Shown here one piece after another: positions 1-64,000 of a stretch of 64,000 bases of DNA. The notes beneath the pieces were generated by a model, which saw nothing but the letters and a program-made list of their open reading frames with translations, had not been told where the DNA came from and ran no database searches. Position numbers and translations under genes: made by a program. The stretch spans positions 62,001-126,000 of the forward strand of contig NC_014829.1 of NCBI RefSeq assembly GCF_000177235.2. The letters are read 5' to 3'. Source of the stretch: Evansella cellulosilytica DSM 2522 (lineage in GTDB: Bacteria > Bacillota > Bacilli > Bacillales > Salisediminibacteriaceae). Within the stretch, counting starts at the first letter, position 1, and the number at the start of each line of letters is the position of its first letter.

Positions 1-31
1 CGAATCGTTCAAGTCAATAAATTACTGTGAC

Positions 32-58
32 AGCTGGGGCAATTCGCTCCAGCTTTTT
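32..58 (+). terminator. Rho-independent terminator of an upstream gene outside the window
   Basis: A 9-bp stem (AGCTGGGGC at 32-40, GCTCCAGCT at 46-54, one G-T wobble) closes a 5-nt loop and runs into five T residues. By synteny the gene it ends is probably a small spore-protein gene (sspF region), but that gene lies outside the window. From here to ispE (about 280 bp) I see no gene and no promoter good enough to call. Confidence 0.8.
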
Positions 59-342
59 CACAAAAGAGATTGATACTTTGAATTATATCTAGCATAAACT
101 GCCATCTTATCAATACTTTTAATGAACATCGAGTGCTTTGATATTCGGCGTTCCCTACATCACTCGGTCGATTCAAGCTTTACAGTATTCTTAATGAACT
201 GAAGTCAATACATATGATTTTACCTTTATAATGAAATGTGTATTTAACTGCGAAAATAGAAAGAAAGGTAGTATAGGGCCTTAACAAATGGTAAAATAAC
301 GAAAGTGGATTTGAACGGATAAAATAAGCAGGTGATTGATTG

Positions 343-1212
343 ATGCATACTCATAAAATAATTAAAGCCCCAGCAAAGATTAACTTAACATTGGATGTTA
401 TTCGTAAAAGAGATGATGGCTATCACGATGTTGAGATGGTGATGACAACTGTTGATTTAGCCGACCGTATTGAGCTGACAACTTTAGAAGAGAACCGAAT
501 TAAAGTAGATGTTAATCACGGATTTGTACCGAGTGATAACAAAAATTTAGCCTATCAAGCAGCAAAGCTTTTAAAAGATAAAATGGACGTAAAAAAAGGT
601 GTTCGTATCTTTATTGATAAGCAAATTCCTATATCTGCAGGCTTGGCAGGTGGGAGTACCGATGCAGCGGCTGTATTACGCGGATTAAATGAACTATGGG
701 ATTTAAATTTATCAATAGATGAGTTAGCCGAATTAGGATTAGAAATTGGTTCTGATGTGCCTTTTTGCGTACATGGAGGAACTGCCTTAGCGACAGGGAG
801 AGGGGAGACGCTTCAATTTTTACCAACGCCACCTCCTTGTTGGGTAATCTTAGTGAAACCACCAATGGGCGTTTCTACGAAAGAGATTTATCAACGCCTT
901 AACCTTGATCAAATGGAACATCCAGACACGCAAGGGATGATAGCATCTATTAATAACGGAGATTTTAGCGGCATTTGTTCTAGGCTAGAAAACGTGATGG
1001 AAAAAGTAACTTTTGAATTATATAAAGATGTAGAGAGAGTAAAGAATAGTATGATTCAGTTTGGTGCAGATGGCGTCGTTATGAGTGGCAGTGGCCCTAC
1101 CGTTTTTGCATTAACACAAAATGAGACACGAGCAGATAGGCTTTATAATAGTTTAAAGGGTTTTATGGATCAAGTATTTGTTGTTCGGCTTCTCGGAACT
1201 AAACACGACTAA
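343..1212 (+). CDS. ispE: 4-diphosphocytidyl-2-C-methyl-D-erythritol kinase
   Basis: GHMP-family kinase of the MEP isoprenoid pathway; it phosphorylates the 2-hydroxyl of CDP-methylerythritol with ATP in the cytosol. The N-terminal APAKINL segment (Lys12), the glycine-rich ATP loop [14 protein letters not shown] (residues 97-110) and Asp138 in GSDVPFC match the family, as does the length of 289 aa. The ATG at 343 sits 6 nt after AGGTGAT and is preferred to the TTG at 340, which is only 3 nt away. ispD and ispF of the same pathway lie at the other end of the window. purR follows 100 bp downstream behind its own promoter. Confidence 0.97.
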
Positions 1213-1226
1213 TTTTTATGATAAAC

Positions 1227-1255
1227 TTGTGAAACACGTATAAAAATGGTATATT
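1227..1255 (+). promoter_or_regulatory. Sigma-A promoter of purR, with a possible PurBox half downstream
   Basis: TTGTGA (1227-1232), a 17-bp spacer and TATATT (1250-1255). Just downstream, TATTCGGTTTTTAT around 1266-1279 resembles one half of a PurR box (GTTCGG core on this strand). I could not find a clear second, inverted half, so autoregulation is only a suggestion taken from B. subtilis. Confidence 0.55.
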
Positions 1256-1314
1256 ACTGTTAAAATATTCGGTTTTTATCTAACAGTGGATATGTTCCAT
1301 AATTGGAGGTAGTC

Positions 1315-2151
1315 ATGAAATATCGTAGAAGTGGTCGTTTAGTAGATATGACAAATTATTTTTTATCGCATCCACATCAACAAATTCCTTTAACACATTT
1401 TTCTGAAGCTTATCAGTCTGCCAAATCTTCAATTAGTGAAGATATCTCAATTATAAAAGAGGTATTTGAAAGTAAACATATTGGAACAATTAGTACTACT
1501 GCTGGTGCCTCTGGTGGCGTTACTTTTGTCCCTACAGTTGCTAGGCAGCAAACAGAGGAATTGATTGATCGTTTATGTGATAGATTAGAGGAACCTGAAC
1601 GCTTATTGCCTGGTGGCTACTTATATATGATGGATATAATTGGTGATCCGAATTTAATGCAGGAGTTAGGAAGAGTTTTTGCATCAAAGTTCCGAGATGC
1701 TTCTGTCGACGCGGTTATGACAATGGCTACAAAAGGGATTCCATTAGCATATGCAGTTGCTGGGCATTTAAATGTGCCAGTAAGTATTGTCCGTGCACAA
1801 CATCGAATTACAGAAGGTTCGATAGTAAGTATTAACTATGTCTCTGGCTCTCAGAAACGAATCCAAACAATGTCATTAGCGAGAAGAAGTTTGAAACCTA
1901 ACTCTAATGTATTAATCATAGATGACTTTATGAAGGCTGGAGGTACGATAAGAGGAATGATGGACTTAGTTTCCGAATTCCAATCTTCTATTGCTGGTAT
2001 TGGTGTCTTAACGGAAGCCGTACATGATGAGGAAAAACTAGTAAGTGATTATGTGTCACTGACAAAGTTATCTGAGGTAGATTTAAAAGCGAAACAAATC
2101 AAAGTCGAGCAAGGAAACATTTTTTCTCTCGATTATTCATATGAAGATTAG
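1315..2151 (+). CDS. purR: Purine operon repressor PurR
   Basis: Transcription repressor of purine genes in Firmicutes, released from DNA by PRPP. The 278-aa protein has an N-terminal winged helix (about residues 1-70) and a type-I phosphoribosyltransferase-like domain with the PRPP loop VLIIDDFMKAGGT at 199-211. GGAGGT at 1305-1310 points to ATG 1315; an in-frame TTG at 1303 has no ribosome site of its own. In B. subtilis yabJ (RidA family) comes next; here it is missing and spoVG follows after a terminator. PurR senses PRPP made by Prs, encoded 2.4 kb downstream. Confidence 0.97.
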   Translation: MKYRRSGRLVDMTNYFLSHPHQQIPLTHFSEAYQSAKSSISEDISIIKEVFESKHIGTISTTAGASGGVTFVPTVARQQTEELIDRLCDRLEEPERLLPGGYLYMMDIIGDPNLMQELGRVFASKFRDASVDAVMTMATKGIPLAYAVAGHLNVPVSIVRAQHRITEGSIVSINYVSGSQKRIQTMSLARRSLKPNSNVLIIDDFMKAGGTIRGMMDLVSEFQSSIAGIGVLTEAVHDEEKLVSDYVSLTKLSEVDLKAKQIKVEQGNIFSLDYSYED

Positions 2152-2193
2152 TGACAGAGGCCATCTATTTATGATGGCTTCTGTCACGTTTTT
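2151..2193 (+). terminator. Terminator after purR
   Basis: A 15-bp stem (2151-2165 with 2173-2187, one wobble pair) and a 7-nt loop are followed by GTTTTT. The stem begins on the last base of the purR stop codon. Confidence 0.9.
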
Positions 2194-2235
2194 GAATAAA
2201 AAATAGAATAAATGAAAAAAGATTCTGCAAAAAGA

Positions 2236-2261
2236 AGGAAATTAAATATATTTGTAGAAAA
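2236..2261 (+). promoter_or_regulatory. Candidate sigma-H promoter of spoVG
   Basis: AGGAAAT (2236-2242) fits the sigma-H -35 element, and GTAGAAAA (2254-2261) resembles the -10 element, although the core reads GAAA rather than GAAT. spoVG is a classical sigma-H gene in B. subtilis and the position, about 45 bp upstream of the start, is right. The imperfect -10 keeps confidence moderate. Confidence 0.45.
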
Positions 2262-2303
2262 CAATTACAAGATTCTATTTATTGTAAAAAGGTGGTGGCA
2301 GAT

Positions 2304-2591
2304 ATGGAAGTAACAGATGTGAGACTTCGCCGTGTTAATACGGAAGGTCGTATGCTTGCAATCGCATCTATTACCATCGATGATGAATTTGTAGTACACG
2401 ATATTCGTGTCATCGACGGCAATAATGGAATGTTTGTAGCAATGCCTAGCAAGCGTACTCCCGACGGAGAATTTAGGGATATTGCACATCCGATTTCTTC
2501 AAAGACCCGTGAAAAGATCCAGTCGGCAGTTTTAGCTGAGTACGAGCGTGCTGGTGATGAAGTGGAATTTGAAGAAGCTGGAGCTTCATAA
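2304..2591 (+). CDS. spoVG: Septation/regulatory protein SpoVG
   Basis: Small nucleic-acid-binding regulator needed for normal spore cortex formation and affecting septation in Bacillus; related proteins control virulence genes in staphylococci. The 95-aa protein is nearly identical to B. subtilis SpoVG through the core [13 protein letters not shown] and [21 protein letters not shown] at 2289-2295 serves ATG 2304. In-frame GTG codons at 2292 and 2295 lie inside the ribosome site and are rejected. The gene is monocistronic, flanked by terminators. Confidence 0.97.
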
Positions 2592-2602
2592 TTTTTAAAA
2601 GG

Positions 2603-2643
2603 ACCTAGCCAATTTAATTTTAGATGGCTAGGTTTATTTTTTT
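2603..2643 (+). terminator. Terminator after spoVG
   Basis: ACCTAGCCA (2603-2611) pairs with TGGCTAGGT (2625-2633), followed by a T-rich run to 2643. Confidence 0.88.
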
Positions 2644-2734
2644 GTGTGGGGTGAGGAAGGAGCCGGTGAGTTATTTACATTCGTTGATGATGTAGGGTGA
2701 ATGAATGTCCTAACTGCTATTGAAAAAAAGATAT

Positions 2735-2833
2735 GAAGATAAGGTCGCGTGCTCCCATCTGCCCTTGAGCAAATAAAAAAGAGAATGAAGGTAAGATGGG
2801 GCCGCGCCATCTGTCCTTAAGCAAACCAAAAAA
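2735..2833 (+). repeat. Imperfect tandem duplication in the spoVG-glmU gap
   Basis: Two copies of a segment of about 46 bp (2735-2780 and 2787-2833) share the pattern GAAG-TAAG, CGCG, CCATCTG-CCTT-AGCAAA and an A-run. The 550-bp gap 2644-3192 holds no credible gene; besides this duplication it carries only the glmU promoter. Function unknown. Confidence 0.6.
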
Positions 2834-3130
2834 CAATAAATTTAAGCTCCGCAGTGCAACACCCTCCCCAAATCCCCTTAAGTACGAAAGAATGGCTTTA
2901 CGCATCATTTGCAACTTGAATAAATGTACCATGGATGTCGTACCGTGCGTATAGCGCCATCTGCAATCACTATTACTTTATAATCAGGTAGCGACATGCT
3001 AATAGCAAAATGTGATTTTTCATATTGCCTACAGACTATGTTTTTATATATTATGGAGAGAGTGAATATTGACTACCATTTAAAAAGTGAAGAAATTTCC
3101 TATTAAACGTGAAACGTATGATAAGTTAAC

Positions 3131-3159
3131 TTGAAAAGAGTTGTAATATAAGATATATT
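3131..3159 (+). promoter_or_regulatory. Sigma-A promoter of the glmU-prs operon
   Basis: TTGAAA (3131-3136), 17-bp spacer, TATATT (3154-3159), 33 bp before the glmU start codon. Confidence 0.65.
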
Positions 3160-3192
3160 CGTAAGGGAAAATGAGGCCGTGGAGGGTGTTTA

Positions 3193-4572
3193 ATGAGTAA
3201 TGAGAAAAACCGTTATGCAGTAATATTAGCTGCAGGTAAAGGAACTCGAATGAAATCTGATTTGTATAAAGTGCTTCACCCTGTTTGTGATAAGCCGATG
3301 GTTCAACATGTTGTAGATGAAGTCGAAAAATGTAATGTTAAAAAAACGATTGCAGTTGTTGGTCATGGTGCTGAAAAAGTAAAAGACCAGCTAGGCGATC
3401 GTGTAACTTATGTTTTGCAAGAGGATCAGTTAGGCACAGGGCATGCAGTAATGCAAACGGAACCGTTGTTAATGGATAAAGAAGGAACAACGGTTGTTTT
3501 ATGTGGAGACACACCACTATTGACTTCAGAAACAATTACAGCACTCATAAATGAACATGAATCAAAAGGTGCAAAAGCAACGATACTAACAGCACATGCT
3601 CCTGACCCAACAGGCTATGGACGAATTATTCGGAATAGCAGCGGAGTTGTTAATAAAATTGTCGAGCATAAAGATGCTAGCGAAAGCGAGCGTCTTGTAA
3701 AAGAAATTAATACTGGAACGTACTGTTTTGATAATAAATTTTTATTTAGTGCACTGAAAAGTGTTGGAAACGATAATGTACAAGGTGAGTATTACTTACC
3801 GGATGTCATTGAAATACTTGAAAAGCAAGGCGAATTGATTGCTGCCTATCAAACACCAGATTTTAATGAAACGGTAGGTGTTAATGACAGAGTGGCATTA
3901 AGTCATGCAGAAATGTATATGAAACAGCGTGTGAATGAAAAGCTAATGAGAGCCGGTGTTACGATTATCGATCCAAATAATACATATGTGTCGGCAGATG
4001 TTACAATTGGAAGAGATACTGTTTTACACCCTGGTACGATAATTAAAGGGAGCAGTACAATTGGTGAACGCTGTCACATCGGACCTCACACGGAAATCGT
4101 TAATAGTTCAATCGGTAATGAAACAACGATAAAACAATCGGTTGTCCACGATAGTAAACTTGGAAATATTGTCTCAGTCGGTCCTTTTTCACACATTAGA
4201 CCCGATACTGAGTTAGGCAATCATGTTCGTGTTGGTAACTTTGTTGAACTGAAAAAAATGTCTATGGGAGATGGCAGTAAAGCCTCTCATCTTAGCTATT
4301 TAGGAGATGCTAAAATAGGATCAGACGTCAACGTTGGATGTGGTTCAATAACCGTGAATTACGACGGGAAGAATAAATTTAAAACGATCATCAATGATGG
4401 TGCCTTTATCGGCTGTAATGCAAATTTAATTGCGCCAGTTACGGTTGGAGAAAATGCATTTGTAGCGGCAGGGTCAACCATTACAGATGATGTACCAGGT
4501 GATTCATTAGCAATAGCACGTCAGCGTCAAACAAACAAAGAGGGTTATGTAAAAAAGAATGATGAAAAGTAA
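3193..4572 (+). CDS. glmU: Bifunctional UDP-N-acetylglucosamine pyrophosphorylase / glucosamine-1-phosphate acetyltransferase
   Basis: Makes UDP-GlcNAc for peptidoglycan and teichoic acid: the C-terminal half acetylates glucosamine-1-phosphate, and the N-terminal half transfers UMP from UTP. Visible are the nucleotidyltransferase signature LAAGKGTRM (residues 12-20), a left-handed beta-helix of hexapeptide repeats from about residue 255, and the acetyltransferase histidine His366 in the SHLSYLGDA segment. The 459-aa length is normal. GTGGAGGG at 3179-3186 precedes ATG 3193. prs starts 14 nt after the stop, so the two are cotranscribed. Confidence 0.98.
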
Positions 4573-4585
4573 TGGAGGTTCAACG

Positions 4586-5536
4586 ATGGCTCAATATAAA
4601 GATGAAAATTTAAAGGTGTTTACACTAAACTCAAATCCAAGCCTTGCACATGAAATTACAAGTAACATAGGTATTGAAATGGGGAAATGCTCTGTTTCTA
4701 GATTTAGTGATGGTGAGGTTCAAATAAATATTGAGGAGAGCATTCGTGGATGTGATATTTTTATTATACAATCCACTTGTTCGCCAGCAAACGAGCATAT
4801 TATGGAGCTATTAATTATGATTGATGCACTAAAAAGAGCGTCAGCGCAAACAATTAATGTCGTCATTCCATACTATGGTTACGCACGCCAAGATAGAAAA
4901 GCAAGATCTAGGGAACCAATTACAGCTAAATTAGTAGCTAATTTGTTAGAAACAGCAGGTGCATCAAGAGTCATCACACTTGATTTACATGCGACACAAA
5001 TACAAGGGTTCTTTGATATTCCAACTGACCAATTAGTTGGTGTTCCTATTCTTTCTGACTATTTTGAAGCGCAAAAGCTAGATGATATCGTTATCGTTTC
5101 TCCAGACCATGGAGGAGTAGTTCGTGCAAGGAAAATGGCTGATAGACTAAAAGCGCCTATTGCGATCGTTGATAAAAGACGCCCTAAACCGAATGTAGCT
5201 GAAGTCATGAATATAGTAGGGAACATTGAGGGAAAGACAGCCATTCTTATCGACGACATTATTGATACTGCGGGTACCATTACTTTAGCTGCAAATGCGA
5301 TGATAGAAAACGGTGCGAAGGAAGTGTATGCTTGCTGTACACACCCAGTTTTATCTGGGCCTGCTATTGACCGTATTCAAAACTCAAAGATTAAGGAATT
5401 AGTAGTAACAAATACGATACCGCTCCAAGAGGATAAAAAAATTGATAAGATTACGCAATTATCTGTAGGACCGTTGTTAGCTAAAGCAATTATCCATGTA
5501 CATGAGCAACGATCTGTAAGCCGATTGTTTAATTAA
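4586..5536 (+). CDS. prs: Ribose-phosphate pyrophosphokinase (PRPP synthetase)
   Basis: Class I enzyme that transfers pyrophosphate from ATP to ribose-5-phosphate, making PRPP for purine, pyrimidine, NAD, His and Trp synthesis and the effector read by PurR. The PRPP-binding loop DDIIDTAGT starts at Asp223; the flexible loop [12 protein letters not shown] and the PDHGG segment are present. Length 316 aa, as in B. subtilis. GGAGG at 4574-4578 directs ATG 4586; the in-frame ATGs at 4559 and 4562 lie inside glmU and lack a ribosome site. About 100 bp separates it from ctc. Confidence 0.98.
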
Positions 5537-5567
5537 ATTCATTTTTTTCATAAAAAGTAAGACGGGC

Positions 5568-5593
5568 GTTTCAAAACACTTATTTTTGGGAAA
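5568..5593 (+). promoter_or_regulatory. Sigma-B general-stress promoter of ctc
   Basis: GTTTCA (5568-5573), 14-bp spacer, GGGAAA (5588-5593). This fits the sigma-B consensus GTTTaa-N12-14-GGGwAw with one -35 mismatch. ctc is a founding sigma-B gene in B. subtilis, so position and sequence agree. Confidence 0.72.
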
Positions 5594-5635
5594 ACATAAT
5601 AAAAGAACCAAAAAAAGGATGAGGTGGTTTGAAAC

Positions 5636-6274
5636 ATGGCAACTTTACAAGCAAATACGCGAGAAGATTTAAGAGGATCGAGACTTAACAAGATTCGCAA
5701 TGATGGAAATGTTCCAGGTGTCATATATGGAAAAACAATTGGTAATAAACCAGTTACTGTAGAAGGGTCATCGCTACTGAAGATGATTCGCGAGAACGGT
5801 CGAAACGGTGTTTTTAAACTAGACGTTGACGGTCAACAAACGGATGTTATGATATATGACATTCAAGTCGATCCATTAAAAAATGAAGTTATACATGTAG
5901 ATTTCTATGCTGCTGACATGAAGAGTGAATTGGATGCCGACGTACCTGTACAAGCTGTAGGAGAAGCAATCGGCGTCAAAAACGGTGGAGTATTACAGCA
6001 ATCGTTACACGAGGTTTCTGTAAAAGCGTTACCGAATGATTTGCCAGATAGCATTGAAATCGACGTTTCTCAATTAGATGTAAATGATTCTTTGCAAGTG
6101 AAGGATTTAAAAACATCAGGGAAATATGAAATAAATAATGATCCAGAGGAATCAGTATTGTCGATTCTTCCTCCAACAGAACAACCGAATGAACCTGAGG
6201 TTGGTGAAGAACCAGAAGGAGAACCCGAATTAGTTGGAAATGAAGAAGGAAATAAAGAGGGCGAAGAAGAATAG
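5636..6274 (+). CDS. ctc: General stress protein Ctc, bL25-family 5S rRNA-binding protein
   Basis: Ribosomal protein bL25/TL5/CTC family; the N-terminal domain (about residues 1-92) binds 5S rRNA, and a second beta-rich domain (about 100-182) follows. It ends in an acidic Glu/Pro/Gly-rich tail of about 30 residues. The 212-aa length fits the long CTC form. AGGATGAGGTGG upstream of ATG 5636 gives a strong start. In B. subtilis the product joins the ribosome under stress, and the sigma-B-like promoter here suggests the same use. Confidence 0.95.
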   Translation: MATLQANTREDLRGSRLNKIRNDGNVPGVIYGKTIGNKPVTVEGSSLLKMIRENGRNGVFKLDVDGQQTDVMIYDIQVDPLKNEVIHVDFYAADMKSELDADVPVQAVGEAIGVKNGGVLQQSLHEVSVKALPNDLPDSIEIDVSQLDVNDSLQVKDLKTSGKYEINNDPEESVLSILPPTEQPNEPEVGEEPEGEPELVGNEEGNKEGEEE

Positions 6275-6292
6275 TATTTAATAAAGGACATT

Positions 6293-6322
6293 GAGGTATA
6301 ACCGTCCAGGTTATACCTCTTT
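6293..6322 (+). terminator. Hairpin between ctc and pth, probable terminator
   Basis: Perfect 11-bp stem GAGGTATAACC (6293-6303) / GGTTATACCTC (6309-6319) with a 5-nt loop but only a short T run. It may let some transcripts pass to pth, which starts 24 bp downstream. Confidence 0.6.
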
Positions 6323-6345
6323 CACTCGTGTAAAGGAGAATAACG

Positions 6346-6960
6346 ATGTTTTTTAAAAAGCTCTTTCAACGCCAAGGGAAAACAGAAAGCGAGGCTTTAC
6401 CAATGAAATTAGTTGTTGGTTTAGGGAATCCAGGCAGTAAATATGATGGAACAAGGCATAATGTAGGTTTTGAAGTCATTGATCGCTGCCAACAATTGTT
6501 TCAACTTGATTTAGATCAATCAAAATTTAAAGGGATTTATGGCTATAAAGTAATTGAAGGGGAGAAAATATTTTTATTAAAGCCTTTAACCTTCATGAAT
6601 TTATCTGGTGAATCTGTCATCCCTTTAATGAAATATTTCAAAATACCAACGGAGGACTTGCTCGTTATTTATGACGATCTCGATCTAGCCCCTGGTAAGA
6701 TTCGTTTGCGGCAAAAAGGTGGCGCAGGAGGGCACAATGGGATGAAGTCAATCATTTCCCACCTTGGTACAGAGGAATTTAATCGTATTCGAATAGGAAT
6801 AGGACGGCCACCGAAAGGATATGCTGTACCAGACTACGTACTAGGCTCTTTTTCTAATGAAGAACGAAATGCAGTAGATGAGTCAATTGAAACAGCGGCT
6901 AAAGCCGTTGATGCATGGACAAAAGATTCATTTATTAACGTGATGAATACATTTAACTAG
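6346..6960 (+). CDS. pth: Peptidyl-tRNA hydrolase
   Basis: Cleaves the ester bond of peptidyl-tRNAs dropped from the ribosome (spoVC in B. subtilis). The family core begins MKLVVGLGNPG with catalytic His38 in RHNVGFEV, the MNLSG substrate loop and the YDDLDL motif. The strongest ribosome site (AAAGGAG, 6333-6338) serves ATG 6346, giving 204 aa with 19 extra N-terminal residues relative to most bacterial Pth. ATG 6403, at the usual family start, has only a weak GAGG 8 nt upstream. Which start is used is uncertain. Confidence 0.95.
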   Translation: MFFKKLFQRQGKTESEALPMKLVVGLGNPGSKYDGTRHNVGFEVIDRCQQLFQLDLDQSKFKGIYGYKVIEGEKIFLLKPLTFMNLSGESVIPLMKYFKIPTEDLLVIYDDLDLAPGKIRLRQKGGAGGHNGMKSIISHLGTEEFNRIRIGIGRPPKGYAVPDYVLGSFSNEERNAVDESIETAAKAVDAWTKDSFINVMNTFN

Positions 6961-6975
6961 CGCCTATTATTATGT

Positions 6976-7005
6976 GAATAGAGCGACCTCTATCCGTCCA
7001 TACTA
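6976..7005 (+). promoter_or_regulatory. Sigma-G (forespore) promoter of fin
   Basis: GAATA (6976-6980), 18-bp spacer, CATACTA (6999-7005) match every defined position of the sigma-G consensus gHATR-N18-CATNHTA. fin is a forespore gene under sigma-F/sigma-G in B. subtilis. The -10 lies within a small inverted repeat (CCATAC at 6998-7003, GTATGG near 7012-7017). Confidence 0.7.
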
Positions 7006-7043
7006 TAAATCGTATGGAATGCATAGTATAGAGGAGGAGCACC

Positions 7044-7274
7044 ATGGCAATTCATTATTATTGTCGGCATTGTTCTAAAAATGTTGGAACACTAAGTGAT
7101 TGGCAAGCAAATGATGAACAATTAGGATTCAATCAATTAACAAATGAAGAAAAGCAAGAAATGATTGAATGTAACTCACAAGGTCACTTGCAAGTAAAAG
7201 TGATTTGTGAAGATTGCGAAAAAACATTACAGGAAAACCCTGATTATCATGCTCAAGAATCATTTATCCATTAA
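7044..7274 (+). CDS. fin: Anti-sigma-F factor Fin
   Basis: Small forespore protein (formerly YabK) that binds sigma-F and helps switch the forespore from sigma-F to sigma-G. The 76-aa length equals the B. subtilis protein. Two zinc-binding-type Cys pairs are visible, C7-x2-C10 (YYCRHC) and C55-x2-C58 (ICEDC), and the central LTNEE segment is conserved. GAGGAGGAGC directly precedes ATG 7044. It sits between pth and mfd as in B. subtilis and has its own sigma-G-like promoter and terminator. Confidence 0.95.
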   Translation: MAIHYYCRHCSKNVGTLSDWQANDEQLGFNQLTNEEKQEMIECNSQGHLQVKVICEDCEKTLQENPDYHAQESFIH

Positions 7275-7291
7275 AGAACAAAAATCGACAA

Positions 7292-7321
7292 GCTTTGGTG
7301 CATTGTACCAAAGCATTTTTT
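7292..7321 (+). terminator. Terminator after fin
   Basis: GCTTTGGT (7292-7299) pairs with ACCAAAGC (7307-7314), followed by ATTTTTT. Confidence 0.88.
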
Positions 7322-7367
7322 GCTGAATAGTTATATATAAATTAATTTTAATAGAGGGGGGAAAGCC

Positions 7368-10300
7368 GTGAGAGGGTTTATAGAAACATTATACCGTGGG
7401 GATGACGTCAAAAGTATAGTAGAAGGTGTTGAAGCAAATATATCAGAACAAATGGTATCAGGCTTAGCAGGCTCGGCTAGGTCCCTTTTACTTGCGACAA
7501 TATTTGAAAAAACGAAGCGTTCACAATTAGTTATTACTCATAATCTTTTTCAAGCACAAAAATTATATGATGATTTAACATCTTTAATAGGCGAGGACCA
7601 AGTATATTTATACCCTGTAAATGAATTGATAGCATCGGAAATAGCGGTTGCGAGTCCAGAAATGAAGGGACAAAGAATGGAAGCTCTCAATCAATGGATT
7701 TCTAATAAAGATGCTATTGTTATTGCTCCTATGGCCGGTGTTAGGAGACTATTACCACCAAAATCATTATGGTTTGAATTCCAGTTATCATTCCAGGTTG
7801 GTAAGGACATAGAATTAAATACGACACTGAATCAATTAGTTAATATGGGGTTTCAGCGCGTCGATATGGTTTCAACGCCAGGTCAATTCAGTGTGCGTGG
7901 AGGAATTATTGATATTTATCCATTAACGGAAGAGAATCCAGTCCGAATTGAATTATTTGATACAGAAGTAGATTCTATTCGTTTTTTTAACGTTGAATCA
8001 CAGCTTTCGGAGACGCAGCTTCAAGTGGTGAACATTGGGCCTGCAAAAGAAGTGCTATTGAAAGAAGAACACTATCAGCATGGTGCTAGTAGCTTAGAGC
8101 AAGCACTTGCGACAAGCTTAAAGAAAGTAAAAAATAAGGCTGTTAAGGAAAAGATGGCCGAACAAGTTGGCCATGAAATTCGTTTACTTAAAGAAAAAAC
8201 AAGCTTTGACTCCATGTATAAGTATATGTCTCTATTCTACGATACTAGATATACATTACTAGACTATATGCCAAACAACGGGTTAATTTTTATTGATGAA
8301 GTGAGTAGAGTTCAAGAAATGGCGAAAAGTTTAGAGAAAGAGGAAGCGGATTGGCATACGACAATGATATCGCAAGGAGCGTCTGTTTCTGATATCGCCT
8401 TAGCTTTGTCATGGGATGAATTATTTCATCATTGTACTATACCGAGGGTTTATTTAAGTTTATTTTTACGGCATGTGCCCTCTACGAATCCTAAAAATTT
8501 AGTGAGTATTCAAACGAAAACAATGCAAAATTTCCATGGACAAATCCATTTATTAAAAAATGAAGTCGATAGATGGAAGGGTGCCAATTATTCTATTACG
8601 TTCGTCTGTGCAGACAATGAACGTGCAGATAGAATGAAAAGTGTTTTAGAAGATTACGACATCGAATCAGTAGTGACATCACATGATAGTCCGCCTGTTC
8701 TGGGACAAACTCAAATTATAACTGGGCATCTTATGTCAGGGTTTGAATTGCCAATGCAGCGACTGATTATCATTACAGAAGAAGAAGTTTTCACTAAAAA
8801 AACGAAGCGACCGAAAAGACGTCAAAAGCTATCTAATGCAGAACGAATTAAAAGCTACTCTGAGCTACAGGTTGGTGATTGGGTCGTACACATCAATCAT
8901 GGTATTGGTAAATACTTAGGGATTGAAACGTTAGAGGTAGCGGGTATTCATAAAGATTATATGCATATCACATATGCTGGAAACGACAAGTTATATGTTC
9001 CGGTAGATCAAATTGACCAAGTGCAAAAGTACGTTGGCTCTGAAGAAAAAGAGCCTAAATTATATGCACTAGGCGGTAATGATTGGAAGAAGGTTACTAA
9101 AAAAGTAAAATCATCCGTCCAGGATATAGCGGATGATTTAATAAAGCTCTATGCTGAAAGGGAAGCAAGTAAAGGATTTGCATTTTCTAAAGATGGTCCA
9201 GAGCAGAGGGAATTTGAGTCATCGTTCCCATATCAAGAAACAGAAGATCAGATTCGCGCAATTGAAGAAATAAAGAAGGACATGGAGCTAGAACGGCCAA
9301 TGGATCGTTTACTCTGTGGGGATGTGGGCTACGGTAAAACGGAAGTTGCTTTACGTGCGGCATTTAAGGCAATCATGGATGGTAAACAAGTGGCTTTCCT
9401 CGTGCCAACAACAATCCTTGCACAACAGCACTATGAGACGATCCGAGAGCGATTTCAAGATTTCGCAGTAAATACGAGTATATTAAATCGCTTTAGATCT
9501 AGAAAAGAACAGCAAGAAACAATGAAAGGACTAAACAAAGGGACAGTAGATATAGTCGTAGGAACACATAGATTATTATCAAAGGATATTACATTTGAAA
9601 ACCTTGGATTATTAATCGTTGATGAGGAGCAACGCTTCGGTGTTACTCATAAAGAGAAGATTAAGAAATTAAAGGCGAACGTCGATGTGTTAACTTTGAC
9701 AGCGACTCCTATTCCAAGGACACTTCACATGTCCATGTTAGGTGTGAGAGACTTATCGGTCATTGAAACACCACCAGAAAATAGATTTCCAGTACAAACA
9801 TACGTAGTGGAATATAATGAGGGGTTAGTAAAAGAGGCGATAGAGCGTGAATTAGCGCGCGGTGGTCAAGTATTTTACTTGTACAATCGCGTCGATGATA
9901 TTGAAGTAGTCAATGACAAAATTTCCATGTTAGTTCCAGAAGCAAATGTACGTTTTGTTCACGGAAGAATGACAGAATCGGAGTTAGAATCGGTAATGCT
10001 CGAATTTCTTGATGGAAATGTAGACGTATTGGTCACGACAACAATTATAGAGACCGGTGTAGATATCCCGAATGTAAATACGTTAATCATTGATAACGCT
10101 GATAAGATGGGGCTTTCACAGTTGTACCAATTAAGAGGGCGTGTTGGTCGATCAAATAGAGTAGCATATGCTTACTTTACTCATCAGAGAGATAAAGTGT
10201 TAACAGAGGTCGCCGAAAAGAGATTACAAGCTATTAAAGAATTCACAGAGCTTGGCTCAGGATTTAAAATTGCGATGCGTGACTTATCCATTCGTGGGGC

Positions 10301-10925
10301 CGGTAACTTGCTAGGTGCTGAACAGCATGGATTTATCGCATCGGTTGGTTTCGACTTGTACTCACAGATGTTGAAAGATGCTATTGACGAGCGTAAAGAC
10401 AACATGTCAACGGATGAGAAGAAAGTGGAAGAAAAAAGCATGGAGTTTGACCTACAAGTAGACGCTTATATTCCTGAAACGTATATACCAGACTCGAAGC
10501 AAAAAATTGATATGTACAAAAAGTTCAAAATGATAAGCTCCTATCAAGATATATTGGATTTAGAAAGTGAAATGATTGATCGTTTTGGAGATTTCCCTAA
10601 AGAAGTAGAATACTTAACACAAGTATCAAAAATAAAGCAATATGGTATTCAAAACGGTGTGGAGTCCATTATTGAAAAAAATAAAGAATGTAAGGTGATT
10701 TTAAGTCAGCATACGACAGATACTATTGATGGGTCAAAACTGTTTACTTTAGTTAACAAGCTATCAAGTAAGTTCAACTTATCGATGACAGGAAATCAAA
10801 TTACGATCCATTTAAAAAGAAAAAACGTGTCAGATGGAGATTATTTAAACTTATTAGAAGAAGTTTTATCAAGACTTGATGAGGTCTCAAAAGAAGAAAC
10901 GAAAGAGAAAAAAGCGACAATATAA
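7368..10925 (+). CDS. mfd: Transcription-repair coupling factor Mfd
   Basis: DNA translocase that pushes stalled RNA polymerase off lesions and recruits UvrA. The 1185-aa protein shows an UvrB-like N-terminal region, the RNA-polymerase-interacting CarD-like domain near residues 490-560 (QVGDWVVHINHGIGKYLG), Walker A GDVGYGKTE near 648, the DEEQRFG box near 752, TATPIPRTL and the LRGRVGR helicase motif, then the C-terminal TRCF domain. GTG start at 7368 after AGAGGGGGGA. It has its own unit between fin and spoVT. No lesion is seen. Confidence 0.97.
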   Translation: MRGFIETLYRGDDVKSIVEGVEANISEQMVSGLAGSARSLLLATIFEKTKRSQLVITHNLFQAQKLYDDLTSLIGEDQVYLYPVNELIASEIAVASPEMKGQRMEALNQWISNKDAIVIAPMAGVRRLLPPKSLWFEFQLSFQVGKDIELNTTLNQLVNMGFQRVDMVSTPGQFSVRGGIIDIYPLTEENPVRIELFDTEVDSIRFFNVESQLSETQLQVVNIGPAKEVLLKEEHYQHGASSLEQALATSLKKVKNKAVKEKMAEQVGHEIRLLKEKTSFDSMYKYMSLFYDTRYTLLDYMPNNGLIFIDEVSRVQEMAKSLEKEEADWHTTMISQGASVSDIALALSWDELFHHCTIPRVYLSLFLRHVPSTNPKNLVSIQTKTMQNFHGQIHLLKNEVDRWKGANYSITFVCADNERADRMKSVLEDYDIESVVTSHDSPPVLGQTQIITGHLMSGFELPMQRLIIITEEEVFTKKTKRPKRRQKLSNAERIKSYSELQVGDWVVHINHGIGKYLGIETLEVAGIHKDYMHITYAGNDKLYVPVDQIDQVQKYVGSEEKEPKLYALGGNDWKKVTKKVKSSVQDIADDLIKLYAEREASKGFAFSKDGPEQREFESSFPYQETEDQIRAIEEIKKDMELERPMDRLLCGDVGYGKTEVALRAAFKAIMDGKQVAFLVPTTILAQQHYETIRERFQDFAVNTSILNRFRSRKEQQETMKGLNKGTVDIVVGTHRLLSKDITFENLGLLIVDEEQRFGVTHKEKIKKLKANVDVLTLTATPIPRTLHMSMLGVRDLSVIETPPENRFPVQTYVVEYNEGLVKEAIERELARGGQVFYLYNRVDDIEVVNDKISMLVPEANVRFVHGRMTESELESVMLEFLDGNVDVLVTTTIIETGVDIPNVNTLIIDNADKMGLSQLYQLRGRVGRSNRVAYAYFTHQRDKVLTEVAEKRLQAIKEFTELGSGFKIAMRDLSIRGAGNLLGAEQHGFIASVGFDLYSQMLKDAIDERKDNMSTDEKKVEEKSMEFDLQVDAYIPETYIPDSKQKIDMYKKFKMISSYQDILDLESEMIDRFGDFPKEVEYLTQVSKIKQYGIQNGVESIIEKNKECKVILSQHTTDTIDGSKLFTLVNKLSSKFNLSMTGNQITIHLKRKNVSDGDYLNLLEEVLSRLDEVSKEETKEKKATI

Positions 10926-10961
10926 CAAGTAGAATGAAGGAAACGAACTTAATATGGCGGT

Positions 10962-11015
10962 GGGAATGTCGTTTAAACAATAGCTACAATAAAAAGTGAC
11001 GGCATTCCCTTCTCT
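10962..11015 (+). terminator. Possible terminator after mfd
   Basis: GGGAATGTCG (10962-10971) can pair with CGGCATTCCC (11000-11009, one wobble) across a 28-nt loop, followed by the T/C-rich TTCTCTCTTT. The long loop makes it less certain than other terminators here. Confidence 0.5.
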
Positions 11016-11089
11016 CTTTAAAAATGAAGGTAATCTTATAAAAATTTGGGTTTGTAAGGAAATCAAAACAAATTTATTCAACAAATGGT

Positions 11090-11118
11090 GAATAGTTCTT
11101 TTTTTTCGTTGGATAATA
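11090..11118 (+). promoter_or_regulatory. Candidate sigma-G promoter of spoVT
   Basis: GAATA (11090-11094), 17-bp spacer, GATAATA (11112-11118), one mismatch from CATNHTA. It lies 85 bp before the spoVT start. spoVT is a sigma-G gene in B. subtilis. Confidence 0.45.
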
Positions 11119-11202
11119 AAGACAAGATCCAGCTAACTTAAAAGTTATACTTGCACGCATGCATCGACGTGAATACAACATGGAAAGTGAGGCAACGTAA
11201 GT

Positions 11203-11742
11203 ATGAAAGCAACTGGAATTGTTAGACGAATTGATGATTTGGGGCGAGTGGTTATTCCAAAGGAAATCCGCCGCACATTAAGAATTAGAGAAGGAGATCC
11301 ATTAGAAATCTTTGTGGATCGTGATGGAGAGGTTATTTTAAAGAAGTATTCTCCAATCTCAGAATTAGGTGATTTTGCAAAAGAATATGCAGAAGCACTT
11401 TATGACAGTTTGAATCATATTGTTTTAATTGCTGATCGTGATTCCTACATCGCGGTAGCAGGAGGGTCAAAGAAGGAATATCATAATAAAGGTATTGGTG
11501 AACTAGTTGAATCGGCAATGAGTGAACGTAAAACAATGCTTGAAGATCAAGCTGGAGAGTATCATTTAGCTGGTGATTCTAATGAGCAAGTGAATGGATA
11601 CTGTATTGCACCAATTATAGCAAACGGTGATCCAATAGGCGCAGTTACACTCATTTCAAAAGAAGGAAATACAATGGGTGATGTTGAGAAAAAACTTGCT
11701 GAAACAGCCGCAGGCTTCTTAGCGAGACAAATGGAGCAATAA
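11203..11742 (+). CDS. spoVT: Stage V sporulation transcription factor SpoVT
   Basis: Forespore regulator that adjusts sigma-G genes and spore coat and germination traits. The N-terminal swapped-hairpin AbrB/SpoVT DNA-binding domain (residues 1-50, MKATGIVRRIDDLGRVVIPK) is almost identical to B. subtilis SpoVT; residues about 56-179 form the GAF-like domain ending in AAGFLARQMEQ. Length 179 aa. The ribosome site is a modest GTGAGG about 11 nt upstream. The gene is monocistronic. Confidence 0.97.
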   Translation: MKATGIVRRIDDLGRVVIPKEIRRTLRIREGDPLEIFVDRDGEVILKKYSPISELGDFAKEYAEALYDSLNHIVLIADRDSYIAVAGGSKKEYHNKGIGELVESAMSERKTMLEDQAGEYHLAGDSNEQVNGYCIAPIIANGDPIGAVTLISKEGNTMGDVEKKLAETAAGFLARQMEQ

Positions 11743-11787
11743 CTTAATGCATCTGCTATTTATGCGCCAAAACGGTATACTGTAAAA

Positions 11788-11839
11788 AAAGGTTGTCTTA
11801 AAAGGTCTTTTATCCTTTTGGGACAACCTTTTCTTTTTC
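11788..11839 (+). terminator. Terminator after spoVT
   Basis: AAAGGTTGTC (11788-11797) pairs with GACAACCTTT (11822-11831). An inner AAAAGG/CCTTTT pairing extends the hairpin, and TTTTCTTTTT follows. Confidence 0.88.
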
Positions 11840-11894
11840 CAAGTGCTACCTATGCTATAATACCGTATATTGAAGAAACAGGAGTGGACCCATT

Positions 11895-13490
11895 GTGAAG
11901 GAAAACAAAGCCAAAGTTTCTTTATTAAAAGGAGCATTATACTTATCATTAGCGGCATTTGTTGGGAAAGTGTTAAGTGCCCTCTATAAAGTTCCATATC
12001 AAAATATGACAGGTGACGTAGGTTACTATGTTTATCAGCAAGTATATCCGCTCTACGGAATAGCCTTTGTTTTAGCTACATACGGATTTCCAATTGTTTT
12101 GTCTAAAACATTGGCAGAAATGGATATTAGCATTACAAATGTGGAAGAAAAATACAATCGAATCGTCGTTTTATTTATAGCAATGTTTATTTTTAATGGA
12201 ATGATAGGCGCTGCTCTCATGATCTTCGCTAACTCAATTGCGATATTAATGGGCGATCCACAACTGACAATAGCGATTCGCTATTTAGGGTTACCCTTTT
12301 TCGTCATTGCCTTTCTTTCACTAGCAAGAGGATATTTTCAAAGTCAAGGGAATATGGTTCCCTCCTCTATATCCCAAGTTGTCGAACAGACAGTAAGGAT
12401 CGTTGTGATTTTATCGGTAGCTACAATAGCAATGGCGTATAATGATCCATATAAAGCTGGAATATCGGCAGGTGTGGGTGCCTTTGTTGGGGGTATTAGT
12501 GGTGTATTAGTGATGTTTGTTTATGTATTGAGAGAAAAAAAGTTGAAGAAGCTCCCTCGTGTTTCAAAAAATGGCATAAAAAAAGTGTGGAGAGTAGATA
12601 TAAGACAATTTTTTTATTCGAGTTTGCTCGTATCAATCAGTGCAATGGCCCTCATTATTTATCAATTTATCGATTCTTTTACAATCATTCGTTTGCTTCA
12701 TTTTGGGGGATGGGACGATGTAGCGGCAATGAAAGGAATATATGATAGGGGCTGGCCAATGATACAGTTAGGTGCTGTAGTCACTACTGTATTCTCTTAT
12801 GCGCTCATTCCTTCATTAACAGCAGCGTATGTGAAAAAAGAATATGAGCATTTACGCCAATTAACGATGCAATCAATAAAAGTATGCATTGTATTTGGAG
12901 GCGCGGCTGCATTTGGCTTAATAGTCGTATTGCCTCACTTAAATCCAATGCTTTTTAAAGATCAGTCCGGTGTGATCGCATTACAAATCTTATCGACAAC
13001 TGTGCTATTTGCAGCACTCTTTATGACAATAGCAGCACTACTACATGCTATTAATAGAGCAAGGGATGCTGCGTTACTTTTAGCTGCGGGTGTCGTTATA
13101 AAAATAATAGGTAATAATATTGCTGTCCCTGTTTTAGGAATAGAAGGCGCTGCTTTATCGTCAGCAATTAGTTTTCTCATTATTGCATGCTGCGCGCTTT
13201 ACTTATTAAAAAGACATCGCATGGTACATAGGTTGGAAATGACGTTTATGATAAAATTTGTATGTGCCATCATCGTGATGATTTTTGCTGTAAAGCTCTT
13301 TGAAAAAGGATTATTGACTTTCTATTTCCATGAAGGGATTGTTGCGAGATGGGAACATACCTTGCTTGCTATCACTTTATCACTCATTGGAGCAATCATT
13401 TTTATCGTTTTTATTTGGATTTTCAAAGTGTTCAATAGAGCTGAGTGGTATAGCTTACCTAAAATATCAAAAATTCTACCATATAAATAA
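11895..13490 (+). CDS. yabM: MOP/MATE-superfamily flippase-like membrane protein YabM (SpoVB/MurJ-related)
   Basis: A 531-aa polytopic membrane protein with about 12-14 hydrophobic segments, of the polysaccharide-export/MurJ group that flips lipid-linked precursors. The N-terminal LLKGALYLSLAAFVGKVLSALYKVPYQ start is typical of the SpoVB/YabM clade. Position between spoVT and mazG matches B. subtilis yabM rather than the spoVB locus, so I name it yabM; the substrate is not known. GTG 11895 follows AGGAGTGG. mazG follows 24 bp later and is probably cotranscribed. Confidence 0.9.
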   Translation: MKENKAKVSLLKGALYLSLAAFVGKVLSALYKVPYQNMTGDVGYYVYQQVYPLYGIAFVLATYGFPIVLSKTLAEMDISITNVEEKYNRIVVLFIAMFIFNGMIGAALMIFANSIAILMGDPQLTIAIRYLGLPFFVIAFLSLARGYFQSQGNMVPSSISQVVEQTVRIVVILSVATIAMAYNDPYKAGISAGVGAFVGGISGVLVMFVYVLREKKLKKLPRVSKNGIKKVWRVDIRQFFYSSLLVSISAMALIIYQFIDSFTIIRLLHFGGWDDVAAMKGIYDRGWPMIQLGAVVTTVFSYALIPSLTAAYVKKEYEHLRQLTMQSIKVCIVFGGAAAFGLIVVLPHLNPMLFKDQSGVIALQILSTTVLFAALFMTIAALLHAINRARDAALLLAAGVVIKIIGNNIAVPVLGIEGAALSSAISFLIIACCALYLLKRHRMVHRLEMTFMIKFVCAIIVMIFAVKLFEKGLLTFYFHEGIVARWEHTLLAITLSLIGAIIFIVFIWIFKVFNRAEWYSLPKISKILPYK

Positions 13491-13514
13491 TCATATAAAG
13501 AGTGGAGGTATAAT

Positions 13515-14999
13515 GTGAATAAGCATATTACAATAGTCGGTCTTGGTGCGGGGGATATCAATCAATTGCCACTAGGAATTTATAAAAGTCTCGTTGCATA
13601 CAAGAAGGTATATATACGGACGATGGATCATCCTGTCGTTGAACATCTACAAGGCGAAGGGATAGAATTAATTAGTTTTGACGATACATATGAAGCTCAC
13701 GATAACTTTGAGAGTGTTTATCGTGACATATGTTCCTCTCTTTTACACGCTGCAGAAAAGGAGAGAATCGTGTACGCGGTTCCAGGCCATCCTTTAGTAG
13801 CCGAAGCAACGGTTAAGCGTTTAGTAGAAGAAGAAAACGAAGGGAATGTAACGCTTCAATTGTTAGGTGGACAAAGTTTCCTTGATCCGATGTTTTCTGC
13901 ACTTAGAATAGATCCAATTGACGGGTTCCAACTATTAGATGGAACGGACTTTAGAAGAGAAACACTTCAAATTAGACAGCATATCATCATTGCGCAAGTG
14001 TATGATAGCTTTGTAGCCTCTGAAGTAAAATTAACACTAATGGAAAAGCTTCCTGATGATTATGAAATCAAAGTGGTGACCGCTGCGGGCAGTGAGAAGG
14101 AAGTGGTGCTCACCATTCCATTGTATGAACTCGATAGAGTCACGACATTGAGTAACTTAACGGCAGTATACGTACCACCAGTGTCAAAAAGAGAACTATT
14201 ATATCGCGATTTTGATATGCTTAGACAAGTATTTGCAGAGCTTCGAGGTCCAAATGGTTGCCCATGGGATAAAGAACAAACGCATGAATCATTAAAAAAA
14301 TATTTAATTGAAGAAGCATACGAAGTGCTAGATGCAATTGATAAAGGGAATGAAGACGATTTAGTGGAGGAGCTTGGTGACGTTTTGTTACAAGTAGTTC
14401 TTCATTCACAAATAGGAGAGGATAATGGCATTTTCTCCATTGATCAAGTCATCGAGACATTAACGGAAAAAATGATTCGAAGACATCCCCATGTTTTTGG
14501 ACAAGCTGAAGTACATGACGCTGATAATGTCGTGACACAGTGGGAAGAGATTAAACGATTAGAAAAAGAAAAGAAAGGATTAAAAGAGGAAGAACAATCA
14601 ATCCTTTCCAATGTACCATCATCTTTACCGAGCCTCCTGAGAGCGTTCAACATTCAAAAAAAGGTATCTAAGGTTGGCTTTGATTGGGGAGATGAGGCGC
14701 CTATGTGGATGAAGCTACAAGAAGAAATAGCCGAATGGTTTCAAGAATTAAAAGAAGGAACAAAGCAAGATGCATCGAAAGAGTTAGGAGACGTACTATT
14801 TGCTTTTGTAAACATTGCTAGATTCCACGGTATTGATCCAGAAGAGGCCCTTCGACAAACGAACGATAAATTTACACAGCGATTTCAATATATTGAACAA
14901 AAACTGAAGTCTCAGGGGAAAAACATAAAAGAACAATCACTAGAAGCACTAGATGCGATATGGAATGAAGCGAAGACACGCGAGTACAAAGGAGAGTAA
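13515..14999 (+). CDS. mazG: Fusion of SAM-type (tetrapyrrole) methyltransferase-like domain and MazG pyrophosphohydrolase (YabN)
   Basis: The N-terminal ITIVGLGAGDINQLPLG stretch starts a tetrapyrrole-methylase-like domain (about residues 1-220). From about residue 238 follow two MazG NTP-pyrophosphohydrolase repeats, each with an acidic EE-x-x-E helix and an ELGDVL metal site, near 275-300 and 400-430. The family hydrolyses NTPs to NMP plus PPi as house-cleaning. The fusion and 494-aa length match B. subtilis YabN. GTG 13515 is the start (GGAGG at 13504); the overlapping ATG at 13513 is followed at once by TGA. Confidence 0.95.
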   Translation: MNKHITIVGLGAGDINQLPLGIYKSLVAYKKVYIRTMDHPVVEHLQGEGIELISFDDTYEAHDNFESVYRDICSSLLHAAEKERIVYAVPGHPLVAEATVKRLVEEENEGNVTLQLLGGQSFLDPMFSALRIDPIDGFQLLDGTDFRRETLQIRQHIIIAQVYDSFVASEVKLTLMEKLPDDYEIKVVTAAGSEKEVVLTIPLYELDRVTTLSNLTAVYVPPVSKRELLYRDFDMLRQVFAELRGPNGCPWDKEQTHESLKKYLIEEAYEVLDAIDKGNEDDLVEELGDVLLQVVLHSQIGEDNGIFSIDQVIETLTEKMIRRHPHVFGQAEVHDADNVVTQWEEIKRLEKEKKGLKEEEQSILSNVPSSLPSLLRAFNIQKKVSKVGFDWGDEAPMWMKLQEEIAEWFQELKEGTKQDASKELGDVLFAFVNIARFHGIDPEEALRQTNDKFTQRFQYIEQKLKSQGKNIKEQSLEALDAIWNEAKTREYKGE

Positions 15000-15001
15000 C
15001 A

Positions 15002-15262
15002 ATGAGATTAGATAAATATTTAAAAGTATCCCGTTTAATAAAGAGAAGAACGATGGCAAAGGAAGTAGCCGAGCAAGGGCGCATACAAATAAATGGACAA
15101 GTTGCAAAGGCTGGTGCGAATATCAAAATCGGTGACGAAGTTGTTATCCAATTCGGTCAAAAGAAAGTAACGATACGAGTTGACAGATTAGAAGAATCTA
15201 CAAGGAAAGAAGAGGCAGCTACGTTATATACGCTGTTGAAGGAAGAAAAAGTAAACGAATAA
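15002..15262 (+). CDS. rqcP: S4-domain ribosome quality-control protein RqcP (YabO)
   Basis: An 86-aa S4 RNA-binding protein of the Hsp15/YabO family. RqcP works with RqcH on obstructed 50S subunits, helping add C-terminal alanine tails to stalled peptides. The S4 motif RLDKYLKVSRLIKRRTMAKE (residues 2-21) and the NGQVAKAGANIKIGDEV turn are clear. It starts 2 nt after the mazG stop with AAAGGAGAG upstream, so it is the last gene of the yabM-mazG-rqcP run. Confidence 0.94.
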   Translation: MRLDKYLKVSRLIKRRTMAKEVAEQGRIQINGQVAKAGANIKIGDEVVIQFGQKKVTIRVDRLEESTRKEEAATLYTLLKEEKVNE

Positions 15263-15281
15263 AAGTTTTTATGATGGCTTG

Positions 15282-15310
15282 TTCTATTCTATTTGAAAAC
15301 CTCATACATA
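15282..15310 (+). promoter_or_regulatory. Candidate sigma-E promoter of yabP-yabQ
   Basis: TTCTATT (15282-15288), 14-bp spacer, CATACATA (15303-15310). The -10 resembles sigma-E CATACAnT and the -35 shares five of seven positions with kmATATT. yabP/yabQ are mother-cell sigma-E genes in B. subtilis. Confidence 0.5.
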
Positions 15311-15342
15311 TGTACCAAAGTGTTTGAGGAGGGAAATAGCCA

Positions 15343-15651
15343 ATGGAACATTCCTATGGATATACACAAGGTGGACAAGGCCGAAAATTAGAAGATCATC
15401 AGATTATTATGAGAGGGCGAAAAACGTTAGATATTACCGGCGTTAAACAAGTGGAGAGCTTTGATAACGAAGAATTTCTCCTAGAAACAATCCTTGGTTT
15501 TTTATCAATACGCGGACAACATCTTCAGATGAAGAATTTAGATGTAGACCAGGGTAAAGTATCAATAACAGGACGCGTCGATGATCTCGTTTATTTAGAT
15601 GAGCACCACGGTGAAAAATCTAAAGGCTTATTCGGGAAGTTATTCAAGTGA
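15343..15651 (+). CDS. yabP: Sporulation protein YabP
   Basis: A 102-aa soluble protein of the YabP/YqfC family, made in the mother cell and required for normal spore formation; biochemical activity unknown. The family core RKTLDITGVKQVESFDNEEF and FLSIRGQHLQMKNLD is present. GAGGAGGGA lies upstream of ATG 15343. Its stop overlaps the yabQ start by 4 nt, so the two are translationally coupled. Confidence 0.94.
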   Translation: MEHSYGYTQGGQGRKLEDHQIIMRGRKTLDITGVKQVESFDNEEFLLETILGFLSIRGQHLQMKNLDVDQGKVSITGRVDDLVYLDEHHGEKSKGLFGKLFK

Positions 15652-16238
15652 CGTTAGAGGTTCAGTTTTTATCAATGGTAGCAAGTGCTGCTACTGGTCT
15701 ATGGTTTGGAGCTTCTTTTGATACGTATAAGCGCTTTGTCGGAAGCTCCAAAAGCTTCCGCTGGACGCTGCTCATCAACGACCTCTTATTCTGGTTATTA
15801 CAATCGTTAATCTTTTTCTATGTCTTACTTCAAGTGAACCAAGGTGAAGTAAGAATTTATATGTTTTTTGCACTACTTTTAGGTTATTCCATGTATAGAG
15901 CATTATTGGAGAACATGTATCGTCAACTGTTAGAAAAATTGATTCGTTTTTTCCAAAAGCTTTTTCGGACGATTATACGTTGTATAAATGCCTTCATCAT
16001 TAACCCTTTAAAGTGGCTCTTGCAAGTCATCATAAGCTTAAGTATTATTATATTAACAGCATGTTGGAAAATAATATCTTTTATTCTAAAGCTATTACTT
16101 TCTCCATTCCGTTGGTTAATAGACAAATATGTAAAAGCTTTCGGCAACCCATTCGAAAAGGTAATAGAAGCATTTAAAAGAATTAAGCACAAGCTCTTAA
16201 AAGCATGGAGTAATTTATTTGACAAAAGAGACGAGTAG
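15648..16238 (+). CDS. yabQ: Spore cortex biosynthesis membrane protein YabQ
   Basis: Mother-cell membrane protein of 196 aa needed for spore cortex in B. subtilis. Several hydrophobic segments are visible (about residues 8-25, 42-62, 70-88 and 125-160) and the C-terminus is basic. GTG 15648 overlaps the yabP stop in a GTGA arrangement. divIC follows 15 nt after the stop. Confidence 0.93.
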   Translation: MTLEVQFLSMVASAATGLWFGASFDTYKRFVGSSKSFRWTLLINDLLFWLLQSLIFFYVLLQVNQGEVRIYMFFALLLGYSMYRALLENMYRQLLEKLIRFFQKLFRTIIRCINAFIINPLKWLLQVIISLSIIILTACWKIISFILKLLLSPFRWLIDKYVKAFGNPFEKVIEAFKRIKHKLLKAWSNLFDKRDE

Positions 16239-16253
16239 AAGAGGTGGCAACGT

Positions 16254-16637
16254 ATGCGTACTAGTAAAAGAGGCAATGTTCGAACATTAACATCTGAATA
16301 TATGGAACAGCAAACGCTGCTTCACGAACATAAGCTTAGGCGTAGAAAAGGTTTAATAAGACGTTTAACTTTTTTTGGTTGTTTAATAATGGGCTTTTTC
16401 ATTTTTACTGGTATTACGCTGTACAATCAACATACGTTAATCAATGAACAGGAATTAGAGAAACAGCAGCTTGAAGATAAGCTTCTGGAATTGGAAAACG
16501 AAGAGCAGAATTTAAAAGAGGAAATAGAACTTCTTCACGATCCAGATTATATAGCGGAAATCGCAAGAAGAGACTTTTATTTAACAAAACCGGGTGAAAC
16601 GTTATTCCAACTACCCCGTTCCTCTTCTTCAGATTGA
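16254..16637 (+). CDS. divIC: Cell-division protein DivIC (FtsB-like)
   Basis: Bitopic septal protein that partners FtsL and DivIB to activate septal wall synthesis. The 127-aa protein has a basic cytoplasmic N-terminus, one membrane segment (about residues 38-58), an external coiled coil of Glu/Leu heptads (about 63-95), and the conserved DPDYIAEIARRDFYLTKPGE tail. AGAGGTGG precedes ATG 16254. Its stop codon lies within the -35 box of the yabR promoter. Confidence 0.95.
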   Translation: MRTSKRGNVRTLTSEYMEQQTLLHEHKLRRRKGLIRRLTFFGCLIMGFFIFTGITLYNQHTLINEQELEKQQLEDKLLELENEEQNLKEEIELLHDPDYIAEIARRDFYLTKPGETLFQLPRSSSSD

Positions 16638-16663
16638 CATCCTAGTTCTACTCTCGGTATAAT
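16634..16663 (+). promoter_or_regulatory. Consensus sigma-A promoter of yabR overlapping the divIC stop
   Basis: TTGACA (16634-16639), 18-bp spacer, TATAAT (16658-16663): both hexamers are perfect. The divIC TGA (16635-16637) is part of the -35 box. No terminator separates divIC from yabR. Confidence 0.8.
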
Positions 16664-16709
16664 AATATAAAATGAATTTTTTTAACATTTAAGGAGGAGC
16701 ATTTTTTTC

Positions 16710-17135
16710 ATGTCCATTGAAGTAGGCAGCAAGTTGCAAGGGAAAGTAACTGGAATTACAAATTTCGGAGCTTTTGTTGAGTTACCTGGAGGTTCCACTG
16801 GTTTAGTTCACATTAGTGAAGTAGCAGATAACTATGTTAAGGACATTAATGAGTTCTTAAAAGTTGGAGATGAAGTACAAGTTAAAGTATTAAATGTGGA
16901 ATCTGACGGTAAAATTGGGCTTTCTATTCGTAAAGCAAAGGAAGCACCGCCTTCACCAGAGCAACGACGTCCACAAAAACGTGGTCCGCGTAAAGATGAT
17001 CATGGTAGACCACAAAGGTCAATGTCTTTTGAAGACAAAATGAATAGATTCCTAAAGGATAGTGAAGAGCGCTTAGCTTCACTTAAGCGTAACACAGAAT
17101 CTAAACGCGGGGGTCGAAGCACGAAAAGAGGATAA
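16710..17135 (+). CDS. yabR: S1-domain RNA-binding protein YabR
   Basis: 141 aa: one S1 OB-fold (residues about 4-74, VGSKLQGKVTGITNFGAFVE then GLVHISEVA) followed by a basic, low-complexity Arg/Lys/Pro/Gly tail. Related to general stress protein GSP13 and polynucleotide-phosphorylase S1 domains; probably ribosome- or RNA-associated, exact role unknown. AAGGAGGAGC lies upstream of ATG 16710. Its strong promoter suggests high expression. Confidence 0.92.
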   Translation: MSIEVGSKLQGKVTGITNFGAFVELPGGSTGLVHISEVADNYVKDINEFLKVGDEVQVKVLNVESDGKIGLSIRKAKEAPPSPEQRRPQKRGPRKDDHGRPQRSMSFEDKMNRFLKDSEERLASLKRNTESKRGGRSTKRG

Positions 17136-17169
17136 TCTTGCTGCTAGTTAAACATAAATCGTTTTATTT

Positions 17170-17200
17170 AACACTTGTCTATTTTGGACAAGTGTTTTCT
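17170..17200 (+). terminator. Terminator after yabR
   Basis: AACACTTGTC (17170-17179) pairs with GACAAGTGTT (17187-17196), then TTTTCTTATTTTC. Confidence 0.9.
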
Positions 17201-17243
17201 TATTTTCTCTATTATGCATGATGGTTGAGTTGTATCATTCACT

Positions 17244-17316
17244 GAACCGGGAAATAGTGAAACTGGGAAAGAAGTACCTGGGAAGAGGTGAACCCGGGTA
17301 CAAGTGAACCCAGCTT
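17244..17316 (+). repeat. Degenerate short tandem repeats upstream of spoIIE
   Basis: Four to five imperfect copies of a 14-17-bp unit of the form GAAcC(c/t)GGGaAnAAGT run from 17244 to 17316. The 595-bp yabR-spoIIE gap holds no gene: the Met and Glu tRNA genes found here in B. subtilis are absent. The rest of the gap carries 0A-box-like sites and the spoIIE promoter. Confidence 0.55.
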
Positions 17317-17435
17317 CCCTCAACTTCAACAAGTGCCAATAAGCAAATGAAACATAAAAAACACTAATAAAAGAGTGTTAGCGTTTAAACTTAAAGTTAA
17401 AGTTACTATAATATGCAAAAAATCGTCCGAGGATG

Positions 17436-17470
17436 TTCGTCATTTTTATTCATTTTCACGTGTTTCGTCA
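17436..17470 (+). promoter_or_regulatory. Two Spo0A-box-like sites far upstream of spoIIE
   Basis: TTCGTCA occurs at 17436-17442 and 17464-17470, the reverse complement of TGACGAA, which fits the 0A-box core TGNCGAA. They lie 28 bp apart and about 210-240 bp upstream of the spoIIE -35, so their role is uncertain. Confidence 0.4.
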
Positions 17471-17642
17471 ATTTGAATAAAAAATTGTTTGTCATTTTTA
17501 GAATAGCTGTTATAGCAACGATTTACAGGACATTGTTGCAAATAAAATACTTCCTATTTTAATATTACTTAATTAATAAACTTTGTAAAACGGTTAAATA
17601 CATGTAATATCGACTAATTCTCAGACGTTAAACCGAGATTCT

Positions 17643-17709
17643 CGTCGAAGACTTTTTCTATTTAGACAAGTAGTTTTGACAAAATCTTTATAAAAAACAT
17701 GTTTATAAT
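17643..17709 (+). promoter_or_regulatory. Spo0A-activated sigma-A promoter of spoIIE with 22-bp spacer
   Basis: TTGACA (17676-17681) and TATAAT (17704-17709) are both perfect but stand 22 bp apart. That abnormal spacing is the hallmark of the Spo0A-dependent spoIIE/spoIIG promoters. Box-like sites CGTCGAA (17643-17649) and TGACAAA (17677-17683, over the -35) agree with Spo0A binding beside the promoter. Confidence 0.75.
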
Positions 17710-17742
17710 GTTACCACGATAATTGGACAGGTGGTGCATGGA

Positions 17743-20220
17743 ATGTTACATCGAGTATCTTTAAAAGCGATTGGTGGACAAGCTGCAACCTTAGTGAACG
17801 ATATTGCAACCCCAAAAATCAATCATGAGAAACGTTCAACTGCAATAAATTCAACAAAGTCAACAACTTCATCGATTAGAATTCCACTAATCATTGTTGC
17901 GCTAGGCTTTTTACTAGGTAGAGCTGTCATACTTTTTGAATTATTACCGTTTGTTATTCCATTTGTTGCCGTTATTTATAAATGGAGACGAAGTAGTACA
18001 TTATTAGCTTCTCTAGCAGTGTTAGCTGGGGGCACAACTGTTGGCTTTTCTTTTGCTGGTCATATAGCGGTAGCATTATTACTTTATTTTGTTTTACAAA
18101 GGGGAATTACAACCGTTGCGAAAGAGAGACAATTAGTTCCTGTAACTGTTTTTTTCTCTGTGGCTATTGCACGGTACGTTAGTTTGCTTGTAATAGAAGG
18201 TGGGACTTTCTATCATTTGCTAACGGCTGTGATTGAAGGTGGCTTAGCGATGATCGTAACGATGATTTTTTTTCAGAGTGTCCCATTATTACTTGAAACA
18301 AGAAAAAAAATATCTTTAAAACATGAAGAAATTGTTTGTCTTGTTATTTTATTAGCATCTTTAATGACTGGAACGGTTGGATGGCTCGTATTTGGTTTAT
18401 CTGTGGAACAAATTGTTTCAAGGTATATCGTCCTTATTTTTGCCTTTGTAGGTGGGGCTGCAATTGGTTCTACTGTTGGTGTCGTTACAGGGTTAATTTT
18501 GAGTTTAGCAAATGTCGCAAATTTATTTTATATGAGTTTACTCGCATTTTCGGGCTTGTTAGGTGGTTTAATGAAGGAAGGAAAAAAGGTCTCTGTTGCG
18601 GTAGGTCTCATCATTGCAACACTGCTTATGGCTATGTATGGAGATAACCAAGTACCTATGCAAGTGTCGGTTTATGAAAGTTTAGTAGCAGTCTTTTTAT
18701 TTATGGCGACACCTAAAAGGTGGACAACGGAGCTTTCAAAGTTCATTCCTGGAACAATGGAGCATTCACAAGAGCAGCAACAATATTTGCGTAAAATTAG
18801 AGATGTTACTGCTGGGAAAGTAGAACAGTTTTCAAATTTATTTTTGAGTTTATCTAAAAGCTTTAGTTTACTCGAGGTAAATGGAGATAAAACGAATCGT
18901 GAAAGAGAAGTAGACTTGTTTTTAAGTAGAGTAACGGAGCAAACATGTCAAACTTGTATGAAAAAGCATCATTGTTGGACAAAGAAATTCAATGAAACGT
19001 ATGGTCTAATGGAGCAGTTAATGGGGGAGTGTGAAAAGGAAGGCGAGGTAAAAAATAAGCAGCTTATTCGTAGTTGGAAGGAGCATTGTGTCATCGACGA
19101 GAGAGTAATTGATGCAATGAAGAAGGAGCTAAACCAACATTATGCAAGTAAGCAATTAAAGCAGCAGCTTGTGGAAAGTAGAAGACTTGTTGCTGATCAA
19201 TTAAAAGGTGTATCAAAAGTAATGGAAGACTTTGCGAAAGATATACAAAGGGAGAAGAAAGCACACGAACAACAAGAAGCTCAAATAATGGAGTCGATTC
19301 AACATGCAGGATTAGAGGTTGACGTCGTAGATGTGTATAGTCTTGATACAGGAAATATTGATATTGATATTACACTACCAAGTAATGCATATAACGAAGC
19401 GGAAAAAATTGTAGCACCAATACTAACAGAAATATTAGATGAAACGATTATCGTAAAGCATGCCGAGACTATTTCATTAACTGGAACAGAAAGTCGTATC
19501 ACCTTTGGTTCAACGAAAGCTTATATAGTAGAGGAAGGAATAGCCCATGCAGCGAAAGGTGGTCGCCTCGTATCAGGTGATAGCTACTCAACAATGGAAA
19601 TTGGTGCAGGAAAACATGCAATTGCGATTAGTGACGGCATGGGTAATGGTACAAGAGCCCATATTGAAAGTCAGGAAACAATTGGATTACTTAAAAACAT
19701 TTTACGCTCTGGAATCGAGGAAACAGTAGCGATAAAAGCGATAAATTCGATATTGTCGCTTCGGTCAGAGGATGAGGTTTTCTCAACATTAGACTTAGCA
19801 ATGATAGATTTACAAGACGGAATGGTAAAGTTTTTAAAAGTTGGTTCGATACCAAGTTATATTAAGAGAGGCAGTACAGTTAAAGCGGTAGAGGCTGGAA
19901 ATCTACCAATCGGCATTATTCAAGATATGGATGTTGATGTCGTAACCGAGGAGTTAAAAGCGGGAGATATTTTAATTATGATGAGCGATGGCATATATGA
20001 AGCGCCAATGATGGTAGAGAATCAAGATGTTTGGATGAAAAGAGTGATAAAGGAAATTGAGACGGAAGACCCTCAAGAAATTGCAGATGTATTAATGGAG
20101 CGTGTTATTCGGGACAGCGGTAATGAAATTCATGACGATATGACGGTAGTTGTAGCGAAACTAGATCATCATTCACCAAAATGGGCAACCATTTCCATTC
20201 CATACGAGCAAAGAGCATAG
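17743..20220 (+). CDS. spoIIE: Stage II sporulation protein E (PP2C phosphatase, septum component)
   Basis: Dephosphorylates SpoIIAA-P to release sigma-F in the forespore and helps FtsZ move to the polar septum. The 825-aa protein has about ten membrane segments (residues about 45-325), a central regulatory/FtsZ-interacting region with two CxxC-like pairs (TCQTCMKKHHCW), and a C-terminal PP2C domain with metal aspartates Asp631 (SDGMGNG) and Asp749 (MMSDGIYE). AGGTGG at 17729-17734 fits ATG 17743 better than the GTG codons at 17731 and 17734. The Spo0A-type promoter lies just upstream. Confidence 0.97.
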   Translation: MLHRVSLKAIGGQAATLVNDIATPKINHEKRSTAINSTKSTTSSIRIPLIIVALGFLLGRAVILFELLPFVIPFVAVIYKWRRSSTLLASLAVLAGGTTVGFSFAGHIAVALLLYFVLQRGITTVAKERQLVPVTVFFSVAIARYVSLLVIEGGTFYHLLTAVIEGGLAMIVTMIFFQSVPLLLETRKKISLKHEEIVCLVILLASLMTGTVGWLVFGLSVEQIVSRYIVLIFAFVGGAAIGSTVGVVTGLILSLANVANLFYMSLLAFSGLLGGLMKEGKKVSVAVGLIIATLLMAMYGDNQVPMQVSVYESLVAVFLFMATPKRWTTELSKFIPGTMEHSQEQQQYLRKIRDVTAGKVEQFSNLFLSLSKSFSLLEVNGDKTNREREVDLFLSRVTEQTCQTCMKKHHCWTKKFNETYGLMEQLMGECEKEGEVKNKQLIRSWKEHCVIDERVIDAMKKELNQHYASKQLKQQLVESRRLVADQLKGVSKVMEDFAKDIQREKKAHEQQEAQIMESIQHAGLEVDVVDVYSLDTGNIDIDITLPSNAYNEAEKIVAPILTEILDETIIVKHAETISLTGTESRITFGSTKAYIVEEGIAHAAKGGRLVSGDSYSTMEIGAGKHAIAISDGMGNGTRAHIESQETIGLLKNILRSGIEETVAIKAINSILSLRSEDEVFSTLDLAMIDLQDGMVKFLKVGSIPSYIKRGSTVKAVEAGNLPIGIIQDMDVDVVTEELKAGDILIMMSDGIYEAPMMVENQDVWMKRVIKEIETEDPQEIADVLMERVIRDSGNEIHDDMTVVVAKLDHHSPKWATISIPYEQRA

Positions 20221-20433
20221 AAAGATTCTATTAGAAAAAAACTATAACAAATGAATGAATTTCATAAATGTCAGACCTCATGGGCCAAGAGTTTCGAATC
20301 ATGAAAAAGGAGTCCCTCCCAAAATGTCTAATTTAGGATTCGGTAGCAGCATAATTACCCCGTTTGTATAAAGTATTGTTGATTGAATCGAAAGGGTACG
20401 AGACGCCTGCGACGAGCGTTACATCACGATTAA

Positions 20434-20634
20434 GCTTCGAGTTGTCTCGACGGATACAACTCCAGAGCGTTGCATGTAGAGGAAGAGACAGGTTGTGAGC
20501 TGAAGATCCATCGGGGTGGGGTTCCCCCGATTAGCTGAGGCCTTGCCCGCCGCACCGAGCATATACTTCTTGAATACGCTGCGAGCTGTCTCCACGGATG
20601 CAGCTTCAGAGCGAAACTAGAAGAGGAAGAGACA
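20434..20634 (+). repeat. Duplicated GC-richer element with conserved hairpin between spoIIE and yabS
   Basis: Two 57-nt copies (20434-20490 and 20578-20634) agree at about 45 positions. Each can fold GAGTTGT/ACAACTC (copy 1) or GAGCTGT/GCAGCTT (copy 2), and every difference within the stem keeps pairing. Between them is another hairpin, ATCGGGG (20510-20516) / CCCCGAT (20525-20531). The whole 600-bp gap 20221-20819 lacks a credible gene and is more GC-rich than its neighbours in the middle. It may be a dispersed repeat or a structured RNA; I do not recognise the family. Confidence 0.65.
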
Positions 20635-20819
20635 AGCGAGTATCCTGAAGTGAAAATCAACATCAAAGTTAAGTTAACAAGCATTTTTTTATGAGGAAGT
20701 TATTTTTTGAGGGTATGATGTTTTTTTAGAAAGTAAATTATGAAATTGATTCAAATACTAGTATATTCTCTCTCAATCTTGTAAATGATGTTAGTAATTA
20801 GAAGATTGGAGGGAATAAC

Positions 20820-21557
20820 GTGAGTAAAGGTACACTTAGGCAAATATTGTTGTTAACAGATGGTTGTTCAAATTCTGGCGATGATCCAGTTGCTATTGCA
20901 GCATTAGCAAAGGAAGAGGGCATGACAGTCAATGTTATTGGCATTGTCGGTGAAGGTGAAATGAGTGAAAGAGGAATTGATGAAATAGAATCTATTGCGG
21001 AAGCTGGCGGTGGTATTAGTCAAATTGTCTATGCGAAGCAGCTATCTCAAACGGTACAGATGGTTACAAGGAAAGCAATGACACAAACGATTCATGGCGT
21101 TGTAAATAAAGAAATCACCCAAATACTTGGGGAAGAAAAAGAGTTAGAGGATTTGGAACCAGAGAAGCGAGGACAATTAATGGAAGTTGTTGATGAGCTT
21201 GGGGAGACGATGGATTTAGATATATTTATTTTAGTCGATACAAGTGCAAGTATGAAAAATAAAATGCCAATGGTTCAAGAAGCACTTATTGATTTATCTG
21301 TTAGTTTACGGTCAAGAACAGGAGATAACCATTTTGCACTTTATGCATTTCCTGGGAAAAGAAAGGATATCGATAAGCTCATTCAATGGACGCCTCATTT
21401 TGATTCTCTTTCGGGCGCATTTAAGAAAATGTCTCTATCAGGGATTACACCAACAGGCCCTGCATTACAGGAGGCAATTCGTATTGTGAGAAAGAGAATG
21501 AAAAAGAGAGGGATAGATGATGATGAGAGATTCGATCTCGAAGAAGTCGACATGTAA
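20820..21557 (+). CDS. yabS: VWA-domain protein YabS
   Basis: 245 aa with a von Willebrand factor A-type fold: a first Rossmann-like strand ILLLTDGCSNSGDD near residues 9-22, and a MIDAS-type site D140-T-S142-A-S144 with a later threonine loop (ITPTGPALQ). The function in B. subtilis is unknown; the gene always travels with the yabT kinase next to spoIIE. GTG 20820 follows TTGGAGGGA. The 3' end overlaps yabT by 41 nt. No clear promoter was recognised. Confidence 0.9.
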   Translation: MSKGTLRQILLLTDGCSNSGDDPVAIAALAKEEGMTVNVIGIVGEGEMSERGIDEIESIAEAGGGISQIVYAKQLSQTVQMVTRKAMTQTIHGVVNKEITQILGEEKELEDLEPEKRGQLMEVVDELGETMDLDIFILVDTSASMKNKMPMVQEALIDLSVSLRSRTGDNHFALYAFPGKRKDIDKLIQWTPHFDSLSGAFKKMSLSGITPTGPALQEAIRIVRKRMKKRGIDDDERFDLEEVDM

Positions 21558-22512
21558 GCTTCTCCCCAATCAAAGGATTGTTGGAAGATGGCAAAAGAAT
21601 CCGTATCGGATTATAAAAGAATTAGGTTATGGAGCGACAGGTACAGTTTATTTAGCAGAAGGTCAATCTGGCTTAGTAGCTTTAAAAATTGCAAGTGATT
21701 CGATGTCCATTACGTCAGAAGTAAACGTGATGCGTCAATTTTCCAAGGTCCAAGGGCCAAGCCTTGGACCTTCTTTTTATGAAGCTGACGATTATGTATG
21801 TAAGGAAGGGGTTTTCCCATTTTATACGATGGAATACATTAAAGGTGAACCATTCCTTCCATTTTTAAGAGATAAAGGAGCAGAGTGGTTAGGAATACTC
21901 GTCGTGCAGCTACTAGGGGATTTACATCATCTCCATAAGGCAGGATGGGTATTTGGAGATTTAAAGCCAGAAAACTTACTAGTGACGAAAAAACCGTTTC
22001 GAGTGAGGTGGTTAGATGTTGGAGGAATGACAAAGCAAGGTAGGGGGATAAAAGAATACACAGAGTTCTTCGATCGTGGGTATTGGGGAGTAGGAAATAG
22101 AAAAGCAGAGCCAAGCTATGACTTATTTTCGGTATGCATGCTATTTTTAAATAGAGCGTATCCGTCAAGATTTGAGAAGGATAATGATGTCGGTCCTGCA
22201 AAACTGCTAATGAAGTTTAAAGAAAAGAAGCTTATAGCACCATATGAATCTATTTTTCGAAAAGGGATAGAAGGAAAATACCATCATGCACAAGAAATGA
22301 AAAAGGACTTGGTAGATTTATTACAGCATACTTCCTTTTCAGTGAAAGGAAATGCGCGTGGGAATAATAGTAATAATAGCTTAAAGAAACGTGGTGCTCG
22401 TAACAAGAAAAGTAGAAAGGAGAAAAGATTTATCGGTTTTTTTGAAACGATGTTCGTTGCCTCTTTTCTTCTCATTATATATATTTTATACTTATTTGGA
22501 CAAACCATGTAA
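21517..22512 (+). CDS. yabT: Serine/threonine protein kinase YabT, membrane-anchored
   Basis: Eukaryotic-like Ser/Thr kinase; B. subtilis YabT is made in the forespore, is activated by DNA and phosphorylates RecA. The glycine loop GYGATGTVYLAE, VAIK-type lysine (VALKIASD), catalytic loop FGDLKPENLLV (Phe-Gly-Asp instead of His-Arg-Asp, as in the B. subtilis protein), a DVGG motif in place of DFG, a basic linker and one C-terminal membrane helix (about residues 308-328) are visible. Three ATGs (21517, 21520, 21523) compete as start, all inside the yabS end, behind GAGAGGG. Confidence 0.92.
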   Translation: MMMRDSISKKSTCKLLPNQRIVGRWQKNPYRIIKELGYGATGTVYLAEGQSGLVALKIASDSMSITSEVNVMRQFSKVQGPSLGPSFYEADDYVCKEGVFPFYTMEYIKGEPFLPFLRDKGAEWLGILVVQLLGDLHHLHKAGWVFGDLKPENLLVTKKPFRVRWLDVGGMTKQGRGIKEYTEFFDRGYWGVGNRKAEPSYDLFSVCMLFLNRAYPSRFEKDNDVGPAKLLMKFKEKKLIAPYESIFRKGIEGKYHHAQEMKKDLVDLLQHTSFSVKGNARGNNSNNSLKKRGARNKKSRKEKRFIGFFETMFVASFLLIIYILYLFGQTM

Positions 22513-22543
22513 TGGAAAGCGAATGAAGATATGGGGTGAGATA

Positions 22544-23302
22544 ATGGGAAAAGCAGATGATGTGATGGACATCTGCTTATTAGCGGGGCAAATCATGCTA
22601 ACTTACGGTGCTGAAACATATCGTGTTGAAGAAACATTAGAGCGGATGGCTAAATCAGCTTCTTTTTCTAATATTCACTGCTTTGCAACAACAACTGGTA
22701 TTTTTCTATCCTTTGAAGAAAAAAAAGAAAAAGAGGATTTAATGCAAATGGTCCGGGTAGACGACCGATTACAGGATTTAGGTAAAGTTACTGACGTCAA
22801 CCAAGTGTCTAGACAGTTTGTTGCAGGTGATATTACGATTGAAGAAGCACATGAAAAATTGACCGCTATTGCAAAAGCGCCGATGCAATATCCGTTATGG
22901 CTAATACATATTGCTGCTGGAATAGCTGGGGGCGGATTTTCCTATTTATTTGGTGGAGGTTGGTTCGATTTAATACCAGCATTTATTGCAGCTGTTGTTT
23001 CTAGTATTGTAGTAGTAGAATTTGAAAGGCATTTAAAAGTAAGGTTTGCTGCTGAATTTACGGCTGCATTTGCAGGGGGAACTACGGCTATTCTATTAGT
23101 GCTAATAGGGATCGGGAGCAACTTAGATCAAATTATTATTGGCTCGCTCATGCCATTAGTTCCAGGTGTTCCATTAACAAATGCTGTACGTGATTTAATG
23201 TCGGGAGACTTATTAGCAGGGGTGAGCCGTGGTGCAGAAGCATTACTCACATCATTATCAATTGCCAGCGGTATCGCATTAACCATTTCGGTGTTTTTAT
23301 GA
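22544..23302 (+). CDS. ThrE/YjjP-family (DUF1212) transporter subunit, large
   Basis: 252 aa. A cytoplasmic N-terminal half (about residues 1-115) begins VMDICLLAGQIMLTYGAETYRVEETL, the DUF1212 signature, followed by about five membrane segments (about 125-250). In E. coli YjjP with YjjB exports succinate; the actinobacterial fused version ThrE exports threonine/serine. The substrate here is unknown. ATG 22544 is chosen because GGGGTGAG lies just upstream; ATG 22523 would add seven residues. With the next gene it is inserted between yabT and tilS, where B. subtilis has nothing. Confidence 0.88.
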   Translation: MGKADDVMDICLLAGQIMLTYGAETYRVEETLERMAKSASFSNIHCFATTTGIFLSFEEKKEKEDLMQMVRVDDRLQDLGKVTDVNQVSRQFVAGDITIEEAHEKLTAIAKAPMQYPLWLIHIAAGIAGGGFSYLFGGGWFDLIPAFIAAVVSSIVVVEFERHLKVRFAAEFTAAFAGGTTAILLVLIGIGSNLDQIIIGSLMPLVPGVPLTNAVRDLMSGDLLAGVSRGAEALLTSLSIASGIALTISVFL

Positions 23303-23317
23303 TAGGAGAGTTATAAA

Positions 23318-23767
23318 ATGGATTTAATTGCAGAACTCATCATAACATTTATAGCAACTGTTGCTTTTGGGGTCATTTTTAGTGTTCCTAAAAGGGCTCT
23401 TCTTATCGGCGGTGCCATCGGAATGGTAACGTGGGGCGTGTTCCAAACTGGACTATCACTTAATACATCTCACGTTTTTGCTACTGCATTTGCATCATTA
23501 ACTGCAGCTACAGCAGCGCACTTTTTAGCTAAAAAAATTAGGATACCAGTAACCACGTTAGCCATTCCCGGTATACTCCCTCTTGTACCAGGAAGTCGCG
23601 CATATTTTACGATGCTATCGTTTGTAGAGGGAGATTACATTACGGGTCTTGAGTATGGAGTAGAAACGATGCTAAGAGCTGGGGCTATAGCGGCAGGGTT
23701 AGTATTTGCCCTCGTTATTTTTTCATTTGGGAAAGGAACAGGACACCGTTATGAACCAAATCGTTAA
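23318..23767 (+). CDS. ThrE_2/YjjB-family (DUF3815) transporter subunit, small
   Basis: 149 aa with about four membrane segments. The IPGILPLVPGSRAYFTML motif (residues about 83-100) is typical of the YjjB-like half of ThrE-type exporters. It begins 15 nt after the larger subunit, behind AGGAGAG, so the two should be coexpressed as a two-part transporter. Its last 17 nt overlap tilS. Confidence 0.88.
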   Translation: MDLIAELIITFIATVAFGVIFSVPKRALLIGGAIGMVTWGVFQTGLSLNTSHVFATAFASLTAATAAHFLAKKIRIPVTTLAIPGILPLVPGSRAYFTMLSFVEGDYITGLEYGVETMLRAGAIAAGLVFALVIFSFGKGTGHRYEPNR

Positions 23768-25166
23768 TGAGTTTATTAAAGATCATCAATTAATTTATGA
23801 AAAAGACCGTATTATTGTAGCTGTATCGGGTGGTCCTGACAGCATGGCACTCCTTCATTATTTACAAATGGTAAAAAGAGACTATCATCTTCAATTAATC
23901 GTTGCCCATGTAGAACACGGTCTTAGAGGAGTAGAGTCGGTTAATGACTGTAATTTTGTTAAATCGTATTGTGAAGAGAACAAACTAGATTTTTTCTTAT
24001 ATGAGCCTAATGTCATGGCAATGAAAGAAGAACTTGGGCTTTCTACTCAAGAAGCGGCGAGATTTAGTCGCTACCAGTGGTTTGAAAAGCTTATGGAGGA
24101 ACATAAAGCTACAAAGCTTGCTTTTGCACACCATGGGGATGATCAAGTAGAAACCGTGTTAATGAAGCAAGTTCGCGGAAGTGTAGTTAGTCTACAAGGT
24201 ATTCCAGTTAAACGGCAATTTGGTAATGGAATGATAATAAGGCCATTTTTATGTGTAGAAAAAAGCGATATTCTTGAATATTGTCAGGAGCATCATATTC
24301 AATATCGAATAGACCAATCGAATGATTCGGACAATTATAAAAGGAATCGATTTAGAAAGTACATCCTTCCTTTCTTGAAAGAAGAAAATCCATCTATTCA
24401 TAAAACGTTTCAAAGACAAAGCGAGATTTCAACGGAAGAAAATGAATTCTTGCAATCACTTGCTAAAATGGAAGTTGAAAAAGCGATCGACTATCATCAA
24501 GAAAGTGAAATTTGCATAAGCAATCAGCGATTATTACAAATGCCAACCACTTTACAAAGAAGGGCGCTTCATCTAATATTAAACTATCTTTCTTTAAATA
24601 GTGGCCGTGAAATAACAGTTCATCATTTCGATTCCATTATTGAACTAATAAAAAAGGCGTCACCGTCAGGAATGCTACATTTACCAAAAGGTATTTTTGT
24701 AGAAAAAGTGTATGATAAGTGTTTATTTAAGGTAAATATACATAAGGAACGTCCGGAAACAATACAATTTACAAAGATTCCAATTCCAGGCATGGTTCCG
24801 CTAAAGTTGGGAAAAATACATACAACTGTCTTAAAAAATTGGAAAAGCTTTGACGCTAAAAGTGATACCTTTATAGGTGATATAGGAAAACTTTCCTTAC
24901 CACTCTTTGTACGATCACGAAAGAACGGAGATCGTTTGTCTCCTTATGGACTTGATGGTACGAAAAAGCTTAAAGAGGTTTTTATTGAAAAAAAGGTACC
25001 TAAGCACTTACGTGATCAATGGCCTGTTGTAACAGATTCAAATGACAAAATCATTTGGGTTCCACTATTAAAGAGATCAAACATCGCCTTAGTTGGTGAA
25101 TCAACAGAACAGGTTATAAAAATAGTTTTTGATCATGAAAATGATCTTTTATTACATTCTATATAG
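23751..25166 (+). CDS. tilS: tRNA(Ile)-lysidine synthase
   Basis: ATP-dependent enzyme that changes C34 of the CAU-anticodon tRNA-Ile to lysidine so that it reads AUA; essential in bacteria. The PP-loop SGGPDS (residues 26-31), the [13 protein letters not shown] helix, the [10 protein letters not shown] linker and the C-terminal TilS domain ([17 protein letters not shown]) are all seen. Length 471 aa. I use ATG 23751 (upstream AGGA) because earlier in-frame starts lie deep inside the preceding transporter gene and have no family match. hpt follows, as in B. subtilis. Confidence 0.96.
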
Positions 25167-25236
25167 TAGGCCGAATTTAACAAGTCAATGGCTTGTGCTT
25201 TGCTTTTCTGATTACATAGGAGGTTTAGAAAACGCC

Positions 25237-25776
25237 ATGAGAGAAGACATTCAAGAGATATTAATTTCTGAAGAGGAAATTCAGCAAAAAGTAAGTGAAT
25301 TAGGAAAAAAGTTAACGGAAGAATATGAAGGTAAATTTCCATTAGTTGTTGGTGTTTTAAAAGGTTCCCTCCCTTTTATGGGTGACCTGATTCAAAAAAT
25401 AGATACCCATATGGAAATGGATTTGATGGACGTTTCAAGCTATGGTAATGAAACAGTTTCATCTGGAGAGGTGAAAATTGTAAAGGACTTGAACACATCC
25501 GTTGAAGGACGAGACGTTCTTATTTTAGAGGATATTATTGATAGTGGATTAACCTTAAGCTATTTGGTTAAATTATTTCAATATCGAAAAGCGAAATCGG
25601 TAAAGGTAGTAACGCTTTTAGATAAACCAGATGGTAGAAAAGTTGATCTTGTTCCTGATTTAGCTGGTTTTATTGTTCCAGATGAATTTGTCGTAGGATA
25701 CGGATTAGATTATGCAGAGCGTTATCGAAACCTTCCTTATATAGGCATCTTAAAGCCTGAAATCTATCAGGGGTGA
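25237..25776 (+). CDS. hpt: Hypoxanthine(-guanine) phosphoribosyltransferase
   Basis: Salvages hypoxanthine/guanine with PRPP to IMP/GMP. The 179-aa protein shows the PRPP loop [12 protein letters not shown] (Glu98-Asp99), the [10 protein letters not shown] loop and the C-terminal [18 protein letters not shown] segment. AGGAGG (25218-25223) is 13 nt from ATG 25237, rather long, but no other in-frame start lies between. Upstream codons open to 25129 without resembling the family. It sits in the conserved tilS-hpt-ftsH order. Confidence 0.96.
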
Positions 25777-25780
25777 TTAA

Positions 25781-25810
25781 TTGTGATAACACAACATTGT
25801 ATGATACTAT
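25781..25810 (+). promoter_or_regulatory. Possible sigma-A promoter of ftsH
   Basis: TTGTGA (25781-25786), 18-bp spacer, TACTAT (25805-25810) in the 70-bp hpt-ftsH gap. The -10 is poor, so this is tentative. Confidence 0.35.
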
Positions 25811-25846
25811 TATCTAAGCGCATTTGACCGTGGGAGGAGGTAAAGA

Positions 25847-27889
25847 ATGAATCGAATTTTTCGTAATACGTTATTCTATTTATTAATATTCTTAGTTATT
25901 GTGGGGATCGTTAGTATGTTCCAAAACCCACAACAAACTGTGAAACACCTTGATTTTAATCAATTCCAACAACAAATGGAAGATGGAAATATTAAAAGCA
26001 TGAACATCCAGCCGAAGTTGGATGTATATGTAATAGAAGGTGAATTTGAAGAAACAGTAGCTGATGGTGACAATAATTATGAGAATTTCACCGTAAACGT
26101 ACCAGATCTAGCATCTGTGCTTGAAGGAATAATTGTCGCAAGTGATACGAATGAAGACTTCAACTTTATACCAGCTGATGAGCCTAGTGGTTGGGTCAAT
26201 TTCTTTACCGCAATTATACCGTTCGTTATTATCTTCATATTGTTCTTCTTCTTACTTAGTCAGGCACAAGGTGGCGGTAGCCGCGTCATGAACTTTGGTA
26301 AGAGTAAGGCAAAGCTTGTAAGTGAAGATAAGAAAAAAGCAAGATTCAAGGATGTAGCTGGGGCGGATGAAGAGAAACAAGAGCTCGTAGAGGTTGTTGA
26401 TTTCTTAAAGGACCCTCGTAAATTCGCTGAAATTGGAGCAAGAATACCAAAAGGGGTACTATTAGTAGGACCTCCAGGTACTGGTAAAACATTATTAGCG
26501 AGAGCTGTTGCTGGTGAGGCGGGTGTTCCATTCTTCTCTATCAGTGGTTCGGATTTCGTAGAAATGTTCGTCGGTGTCGGTGCATCTCGTGTCCGTGATT
26601 TATTCGAAAATGCAAAGAAAAACGCACCTTGTATTATCTTCATTGATGAGATCGATGCAGTTGGTCGAAGACGTGGAGCTGGACTTGGTGGAGGTCACGA
26701 TGAGCGTGAACAAACACTGAACCAATTACTCGTTGAGATGGATGGCTTTGGTGTTAATGAAGGAATTATATTAGTTGCAGCTACAAACCGTGCTGATATT
26801 CTTGACCCGGCATTATTACGTCCTGGACGTTTCGACCGTCAAATTACGGTTGGAAGACCTGATGTAAAGGGACGAGAAGAAGTATTAAAGGTACATGCTA
26901 AAAATAAACCTTTATCCGAAGATGTAGATTTAAAAACAATTGCTCAGCGTACACCTGGCTTCTCGGGTGCTGAATTAGAAAATTTATTAAATGAAGCTGC
27001 GTTAGTGGCAGCACGAACGAATAAAAAGAAAATTGATATGGAGTCTGTAGAAGAAGCGATTGACCGTGTCATTGCTGGAACTTCTAAGAAGAGCCGAGTT
27101 ATTTCTGAAAAAGAACGAAATATTGTTGCTCACCATGAAGCCGGACATACTGTTGTCGGCGTTAAGCTAGAAAGTGCTGATATGGTACATAAGGTAACTA
27201 TCGTTCCTCGTGGTCAAGCTGGTGGGTACGCGATGATGCTACCAAAAGAAGATCGTTACTTTATGACGAAACCAGAGCTGTTAGATAAAATTATTGGACT
27301 ACTTGGTGGACGCGTTGCAGAGGAAGTTATCTTTAATGAAGTAAGTACTGGTGCTCATAATGATTTCCAACGTGCAACAGGAATCGCTCGTAAAATGGTA
27401 ATGGAATTTGGTATGAGTGATAAACTAGGCCCCGTTCAATTTGGTAACACACAAGGTGAAGTTTTCTTAGGAAGAGATATAAATAATGAACAGAACTATA
27501 GTGATGCTATTGCTCATGAAATCGATTTAGAAGTGCAACGCATACTAAAAGAGTGTTATGAGCGTTGTCGTCAAATATTAGAAGAGAATATTGACAGCCT
27601 AAAGCTTGTAGCTGAGATGCTACTTGAGCATGAAACGCTGGATGCTGAACAAATTACATCTCTCATTGAAGAAGGTAAATTACCTGAAGACCATCATATG
27701 TCGAAAAAAATCAATGGCCACGATGATGAAGATAATAATGAGAATGATGTGAAAGTTAACATTCAAGCAAAAGAAGAGGTATCTGAAATAGATAGCGATA
27801 CAGACACAGAAGATGCCGAAGAAAAAGAAGAGAATGTTAGCGGAGAAAATGAAGTAGAAAACGACGAGAAAAACAAAAAAGACGAATAA
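25847..27889 (+). CDS. ftsH: ATP-dependent membrane zinc metalloprotease FtsH
   Basis: Membrane AAA+ protease that degrades unneeded membrane and regulatory proteins. In order: membrane helix 1 (about 5-22), an external domain, membrane helix 2 (about 119-139), AAA domain with Walker A GPPGTGKT (208-215), Walker B IIFIDEID, the SRH stretch ending LRPGRFDRQ, and the zinc site HEAGH (430-434). The last 60 or so residues are very acidic (Asp/Glu/Asn runs), longer than the conserved core needs. 680 aa; GGGAGGAGG before ATG 25847. Confidence 0.98.
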
Positions 27890-27898
27890 ATAAAAGGA

Positions 27899-27944
27899 GG
27901 GTGACTCAAAAAGGTTGATTTTTTACCTATTGAGTCACCCTTTA
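27899..27944 (+). terminator. Terminator-like hairpin after ftsH
   Basis: GGGTGACTCAA (27899-27909) pairs perfectly with TTGAGTCACCC (27930-27940) and is followed by a short TTTATG. Strong stem, weak T tract. Confidence 0.7.
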
Positions 27945-27999
27945 TGATTGTATAAGAAAGTGTCCATTGGTTAAAACTTCTTCATCGCTTACAGGAAAG

Positions 28000-28035
28000 A
28001 CTTATAACTTGCCTCGAAGCTAGTTATAAGTTTTT
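28000..28035 (+). terminator. Second terminator between ftsH and coaX
   Basis: ACTTATAACT (28000-28009) pairs with AGTTATAAGT (28022-28031), followed by TTTTT. Two hairpins in a row should isolate ftsH from coaX. Confidence 0.75.
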
Positions 28036-28050
28036 CTTAAAATGAGGGAG

Positions 28051-28139
28051 TATAAAGTGGAATTTATCCTTCGTCAGTACTAGCGAGAGAAGTACTTACT
28101 AGTACTTTAAGGAATACGGCTATATTCCACTACTTTATA
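28051..28139 (+). repeat. Large imperfect palindrome upstream of coaX
   Basis: Nested pairings run from outside to inside: TATAAAGTGGAAT with ATTCCACTACTTTATA (3-nt bulge), TCCTT with AAGGA, and AGTACTAG with CTAGTACT. About 90 nt can fold into one long interrupted hairpin. It has no ORF. It could be a MITE-like insertion remnant or a leader RNA of coaX. Confidence 0.6.
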
Positions 28140-28185
28140 ACGGTTTTCTTATGATTACATTACAATAGATAGGTGGTGACGATAG

Positions 28186-28952
28186 TTGATTTTAGCAATG
28201 AATATAGGCAATACTAATATTACGATTGGTGTTTACGAAAACGGAGATGAATTAAAGTATTATTGGAGGCTAGGAACAGATACAAGGAAGTCCGATGATC
28301 AATATGCTATGGAAATGAAGCAATTATTCGAGCATCATCAATTGAGTTTTGAACGTGTTGAAGGTATTATTATTTCTTCAGTTGTACCGCCAATCATGTA
28401 CTTAGTCGAAAAGATGTGTAAAAAATACTTTGGTATCAATCCAATGGTTATTGGTCCGGGGATTAAAACAGGCTTAAACATAAAGTACGACAATCCAAGA
28501 GAAGTTGGTGCTGATAGAATCGTAAATCAGTTGCAGGAATTTCGTTGTACAGTGCGCCTTTAATTGTCATTGACTTCGGCACAGCTACAACATTTTGTTA
28601 CATAAACGATAAAAAACAGTACATGGGAGGTGCAATTGCACCTGGGATTGGCATATCTACAGAAGCTTTGTATACGAGAGCTTCTAAACTACCAAGGATA
28701 GAAATTGTAAAGCCAGATCATATCATTGAAAAAAGTACAGTTACTGCGATGCAGGCTGGTATATTTTTCGGTTACGTAGGTCAAGTCGAGGGAATTATTA
28801 ACCGTGTGAAAAAAGAAGCAAACTGTAACCCTCTAGTAGTGGCGACTGGTGGAATAGCGCAATTAATATCAGAGGAGACGAATGTGATTGATGTTGTTGA
28901 CGAATATTTGACTTTAAAAGGACTGCAACTAATATACAAGAAAAACGTGTAG
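28186..28952 (+). pseudogene. coaX: Type III pantothenate kinase, frameshifted
   Basis: The first step of coenzyme A synthesis (pantothenate to 4'-phosphopantothenate). The reading frame breaks near 28527: before it the protein reads to ADRIVN, and after it the family sequence continues in another frame as [20 protein letters not shown]. Restoring one base after AAAT at 28527 gives a continuous product of about 255 aa with [31 protein letters not shown] and MGGAIAPG. The frame opens with TTG 28186 behind GGTGGTGA. Residue 6 is Asn (NIGNTN) where the family has Asp. Either a true lesion or a sequencing error; the Asn6 change favours real decay. Confidence 0.85.
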
Positions 28953-28976
28953 GTAATTTGAAGAGGAGTGTAGAGT

Positions 28977-29864
28977 GTGAAAGATTATTTAGTAAAAGCT
29001 TTAGCATATGAAGGGACAGTGCGTGCTTATGCGATTCAATCAACAGAGATGGTCCGAGAAGCAGCAAGAAGGCATGACACATGGAGAACGGTAACAGCAG
29101 CTCTTGGTAGAGCGTTAACGGCAGGAACGATGATGGGAGCTATGCTTAAAGGAGAAGAAAAGCTAACTGTAAAAATAGAAGGAACTGGTCCAGCTAGTCC
29201 GATTATCATTGATGCGAATGCAAAAGGTGAAGCGAGAGGCTATGTTTCTAATCCCCACGTTGATCCCGACAGAAAGCCATCGGGAAAATTAAATGTTTCT
29301 GCAGCAGTTGGTGAGCAAGGTTCTTTATCTGTTGTGAAGGATTTAGGAATGAAAGAGAATTTCACAGGGAGTGTACCGCTTATATCTGGTGAGCTAGCTG
29401 AGGACTTCACTTATTACTTTGCTTCTTCTGAACAGACACCATCCTCTGTTGCGTTAGGCGTTATCGTAGGAAAAGATGATTTAGTTTTGTCAGCTGGAGG
29501 ATTTATCCTGCAAATGATGCCAGGAGTAAAAGAAAAAACGATTGACGAAATTGAAGCGAGATTGAAGGAAGTACCTCCAGTATCTCAGCTAATTGAAGAT
29601 GGATTATCTCCTGAAGAGATCTTATACTTTTTACTCGGAGAAAAGAATGTAAAAATTTTAGAAAACATCCCTGTTGCTTTTCAATGTCATTGCTCAAAGG
29701 AAAGGATCGCACAAGCGATTTTAGGTCTTGGTGAGGACGAAGTAAAAGGAATGATTGCTGAAGATAAGGGAGCTGTTACAGAGTGTCATTTCTGTAACGA
29801 AACATATACATTCACCGAGGAAGAACTTCAAGTCATATTAGATGAAATAATTGAAAGAAAATGA
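28977..29864 (+). CDS. hslO: Redox-regulated chaperone Hsp33
   Basis: Holdase chaperone switched on by oxidation: a C-terminal zinc centre with C237-x-C239 (QCHC) and C270-x2-C273 (ECHFC) loses zinc and forms disulfides. The N-terminal core is typical ([24 protein letters not shown] split over residues 25-48). 295 aa, GTG 28977 behind AAGAGGAG. In B. subtilis the foldase-like gene yacD lies between this and cysK; it is absent here. Confidence 0.96.
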
Positions 29865-29925
29865 TTGACGACTATTTCTATTTTTTGCTATATTAAAAAC
29901 AAGAAAACCAACCGACATACTCGGT
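29865..29925 (+). promoter_or_regulatory. Sigma-A promoter of cysK with a downstream palindrome
   Basis: TTGACG (29865-29870), 18-bp spacer, TATATT (29889-29894). In the leader ACCGA (29911-29915) and TCGGT (29921-29925) form a short palindrome whose CTCGGTATTT side resembles the ACTCGGAATT part of CymR sites. In B. subtilis cysK is repressed by CymR, so this is a reasonable but weak operator candidate. Confidence 0.55.
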
Positions 29926-29946
29926 ATTTAAGGGGAGGAACAAATA

Positions 29947-30876
29947 ATGGCAAAAGTAGTCAATTCAATTACAGAACTTATAGGTGAAACTCCGTTAGTA
30001 AAGTTACAGCGTTTAGTATCTGAAAATCATGCAGATGTATATTTAAAGCTTGAATTTATGAATCCTGGAAGTAGTGTTAAAGACAGAATTGCGCTTTCCA
30101 TGATTGAAGACGCAGAGGATAAAGGGATTTTAAAGCCTGGAGATACAATTGTTGAACCGACAAGTGGTAATACAGGAATCGGTTTAGCAATGGTTGCTGC
30201 AGCAAAGGGCTACCGCACTTTAATCGTGATGCCGGAAACGATGAGTTTAGAGCGTCGTAACCTGCTTCGTGCATATGGTGCAGAGCTTGTTCTCACTCCA
30301 GGGCCAGACGGAATGGGTGGAGCGATTCAAAAAGCGAGAGAGCTACAGAGAGAACATGGTTATTTCATGCCACAGCAATTTGAAAATGAAGCAAATCCGA
30401 AAATCCATCGTGAAACGACTGGTAAGGAACTACTAGAGCAAGTTGGAGACCAGTTAGATGCTTTCGTTTCTGGAATTGGAACAGGCGGTACGATTACTGG
30501 AGCTGGACAATTATTAAAAGAGAAATTCCCAGAGCTACATGTCGTTGCGGTTGAGCCAAGTGACTCACCAGTTTTATCTGGTGGAGCGAAAGGACCACAT
30601 AAAATACAAGGAATTGGTGCGGGGTTTGTTCCTGATATATTGAACACGGAAATTTATGATGAGGTCGTTACTGTATCTACTGAGCAAGCTTTTGAATATG
30701 CACGTAGAGCAGCGAGAGAAGAGGGAATTTTAGGTGGAATTTCTTCTGGAGCTGCGATTTATAGTGCCCTTCAAGTAGCTGAAAAGCTAGGAAAAGGGAA
30801 AAAGGTAGTTGCTGTGATCCCAAGTAATGGTGAGCGCTACTTAAGTACACCACTTTATCAGTTTGAAGAAGAATAA
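29947..30876 (+). CDS. cysK: Cysteine synthase (O-acetylserine sulfhydrylase)
   Basis: PLP enzyme that makes cysteine from O-acetylserine and sulfide. The PLP lysine Lys45 in GSSVKDRI, the phosphate/substrate loops SGNTG (73-77) and GTGGTITG, and the GISSGAA loop near the C-terminus are all present. 309 aa; GGGGAGGAA precedes ATG 29947. The gene stands alone between its promoter and a terminator. In related bacteria CysK also partners CymR in sensing cysteine status. Confidence 0.97.
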
Positions 30877-30910
30877 TAAAACTTTTATAAGCAATTAAAG
30901 TTATGGATGA

Positions 30911-30941
30911 GCCCACTATAAAACTTGTAGTGGGCTTTTTT
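30911..30941 (+). terminator. Terminator after cysK
   Basis: GCCCACTA (30911-30918) / TAGTGGGC (30928-30935), then six T. Confidence 0.92.
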
Positions 30942-31068
30942 GAAAAGATAAGATTTCAACAGATAAAAGTATCATAAAACGTGATCCGTTGCACCACACT
31001 ACATCCAACAGTATAATAGTGGAGATAAAGGTACCATTAATAATGGTTTCAAAAGGTGGGGTGTTTTG

Positions 31069-32493
31069 ATGTGCACGAAAAAAATAGCCATTGGTAATAA
31101 ATTACCTTTAGCTTCCGTTACGAATAATTGGTTTATAACATATACTGCTTTAGTTGAAAAAGAAGAAAATCATGTTTTACTAGAGAGTGGAAGAGGTGGC
31201 CGCTACTCCATTATAGGCATGAAGCCGTGGGCGATTATTAAAGGGAAAAATAAAGAGATGACGATTGAAACAAAGGATGGAACTGAAATGAAGAAAGGTC
31301 CTTTACTTGAATCGTTAAGAGAATGGCTAAGTTTTTATGAAATAGAAACAAATGATGACTTACCTGACTTTCAAGGTGGCATTATTGGGCAGTTTAGTTA
31401 TGATTTAATTCGAGAAATTGAAAGGTTGCCTGAGGATACGGAAGATGACTTAGGAACATACGATGTTCATTTTATGGCATTTGATGATATCGTTGTTATT
31501 GACCATATGGAAGAAATGATATGGTTTATTACGTTAACCGATTATAAACAAACTGGTGAATGTCGATTAAAACATATGGAAGAACTTTGGCGGAATGATT
31601 CTGGGAGCGCGAAACCTTGGTACCACCAGTTTCAATCTAAACCGACAGTTGAGGAACGGTCTTTTACTGAGGATAAATTTATTGAAGCGGTGGAAAAGAC
31701 GCGAAATTATATAGCAGCTGGCGATGTCTTTCAAGTTAACTTATCTGTAAGAGAAACGAGACAGTTAGAAACACATCCGCTTCACATATATGATTGCTTG
31801 AGAAAAATTAACCCGTCTCCATATATGGGATATTTTCATACACCAGAATTGCAATTAGTCGGAGGTTCACCAGAACTTTTAGTAAAAGTAAGTGGAGATG
31901 AGGTAAGTACGCGTCCGATTGCAGGAACCCGTTCAAGGGGCAAAAATGAAGAAGAAGATCAGGCGCTTGCGAATACGTTAATTAATAATGAAAAGGAAAG
32001 AGCGGAGCACGTGATGCTTGTCGATCTTGAAAGAAATGATATTGGACGAGTATGTAAATATGGTACTGTTGAAGTAAATGAGTTAATGGTCATTGAAAAA
32101 TACTCCCATGTGATGCATATTGTTTCAAATGTAAGGGGAAAAAAAGCAGACCAATATGACTTAATGGACGTCATTGCAGCTACTTTCCCTGGAGGAACGA
32201 TTACCGGAGCACCGAAAATTAGAACGATGGAAATTATTGAAGAGCTAGAGCCCGTTCGACGAGGCGTTTATACCGGATCACTTGGTTGGATTGGCTTTAA
32301 CGGGGATATGGAGCTAAATATTACAATTAGGACTATGGTCGCAAAATCAGGTAAAGTACACGTTCAAGCAGGAGCAGGTATTGTCATAGACTCCAATCCT
32401 ATGGCAGAATATAAGGAATCATTAAAAAAAGCAAAAGCGTTATGGAAAGCAAAAGAGCTGAGTGAAGAAGAGCAAAAACAAAAATTAGTTTAG
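31069..32493 (+). CDS. pabB: Aminodeoxychorismate synthase component I
   Basis: Joins chorismate and ammonia to 4-amino-4-deoxychorismate, the precursor of p-aminobenzoate in folate synthesis; ammonia comes from PabA. 474 aa of the anthranilate synthase I family: N-terminal domain about 20-150, chorismate-binding domain about 200-465 with RPIAGTRSRG, ERAEHVMLVDLERND and PGGTITGAPKIRTMEI. AAAGGTGGGG (31053-31062) suits ATG 31069 better than TTG 31066. A short perfect hairpin ACCATT/AATGGT (31033-31047) lies just upstream. First gene of the folate operon. Confidence 0.96.
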   Translation: MCTKKIAIGNKLPLASVTNNWFITYTALVEKEENHVLLESGRGGRYSIIGMKPWAIIKGKNKEMTIETKDGTEMKKGPLLESLREWLSFYEIETNDDLPDFQGGIIGQFSYDLIREIERLPEDTEDDLGTYDVHFMAFDDIVVIDHMEEMIWFITLTDYKQTGECRLKHMEELWRNDSGSAKPWYHQFQSKPTVEERSFTEDKFIEAVEKTRNYIAAGDVFQVNLSVRETRQLETHPLHIYDCLRKINPSPYMGYFHTPELQLVGGSPELLVKVSGDEVSTRPIAGTRSRGKNEEEDQALANTLINNEKERAEHVMLVDLERNDIGRVCKYGTVEVNELMVIEKYSHVMHIVSNVRGKKADQYDLMDVIAATFPGGTITGAPKIRTMEIIEELEPVRRGVYTGSLGWIGFNGDMELNITIRTMVAKSGKVHVQAGAGIVIDSNPMAEYKESLKKAKALWKAKELSEEEQKQKLV

Positions 32494-32504
32494 CTGAGGA
32501 GGAG
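32455..32504 (+). promoter_or_regulatory. Possible TRAP-binding triplets over the pabA ribosome site
   Basis: GAG/TAG triplets occur at 32455, 32460, 32470, 32486, 32491, 32496 and 32502, several with the 2-3-nt spacing the TRAP protein prefers, ending in the pabA ribosome site. In B. subtilis TRAP blocks pabA (trpG) translation in this way. The larger spacers and the absence of mtrB from the window leave this tentative. Confidence 0.35.
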
Positions 32505-32509
32505 AAAAA

Positions 32510-33106
32510 ATGATTTTAATGATTGATAACTATGATTCTTTTACGTACAACCTTGTACAATATTTAGGTGAAATGGGTCAAGAACTAATAGTGAAAAGAA
32601 ATGATCAAATAACAATTGAAGAAATTGAAGAATTAAACCCTAAGTACATTATGGTTTCACCTGGTCCGTGTACCCCTAATGAAGCAGGTATTAGTTTAAA
32701 AGTAATCGAGCATTTTGCTGGTAAAATTCCTATTTTTGGCGTTTGTCTTGGCCATCAATCTATCGCCCAAGTATTTGGCGGCGATGTCATTAGAGCAGAG
32801 CGCTTAATGCACGGGAAAACGTCAGAAATGTACCATAATGGGGAAACCATCTTCAAGAATATACCAAGCCCATTTACAGCAACAAGGTATCACTCCCTAA
32901 TCGTGAAGAAAGAAACGCTTCCTGATTGCTTTGACATTACTGCAGAAACAAAAGAGGGAGAAATTATGGCTATTAGGCATAAAGAATTGCCTATAGAAGG
33001 AGTACAATTTCACCCAGAGTCAATTATGACAGGGGAAGGGAAAGTGTTATTAAATAATTTTTTAGATCATCATAAGGAGTTTGAGAAGCAATGTACCTCT
33101 ATATGA
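32510..33106 (+). CDS. pabA: Aminodeoxychorismate/anthranilate synthase glutamine amidotransferase
   Basis: Class I glutamine amidotransferase that feeds ammonia to PabB and, in Bacillus, often also to anthranilate synthase TrpE. The triad is visible: Cys79 in FGVCLGHQ, His168 and Glu170 in FHPES. The oxyanion segment MVSPGPCTP is present. 198 aa; GAGGAGGAG upstream of ATG 32510. The 3' end overlaps pabC by 16 nt. Confidence 0.96.
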
Positions 33107-33957
33107 ATGGTTCTATTATAAATAAAGAAGACGCGTCTATTTCCCCTTTTGACCACGGTTTTTTATACGGTTTAGGGTTATTTGAAACGTTTCGAACATA
33201 TGATGGTCATCCGTTTTTATTGGATGACCATTTTCATCGTTTACAAGAAAGCGCCGATGAAATGGGCATTATCCTACCTACTTATAAGCGGGAAAAAGTA
33301 GAAGGTGTTATTCGCGATTTACTAGAGGCAAATCAATTAAAAGACGGTTACTTTCGTTGGAATATTTCCGCCGGTGAAGAGGAAATTGGGTTAACAACAA
33401 CACCGTATTCTGCTCCGAATACGATCGTATTTGTAAAACCGTTACCTGCACAGCAGGCCGCTGAGAAAAACGGGCAACTATTATCGCAAAGAAGGAATTC
33501 TCCGGAAGGAAAGTATCGGCTAAAATCACATCATTATTTAAATAATATATATGGTAAGCGCGAGACAGGTAATAACCCTCATACGGAAGGGATATTTTTG
33601 ACAGAAGATGGTTTTGTAAGTGAAGGAGTCGTTTCTAATGTATTCTGGACTAAAAATAAAACAGTTTATACTCCTGACCGAGAATGTGGTGCATTGGATG
33701 GCATTACGAAACAATTTGTTGCAGCAATTGCAAATAAATGTGGTATTAATGTAATAGAAGGGAAATTTAAGAAAGAAGCCTTGTTAGAAGCTGATGAAGT
33801 ATTCGTTACAAACTCCATTCAAGAAATAGTCCCAATAAAGGAAATTGGTGACGCTGTTTATAAAGGAATGAAAGGTGAAGTTTATCATTTTTTACATAAC
33901 AACTACAAAAAACATACATCAACTGTTTTTTCTAGAGAGGAAGTTAAAGGAGGCTAG
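33091..33957 (+). CDS. pabC: 4-amino-4-deoxychorismate lyase
   Basis: Fold-type IV PLP enzyme that splits aminodeoxychorismate into p-aminobenzoate and pyruvate. Motifs: [18 protein letters not shown] (residues 18-35), the PLP lysine in the [11 protein letters not shown] segment (Lys145), [11 protein letters not shown] and [10 protein letters not shown]. Branched-chain aminotransferases share the fold, but operon position settles the call. ATG 33091 follows AAGGAG (33074-33079); ATG 33103 is a less likely alternative. 288 aa. Confidence 0.95.
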
Positions 33958-33960
33958 TGG

Positions 33961-34803
33961 ATGACTTTTAATAAAGTAATGGAATGGCAAGGATATCGAC
34001 TAGATTTTAATACAAAGACTTATGTAATGGGTATTTTAAATGTAACCCCCGACTCTTTTTCCGATGGTGGAAAGTATGGAGAAGAGTCATTTGCAGTAAA
34101 ACATGCTTTATCAATGATAGAAACTGGAGCGGATATTATTGATGTTGGGGGAGAGTCTACACGACCTGGTGCAAGCAAAGTAGCAGAAGAAGAGGAATTA
34201 CGCCGTGTGCTTGACCCAATTAAAGCAGTCAGCGAAGTGGTACAAGTTCCAATCTCTATTGATACATACAAAGCATCTGTTGCAGAAAAAGCCATTCAGG
34301 CTGGTGCAAGTATCATCAATGATGTTTGGGGAGCAAAGGCAGATGATAACATGGCAGCTGTTGCTGCTCATTATGATGTTCCGATTATACTTACGCACAA
34401 CCGCGAGAAAGCCGATTACAACAACTTTATAGAAGACGTCATTAGAGACTTAGAGGAGAGTATTTCATTATGTCTGAATGCTGGTGTATCTGATAGCAAA
34501 ATCATACTCGATCCTGGAGTCGGTTTTGCAAAAACGTATGAGCAAAATGTACTTGTGATGCGTCATCTAGAGAAAATCTCTGAAATGGGATATCCAGTAT
34601 TGTTAGGTACATCAAGAAAATCGTTAATTGCGAAAACGTTGGACTTGCCTGTTAATGAACGCGTCGAAGGTACTGGTGCAACAGTGTGTTTAGGGATAAC
34701 AAAAGGGACAAATATCGTAAGGGTACATGACGTGCTAGAGATGAGTAGAATGGTAAAAATGATGGATGTTATGATTGGGAAAGCACAATTGCCAAACGTA
34801 TAA
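33961..34803 (+). CDS. folP: Dihydropteroate synthase
   Basis: Condenses p-aminobenzoate with 6-hydroxymethyl-7,8-dihydropterin pyrophosphate (sul in B. subtilis; sulfonamide target). Family signatures: MGILNVTPDSFSDGG (residues about 23-37), GADIIDVGGESTRPGA (about 56-71), the IND motif and the LDPGVGFAKT loop. 280 aa, ATG 33961 three nt after the pabC stop with AAAGGAGG inside the pabC end. Confidence 0.97.
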   Translation: MTFNKVMEWQGYRLDFNTKTYVMGILNVTPDSFSDGGKYGEESFAVKHALSMIETGADIIDVGGESTRPGASKVAEEEELRRVLDPIKAVSEVVQVPISIDTYKASVAEKAIQAGASIINDVWGAKADDNMAAVAAHYDVPIILTHNREKADYNNFIEDVIRDLEESISLCLNAGVSDSKIILDPGVGFAKTYEQNVLVMRHLEKISEMGYPVLLGTSRKSLIAKTLDLPVNERVEGTGATVCLGITKGTNIVRVHDVLEMSRMVKMMDVMIGKAQLPNV

Positions 34804-34816
34804 AGGAGAGCAAATC

Positions 34817-35176
34817 ATGGACAAAATTTATGTTAATGGAATGGACTTTTATGGCTACCATGGTGTTTTTGCCGAGGAAAATAAGTTAGGCCAAAGATTT
34901 TTTGTCGACGTTGTAATGGAGGTAAATACGAGAGAAGCTGGAATTACAGATGATTTAAATAAAACGGTTAATTATGGAGAAGTTTATAAAATTACTAAAA
35001 ATATAATGGAAGGGCAAGCTGTAAATTTAGTTGAATCACTTGCCGAACGTATTTCACATGCAGTCTTATTAAGTTTTCCAATGGTTCATGCGGTAGTGGT
35101 GAAGGTCGTCAAACCGAACCCACCTATTCAAGGTCATTATGAATCCGTTGCTGTTGAAATAAGAAGGGAAAGATAA
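34817..35176 (+). CDS. folB: Dihydroneopterin aldolase
   Basis: Cleaves dihydroneopterin to 6-hydroxymethyl-dihydropterin and glycolaldehyde. 119 aa with the family elements FYGYHGVFAEENKLGQRF (about 10-27), the central TVNYGEVY strand and the catalytic lysine in VKVVKPNPPI (about 92-101). ATG 34817 has AAAGGAGAG upstream; an earlier in-frame ATG at 34775 lies inside folP and adds unrelated residues. Confidence 0.96.
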   Translation: MDKIYVNGMDFYGYHGVFAEENKLGQRFFVDVVMEVNTREAGITDDLNKTVNYGEVYKITKNIMEGQAVNLVESLAERISHAVLLSFPMVHAVVVKVVKPNPPIQGHYESVAVEIRRER

Positions 35177-35178
35177 CG

Positions 35179-35715
35179 TTGAAAAAGGATAATGAACATG
35201 TGGCCTATCTTTCATTAGGATCAAATATAGAAAGTCGCTATGATTACTTAACATTCGCCTTGAAAAAACTACGGGAAAACCCTAACATCACTATTGTAAA
35301 ACAGTCATCTATTTATGAAACAGAACCTATTGGTGTAATAAACCAAGCAGCTTTTTTAAATATGGCTGTTAAAATATCAACGAGTTATTCACCTTCAAGC
35401 CTATTAATCGCGCTTCAAAAAATTGAGCAGCAAGGAAATAGAACACGTGATCGAAGGTGGGGACCAAGGACAATTGATCTTGACATTTTGCTTTTTAACA
35501 AAGAAAATATAAACTTGGAACATTTACAAATACCTCATCCACGAATGTATGAACGAGCATTTGTATTGGTTCCACTTTTTGAAATAGAACCAAGTATTGT
35601 ATTTAACAATGGGAAAACCATTGCATCATATATTGATCAATTAACGGACAAAGAAGGTGTACGCCAATGGAAGATTTCATCTGGGGCAGGAGAATCAGAG
35701 CATTCCGAAAGCTAA
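35179..35715 (+). CDS. folK: 2-amino-4-hydroxy-6-hydroxymethyldihydropteridine pyrophosphokinase
   Basis: Transfers pyrophosphate from ATP to the pterin, supplying FolP. The 178-aa protein shows YLSLGSNIESR (10-20), QSSIYETEP, RWGPRTIDLDILL and IPHPRMYERAFVLVPL, the full HPPK signature. TTG 35179 is the only start near the family N-terminus and lies 2 nt after folB; the ribosome site is weak (GAAGGGA), so coupling to folB is likely. The last 49 nt overlap yazB. Confidence 0.95.
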   Translation: MKKDNEHVAYLSLGSNIESRYDYLTFALKKLRENPNITIVKQSSIYETEPIGVINQAAFLNMAVKISTSYSPSSLLIALQKIEQQGNRTRDRRWGPRTIDLDILLFNKENINLEHLQIPHPRMYERAFVLVPLFEIEPSIVFNNGKTIASYIDQLTDKEGVRQWKISSGAGESEHSES

Positions 35716-35873
35716 AAGGTTTTACTCAGGAGGAATTCGCTCGACAACTTAGTATATCTGTATCTGTATTGGGCGAAATTGAGCGCGGTAGTAGAGTACC
35801 GTCAGATGAATTGCTAGTGAGTGTCACCGAAGTTTTGAACGTTACGCTTGAAGAATTAAAATCGATTAAATGA
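35667..35873 (+). CDS. yazB: Small XRE-family DNA-binding protein YazB
   Basis: 68 aa, essentially one Cro/C1-type helix-turn-helix (IRAFRKLKGFTQEEFARQL then SVSVLGEIERG). A small protein of this kind sits at the same place in B. subtilis, its target unknown. ATG 35667 lies inside folK behind AGAAGGTG, a 49-nt overlap that suggests translational coupling. dusB follows 18 nt later. Confidence 0.92.
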   Translation: MEDFIWGRRIRAFRKLKGFTQEEFARQLSISVSVLGEIERGSRVPSDELLVSVTEVLNVTLEELKSIK

Positions 35874-35891
35874 AAAGTGAGGTGAATGTCA

Positions 35892-36887
35892 TTGTTAAAA
35901 ATCGGGGACATTGAAATGAAGAATCAAGTCGTTCTTGCACCAATGGCTGGTGTATGCAATCCAGCGTTTCGATTAATTGCAAAAGAGTTTGGAACTGGAC
36001 TTGTTTGTGCTGAAATGGTCAGTGACAAAGCAATCCTTCATAAAAATCAAAGATCATTAAAAATGTTATACGTTGATGATAGAGAGAAACCATTAAGCCT
36101 ACAAATTTTTGGTGGTGATAAAGATACTTTAGTAGAAGCAGCAAAAGTCGTTGATAAGCAAACGAATGCAGACATCATCGATATTAATATGGGATGCCCA
36201 GTACCAAAAATTACGAGCTGTGATGCAGGGGCGCGTTGGTTGTTAAACCCGGATAAAATTTATGAAATGGTATCCTACGTTGTCGATGCTGTCGATAAAC
36301 CTGTTACGGTAAAAATGCGTATCGGTTGGGATGAAGAACATATATTTGCTATTGAAAATGCCGAAGCGGTAGAGCGTGCAGGTGGTAAAGCTGTTGCTGT
36401 CCACGGTCGTACGAGAGTGCAGATGTATGAAGGAGAAGCAAATTGGGATATCATTAGAGATGTTAAGAATGCTGTTAATATCCCTGTTATTGGTAATGGA
36501 GATATTAAAACACCAGAGGATGCTAAGCGTATGATCGATACGACAGGTGTTGACGGAGTCATGATCGGCCGTGCTGCTTTAGGAAACCCTTGGATGTTGT
36601 ATCGTACTATTCATTATTTGCAAACAGGTGAGAATAAACCTGAACCTAGTGATAAAGAAAAGATGGACGTATGTATTCTCCATATGGATCGTTTAGTATC
36701 GCTTAAAGGTGAAGTAGTAGCTGTACGTGAAATGCGTAAGCATGCAGCTTGGTATATAAAAGGGATGAAGGGGTCGTCTACACTACGTAATGCAATTAAT
36801 AGTGTAACGAAAAGAGATGACATGGCAGCTGTATTAAACGATTTTGTTGAGAATCAACAAGAAACCCCCGCTGTCGCAGGCCGTTGA
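35892..36887 (+). CDS. dusB: tRNA-dihydrouridine synthase
   Basis: FMN-dependent reduction of uridines in the D-loop of tRNA. TIM barrel with VVLAPMAGVCNPAFR, the catalytic cysteine in NMGCPVPKI, KMRIGWDE, the VHGRTR motif and IGNGDI; a C-terminal helical tail follows. AGGTGA ends at 35885, immediately before ATG 35886 but 6 nt before TTG 35892, so I take TTG 35892 (331 aa); the ATG would add two residues. Last gene of the folate unit; a terminator follows. Confidence 0.95.
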   Translation: MLKIGDIEMKNQVVLAPMAGVCNPAFRLIAKEFGTGLVCAEMVSDKAILHKNQRSLKMLYVDDREKPLSLQIFGGDKDTLVEAAKVVDKQTNADIIDINMGCPVPKITSCDAGARWLLNPDKIYEMVSYVVDAVDKPVTVKMRIGWDEEHIFAIENAEAVERAGGKAVAVHGRTRVQMYEGEANWDIIRDVKNAVNIPVIGNGDIKTPEDAKRMIDTTGVDGVMIGRAALGNPWMLYRTIHYLQTGENKPEPSDKEKMDVCILHMDRLVSLKGEVVAVREMRKHAAWYIKGMKGSSTLRNAINSVTKRDDMAAVLNDFVENQQETPAVAGR

Positions 36888-36927
36888 TTTGACAACATCT
36901 ATGAAGTTTCCTATAATACCTTTCAGA

Positions 36928-36966
36928 CAAACAAACTGCCAGTCAAAGAAACTGGCAGTTTTGTTG
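36928..36966 (+). terminator. Terminator after dusB
   Basis: AAACTGCCAG (36933-36942) / CTGGCAGTTT (36952-36961) with a 9-nt loop and a T/G-rich tail; flanking CAAACA and TGTTGTTTG can extend the stem. Confidence 0.88.
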
Positions 36967-37036
36967 TTTGATTTTGATTGTTTCAGTTAAGTATTAATAA
37001 TATACATAATGTCGTTTAAAATTTTTCATGAGTTAA

Positions 37037-38566
<1,530 letters not shown>

Positions 38567-38819
38567 GATAGGTTGATTCATAAGCTTGATTTTGTTCTTG
38601 AATTCATCTGCAACCAATAGAGCTACAGAAAAAACATGTAAGTAATTTTTATTTAGTTTCTATTTGATGATAATTGTATTAGAGCAAGGAACGTTCAATA
38701 GCTTAGGGTCCACTCCATAATAAATTCTTTTATTGCTAGTGTGTATATATTTTGGGGATGGACAGAATGAGCATTCTTCTGTAACTGTATGTAATTACTA
38801 AACACTTTCATTTAATGTC

Positions 38820-38849
38820 AAAAATGATGTAGTCCTAAACATCATTTTT
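38820..38849 (+). terminator. Terminator in the lysS-rrn gap (1)
   Basis: AAAAATGATGT (38820-38830) / ACATCATTTTT (38839-38849), perfect 11-bp stem, 8-nt loop, U-rich end. It lies 254 bp after lysS. Apart from this hairpin, a second one and the rrn promoters, I see nothing in 38567-39280. Confidence 0.75.
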
Positions 38850-38925
38850 AATGAGTGAAGTTAATGAAGAACATGACAAGATTAATAAAAAAAATTAGTG
38901 CTGCACGAGGTCGCTTTTTATGTCT

Positions 38926-38968
38926 AAAAAAACTGCTTGTAAAAGAATATCTTTTTAAGCAGTTTTTT
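38926..38968 (+). terminator. Terminator in the lysS-rrn gap (2)
   Basis: AAAAAACTGCTT (38927-38938) / AAGCAGTTTTTT (38957-38968) with further A/T pairing in the loop. The A-rich 5' side makes it able to work in both directions. Confidence 0.8.
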
Positions 38969-39118
38969 GTTTAATTTTTTTTGAAGCAGGGAATGCTCTT
39001 TTTGTAGAAGAATATTAAATTATTTCATTACATATTTGTTTAGCTAGCTTGTAATTGTTGTTTCATTACCTAAGCAAATACAAATTATTTAACAGTGTAA
39101 TTTTTTTATAAAAAAGGG

Positions 39119-39147
39119 TTGCATCGATTTTATTATCGTGGTATATT
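39119..39147 (+). promoter_or_regulatory. rRNA operon promoter P1
   Basis: TTGCAT (39119-39124), 17-bp spacer, TATATT (39142-39147). Confidence 0.65.
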
Positions 39148-39202
39148 ATTTTTTGTCGCTGAAAACAACACGAGATGATTCAAAAAAGATTATCAAAAAG
39201 TG

Positions 39203-39231
39203 TTGACAACAAATCAGCTAAATGTTATATT
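39203..39231 (+). promoter_or_regulatory. rRNA operon promoter P2
   Basis: TTGACA (39203-39208), 17-bp spacer, TATATT (39226-39231). Tandem P1/P2 is the usual arrangement for Bacillus rrn operons. Confidence 0.8.
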
Positions 39232-39239
39232 AATTAAGT

Positions 39240-39308
39240 CGCTGTCAAACGACAATTCATGACAGTGGAGAACAATTAAAAGATATTTTGACCTTTGAAA
39301 ACTAAACA
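39240..39308 (+). promoter_or_regulatory. rrn leader hairpin and boxA antitermination site
   Basis: CGCTGTCA (39240-39247) / TGACAGTG (39260-39267) form a leader stem. ACCTTTGAAAACTAAACA (39291-39308) is the boxA-like element; near copies precede both 23S genes (about 41371 and 47421) and the second 16S gene (about 45527). Confidence 0.65.
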
Positions 39309-39324
39309 AAAAGCCAAGCGAAGT
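39294..39324 (+). other. 16S processing stalk, 5' strand (operon 1)
   Basis: This leader stretch is the near reverse complement of 41046-41077 in the 16S-23S spacer, so the two can pair to form the RNase III stalk around 16S. The same pair recurs in operon 2 at about 45529-45559 and 47281-47312. An equivalent 23S stalk pairs 41377-41410 with 44446-44478, and 47427-47460 with 50496-50528. Confidence 0.7.
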
Positions 39325-39433
39325 GGGATAGACACATTAATCGTTTATACGATTGATGAAAGGATATCCCGTCAATAAGATTTAAAAATTAGCCAAAATT
39401 TGGCTTGATGTCAGAGACATCGAACTCAACAAT

Positions 39434-40990
<1,557 letters not shown>

Positions 40991-41151
40991 AAGGAGCAGT
41001 TATTTTCTACAACAACTGTAGAAACATAAAGCTCATTACTTTCGAACTTCGCTTTGGACTTTTTGTTTAGTTTTGAGAGATTATACTCTCTGTATAAGTT
41101 ATTAACTTAATAAATAGTATCTTATTTGTATATTCTTATACCCCTTTGTAG

Positions 41152-41228
<77 letters not shown>

Positions 41229-41241
41229 TAATAAAGGATTT

Positions 41242-41317
41242 GGGGCCTTAGCTCAGCTGGGAGAGCGCCTGCCTTGCACGCAGGAGGTCAGCGGTTCGAT
41301 CCCGCTAGGCTCCACCA
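41242..41317 (+). tRNA. tRNA-Ala (TGC), spacer copy
   Basis: 76 nt with CCA encoded; anticodon loop CTTGCAC. Identical to the copy at 45441-45516, just before operon 2. Confidence 0.96.
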
Positions 41318-41499
41318 ATTTATTAACGTAGTTTTAAGAACATAACGAATAGGGTTTTTAACTATGTTTGTCCTTTGAAAACTAGATAACAAAAACTGAT
41401 TTAAATGATCACCAGTAGATATCAATAGAAGTCTATTCTTCTAACGAAATCAACTGTGTGTCTTAGTTAAGGCGAATGTAAGACGCCACACTTTTTAGT

Positions 41500-44432
<2,933 letters not shown>

Positions 44433-44501
44433 ACTTTATTAAGACGATCATTTAATCAGATAATGTTATCTAGTTTTGAGAGGATAAACTCTCATAAAAA
44501 G

Positions 44502-44617
44502 TCCAGTGACGATAGCGGAGAGGTCACACCCGTTCCCATGCCGAACACGGTAGTTAAGCTCTCCAGCGCCGATGATAGTTGGGGGTTTCCCCCTGTGAAA
44601 GTAGGACGTTGCTGGGC
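44502..44617 (+). rRNA. 5S ribosomal RNA, operon 1
   Basis: About 116 nt; loop-A/B region AGAGGTCACACCCGTTCCCA and the terminal TCCAGTGAC / GTTGCTGGG pairing are present. No terminator follows; the tRNA cluster begins 8 nt later. Confidence 0.95.
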
Positions 44618-44625
44618 AGGTAAAT

Positions 44626-44701
44626 GGAGGATTAGCTCAGCTGGGAGAGCACCTGCCTTACAAGCAGGGGGTCGGCGGTTCGATCCCGTCATCCTCCACC
44701 A
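44626..44701 (+). tRNA. tRNA-Val (TAC)
   Basis: 76 nt, CCA encoded, anticodon loop CTTACAA. First of nine tRNAs in the order Val-Thr-Lys-Leu-Gly-Leu-Arg-Pro-Ala, as in B. subtilis trnJ. Confidence 0.96.
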
Positions 44702-44706
44702 TTTAT

Positions 44707-44782
<76 letters not shown>

Positions 44783-44800
44783 TATTCATTCCTTTTATAG

Positions 44801-44876
44801 GAGCCATTAGCTCAGTTGGTAGAGCATCTGACTTTTAATCAGAGGGTCGAAGGTTCGAGTCCTTCATGGCTCACCA
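44801..44876 (+). tRNA. tRNA-Lys (TTT)
   Basis: 76 nt, CCA encoded, anticodon loop CTTTTAA. Substrate of the lysS product encoded upstream. Confidence 0.96.
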
Positions 44877-44890
44877 TTTTAAAATTGTTT

Positions 44891-44975
44891 GCGGGTGTGG
44901 CGGAACTGGCAGACGCGCTAGACTTAGGATCTAGTGCCTTCGGGCGTGGGGGTTCGACTCCCTTCACCCGCACCA
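44891..44975 (+). tRNA. tRNA-Leu (TAG)
   Basis: 85 nt with a long variable arm, CCA encoded, anticodon loop CTTAGGA. Confidence 0.96.
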
Positions 44976-45023
44976 AACGATTTTAAAAAATATATAATTA
45001 GTCCGTTATTAACTTATTTATTT

Positions 45024-45098
45024 GCGGGAGTAGTTCAGTGGTAGAACACCACCTTGCCAAGGTGGGGGTCGCGAGTTCGAATCTCGTCTTCCGCTCCA
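45024..45098 (+). tRNA. tRNA-Gly (GCC)
   Basis: 75 nt, CCA encoded, anticodon loop TTGCCAA. Confidence 0.96.
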
Positions 45099-45123
45099 GT
45101 AATTTAAGTTTGTAATTCGTCTA

Positions 45124-45212
45124 GCCGGGGTGGTGGAATTGGCAGACACACAGGACTTAAAATCCTGCGGTAGGTGACTATCGTGCCGGTTCAAGTCCGG
45201 CCCTCGGCACCA
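45124..45212 (+). tRNA. tRNA-Leu (TAA)
   Basis: 89 nt with a long variable arm, CCA encoded, anticodon loop CTTAAAA. Confidence 0.96.
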
Positions 45213-45215
45213 TAA

Positions 45216-45292
45216 GCGCCCGTAGCTCAATTGGATAGAGCGTTTGACTACGGATCAAAAGGTTAGGGGTTCGACTCCTCTCGGGCGCGCCA
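45216..45292 (+). tRNA. tRNA-Arg (ACG)
   Basis: 77 nt, CCA encoded, anticodon loop CTACGGA; A34 should be deaminated to inosine. Only 3 nt after the preceding tRNA. Confidence 0.96.
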
Positions 45293-45356
45293 TAATAAAT
45301 TATACATGCACTAATCCCTTTATCTTTAGTATAGTGTTTGTAGATAGTTTAAATAA

Positions 45357-45433
45357 CGGGAAGTGGCTCAGCTTGGTAGAGCACCTGGTTTGGGACCAGG
45401 GGGTCGCAGGTTCAAATCCTGTCTTCCCGACCA
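45357..45433 (+). tRNA. tRNA-Pro (TGG)
   Basis: 77 nt, CCA encoded, anticodon loop TTTGGGA. Confidence 0.96.
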
Positions 45434-45440
45434 TCTTTTT

Positions 45441-45516
45441 GGGGCCTTAGCTCAGCTGGGAGAGCGCCTGCCTTGCACGCAGGAGGTCAGCGGTTCGATC
45501 CCGCTAGGCTCCACCA
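45441..45516 (+). tRNA. tRNA-Ala (TGC), cluster copy
   Basis: 76 nt, CCA encoded, identical to the spacer copy at 41242-41317. Last tRNA before the boxA of operon 2. Confidence 0.96.
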
Positions 45517-45668
45517 ATATTATTGATCTTTGAAAACTAAACAAAAAGCCAAGCGAAGTGGGATAGACACATTAGTCGTATATACGATTGATGAAAGGAT
45601 ATCCCGTCAATAAGATTTATAAATTAGCCAAAATTTAGCTTGATGTCAGAGACATCGAACTCAACAAT

Positions 45669-47225
<1,557 letters not shown>

Positions 47226-47336
47226 AAGGAGCAGTTATTTTCTACAACAACTGTAGAAACATAAAGCTCATTACTTTCGAACTTCGCTTTGGACTTTTTG
47301 TTTAGTTTTGAGAGGTCATACTCTCAAAATAAAGTC

Positions 47337-47417
47337 GTTGTGCTCGCTGAACGCTAACGCGTATCAGCTCAAAAGACAGCACAACTACTTGATTATCGCA
47401 CACTTGCGTGGTGCGAT
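47337..47417 (+). other. tRNA-less 16S-23S spacer with two hairpins (operon 2)
   Basis: Where operon 1 carries tRNA-Ile and tRNA-Ala, this spacer has GTTGTGCT (47337-47344) / AGCACAAC (47378-47385) and ATCGCAC (47395-47401) / GTGCGAT (47411-47417). Flanking spacer sequence on both sides matches operon 1. Confidence 0.7.
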
Positions 47418-47549
47418 TTGTCCTTTGAAAACTAGATAACAAAAACTGATTTAAATGATCACCAGTAGATATCAATAGAAGTCTATTCTTCTAACGAAAT
47501 CAACTGTGTGTCTTAGTTAAGGCGAATGTAAGACGCCACACTTTTTAGT

Positions 47550-50482
<2,933 letters not shown>

Positions 50483-50551
50483 ACTTTATTAAGACGATCA
50501 TTTAATCAGATAATGTTATCTAGTTTTGAGAGGATAAACTCTCATAAAAAG

Positions 50552-50667
50552 TCCAGTGACGATAGCGGAGAGGTCACACCCGTTCCCATGCCGAACACGG
50601 TAGTTAAGCTCTCCAGCGCCGATGATAGTTGGGGGTTTCCCCCTGTGAAAGTAGGACGTTGCTGGGC
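50552..50667 (+). rRNA. 5S ribosomal RNA, operon 2
   Basis: Matches the first 5S copy through its length; followed directly by a terminator. Confidence 0.95.
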
Positions 50668-50671
50668 AGAT

Positions 50672-50703
50672 AAAGTCATTCTCAATAGAGAGTGGCTTTT
50701 TTT
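50672..50703 (+). terminator. Terminator of the rrn/tRNA unit
   Basis: AAAGTCATTCTC (50672-50683) / GAGAGTGGCTTT (50688-50699, two wobble pairs), 4-nt loop, then a run of seven T. It is the first clear terminator after P1/P2 about 11.5 kb upstream. Confidence 0.88.
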
Positions 50704-50794
50704 ATTTGTTTAGGATTTGGACTTTTGTGAACCGAAGGTAGGGTTTGATTTGATAAATGTAGTGAAATGAATGAGGAGTGTTCTTTTAGGGAGG

Positions 50795-51895
50795 AGCGCA
50801 ATGATGCGTGAAATAGTGGTGGAAATAGAATAAAGTGTTTTATACAAGTGCAATGGCGCAATGAAAAGTGGAAGGAACGGAATAAAGTGTATCATACGAG
50901 GCCAATGACACGCTAGAAAGAAGTGGGAATGAAATAAAGTGTGTCATAGAAGTGCAATGACACGTGAGAAAGTATGAGGAAAGGAATAAGGTGTATCATA
51001 CGAAGGCAATGATGCATAAGAAAGTGGGAGGAACGGAATAAAGTGTGTCATACGAAGGCAATGATACACGAGAAAGAAGTTGGACCGAGATAAAGTGTGT
51101 CATAGAAGTGCAATGAAACGTGAGAAAGTATGTGGAAACGAATAAAGTGTATCATACGAAGGCAATGACGCATATAAAAGTGGGAGGAACGGAATAAAGT
51201 GTATCATACGAGGCCAATGACACGCGAGAAAGTAGTGGGAATGAAATAAAGTGTGTCATACGAGAGTAATGAAACATGAAATCTTAAGAAAAACAAAATA
51301 AGGTGTATCATACGCAAGCAATGCTGCCCCAAAACCAAAACCACACTCAACGAAGGTCATCATAGGACGCCAATGCTACCCCAAAACCAAATCCCCACTG
51401 AACGAAGGTCATCATAGGAAGTCAATGCTGCCCCAAAAGCAAAATCGCATCCAACAAAGGTCATCATAAGCAAGCAATGCTCCCCCAAAACCAAACTCAC
51501 ACTCAACAAAGGTCACCATAAGCAAGCAATGCTACCCCAAAAGCAAAACCGCACCCAACAAAGGTCATCATAAAGCAAGCAATGCTCCCCCAAACCCAAC
51601 CCCGCACTCAACGAAGGTCATCATAGGAAGTCAATGCTCCCCCAAAACCAACCCCACACTCAACGAAGGTCATCATACGCAAGCAATACTACCCCAAAAC
51701 TAAACCACCACTCAACGAAGGTAATCATAAGCAAGCAATGCTGCCCCAAAAACAAAAGTTCACCTAACGAAGGTCATCATAGGAAGCCAATGCTGACCAA
51801 AAAACGAAAACTTACTAAACAAAGGTCACCATAAGCAAGCAATGCTCCCCAAAACCAAACCCGCATCCAACAAAGTTCTCATACCAGGAGCATTA
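50795..51895 (+). repeat. 52-bp tandem repeat array, about 21 units in two subfamilies
   Basis: The anchor CAATG (or a one-base variant) recurs at 50799, 50851, 50903, 50955, 51007, 51059, 51111, 51163, 51215, 51267, 51319, 51371, 51423, 51475, 51527, 51580, 51632, 51684, 51736, 51788 and 51840: every step is 52 bp except one of 53. The left half of each unit carries an AAGGTn(a/g)TCATA-type core. The right half is purine/G-rich in the first units (about 50850-51300) and C/A-rich in the later ones (51320-51890). A last, degenerate unit ends near 51895. No unit variability of the spacer kind and no cas gene, so not CRISPR. 52 is not a multiple of 3 and no family-like protein is encoded. The flanks 50704-50794 and 51896-52150 hold nothing else that I recognise. 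Confidence 0.93.
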
Positions 51896-52165
51896 CCATC
51901 TCAACCTCCAAGACTAATCCCCAACCAAATTCCGCAAACTCCAACAACTAAACATAATCATAGAAGCCCCCTACAACTAACCATAATATTACATGAATCT
52001 TTAATGATTTAGGAAATATAATGAGACAAGTTTATATAATAATAAATAAGGGTAAATAATAACGTTGATACATTCGTACTATTAATCTCAATCATACAGA
52101 AAAGTACGATGCTTATAAGAATTGCCCTTCTACAATAATAAAATATAAGATTGGGGGGCTCTATT

Positions 52166-52873
52166 GTGTTGGATATATTAGCAAATGATACATTTATTAT
52201 GACAGTTCGTTTAGTTTTAGCTGCCATTTTAGGTGGTTTAGTTGGGGTGGAAAGAGAGTATCACCAACATCCTGCAGGGTTTAGAACACATCTCCTAGTA
52301 AGTGTGGGGTCCTGTTTAATTATGTTACTCGCATTTTATGGATTCCAAACATATATGAGTGAGAACGAAAATTACATTAATTTCGATCCTTCACGTTTAG
52401 CAGCTTATGTAGTTAGTGGTATTGGTTTTTTAGGAGCTGGAACAATATTAGTTCAAGGGTATACAGTAAGAGGATTGACAACTGCTGCTTCAATTTGGGT
52501 TGTAGCAGGAATTGGTTTAACAGTAGGTGCAGGGCTTTATACGCCAGCAATTATTACAACGGTAATTGTTATTTTAAGCCTTTATTTATTAGGTAAAATA
52601 GACTTTAATTTTTTATCAAAAGCACAAAAAAATAATATATATATTACAGTGGACGAAAACAAAAGTACACTAACGAGTATCATCAGTGTATGTGAACAAT
52701 TAGATATACAGATTAAAGCAATTAGTTCAGAAAGGCAAGAAGGATATAAAGAGAGTAGCGTAATTGAGTATCGTTTATATGTGGCAACAGTGGAGGAAAA
52801 AACGTACTACGCTCTTGTTGAAGCACTTCAAAATTATGAATTCGTTCGTAAAATAAACATTGATGCCAAGTAG
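52166..52873 (+). CDS. MgtC/SapB-family membrane protein
   Basis: 235 aa: an N-terminal domain of about five membrane segments (residues about 10-150) with GGLVGVERE, FRTHLLVSVGSC, GIGFLGAGTI and GLTTAASIWVVAGIGL, all typical of the MgtC/SapB/YhiD family, and a soluble ACT-like C-terminal domain (about 155-235). The family is tied to magnesium and acid homeostasis, with the biochemical role unsettled. GGGGGG at 52153-52158 points to GTG 52166. Not found at this position in B. subtilis; it lies between the repeat array and ctsR. Confidence 0.88.
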   Translation: MLDILANDTFIMTVRLVLAAILGGLVGVEREYHQHPAGFRTHLLVSVGSCLIMLLAFYGFQTYMSENENYINFDPSRLAAYVVSGIGFLGAGTILVQGYTVRGLTTAASIWVVAGIGLTVGAGLYTPAIITTVIVILSLYLLGKIDFNFLSKAQKNNIYITVDENKSTLTSIISVCEQLDIQIKAISSERQEGYKESSVIEYRLYVATVEEKTYYALVEALQNYEFVRKINIDAK

Positions 52874-52936
52874 AATTATCGCTTCTATATTTGGATATAC
52901 TAATAAAGGTTGGGCTATTATATAGATTCATTTTAC

Positions 52937-52964
52937 TTGCAGAGATTAAATTTTTCGATATAAT
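52937..52964 (+). promoter_or_regulatory. Sigma-A promoter of the ctsR operon
   Basis: TTGCAG (52937-52942), 16-bp spacer, TATAAT (52959-52964). The CtsR operator begins 8 bp downstream, over the expected start site. The remainder of the 265-bp mgtC-ctsR gap shows nothing else. Confidence 0.7.
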
Positions 52965-52972
52965 ATAATTAT

Positions 52973-52995
52973 AGTCAAAGATAGTCAAAGTCAAA
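52973..52995 (+). promoter_or_regulatory. CtsR operator
   Basis: AGTCAAA (52973-52979), GAT, AGTCAAA (52983-52989): a full CtsR heptad direct repeat with 3-nt spacing. A third GTCAAA (52990-52995) follows at once. It implies autoregulation of ctsR and heat or protein-stress induction of clpC. Confidence 0.9.
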
Positions 52996-53137
52996 TTTTG
53001 ACGATTCTTCATGGTTAGGATGGGGTATTAATTATCAATACAGATAATTGTTTGTTTTCAGGCAGATGCTCTCCTCGTCGGTCGTATCAATCTTTTTCTA
53101 TAAAAAAAATCGCCTTTTCTAAAAATGGAGGGGTAAG

Positions 53138-53602
53138 ATGCGGAACATATCAGATATTATTGAAGATTATTTAAAACAAATAATCGAACATAGTAAAAAT
53201 GAACTTATAGAGATTAAACGAAGTGAGTTAGCTGAAAGGTTTGAATGCGTGCCATCTCAAATTAATTATGTCATTAGTACTAGATTCACTATAGAAAAAG
53301 GTTATATGGTGGAAAGTAAAAGAGGTGGCGGTGGATATATCCGTATATCAAAAGTTAAGCTCAATGATAAAAATGAGTTAATTGATAAGCTAGTAGAAAT
53401 TACAGGCTCTCAAATATCTCAACATTCAGCTATCAGCATTATATCTCGATTGTATGAAGAAGAAGTTATCACAAAACGTGAAGCAAATCTAATGTTGAGT
53501 GTTATTGATCGGTCTATTATTAGCTTAACATTACCTCTACGTGATGAAATGAGGGCAAGGATTTTAAAAGCAATGATTTCAACCTTAAAGTATGAAGAAT
53601 AG
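53138..53602 (+). CDS. ctsR: Class III heat-shock repressor CtsR
   Basis: Winged-helix repressor of clpC, clpP, clpE and its own operon; heat or McsB releases it. 154 aa; the DNA-binding part (about residues 1-70) includes RFECVPSQINYVISTRFT and the glycine-rich wing SKRGGGGYIRI; a C-terminal dimer/tetramer domain follows. GGAGGGG before ATG 53138. Its own operator lies upstream. Confidence 0.97.
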   Translation: MRNISDIIEDYLKQIIEHSKNELIEIKRSELAERFECVPSQINYVISTRFTIEKGYMVESKRGGGGYIRISKVKLNDKNELIDKLVEITGSQISQHSAISIISRLYEEEVITKREANLMLSVIDRSIISLTLPLRDEMRARILKAMISTLKYEE

Positions 53603-53614
53603 GAGGGAGAAGTG

Positions 53615-54151
53615 ATGCTCTGTCAAGAATGTCAACAGCGCCAAGCGACATTACACTTCACGAAGATCATAAATGGTGAAAAAACAGAATTTCATATATG
53701 TGATACATGTGCAAAGGAAAAAGGTGATTATTTTCCGGGATCAAATAGTTTTTCTATACACCAATTATTATCAGGTTTGTTAGATGTAGAGAAACCATTG
53801 TCAACTACAAGTGGCACACAAATCACGCCTAAGAAAGAATTGAAATGTGAAAAGTGTGGCATGACATATCAACAGTTTGCTGATATAGGCAGATTTGGAT
53901 GCAGTGCTTGTTATGATACATTTAACGAAAAATTAGATCCTATTTTAAGGAGAATTCATAGTGGGAACTCCGTCCATGGTGGGAAAATACCGAGAAGAAA
54001 AGGGAAGGATCTCCACGTTCATAAAGAGATAGAACGCCTAAAACAAGATATGCAAAAATATATAAATGAAGAAGAATTCGAGAGTGCAGCAGAAGTTAGG
54101 GATCAAATCCGTTCCTTAGAAAAAAGCTTACAGGACGAAAAGGAGGGGTAA
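53615..54151 (+). CDS. mcsA: McsA, zinc-binding activator of McsB
   Basis: 178 aa with four zinc CxxC pairs: C3-x2-C6, C29-x2-C32, and two in the middle (CEKCGMT and CSACYD), then a UVR-type coiled helix pair near the C-terminus ([19 protein letters not shown]). It activates the McsB arginine kinase and acts in metal and heat stress. GGAGGG at 53602-53607 sets ATG 53615; the in-frame GTG at 53612 is too close. Confidence 0.96.
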
Positions 54152-54153
54152 CT

Positions 54154-55224
54154 ATGTCTCTGCAAAATTTCATAAGTAAAGCGATAAGTCCTTGGATGAA
54201 AAATGAAGGTCCTGACTCTGACATTGTGTTAAGCAGCAGAGTACGTTTAGCAAGAAATTTGAGTAATGTCCCTTTTCCGATAACAGCATCAAAGGAAAAA
54301 TTAGAAGAAAATATATTATTAGTTAAAGATAAATTTGCCAATAAAACGCATCACAAATTCGGTGACCTAGAGTTATTGAAAATGGAAGATATGAAACAAA
54401 ATGAGAAAAGGGTACTTGTTGAAAAGCATTTAATTAGTCCTAACCTTTCGGATGAATCAAAGGCAGGTGCTGTATTATTAAGTGAAGACGAATCACTAAG
54501 TATTATGATTAATGAAGAGGATCACTTTCGCATACAAGTATTATTATCTGGTTTTGAGTTAAGTAAAGGATTAACGTATGCAAATGAAATTGACGATTGG
54601 ATGGAAGACAAAGTTGATTTTGCGTTTATAGAAAAGCGTGGCTATTTAACTAGCTGTCCAACAAATGTAGGAACAGGGCTTAGAGCTTCTGTCATGATGC
54701 ATTTACCCGCATTGGTCATAACAAGACAAATGAATCGTATATTACCAGCTATTAACCAACTAGGCTTAGTTGTCAGAGGCATTTACGGGGAAGGTAGTGA
54801 AGCTTTAGGCAATCTTTTTCAAATATCTAACCAAATGACGTTAGGTAAATCGGAAGAAGATATTGTAGACGATTTACGGAGTGTTGTTAGTCAATTAATT
54901 CAACAAGAAAGAGCGGCGAGAGAAACGTTGCTACACCAATCAAAAATCCAGATGGAAGACCGTGTTTATCGTTCTTTCGGAATATTATCGTATAGTAGAA
55001 CGATGGAATCAAAAGAAGCAACTCAGCGTTTATCTGATGTTAGATTAGGAATAGACTTAGGATTCATTAATGATGTTAGCGGAAATATTTTAAATGAGTT
55101 GATGATCTTAACGCAACCAGGCTTCTTACAACAATATGCAGGAGAAATACTTTCTCCCGAACAAAGAGATCAAAGAAGAGCGACATTAATTAGAGAAAGA
55201 TTAAAACTAGAAGAAACAGATTAG
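54154..55224 (+). CDS. mcsB: Protein arginine kinase McsB
   Basis: Phosphagen-kinase-fold enzyme that phosphorylates arginines, tagging proteins (CtsR among them) for ClpCP. Conserved blocks: [19 protein letters not shown] (residues about 24-42), [29 protein letters not shown] and the [10 protein letters not shown] loop. 356 aa, starting 2 nt after mcsA with AAGGAGGGG upstream. Confidence 0.96.
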
Positions 55225-55250
55225 TAATAAACTACGGAGGTGTCATTATT

Positions 55251-57701
55251 ATGATGTTTGGTCGATTTACAGAAAGAGCACAAAAGGTATTAGCATTGGC
55301 ACAAGAAGAAGCGATGCGCCTAGGTCATAATAATATCGGAACTGAGCATATATTGTTAGGGCTAGTTCGAGAAGGAGAAGGTATTGCTGCCAAAGCGCTA
55401 GTAGCGTTAGGGTTAAGTCCTGAAAAAATTCAAACAGAAGTAGAGAACCTGATAGGAAAAGGTGAAGAAAAAACAAAACAAATACATTACACGCCTAGAG
55501 CAAAAAAGGTAATCGAGCTTTCTATGGATGAGGCTAGGAAACTAGGTCATTCGTACGTAGGAACTGAGCATATATTACTAGGATTAATACGTGAAGGAGA
55601 AGGTGTAGCTGCTAGAGTTTTAAATAATGTAGGAGTCAGCTTAAATAAAGCGAGACAGCAAGTACTTCAATTGTTAGGTAGCAACGAATCTACCAACAAT
55701 CAGCAGCAAGGTGCTAGTGGCGCTGGTAGTAACGTGAATACACCAACTTTAGATAGTTTAGCTAGAGATTTAACTGCTATTGCAAAAGAGGAGCAAATTG
55801 ACCCTGTAATAGGTCGTGCAAAAGAAATAGAAAGAGTAATTCAAGTTCTTAGCAGAAGAACAAAGAACAATCCAGTTTTAATTGGAGAGCCTGGTGTAGG
55901 TAAAACAGCGATTGCTGAAGGGCTTGCCCAACAAATCGTTAATAATGAAGTCCCAGAAACATTGCGGAATAAACGAGTAATGACACTTGATATGGGAACA
56001 GTTGTTGCGGGAACGAAATATCGCGGAGAATTTGAAGATCGCTTGAAAAAGGTAATGGAGGAAATTCGTCAAGCTGGAAACGTCATTTTATTTATAGATG
56101 AACTCCATACACTCATTGGTGCTGGTGGTGCGGAAGGTGCGATTGATGCCTCCAATATTTTAAAGCCATCATTGGCGCGAGGAGAGCTGCAATGTATAGG
56201 TGCTACGACGTTAGATGAGTACCGTAAATATATTGAAAAGGATGCAGCATTAGAGCGACGCTTCCAACCAATTCAAGTTGATGAGCCTACAAATGATGAG
56301 TCGATACAAATCCTGAAAGGTTTGAGAGATCGCTATGAAGCGCATCATAGAGTAGAAATTACAGACGATGCGATTGAAGCAGCAGTTAAACTATCTGATA
56401 GATATATATCTGATAGGTTCCTACCAGACAAGGCAATCGACCTTATTGATGAAGCAGCTTCAAAGGTAAGGCTACGTTCTTACACTGCTCCACCAAACTT
56501 AAAGGAAATGGAGCAAAAGCTTGAAGAAACAAGGAAAGAAAAAGACGCTGCTGTACAAAGTCAGGAGTTTGAAAAGGCAGCTTCACTTAGAGATAATGAG
56601 CAACGAGTGAGAGAAGAGCTTGAAACAATGAAAAAAGAGTGGAAAGAAAAGCAAGGTCAAGAAAATTCAGAAGTAACAACAGAGGATATTGCTTTAGTAG
56701 TATCTAGTTGGACTGGGATACCGGTAAGTAAGTTGGCTGAAGAAGAGACAGAAAGACTTTTAAAAATGGAAGAAATTTTGCATAACCGCGTTATTGGGCA
56801 AGAAGAAGCAGTTACAGCCGTTTCAAAAGCAGTACGACGTGCAAGAGCAGGACTAAAAGATCCTAAAAGACCAATTGGTTCGTTTATCTTCTTAGGACCA
56901 ACAGGGGTAGGGAAAACAGAGCTTGCTAGAGCAGTTGCGGAATCACTTTTTGGCGACGAAGACGCTATTATCCGCATTGATATGTCTGAATATATGGAAA
57001 AGCATAATACTTCTAGACTAGTTGGTTCACCCCCTGGATATGTGGGACATGAAGAAGGTGGACAATTAACTGAAAAAGTACGTCGTAAGCCATATTCTGT
57101 TATTTTACTAGATGAAATAGAGAAGGCGCACCCTGAAGTTTTCAACATACTTTTACAAGTGTTAGAGGACGGGTTCTTAACAGATTCAAAAGGGCGTAGA
57201 GTAGACTTCAGAAATACAGCAATTATTATGACGTCAAATGTAGGGGCTAGTACATTAAGACAATCGAAAAGCTTAGGATTCACTGCCCAGCTAGATGGAC
57301 AGGAATATAAAGATATGAAAGGGAAGGTAATGAGTGAATTGAAAAAAGCCTTCCGACCGGAGTTTCTAAACCGTATTGATGAGTTAATTGTGTTCCATTC
57401 ATTAGAGAAAGAGCACATAAAGAAAATTGTCTCGTTAATGGCAAATCAATTAACAAAACGTCTGTCTGAACAAGGGATTGAATTTGAACTTAGTGAGGAA
57501 GCGATGGCAAAAATTGCAGATGAAGGCTTTGATCCTGAGTATGGAGCGAGACCGTTAAGACGTGCGCTGCAAAAACAAGTAGAAGATCGTTTATCTGAAG
57601 AACTACTAAGAGGTAACATCGCTAAAGGGCAACATGTAAAAATGGATGTAAAAGACGGTGAATATACGGTTACATCAACACAAGAGGCAAGTAAAAATTA
57701 A
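55251..57701 (+). CDS. clpC: ATP-dependent Clp protease ATPase subunit ClpC
   Basis: AAA+ unfoldase partner of ClpP; recognises arginine-phosphate and adaptor-bound substrates. 816 aa: two Clp-N repeats (about 1-145), AAA-1 with Walker A GEPGVGKT (212-219), the UVR-containing M domain (about 410-465), AAA-2 with GPTGVGKT (549-556) and a ClpP-binding VGF-type loop region (SLGFTAQ). ATG 55251 lies 10 nt after GGAGG; ATG 55254 is possible. Last gene of the ctsR operon. Confidence 0.98.
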
Positions 57702-57708
57702 GTCTTTC

Positions 57709-57751
57709 AAACCGGAAGAAGTCGAAATTGACTTTTTCCGGTTTCCTTTTC
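57709..57751 (+). terminator. Terminator after clpC
   Basis: AAACCGGAA (57709-57717) / TTCCGGTTT (57736-57744) with inner AAGTC/GACTT pairing and a CCTTTTC tail. Confidence 0.85.
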
Positions 57752-57878
57752 ATATAAAGGTAGAATACATATTGTCATATGACCATCTAATACAAAAAAG
57801 TGATAAACTATAGAAGCGTGAAGTTTTCAAACGTAGCAAAGAGGGTATAAAAATCCAATGTAGTAGAGAGGGATTTTC

Positions 57879-59282
57879 ATGGCAAAAAGGAAAACAAAGT
57901 TCGTGTGTCAAGATTGTGGTTATGAATCAATGAAGTGGATGGGGAAATGTCCAGGGTGTCAAAGCTGGAACTCTATGGTGGAGGAATTTGAAGCAACGGC
58001 ATCTCCGAAAAAAAGAGGCTTTGTCACTGCTTCAACAACTTTATCAAAGCCACAACCAATAACGAAAATAGAGAGAAGAGAAGAACAACGTTACAATACA
58101 CATATAAATGAACTTAATCGAGTGTTAGGTGGGGGGATAGTACCAGGATCGCTCGTGCTAGTTGGAGGTGACCCAGGAATTGGGAAATCGACCCTACTGT
58201 TACAAGTGAGCTCTGAGGTTGCAAAACATGGAGAACGGGTATTATATATATCGGGAGAAGAATCGATTAAACAGACAAAATTAAGGGCGGATAGACTACA
58301 TATTTCTTCAGATGAATTATTTGTTTTGGCTGAAACGGATGTTGAGCATATCGAGAAGATTATCGAAGAAATGAATCCAACTTTAGTCATTATTGATTCT
58401 ATCCAAACTGTCTATTTAGATGCAGTGACGAGTGCACCAGGAAGTGTTTCGCAAGTACGCGAATGTACAGCAGCATTTATGAGAATAGCTAAAACGAAAG
58501 GGATAGCAATCTTTATAGTTGGTCATGTGACTAAACAAGGGTCAATAGCAGGTCCAAGACTATTAGAGCATATGGTTGACTCTGTTCTGTACTTTGAAGG
58601 AGAGCGTCATCATACATATAGAATATTAAGAGCAGTAAAAAACAGGTTTGGGTCAACCAATGAAATAGGTATCTTTGAAATGAAGGAGATTGGTTTGGCG
58701 GAAGTCCTAAACCCATCAGAAATATTTCTTGAAGAACGGTCTGCTGGAGCGGCAGGTTCTGCTGTTGTAGCTTCAATGGAAGGTACGAGAACTGTTTTAG
58801 TGGAAATTCAAGCGCTCATATCACCGACAAGCTTTGGAAACCCTAGAAGAATGTCAACGGGAATTGACCATAATAGAATTTCATTAATTATGGCAGTATT
58901 AGAAAAGCGGGTAGGTATGCTCCTACAAAATCAAGATGCATATGTGAAAGTAGCAGGTGGTGTAAGACTAGATGAGCCATCGATCGATTTAGCGACTGCT
59001 ATCGCAATTGCATCAAGCTTTAGAGATGCGCCAACACCTACCTCGGATGTTATTATTGGTGAGGTTGGATTAACTGGAGAGGTTAGAAGAGTGACGAGGT
59101 TAGAGCAACGTGTACTAGAAGCAAGTAAGCTAGGATTTAAAAGAGTCATTGTTCCAGAAAAAAATCTTGGTGGCTGGAATATTCCTAGTGGTATAGATGT
59201 TATTGGGGTAAATACGGTAAATGAAGCAATAGAAGTAACGTTAGGAGGGGCAACGAGTGGATCACCGAAGTTCGAGTTATGA
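57879..59282 (+). CDS. radA: DNA repair protein RadA (Sms)
   Basis: Helicase-like recombination factor acting on branched intermediates; interacts with DisA in Bacillus. 467 aa: zinc finger C10-x2-C13...C24-x2-C27, RecA-like core with Walker [10 protein letters not shown] (97-105), the KNRFGS motif (254-259), and a Lon-protease-like C-terminal domain. ATG 57879 follows AGAGAGGGA. The end overlaps disA by 26 nt. Confidence 0.97.
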
Positions 59283-60339
59283 TTCAAATTTTATCAACGA
59301 AGTGTTACAGCTAGTATCACCCGGTACAGCACTAAGGGAAGGCATAGATAATGTATTACGTGCCAAAACCGGAGGGTTAATTGTATTAGGCTATACAAAT
59401 AGCATGATGGATATTGTCGATGGTGGATTTTTTATCAATTGTGAGTTTTCTCCAGCATATTTATATGAGCTAGCGAAAATGGATGGCGCAATTATATTAA
59501 ATGAAGATGGAAGTAGAATATTGTATGCAAATACCCAATTAGTTCCTAACAATGCAATCGAATCTACAGAAACGGGTATTCGTCACCGAACAGCACAAAG
59601 GGTTGCTAGACAAACTGGGAATTTAGTTGTTTCTATTTCACAAAGAAGAAACGTTATAACACTATACCAAGGGGAATACCGTTATGCATTGAAGGATATC
59701 GGTGTCATTTTAACAAAAGCAAATCAAGCAATTCAAACGCTTGAAAAATATAAATCTGTTTTAGATCAAGGTATTACAAATTTAGGTGCTCTTGAATTTG
59801 AAGAGCTTGTTACTTTTCAGGAAGTATCACAAGTGATGCACAGAATTGAAATGGTTTTAAGGATAAAAAGCGAAATAAAAAATTACGTAAATGAACTGGG
59901 GAATGAAGGTAGATTAATATCCATGCAACTAGAAGAGTTAGTATCTAACACAGAAAATGAAGCTGTTTTACTCATAAAAGATTATATGAACGATAAAGAT
60001 CAAGACCCAGTGCAACTTCTTCGTAAGTTAAAACGTCTCTCTAGTGAAGAACTTTTAGATGATCAAGTGATTGTCAAGTTACTAGGATATACGAAAAGTA
60101 CGAACTTATCTGAGTTTGCCATATGTCCAAGAGGTTATCGAATTTTAAATAAAATACCAAGAATTCCACCGCTTGTTGTTGAAAATTTAATAGATAAGTT
60201 TATTGAGTTACCTGAGATCATGAGAGCAAATATAGAGGAATTAGATGAAGTTGATGGTATTGGAGAAGCTAGAGCGAGAAAGATTAAAGAAGGCTTAACA
60301 AGAATTCAAGAACAGCTTTTTATTGATAGACATATATAA
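59257..60339 (+). CDS. disA: DNA integrity scanning protein DisA (diadenylate cyclase)
   Basis: Makes c-di-AMP from two ATP while scanning chromosomes; branched DNA stops synthesis. The DAC domain (about 1-145) shows DGA (76-78) and RHR (109-111); a helical spine and a C-terminal helix-hairpin-helix DNA-binding part ([16 protein letters not shown]) follow. 360 aa, equal to the B. subtilis protein. GTG 59257 lies inside radA with AGGAGGGG 6 nt upstream, so translation is coupled to radA. Confidence 0.97.
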
Positions 60340-60373
60340 AGATAAATTGTTTGCTGTCAAATAAACTCAACCC

Positions 60374-60403
60374 TTGACGAATATGGTATTTTGAGGATAT
60401 AAT
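60374..60403 (+). promoter_or_regulatory. Sigma-A promoter upstream of yacL
   Basis: TTGACG (60374-60379), 18-bp spacer, TATAAT (60398-60403), about 150 bp before the yacL start. The rest of the 213-bp gap is AT-rich with nothing else recognised. Confidence 0.65.
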
Positions 60404-60552
60404 TGTATGTTTGTCTTAATTGACAATCAATAGTCTCTTTTGTTATTGTGATAATATTCCTTGTTGATAGATTATGTAATTTTTTGTGATTTATTTAATA
60501 AAGCGTTTGGATTCAATAAATTTGTCTATAATAATTAAAGGAGGTGAAGTAG

Positions 60553-61647
60553 ATGCTCAAAAGAATAGTACAGCTTTTTATTCTATTAATTGGTGGAACA
60601 CTAGGTTTTCTTTATTCACAAAACGTTATTGAAATTTTAAATGTTGGGAACGTCCCATCATGGATTGATAATCCTTATTCTGGAGCTATGTTAGGTGCAA
60701 TTATATTATTTTTATCTACTTTTTGGTTAGTGGAAGATATCGTCGGTTTAATCCGATTAGTAGAGGAAACGTTAGTAAAGGCACCCGTCACAGATCTACT
60801 ATTTGGAACAATGGGATTAGGGATAGGTTTATTATTAGCCTATTTGTTTGGACTTCCGATTGCTGAATTGCAGCTACAAATAGTAAGCTCAATTTTACCG
60901 TTGTTTATTACTATTATACTTGGCTATCTAGGTTTCCAAGTAGGCTTTAAAAAGCGCGATGAGTTGATTAATTTGTTTTCGATTGGAAAAAGCGCTAAAG
61001 ATAAGAAGGTCGACGGTCAAGGGAACAAACAATTAAATGGATCACTAAAGATATTAGATACGAGTGTGATTATTGACGGGCGTATTGCAGATATATGTCA
61101 AACTGGTTTCTTAGAAGGAACTTTAATGATACCTGAATTTGTATTAGAGGAATTACAACATATAGCTGATTCATCAGATGTGCTAAAGCGTAATCGAGGG
61201 AGAAGAGGCTTAGATATTTTAAATAAAATACAAAAAGAATTACCAGTAAATGTAGAAATTTACGAAGGTGATTTTGAAGATATTCAAGAAGTTGATAGTA
61301 AATTAGTGAAGTTAGCAAAATTACTTGATGGGTACGTCGTTACGAATGATTTCAACCTCAATAAAGTATGTGATTTACAAGGTGTATCGGTCTTAAATAT
61401 CAATGATCTCGCAAATGCAGTGAAGCCTGTAGTTCTCCCTGGTGAGGAAATGGGTGTTCAAGTAATAAAAGATGGAAAAGAGCAAAATCAAGGTATTGCC
61501 TATTTAGATGATGGTACAATGATCGTTGTAGAGGAAGGCAGAAATTATATCGGTCAAAACATTGAAGTAATTGTAACAAGTGTACTTCAAACATCTGCTG
61601 GTAGGATGATCTTTGCGAAACCTAAGCTATTAGAAAAAGCTTTATAA
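60553..61647 (+). CDS. yacL: Membrane PIN/TRAM-domain protein YacL
   Basis: 364 aa: four membrane helices in the first 130 residues, a PIN-type nuclease-like domain starting ILDTSVIIDGRIADI (about residues 163-177) with later acidic residues (VTNDFNLNKV), and a TRAM domain at the C-terminus. The family is widespread next to ispD, function unclear, possibly an RNase. AAAGGAGGTGA is a strong ribosome site for ATG 60553. Confidence 0.92.
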   Translation: MLKRIVQLFILLIGGTLGFLYSQNVIEILNVGNVPSWIDNPYSGAMLGAIILFLSTFWLVEDIVGLIRLVEETLVKAPVTDLLFGTMGLGIGLLLAYLFGLPIAELQLQIVSSILPLFITIILGYLGFQVGFKKRDELINLFSIGKSAKDKKVDGQGNKQLNGSLKILDTSVIIDGRIADICQTGFLEGTLMIPEFVLEELQHIADSSDVLKRNRGRRGLDILNKIQKELPVNVEIYEGDFEDIQEVDSKLVKLAKLLDGYVVTNDFNLNKVCDLQGVSVLNINDLANAVKPVVLPGEEMGVQVIKDGKEQNQGIAYLDDGTMIVVEEGRNYIGQNIEVIVTSVLQTSAGRMIFAKPKLLEKAL

Positions 61648-61695
61648 TGAACAAATCACAGCACTAATACTTTTATTGTTAAGGGAAGATTTTTT

Positions 61696-62391
61696 ATGAA
61701 GAACTATCAAGTTGTCATACCTGCAGCAGGGCAAGGGAAAAGAATGAATGCAGGAAAAAACAAACAATTTTTATTAATAAATCAAATCCCCCTCCTCATT
61801 CACACATTGCGTGTGTTTGAGGAGGATCTTCTTTGTGATAAAATCATTTTAGTAGTAAACAAGGAAGAAATAGAACAAATGAAACGGCTAACTAGTCAAT
61901 ATGCAATTAAAAAGGTAGAAAAAATTGTTGTTGGTGGTAGTGAAAGACAAGAAAGTGTTTATGAAGGACTTAAAGCAGTGCAAGGGAATCCAATCGTGCT
62001 TGTACATGATGGAGCAAGACCATTTATAAAACAACCGATTATCGACGCCCTTGTTGATTCGGTCATGAAAAGGGGAGCGTCTATTGTAGCTACCCCCGTA
62101 AAAGATACAGTCAAGCAAGTTTCGAAAGAATATATTCACCATACCGTCGATCGTACAAGCTTGTGGGCTGCACAAACCCCCCAAGCTTTTCGTCATGAGC
62201 AAATATTAAGAGCCCATGAACACGCAGTAAAGGTAGGGTATACTGGTACTGATGATGCATCATTGTTAGAGCATAATGGGGAGAAAGTCTATATTGTTCC
62301 AGGAGATTATGAGAATATAAAAATAACAACACCTGAAGATTTAATATTTGGAGAAGCTATTATTAAAAGTCGGAAGGAAGGAAATAAATGA
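61696..62391 (+). CDS. ispD: 2-C-methyl-D-erythritol 4-phosphate cytidylyltransferase
   Basis: Third MEP-pathway step, CTP plus MEP to CDP-ME. 231 aa with [18 protein letters not shown] (9-26), [10 protein letters not shown] and the VKDTVKQV segment. ATG 61696 follows AAGGGAAGA. Its stop overlaps the ispF start by 4 nt (ATGA), so both enzymes are coupled; ispE is 60 kb upstream at the other end of the window. Confidence 0.96.
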
Positions 62392-62864
62392 TAAGAATTG
62401 GACAAGGGTTCGATGTACACCAACTAGTAGAAGGACGCCCATTAATTATTGGGGGGATTATTATCCCACATGATAAAGGGCTATTAGGACATTCGGATGC
62501 TGACGTTTTATTACATACAATAGCGGACGCTTGCCTTGGAGCAATAGGGGAAGGGGATATAGGAAAACATTTTCCTGATACAGATCCATTATTTAAAGAT
62601 GCTGATTCTGCTAAATTACTCGTTCATGTATGGAATTTAGTGAAAGAGAAAGGATACGCGTTAGGTAATTTAGATTGTACCATTATGGCACAAAAGCCTA
62701 AAATGGCACCACACATTCAAGCGATGCGAGGTAGGATAGCTGCATTATTAGAAGCGGATGTTTCACAAATTAATGTGAAAGCAACTACGACAGAAAAACT
62801 CGGATTTACAGGAAGAGAAGAGGGAATAGCTTCAATGGCTGTCGTTCTCTTAACGAAATCCTAA
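62388..62864 (+). CDS. ispF: 2-C-methyl-D-erythritol 2,4-cyclodiphosphate synthase
   Basis: Closes the cyclodiphosphate ring after IspE. 158 aa; zinc site DVH (residues 9-11) and [10 protein letters not shown] (about 34-43), [11 protein letters not shown], and the C-terminal [29 protein letters not shown] precedes ATG 62388 within the ispD end. Confidence 0.97.
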
Positions 62865-62954
62865 GAAAGCTTGACGCAATGTAGCGACAAAATGTTAATA
62901 TATGATCAACAAAGAGAATATAAAGAAGAACAAAAGATTGGAAGGTGTCATAAT

Positions 62955-64000
62955 ATGACTCAACAAGTACGTGTGAGATTTGCTCCAAGTCCGACTGGTC
63001 ATTTACACATCGGAGGGGCACGATCCGCTTTATTTAACTATTTATTTGCAAGAAATCAAAATGGAAAGTTCATTGTTAGAATAGAGGATACAGATCAGGC
63101 AAGAAACGTAGATACTGCTACGGAAAAACTGTTAAACAGTCTTAAATGGCTAGGGATAGAATGGGACGAAAGTGTAGATATTGGTGGGCCACATGCCCCT
63201 TATAAAAGCATGGAGCGTATCGATATTTATAAGAAATATATTGATCAGCTTATTGAAGAAGGAAAAGCGTATTACTGCTATATGACTGAAGAGGAGTTAG
63301 AGGCAGAACGAGAAGAACAACGTGGTCGCGGCGAGACACCAAAATATAGTGGAAGAGATCGGCACTTAACAGCAGAACAAAGGAATGCTTATGAACAAGA
63401 AGGTCGCAAGCCAGTAGTTCGATTTTTAGTGCCTGAAAATAAAACGATTGTCGTTGACGATATCGTTCGCGGGAACGTTACTTTTGACTCCGACGGTATT
63501 GGTGACTTTGTTATTGCTAGAAAGGATGGCATTCCAACTTATAACTTTGCCGTCGTTATTGATGACTATTTGATGGAAATTAGTCATGTCATTAGAGGTG
63601 AAGAACACTTATCTAATTCACCGAGACAAGTACTATTATATGAAGCATTAGGTTGGGAAACTCCTCGCTTTGCTCATGCTTCACTCATTCTTAACGAAGA
63701 TCATAAAAAAATGAGTAAGCGCGATGAGTCTATTATTCAGTTTGTAGAACAATATCGAGATTTAGGATATTTACCAGAAGCGATAGTGAACTTTATTGCT
63801 CTATTAGGATGGTCTCCAGGAGGAGAAGAAGAAATTTTAACGAAGGACCAGTTAGTAAATCAATTTAGCTTAGAGCGGGTAATTAAAGCACCTGCAGTTT
63901 TCGATACGAAAAAGCTAGCTTGGATGAACAATCAGTATATGAAAGAAGCAGACATTGACAAAGTAGTGGAGGTTTCACTGCCACATTTAATACATGCCGG
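62955..64000 (+). CDS. gltX: Glutamyl-tRNA synthetase, 3' end outside the window
   Basis: Class I synthetase that charges tRNA-Glu (and, in Bacillus, tRNA-Gln before amidation). 348 codons are visible: the HIGH-type motif HLHIG (16-20), [10 protein letters not shown], and KMSKR (252-256). The reading frame is open to the window edge. ATG 62955 lies after TGGAAGGTG. The 90-bp gap after ispF has no clear promoter or T-box. Confidence 0.96.

Follow-up and report, generated by a model that had tools for sequence, protein, structure and literature searches.

A 52-bp tandem dyad array downstream of an rRNA operon in Evansella cellulosilytica, a member of a dispersed family of non-coding DNA elements in the Bacillales

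The array and its neighbours

The window analyzed here is a stretch of 64,000 nucleotides (positions 62001 to 126000) of the single-contig genome of Evansella cellulosilytica (G000; 4,681,672 bp). An rRNA operon in the window ends in a 5S rRNA gene on the forward strand (window positions 50552 to 50667; Rfam RF00001), which is followed on the same strand by a terminator-like hairpin with a T tail (50672 to 50699), identified in a consensus scan. The scan of positions 50500 to 52200 returned two sites against 1.8 expected in shuffled sequences, and the hairpin lies directly 3' of the 5S gene, in the position expected of a terminator. A tandem array starts about 95 bp downstream of this hairpin, and its end is separated by a gap of about 270 bp from an mgtC-like gene outside the array (52169 to 52873, forward strand), which scores 169.7 bits against the NCBIfam MgtC/SapB model, below the curated cut-off of 214. 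The array had been placed between the last 5S gene and mgtC in an earlier reading of this DNA from its sequence only, and both neighbours were recovered where that reading put them.

The array contains 21 anchors, located at 50799 + 52n up to 51527 and at 51580 + 52n up to 51840. The anchor word CAATG is exact at 19 of these (51267 reads TAATG and 51684 reads CAATA), and 19 of the 20 steps between anchors measure 52 bp, the remaining step of 53 bp being the one from 51527 to 51580. These are the counts given in the sequence-only reading, which we confirm; the longest anchor chain comprises 21 anchors in the real sequence versus at most four in 300 letter shuffles. A tandem-repeat search had been proposed as a check, and Tandem Repeats Finder indeed reported two adjoining period-52 arrays, at 50809 to 51281 and 51307 to 51859, plus multiples of period 52.

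Part 1 of the array (approximately 50795 to 51307, forward strand) has ten anchors in 52-bp units with purine-rich spacers, and part 2 (approximately 51308 to 51880, forward strand) has eleven anchors with C/A-rich spacers and the single 53-bp step. A degraded final unit forms the tail (51881 to 51900, forward strand). In the dyad of the unit, a 9-bp centre is flanked by two arms of 9 bp each, the inner portions of which are TCAT and ATGA. The core of part 1, TCAT-N9-ATG(A), is absent only from the first units; part 2 has the same TCAT-N9-ATG core, but the next letter is a C, and this C replaces the final A of the core in part 2 of the arrays at rRNA operons in general. Paired dyads spaced 52 bp apart, with at most two mismatches, gave 33 matches in the window versus 0.83 expected from shuffles, and 32 of the 33 were located inside the array.

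No open reading frame of at least 80 amino acids overlaps the window array and 52 bp is not a multiple of three, and we therefore rejected a coding role; short frames of 50 to 148 amino acids are present in other arrays of the E. cellulosilytica genome. A search of Rfam with positions 50500 to 52200, at E-values up to 1, matched only the 5S gene and thus no known structured RNA in the array, and a BLAST comparison of the array with plasmid and phage sequences gave no match. It could be that such arrays are transcribed as RNA hairpins at the 3' ends of genes, where they would act as decoys, stabilisers or processing elements. In support of this, part 1 folds better than its shuffles on both strands (z-scores of -3.7 on the plus strand and -3.3 on the minus strand), but folding of part 2 is no better than that of shuffles (+1.75 and -0.17 on the two strands), and the array sits past the terminator-like site.

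Elsewhere in the window, a nine-gene tRNA cluster is located at 44626 to 45516, between two rRNA operons, and the 5S gene at 44502 to 44617 is followed by tRNAs, without an array. The open reading frame at 53138 to 53602, a putative ctsR, had no match in NCBIfam. In another genome (G102), an array near a contig end adjoins a gene with a start resembling that of this frame, and this location recalls the placement of the window array.

Arrays elsewhere in the genome and in other Bacillales

At least 21 arrays that share the core were identified in the E. cellulosilytica genome by DNA search, period scan and geometry searches, with seven located at rRNA operons and 14 elsewhere. The latter are found near 276, 300, 651, 656, 727, 1015, 1194, 2323, 2720, 3973, 4063, 4069, 4073 and 4124 kb. 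An array directly follows seven of the ten 5S genes. The 5S gene at genome coordinate 106617 has tRNA genes and another rRNA operon next to it, and no array was found within the 3.3 kb scanned at the 5S genes at 1111644 and 3624550. In several of the arrays at rRNA operons, the leader and the first units are nearly identical between operons, as would be expected of a neutral minisatellite that owes its uniform length to recent tandem duplication and gene conversion among rRNA operons. A 52-bp array without the TCAT core was also observed, at G000:C1:3977217-3978073 (L028), which consists of unrelated sequence of the CCATTGTAAGG type; the longest TCAT array that we observed is 1.3 kb away, and L028 has an equal pitch, although it belongs to a different family.

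Nineteen of the 21 arrays identified in this genome point in the direction of replication, the exceptions being those near 651 and 1194 kb, and the tally consists of 16 out of 16 in agreement, followed by three that agree and two that disagree, in a listing in which left-half arrays off the pattern do not appear. The replication directions build on an origin near position 0 and a terminus between 2.26 and 2.56 Mb, as inferred from the strands of the 5S genes. The co-orientation could stem from gene direction or from common descent. The first 12 core-bearing arrays studied in this genome, including the one in the window, are each located 3' of a same-direction gene or rRNA operon, three of them in convergent gaps where either direction fits, which is in line with RNA hairpins at gene ends. 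However, one of the two arrays that point against replication opposes both of its neighbouring genes, which is not what such hairpins would predict. Strict co-orientation with genes was rejected on the basis of this array and of the arrays in divergent gaps, as judged from crude longest-ORF gene calls.

The arrays are intergenic; in a set of 38 arrays from other genomes, two overlap a predicted short frame, and according to crude gene calls the 38 are located in 17 tandem, 10 convergent, 8 divergent and 3 undefined gaps; the eight in divergent gaps again argue against an RNA element at gene 3' ends. Counts of terminator-like sites beside the arrays, made with a finder of our own, showed no clear pattern, either for the 38 arrays (16 pointing in and 8 pointing away) or for 12 arrays of the E. 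cellulosilytica genome (one pointing in and one pointing away). As a separate observation, an array in G242 (L207:2774-3302) starts about 70 bp past a 6S RNA gene.

The sequence-only reading placed the array near the origin and next to an rRNA operon terminator. A singular feature of this neighbourhood is not supported, since 14 of the at least 21 arrays in its own genome do not directly follow a 5S gene, and none of the 20 fetched array loci of G242 and G033 has an rRNA gene within about 3 kb on either side. One of these 20 loci (L225) ends at a contig end beside the array, and some further G033 arrays, outside the 20, also lie at contig ends. A general association of the arrays with rRNA operons was thus rejected. 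We also rejected the idea that all arrays beside rRNA operons have a 52-bp pitch, since the pitch is 101 bp in E. clarkii (G003) and in G004, and 89 bp in G001; weaker period signals at 81, 82 or 89 bp were seen at other loci. The 101-bp arrays (L105, L111 and L101 of G003 and G004, 3' of 5S genes) have a GC-rich tandem unit with GAACCCGGT and GGCACC/GGTGCC palindromes, and the 89-bp tandem array (L129 of G001, 3' of a 5S gene) contains GAACCAGGTTC palindromes. Unit length in related strains had been named as the touchstone for selection on spacing, and at these loci it does vary; but the 101-bp and 89-bp arrays seem to be repeats of other types, and the dyad pair has no match in G003 or G004.

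To what extent the family extends beyond E. cellulosilytica was assessed with patterns of geometry. We scanned 299 genomes from the order with a loose pattern of two TCAT-N9-ATGA dyads with a free gap, using the reversed pattern as a control, and 17 of these genomes had at least 10 forward matches versus 0 to 4 control matches. The counts were 198 in E. cellulosilytica (controls 0 and 4), followed by 138, 129, 75, 69, 61 and fewer in the other sixteen genomes (controls 0 to 1). A stricter search, in which units of 36 to 66 bp were allowed and which covered 29 genomes picked by earlier matches, yielded a match in 25 of the 29; 15 of the seventeen genomes kept 5 to 135 matches, and two dropped to one match with one control match (G306) and to zero (G087). 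Nine genera of nine families contain a genome with at least five matches in this search. When 348 genomes of the class were surveyed, at least one match was found in 25 and more than 10 matches in three, namely E. cellulosilytica, G051 and G471. The latter, which belongs to another order, has 44 matches, and the units listed for it are 52 bp long. The control pattern was not always empty in this survey, as shown by G546 with 19 control matches versus one real match. Self-repeat periods of 52 bp or its double were seen in 22 of 25 loci around first matches, with no self-repeat period at the other three (L163, L166 and L180).

Within the genus, many matches were found in G000, G002 and G008, one to three in G001, G005 and G006, and none to the TCAT dyad pair in G003, G004 and G007, which indicates that the element is dispensable. 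A similarity search with the window array found nothing in 39 relatives, although G002 and G008 hold arrays of the family. Thus, the search of the whole genome and of related genomes that had been advised was rewarded at seven 5S genes and elsewhere in the same genome, but it detected no relatives by sequence. No description of a 52-bp dyad-array element was found in the open-licence literature, where some of the queries returned little. We conclude with high confidence that the window array is one member of a dispersed family of non-coding DNA elements in the Bacillales, which is defined by its geometry.

A distribution of this kind invites the explanation that the arrays are selfish or passively spreading intergenic repeats, comparable to REP or STAR elements, with no function for the host and with a unit length that is a by-product of copying. 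The arrays are dispersed, intergenic and present at many loci, with several sub-families per genome and a patchy occurrence among congeners, and arm words are common to the arrays of one genome, all of which would agree with such spread. Genes for the REP-associated Y1 transposase do not, however, track the arrays in 21 genomes: G249 has no Y1 gene but 51 array pairs, and G003, G004 and G007 have three to four Y1 genes and no array match. Mobilisation of the REP/RAYT type is thus not supported.

Pitch, dyad symmetry and helical phase

The length of the unit was examined in two sets of loci. At 24 loci obtained with the pattern that permits units of 36 to 66 bp, 82 of 100 steps of 20 to 80 bp between successive dyads were exactly 52 bp and 86 were 51 to 53 bp. 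In the 38 arrays, 191 steps comprised 153 of 52 bp, 33 of 51 bp, three of 53 bp and single steps of 50 and 49 bp. This second set derives from seven genomes and 36 of 40 fetched loci, with 46 to 57 bp allowed; L196, L202, L206 and L208 are without a three-dyad chain, four negative steps representing merged-chain artefacts were left out, and the 24-locus set shares two of these arrays. Many of the 33 steps of 51 bp fall in G102, and in the Litchfieldia arrays after 5S genes all but two of 50 steps measure 51 bp. We are highly confident that the pitch is conserved across the family.

The sequence of the unit is by comparison free. When array consensuses from different genera are compared outside the eight core letters, their identity is 0.36 versus 0.30 in position-shuffled sequences. 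Unconstrained divergence of the spacers should scatter their length by insertions and deletions, yet the length is fixed, and we infer from this that the pitch is under selection, with the fixed length despite free spacers as the main argument. Selection on spacing was one of the two explanations offered in the sequence-only reading, and it gains support from the pitch of 52 or 51 bp in other genera, where the sequence is nearly unrecognisable, and from the 10.4-bp oscillation at the level of the family that is described below.

The other explanation, homogenisation, also has a part, since units are alike within an array and copy number differs at orthologous loci. Five loci are common to G242 (12 compared) and G033 (8), both of one genus, with flanks that are 79-91% identical, and the numbers of units at these loci, as chained, are 4 versus 6, 5 versus 6, 4 versus 9, 4 versus 3 and 4 versus 11. 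In the G033 and G242 arrays (L206-L225) we further observed that the 9-bp dyad centre is near-uniform in each array and differs between arrays of one genome, and that arm words recur from array to array. Likeness of units and variable copy number are both what a neutral minisatellite would show. Such a minisatellite would, on the other hand, leave unexplained why the same pitch and core accompany a free sequence in many genera, why the arms are symmetric and why there is a helical phase; this reading is already strained by the cross-genus data, and we consider it quite improbable. The sharing of positions at the five orthologous loci also speaks against a selfish repeat.

The symmetry of the arms was studied in consensuses and in single units. 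Among 30 consensuses, pairing across the dyad was above that in shuffles at k=5 (16 versus 7.8) and k=8 (24 versus 12.3), with a less clear excess at k=6, 7 and 9 and none at k=10. Among 37 array consensuses from seven genomes, pairing at k=5 to 9 was 22, 26, 25, 31 and 23 versus 13.4, 15.9, 18.5, 14.6 and 12.7 expected, and k=10 was also above expectation (18 versus 10.6). Single genomes fell below the shuffles at some of these positions, as in G242 at k=5 (2 of 33 versus 9.3), G033 at k=5 (8 of 44 versus 14.2) and G249 at k=7 and k=9, and the evidence for symmetric arms is weak within the E. cellulosilytica genome alone.

For the analysis of single units, 50 units were aligned without gaps, out of 52 from which L174 and L200 had been dropped as duplicates. 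These contain 56 cells with two-sided changes versus 33.2 in shuffles, a value that none of 500 shuffles reached, and slid controls gave 6-28. In the outer arm cells, one-sided changes number 6 versus the 56 two-sided ones, and the covariation score for the outer five pairs was 0.404 versus 0.214 in shuffled units. The number of pair types was not above that in shuffles (15 versus 15.9) and pairs with two-sided changes were at the ceiling in real and shuffled units alike (5 versus 5.0), and relatedness may for these reasons inflate the other measures of covariation. Among the 250 outer arm cells, 97 are unpaired and 8 are G-U.

Symmetric changes in the arms could also be produced by selection on RNA hairpins, for which G-U pairs are informative. 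On the sense strand, G-U exceeds A-C in part 1 of most E. cellulosilytica arrays at rRNA operons and in the array near 727 kb. Outside this genome, however, G-U exceeds A-C in six arrays, with the reverse in three and a tie in eight (20 versus 15 when pooled), and few of the pairs in the family are G-U. The small numbers of G-U pairs and of one-sided changes, the 97 unpaired outer cells and the lack of a consistent excess on the sense strand point to DNA rather than to an RNA helix, and a transcribed hairpin would in addition leave the 52-bp pitch unexplained. We therefore consider an array of RNA hairpins to be improbable, and a structured transcript is the least supported among the options listed in the sequence-only reading, with part 2 showing no fold and G-U pairs being few. 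The symmetric variation of the arms fits a DNA dyad that is read by a putative dimer. The repair of imperfect palindromes in replication could yield part of the symmetric variation.

Another feature of the family is a base composition that oscillates with the turns of the helix. Measured from the dyad centre, AT content has minima at 0, about 11 and about 21 bp, and maxima at about 5.5, 16.5 and 26 bp. With the core masked, the share of AT/GC power in the fifth harmonic (10.4 bp) was 0.084 in 81 arrays versus 0.038 (sd 0.004) when permuted, and this harmonic was on average the strongest. In 24 locus groups from 20 genomes, the share was 0.106 versus 0.038 (sd 0.008), and the phase resultant reached 0.96, whereas the null did not exceed 0.52. 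In both of these analyses, L174/L218 and L167/L200 are counted twice and the E. cellulosilytica array L238 is represented by two chains. The spacer AT content was 0.73, 0.49 and 0.70 at 15-19, 20-22 and 23-26 bp from the dyad centre, and it was higher at 15-19 than at 20-22 bp in 20 of the 24 groups, and higher at 23-26 than at 20-22 bp in 23 of the 24. In four held-out Litchfieldia arrays with 51-bp units, the fifth harmonic was the strongest among periods above 4 bp, and in the held-out array of Bacillus sp. P14.5 it was the strongest of all. The 52-bp array L054:2140-3157 of this strain has a different dyad, TAATGGTACG ... CGTACCATTA, and 10.4 bp as its strongest harmonic.

The oscillation is clear for the family on average. 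With the core masked, the fifth harmonic ranks at the top in only 15 of the 81 arrays and 8 of the 24 groups, another harmonic being stronger in 66 and 16, respectively. In the window array it is not above chance, with masked shares of 0.040 for part 1 and 0.016 for part 2 versus 0.038, although the array has the expected phase relative to the dyad despite showing no excess power. The fifth harmonic ranks fifth out of 24 in the coreless 52-bp array of the same genome, and the 101-bp and 89-bp arrays of the congeners showed no 10.4-bp phasing. Spread alone would not predict an oscillation that is phased on the dyad, and we regard a selfish or passively spreading repeat as unlikely, though it is a serious contender.

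A putative docking array and its likeness to known systems

We tentatively favor the hypothesis that the arrays are DNA-level dyad arrays selected for their pitch, which serve for the docking of a protein or for the bending of DNA; on the patterns described above we come close to, but stop short of, calling this probable. Each unit of 52 bp corresponds to five helical turns and bears one dyad, and a putative protein dimer may dock on each dyad. The fixed pitch would place consecutive dimers on the same face of the helix, and phased bendability may then allow the DNA to curve or wrap, forming a nucleoprotein or topological element. We have moderate confidence in the mechanism with one dimer per dyad and in-phase bending, as suggested by the geometry. 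The location of arrays behind seven of the ten 5S genes of this genome, and behind other genes, is analogous to that of the BIME elements and of the gyrase sites downstream of rRNA operons in E. coli, and suggests that the arrays may function in chromosome topology.

A broader hypothesis is that the arrays represent a class of elements encoded by geometry, consisting of five-turn tandem dyads with helix-phased bendability, which would provide one-faced scaffolds for a putative wrapping protein at the ends of transcription units, including rRNA operons, throughout the Bacillales. We think it somewhat unlikely that this holds in full. If it is right, a widespread DNA element has been exposed, which similarity searches overlook because its sequence is free. 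The Bacillales would gain a counterpart to the BIME elements, the findings would point to a new nucleoid or topology protein, and the helical phasing of chromosomal DNA would become testable.

Among known systems, the arrays differ from CRISPR in that their spacers recur from unit to unit and are not unrelated and unique. The CIRCE operator, which is bound by HrcA, is a 9-9-9 inverted repeat with a fixed sequence that occurs singly at chaperone genes. The dyad of the 52-bp unit has the same 9-9-9 geometry, but unlike CIRCE the dyads are in tandem and the sequence of their arms is free. The CIRCE pattern TTAGCACTC-N9-GAGTGCTAA was not found in the window when up to three mismatches were allowed.

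The Bacillus stem-loop repeat families bcr1, Bhal-1 and Bhal-2 have sizes of 167, 74 and 76 bp, as described in the accessible text of the report (PMC2267715); these sizes set them apart from the 52-bp arrays, and the word "tandem" is absent from that text. The STAR elements of staphylococci are, according to the accessible part of their description, intergenic direct repeats of unknown function with tandem units of about 50 nucleotides, in which about 40-44 bp recur between the motifs (PMC3532100). Like STAR, the 52-bp arrays are intergenic and consist of tandem copies of a motif separated by recurring intervals of about 40 bp. They are unlike STAR in that its motif, in the same part of the description, is 14 bp long, GC-rich and without the TCAT dyad; the STAR motif T(G/A/T)TGTTG(G/T)GGCCC(C/A) was absent from the window when up to two mismatches were allowed.

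A further parallel is offered by the BIME and REP elements, with which the 52-bp arrays share a dispersed and extragenic location and palindromic units at regular spacing. According to the accessible part of one report, the orientation of successive BIME units alternates, and a group of IS200-like tyrosine transposases is linked to REPs (PMC2817692). The 52-bp arrays that were printed differ from BIME in that their units run head to tail and in that the pitch is fixed, and they differ from both REP and BIME in that the units are free in sequence outside TCAT/ATGA and in that the Y1 (RAYT) genes do not track the arrays. As stated in the accessible part of another report, BIME-2 elements and the regions downstream of rRNA operons are enriched in gyrase cleavage sites in E. 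coli, and a phased variation in G/C content with a 10-bp period is seen in the gyrase motif (PMC6379681). We consider the similarity between these BIME/gyrase sites and the 52-bp arrays to be a resemblance in role, and not one of kinship.
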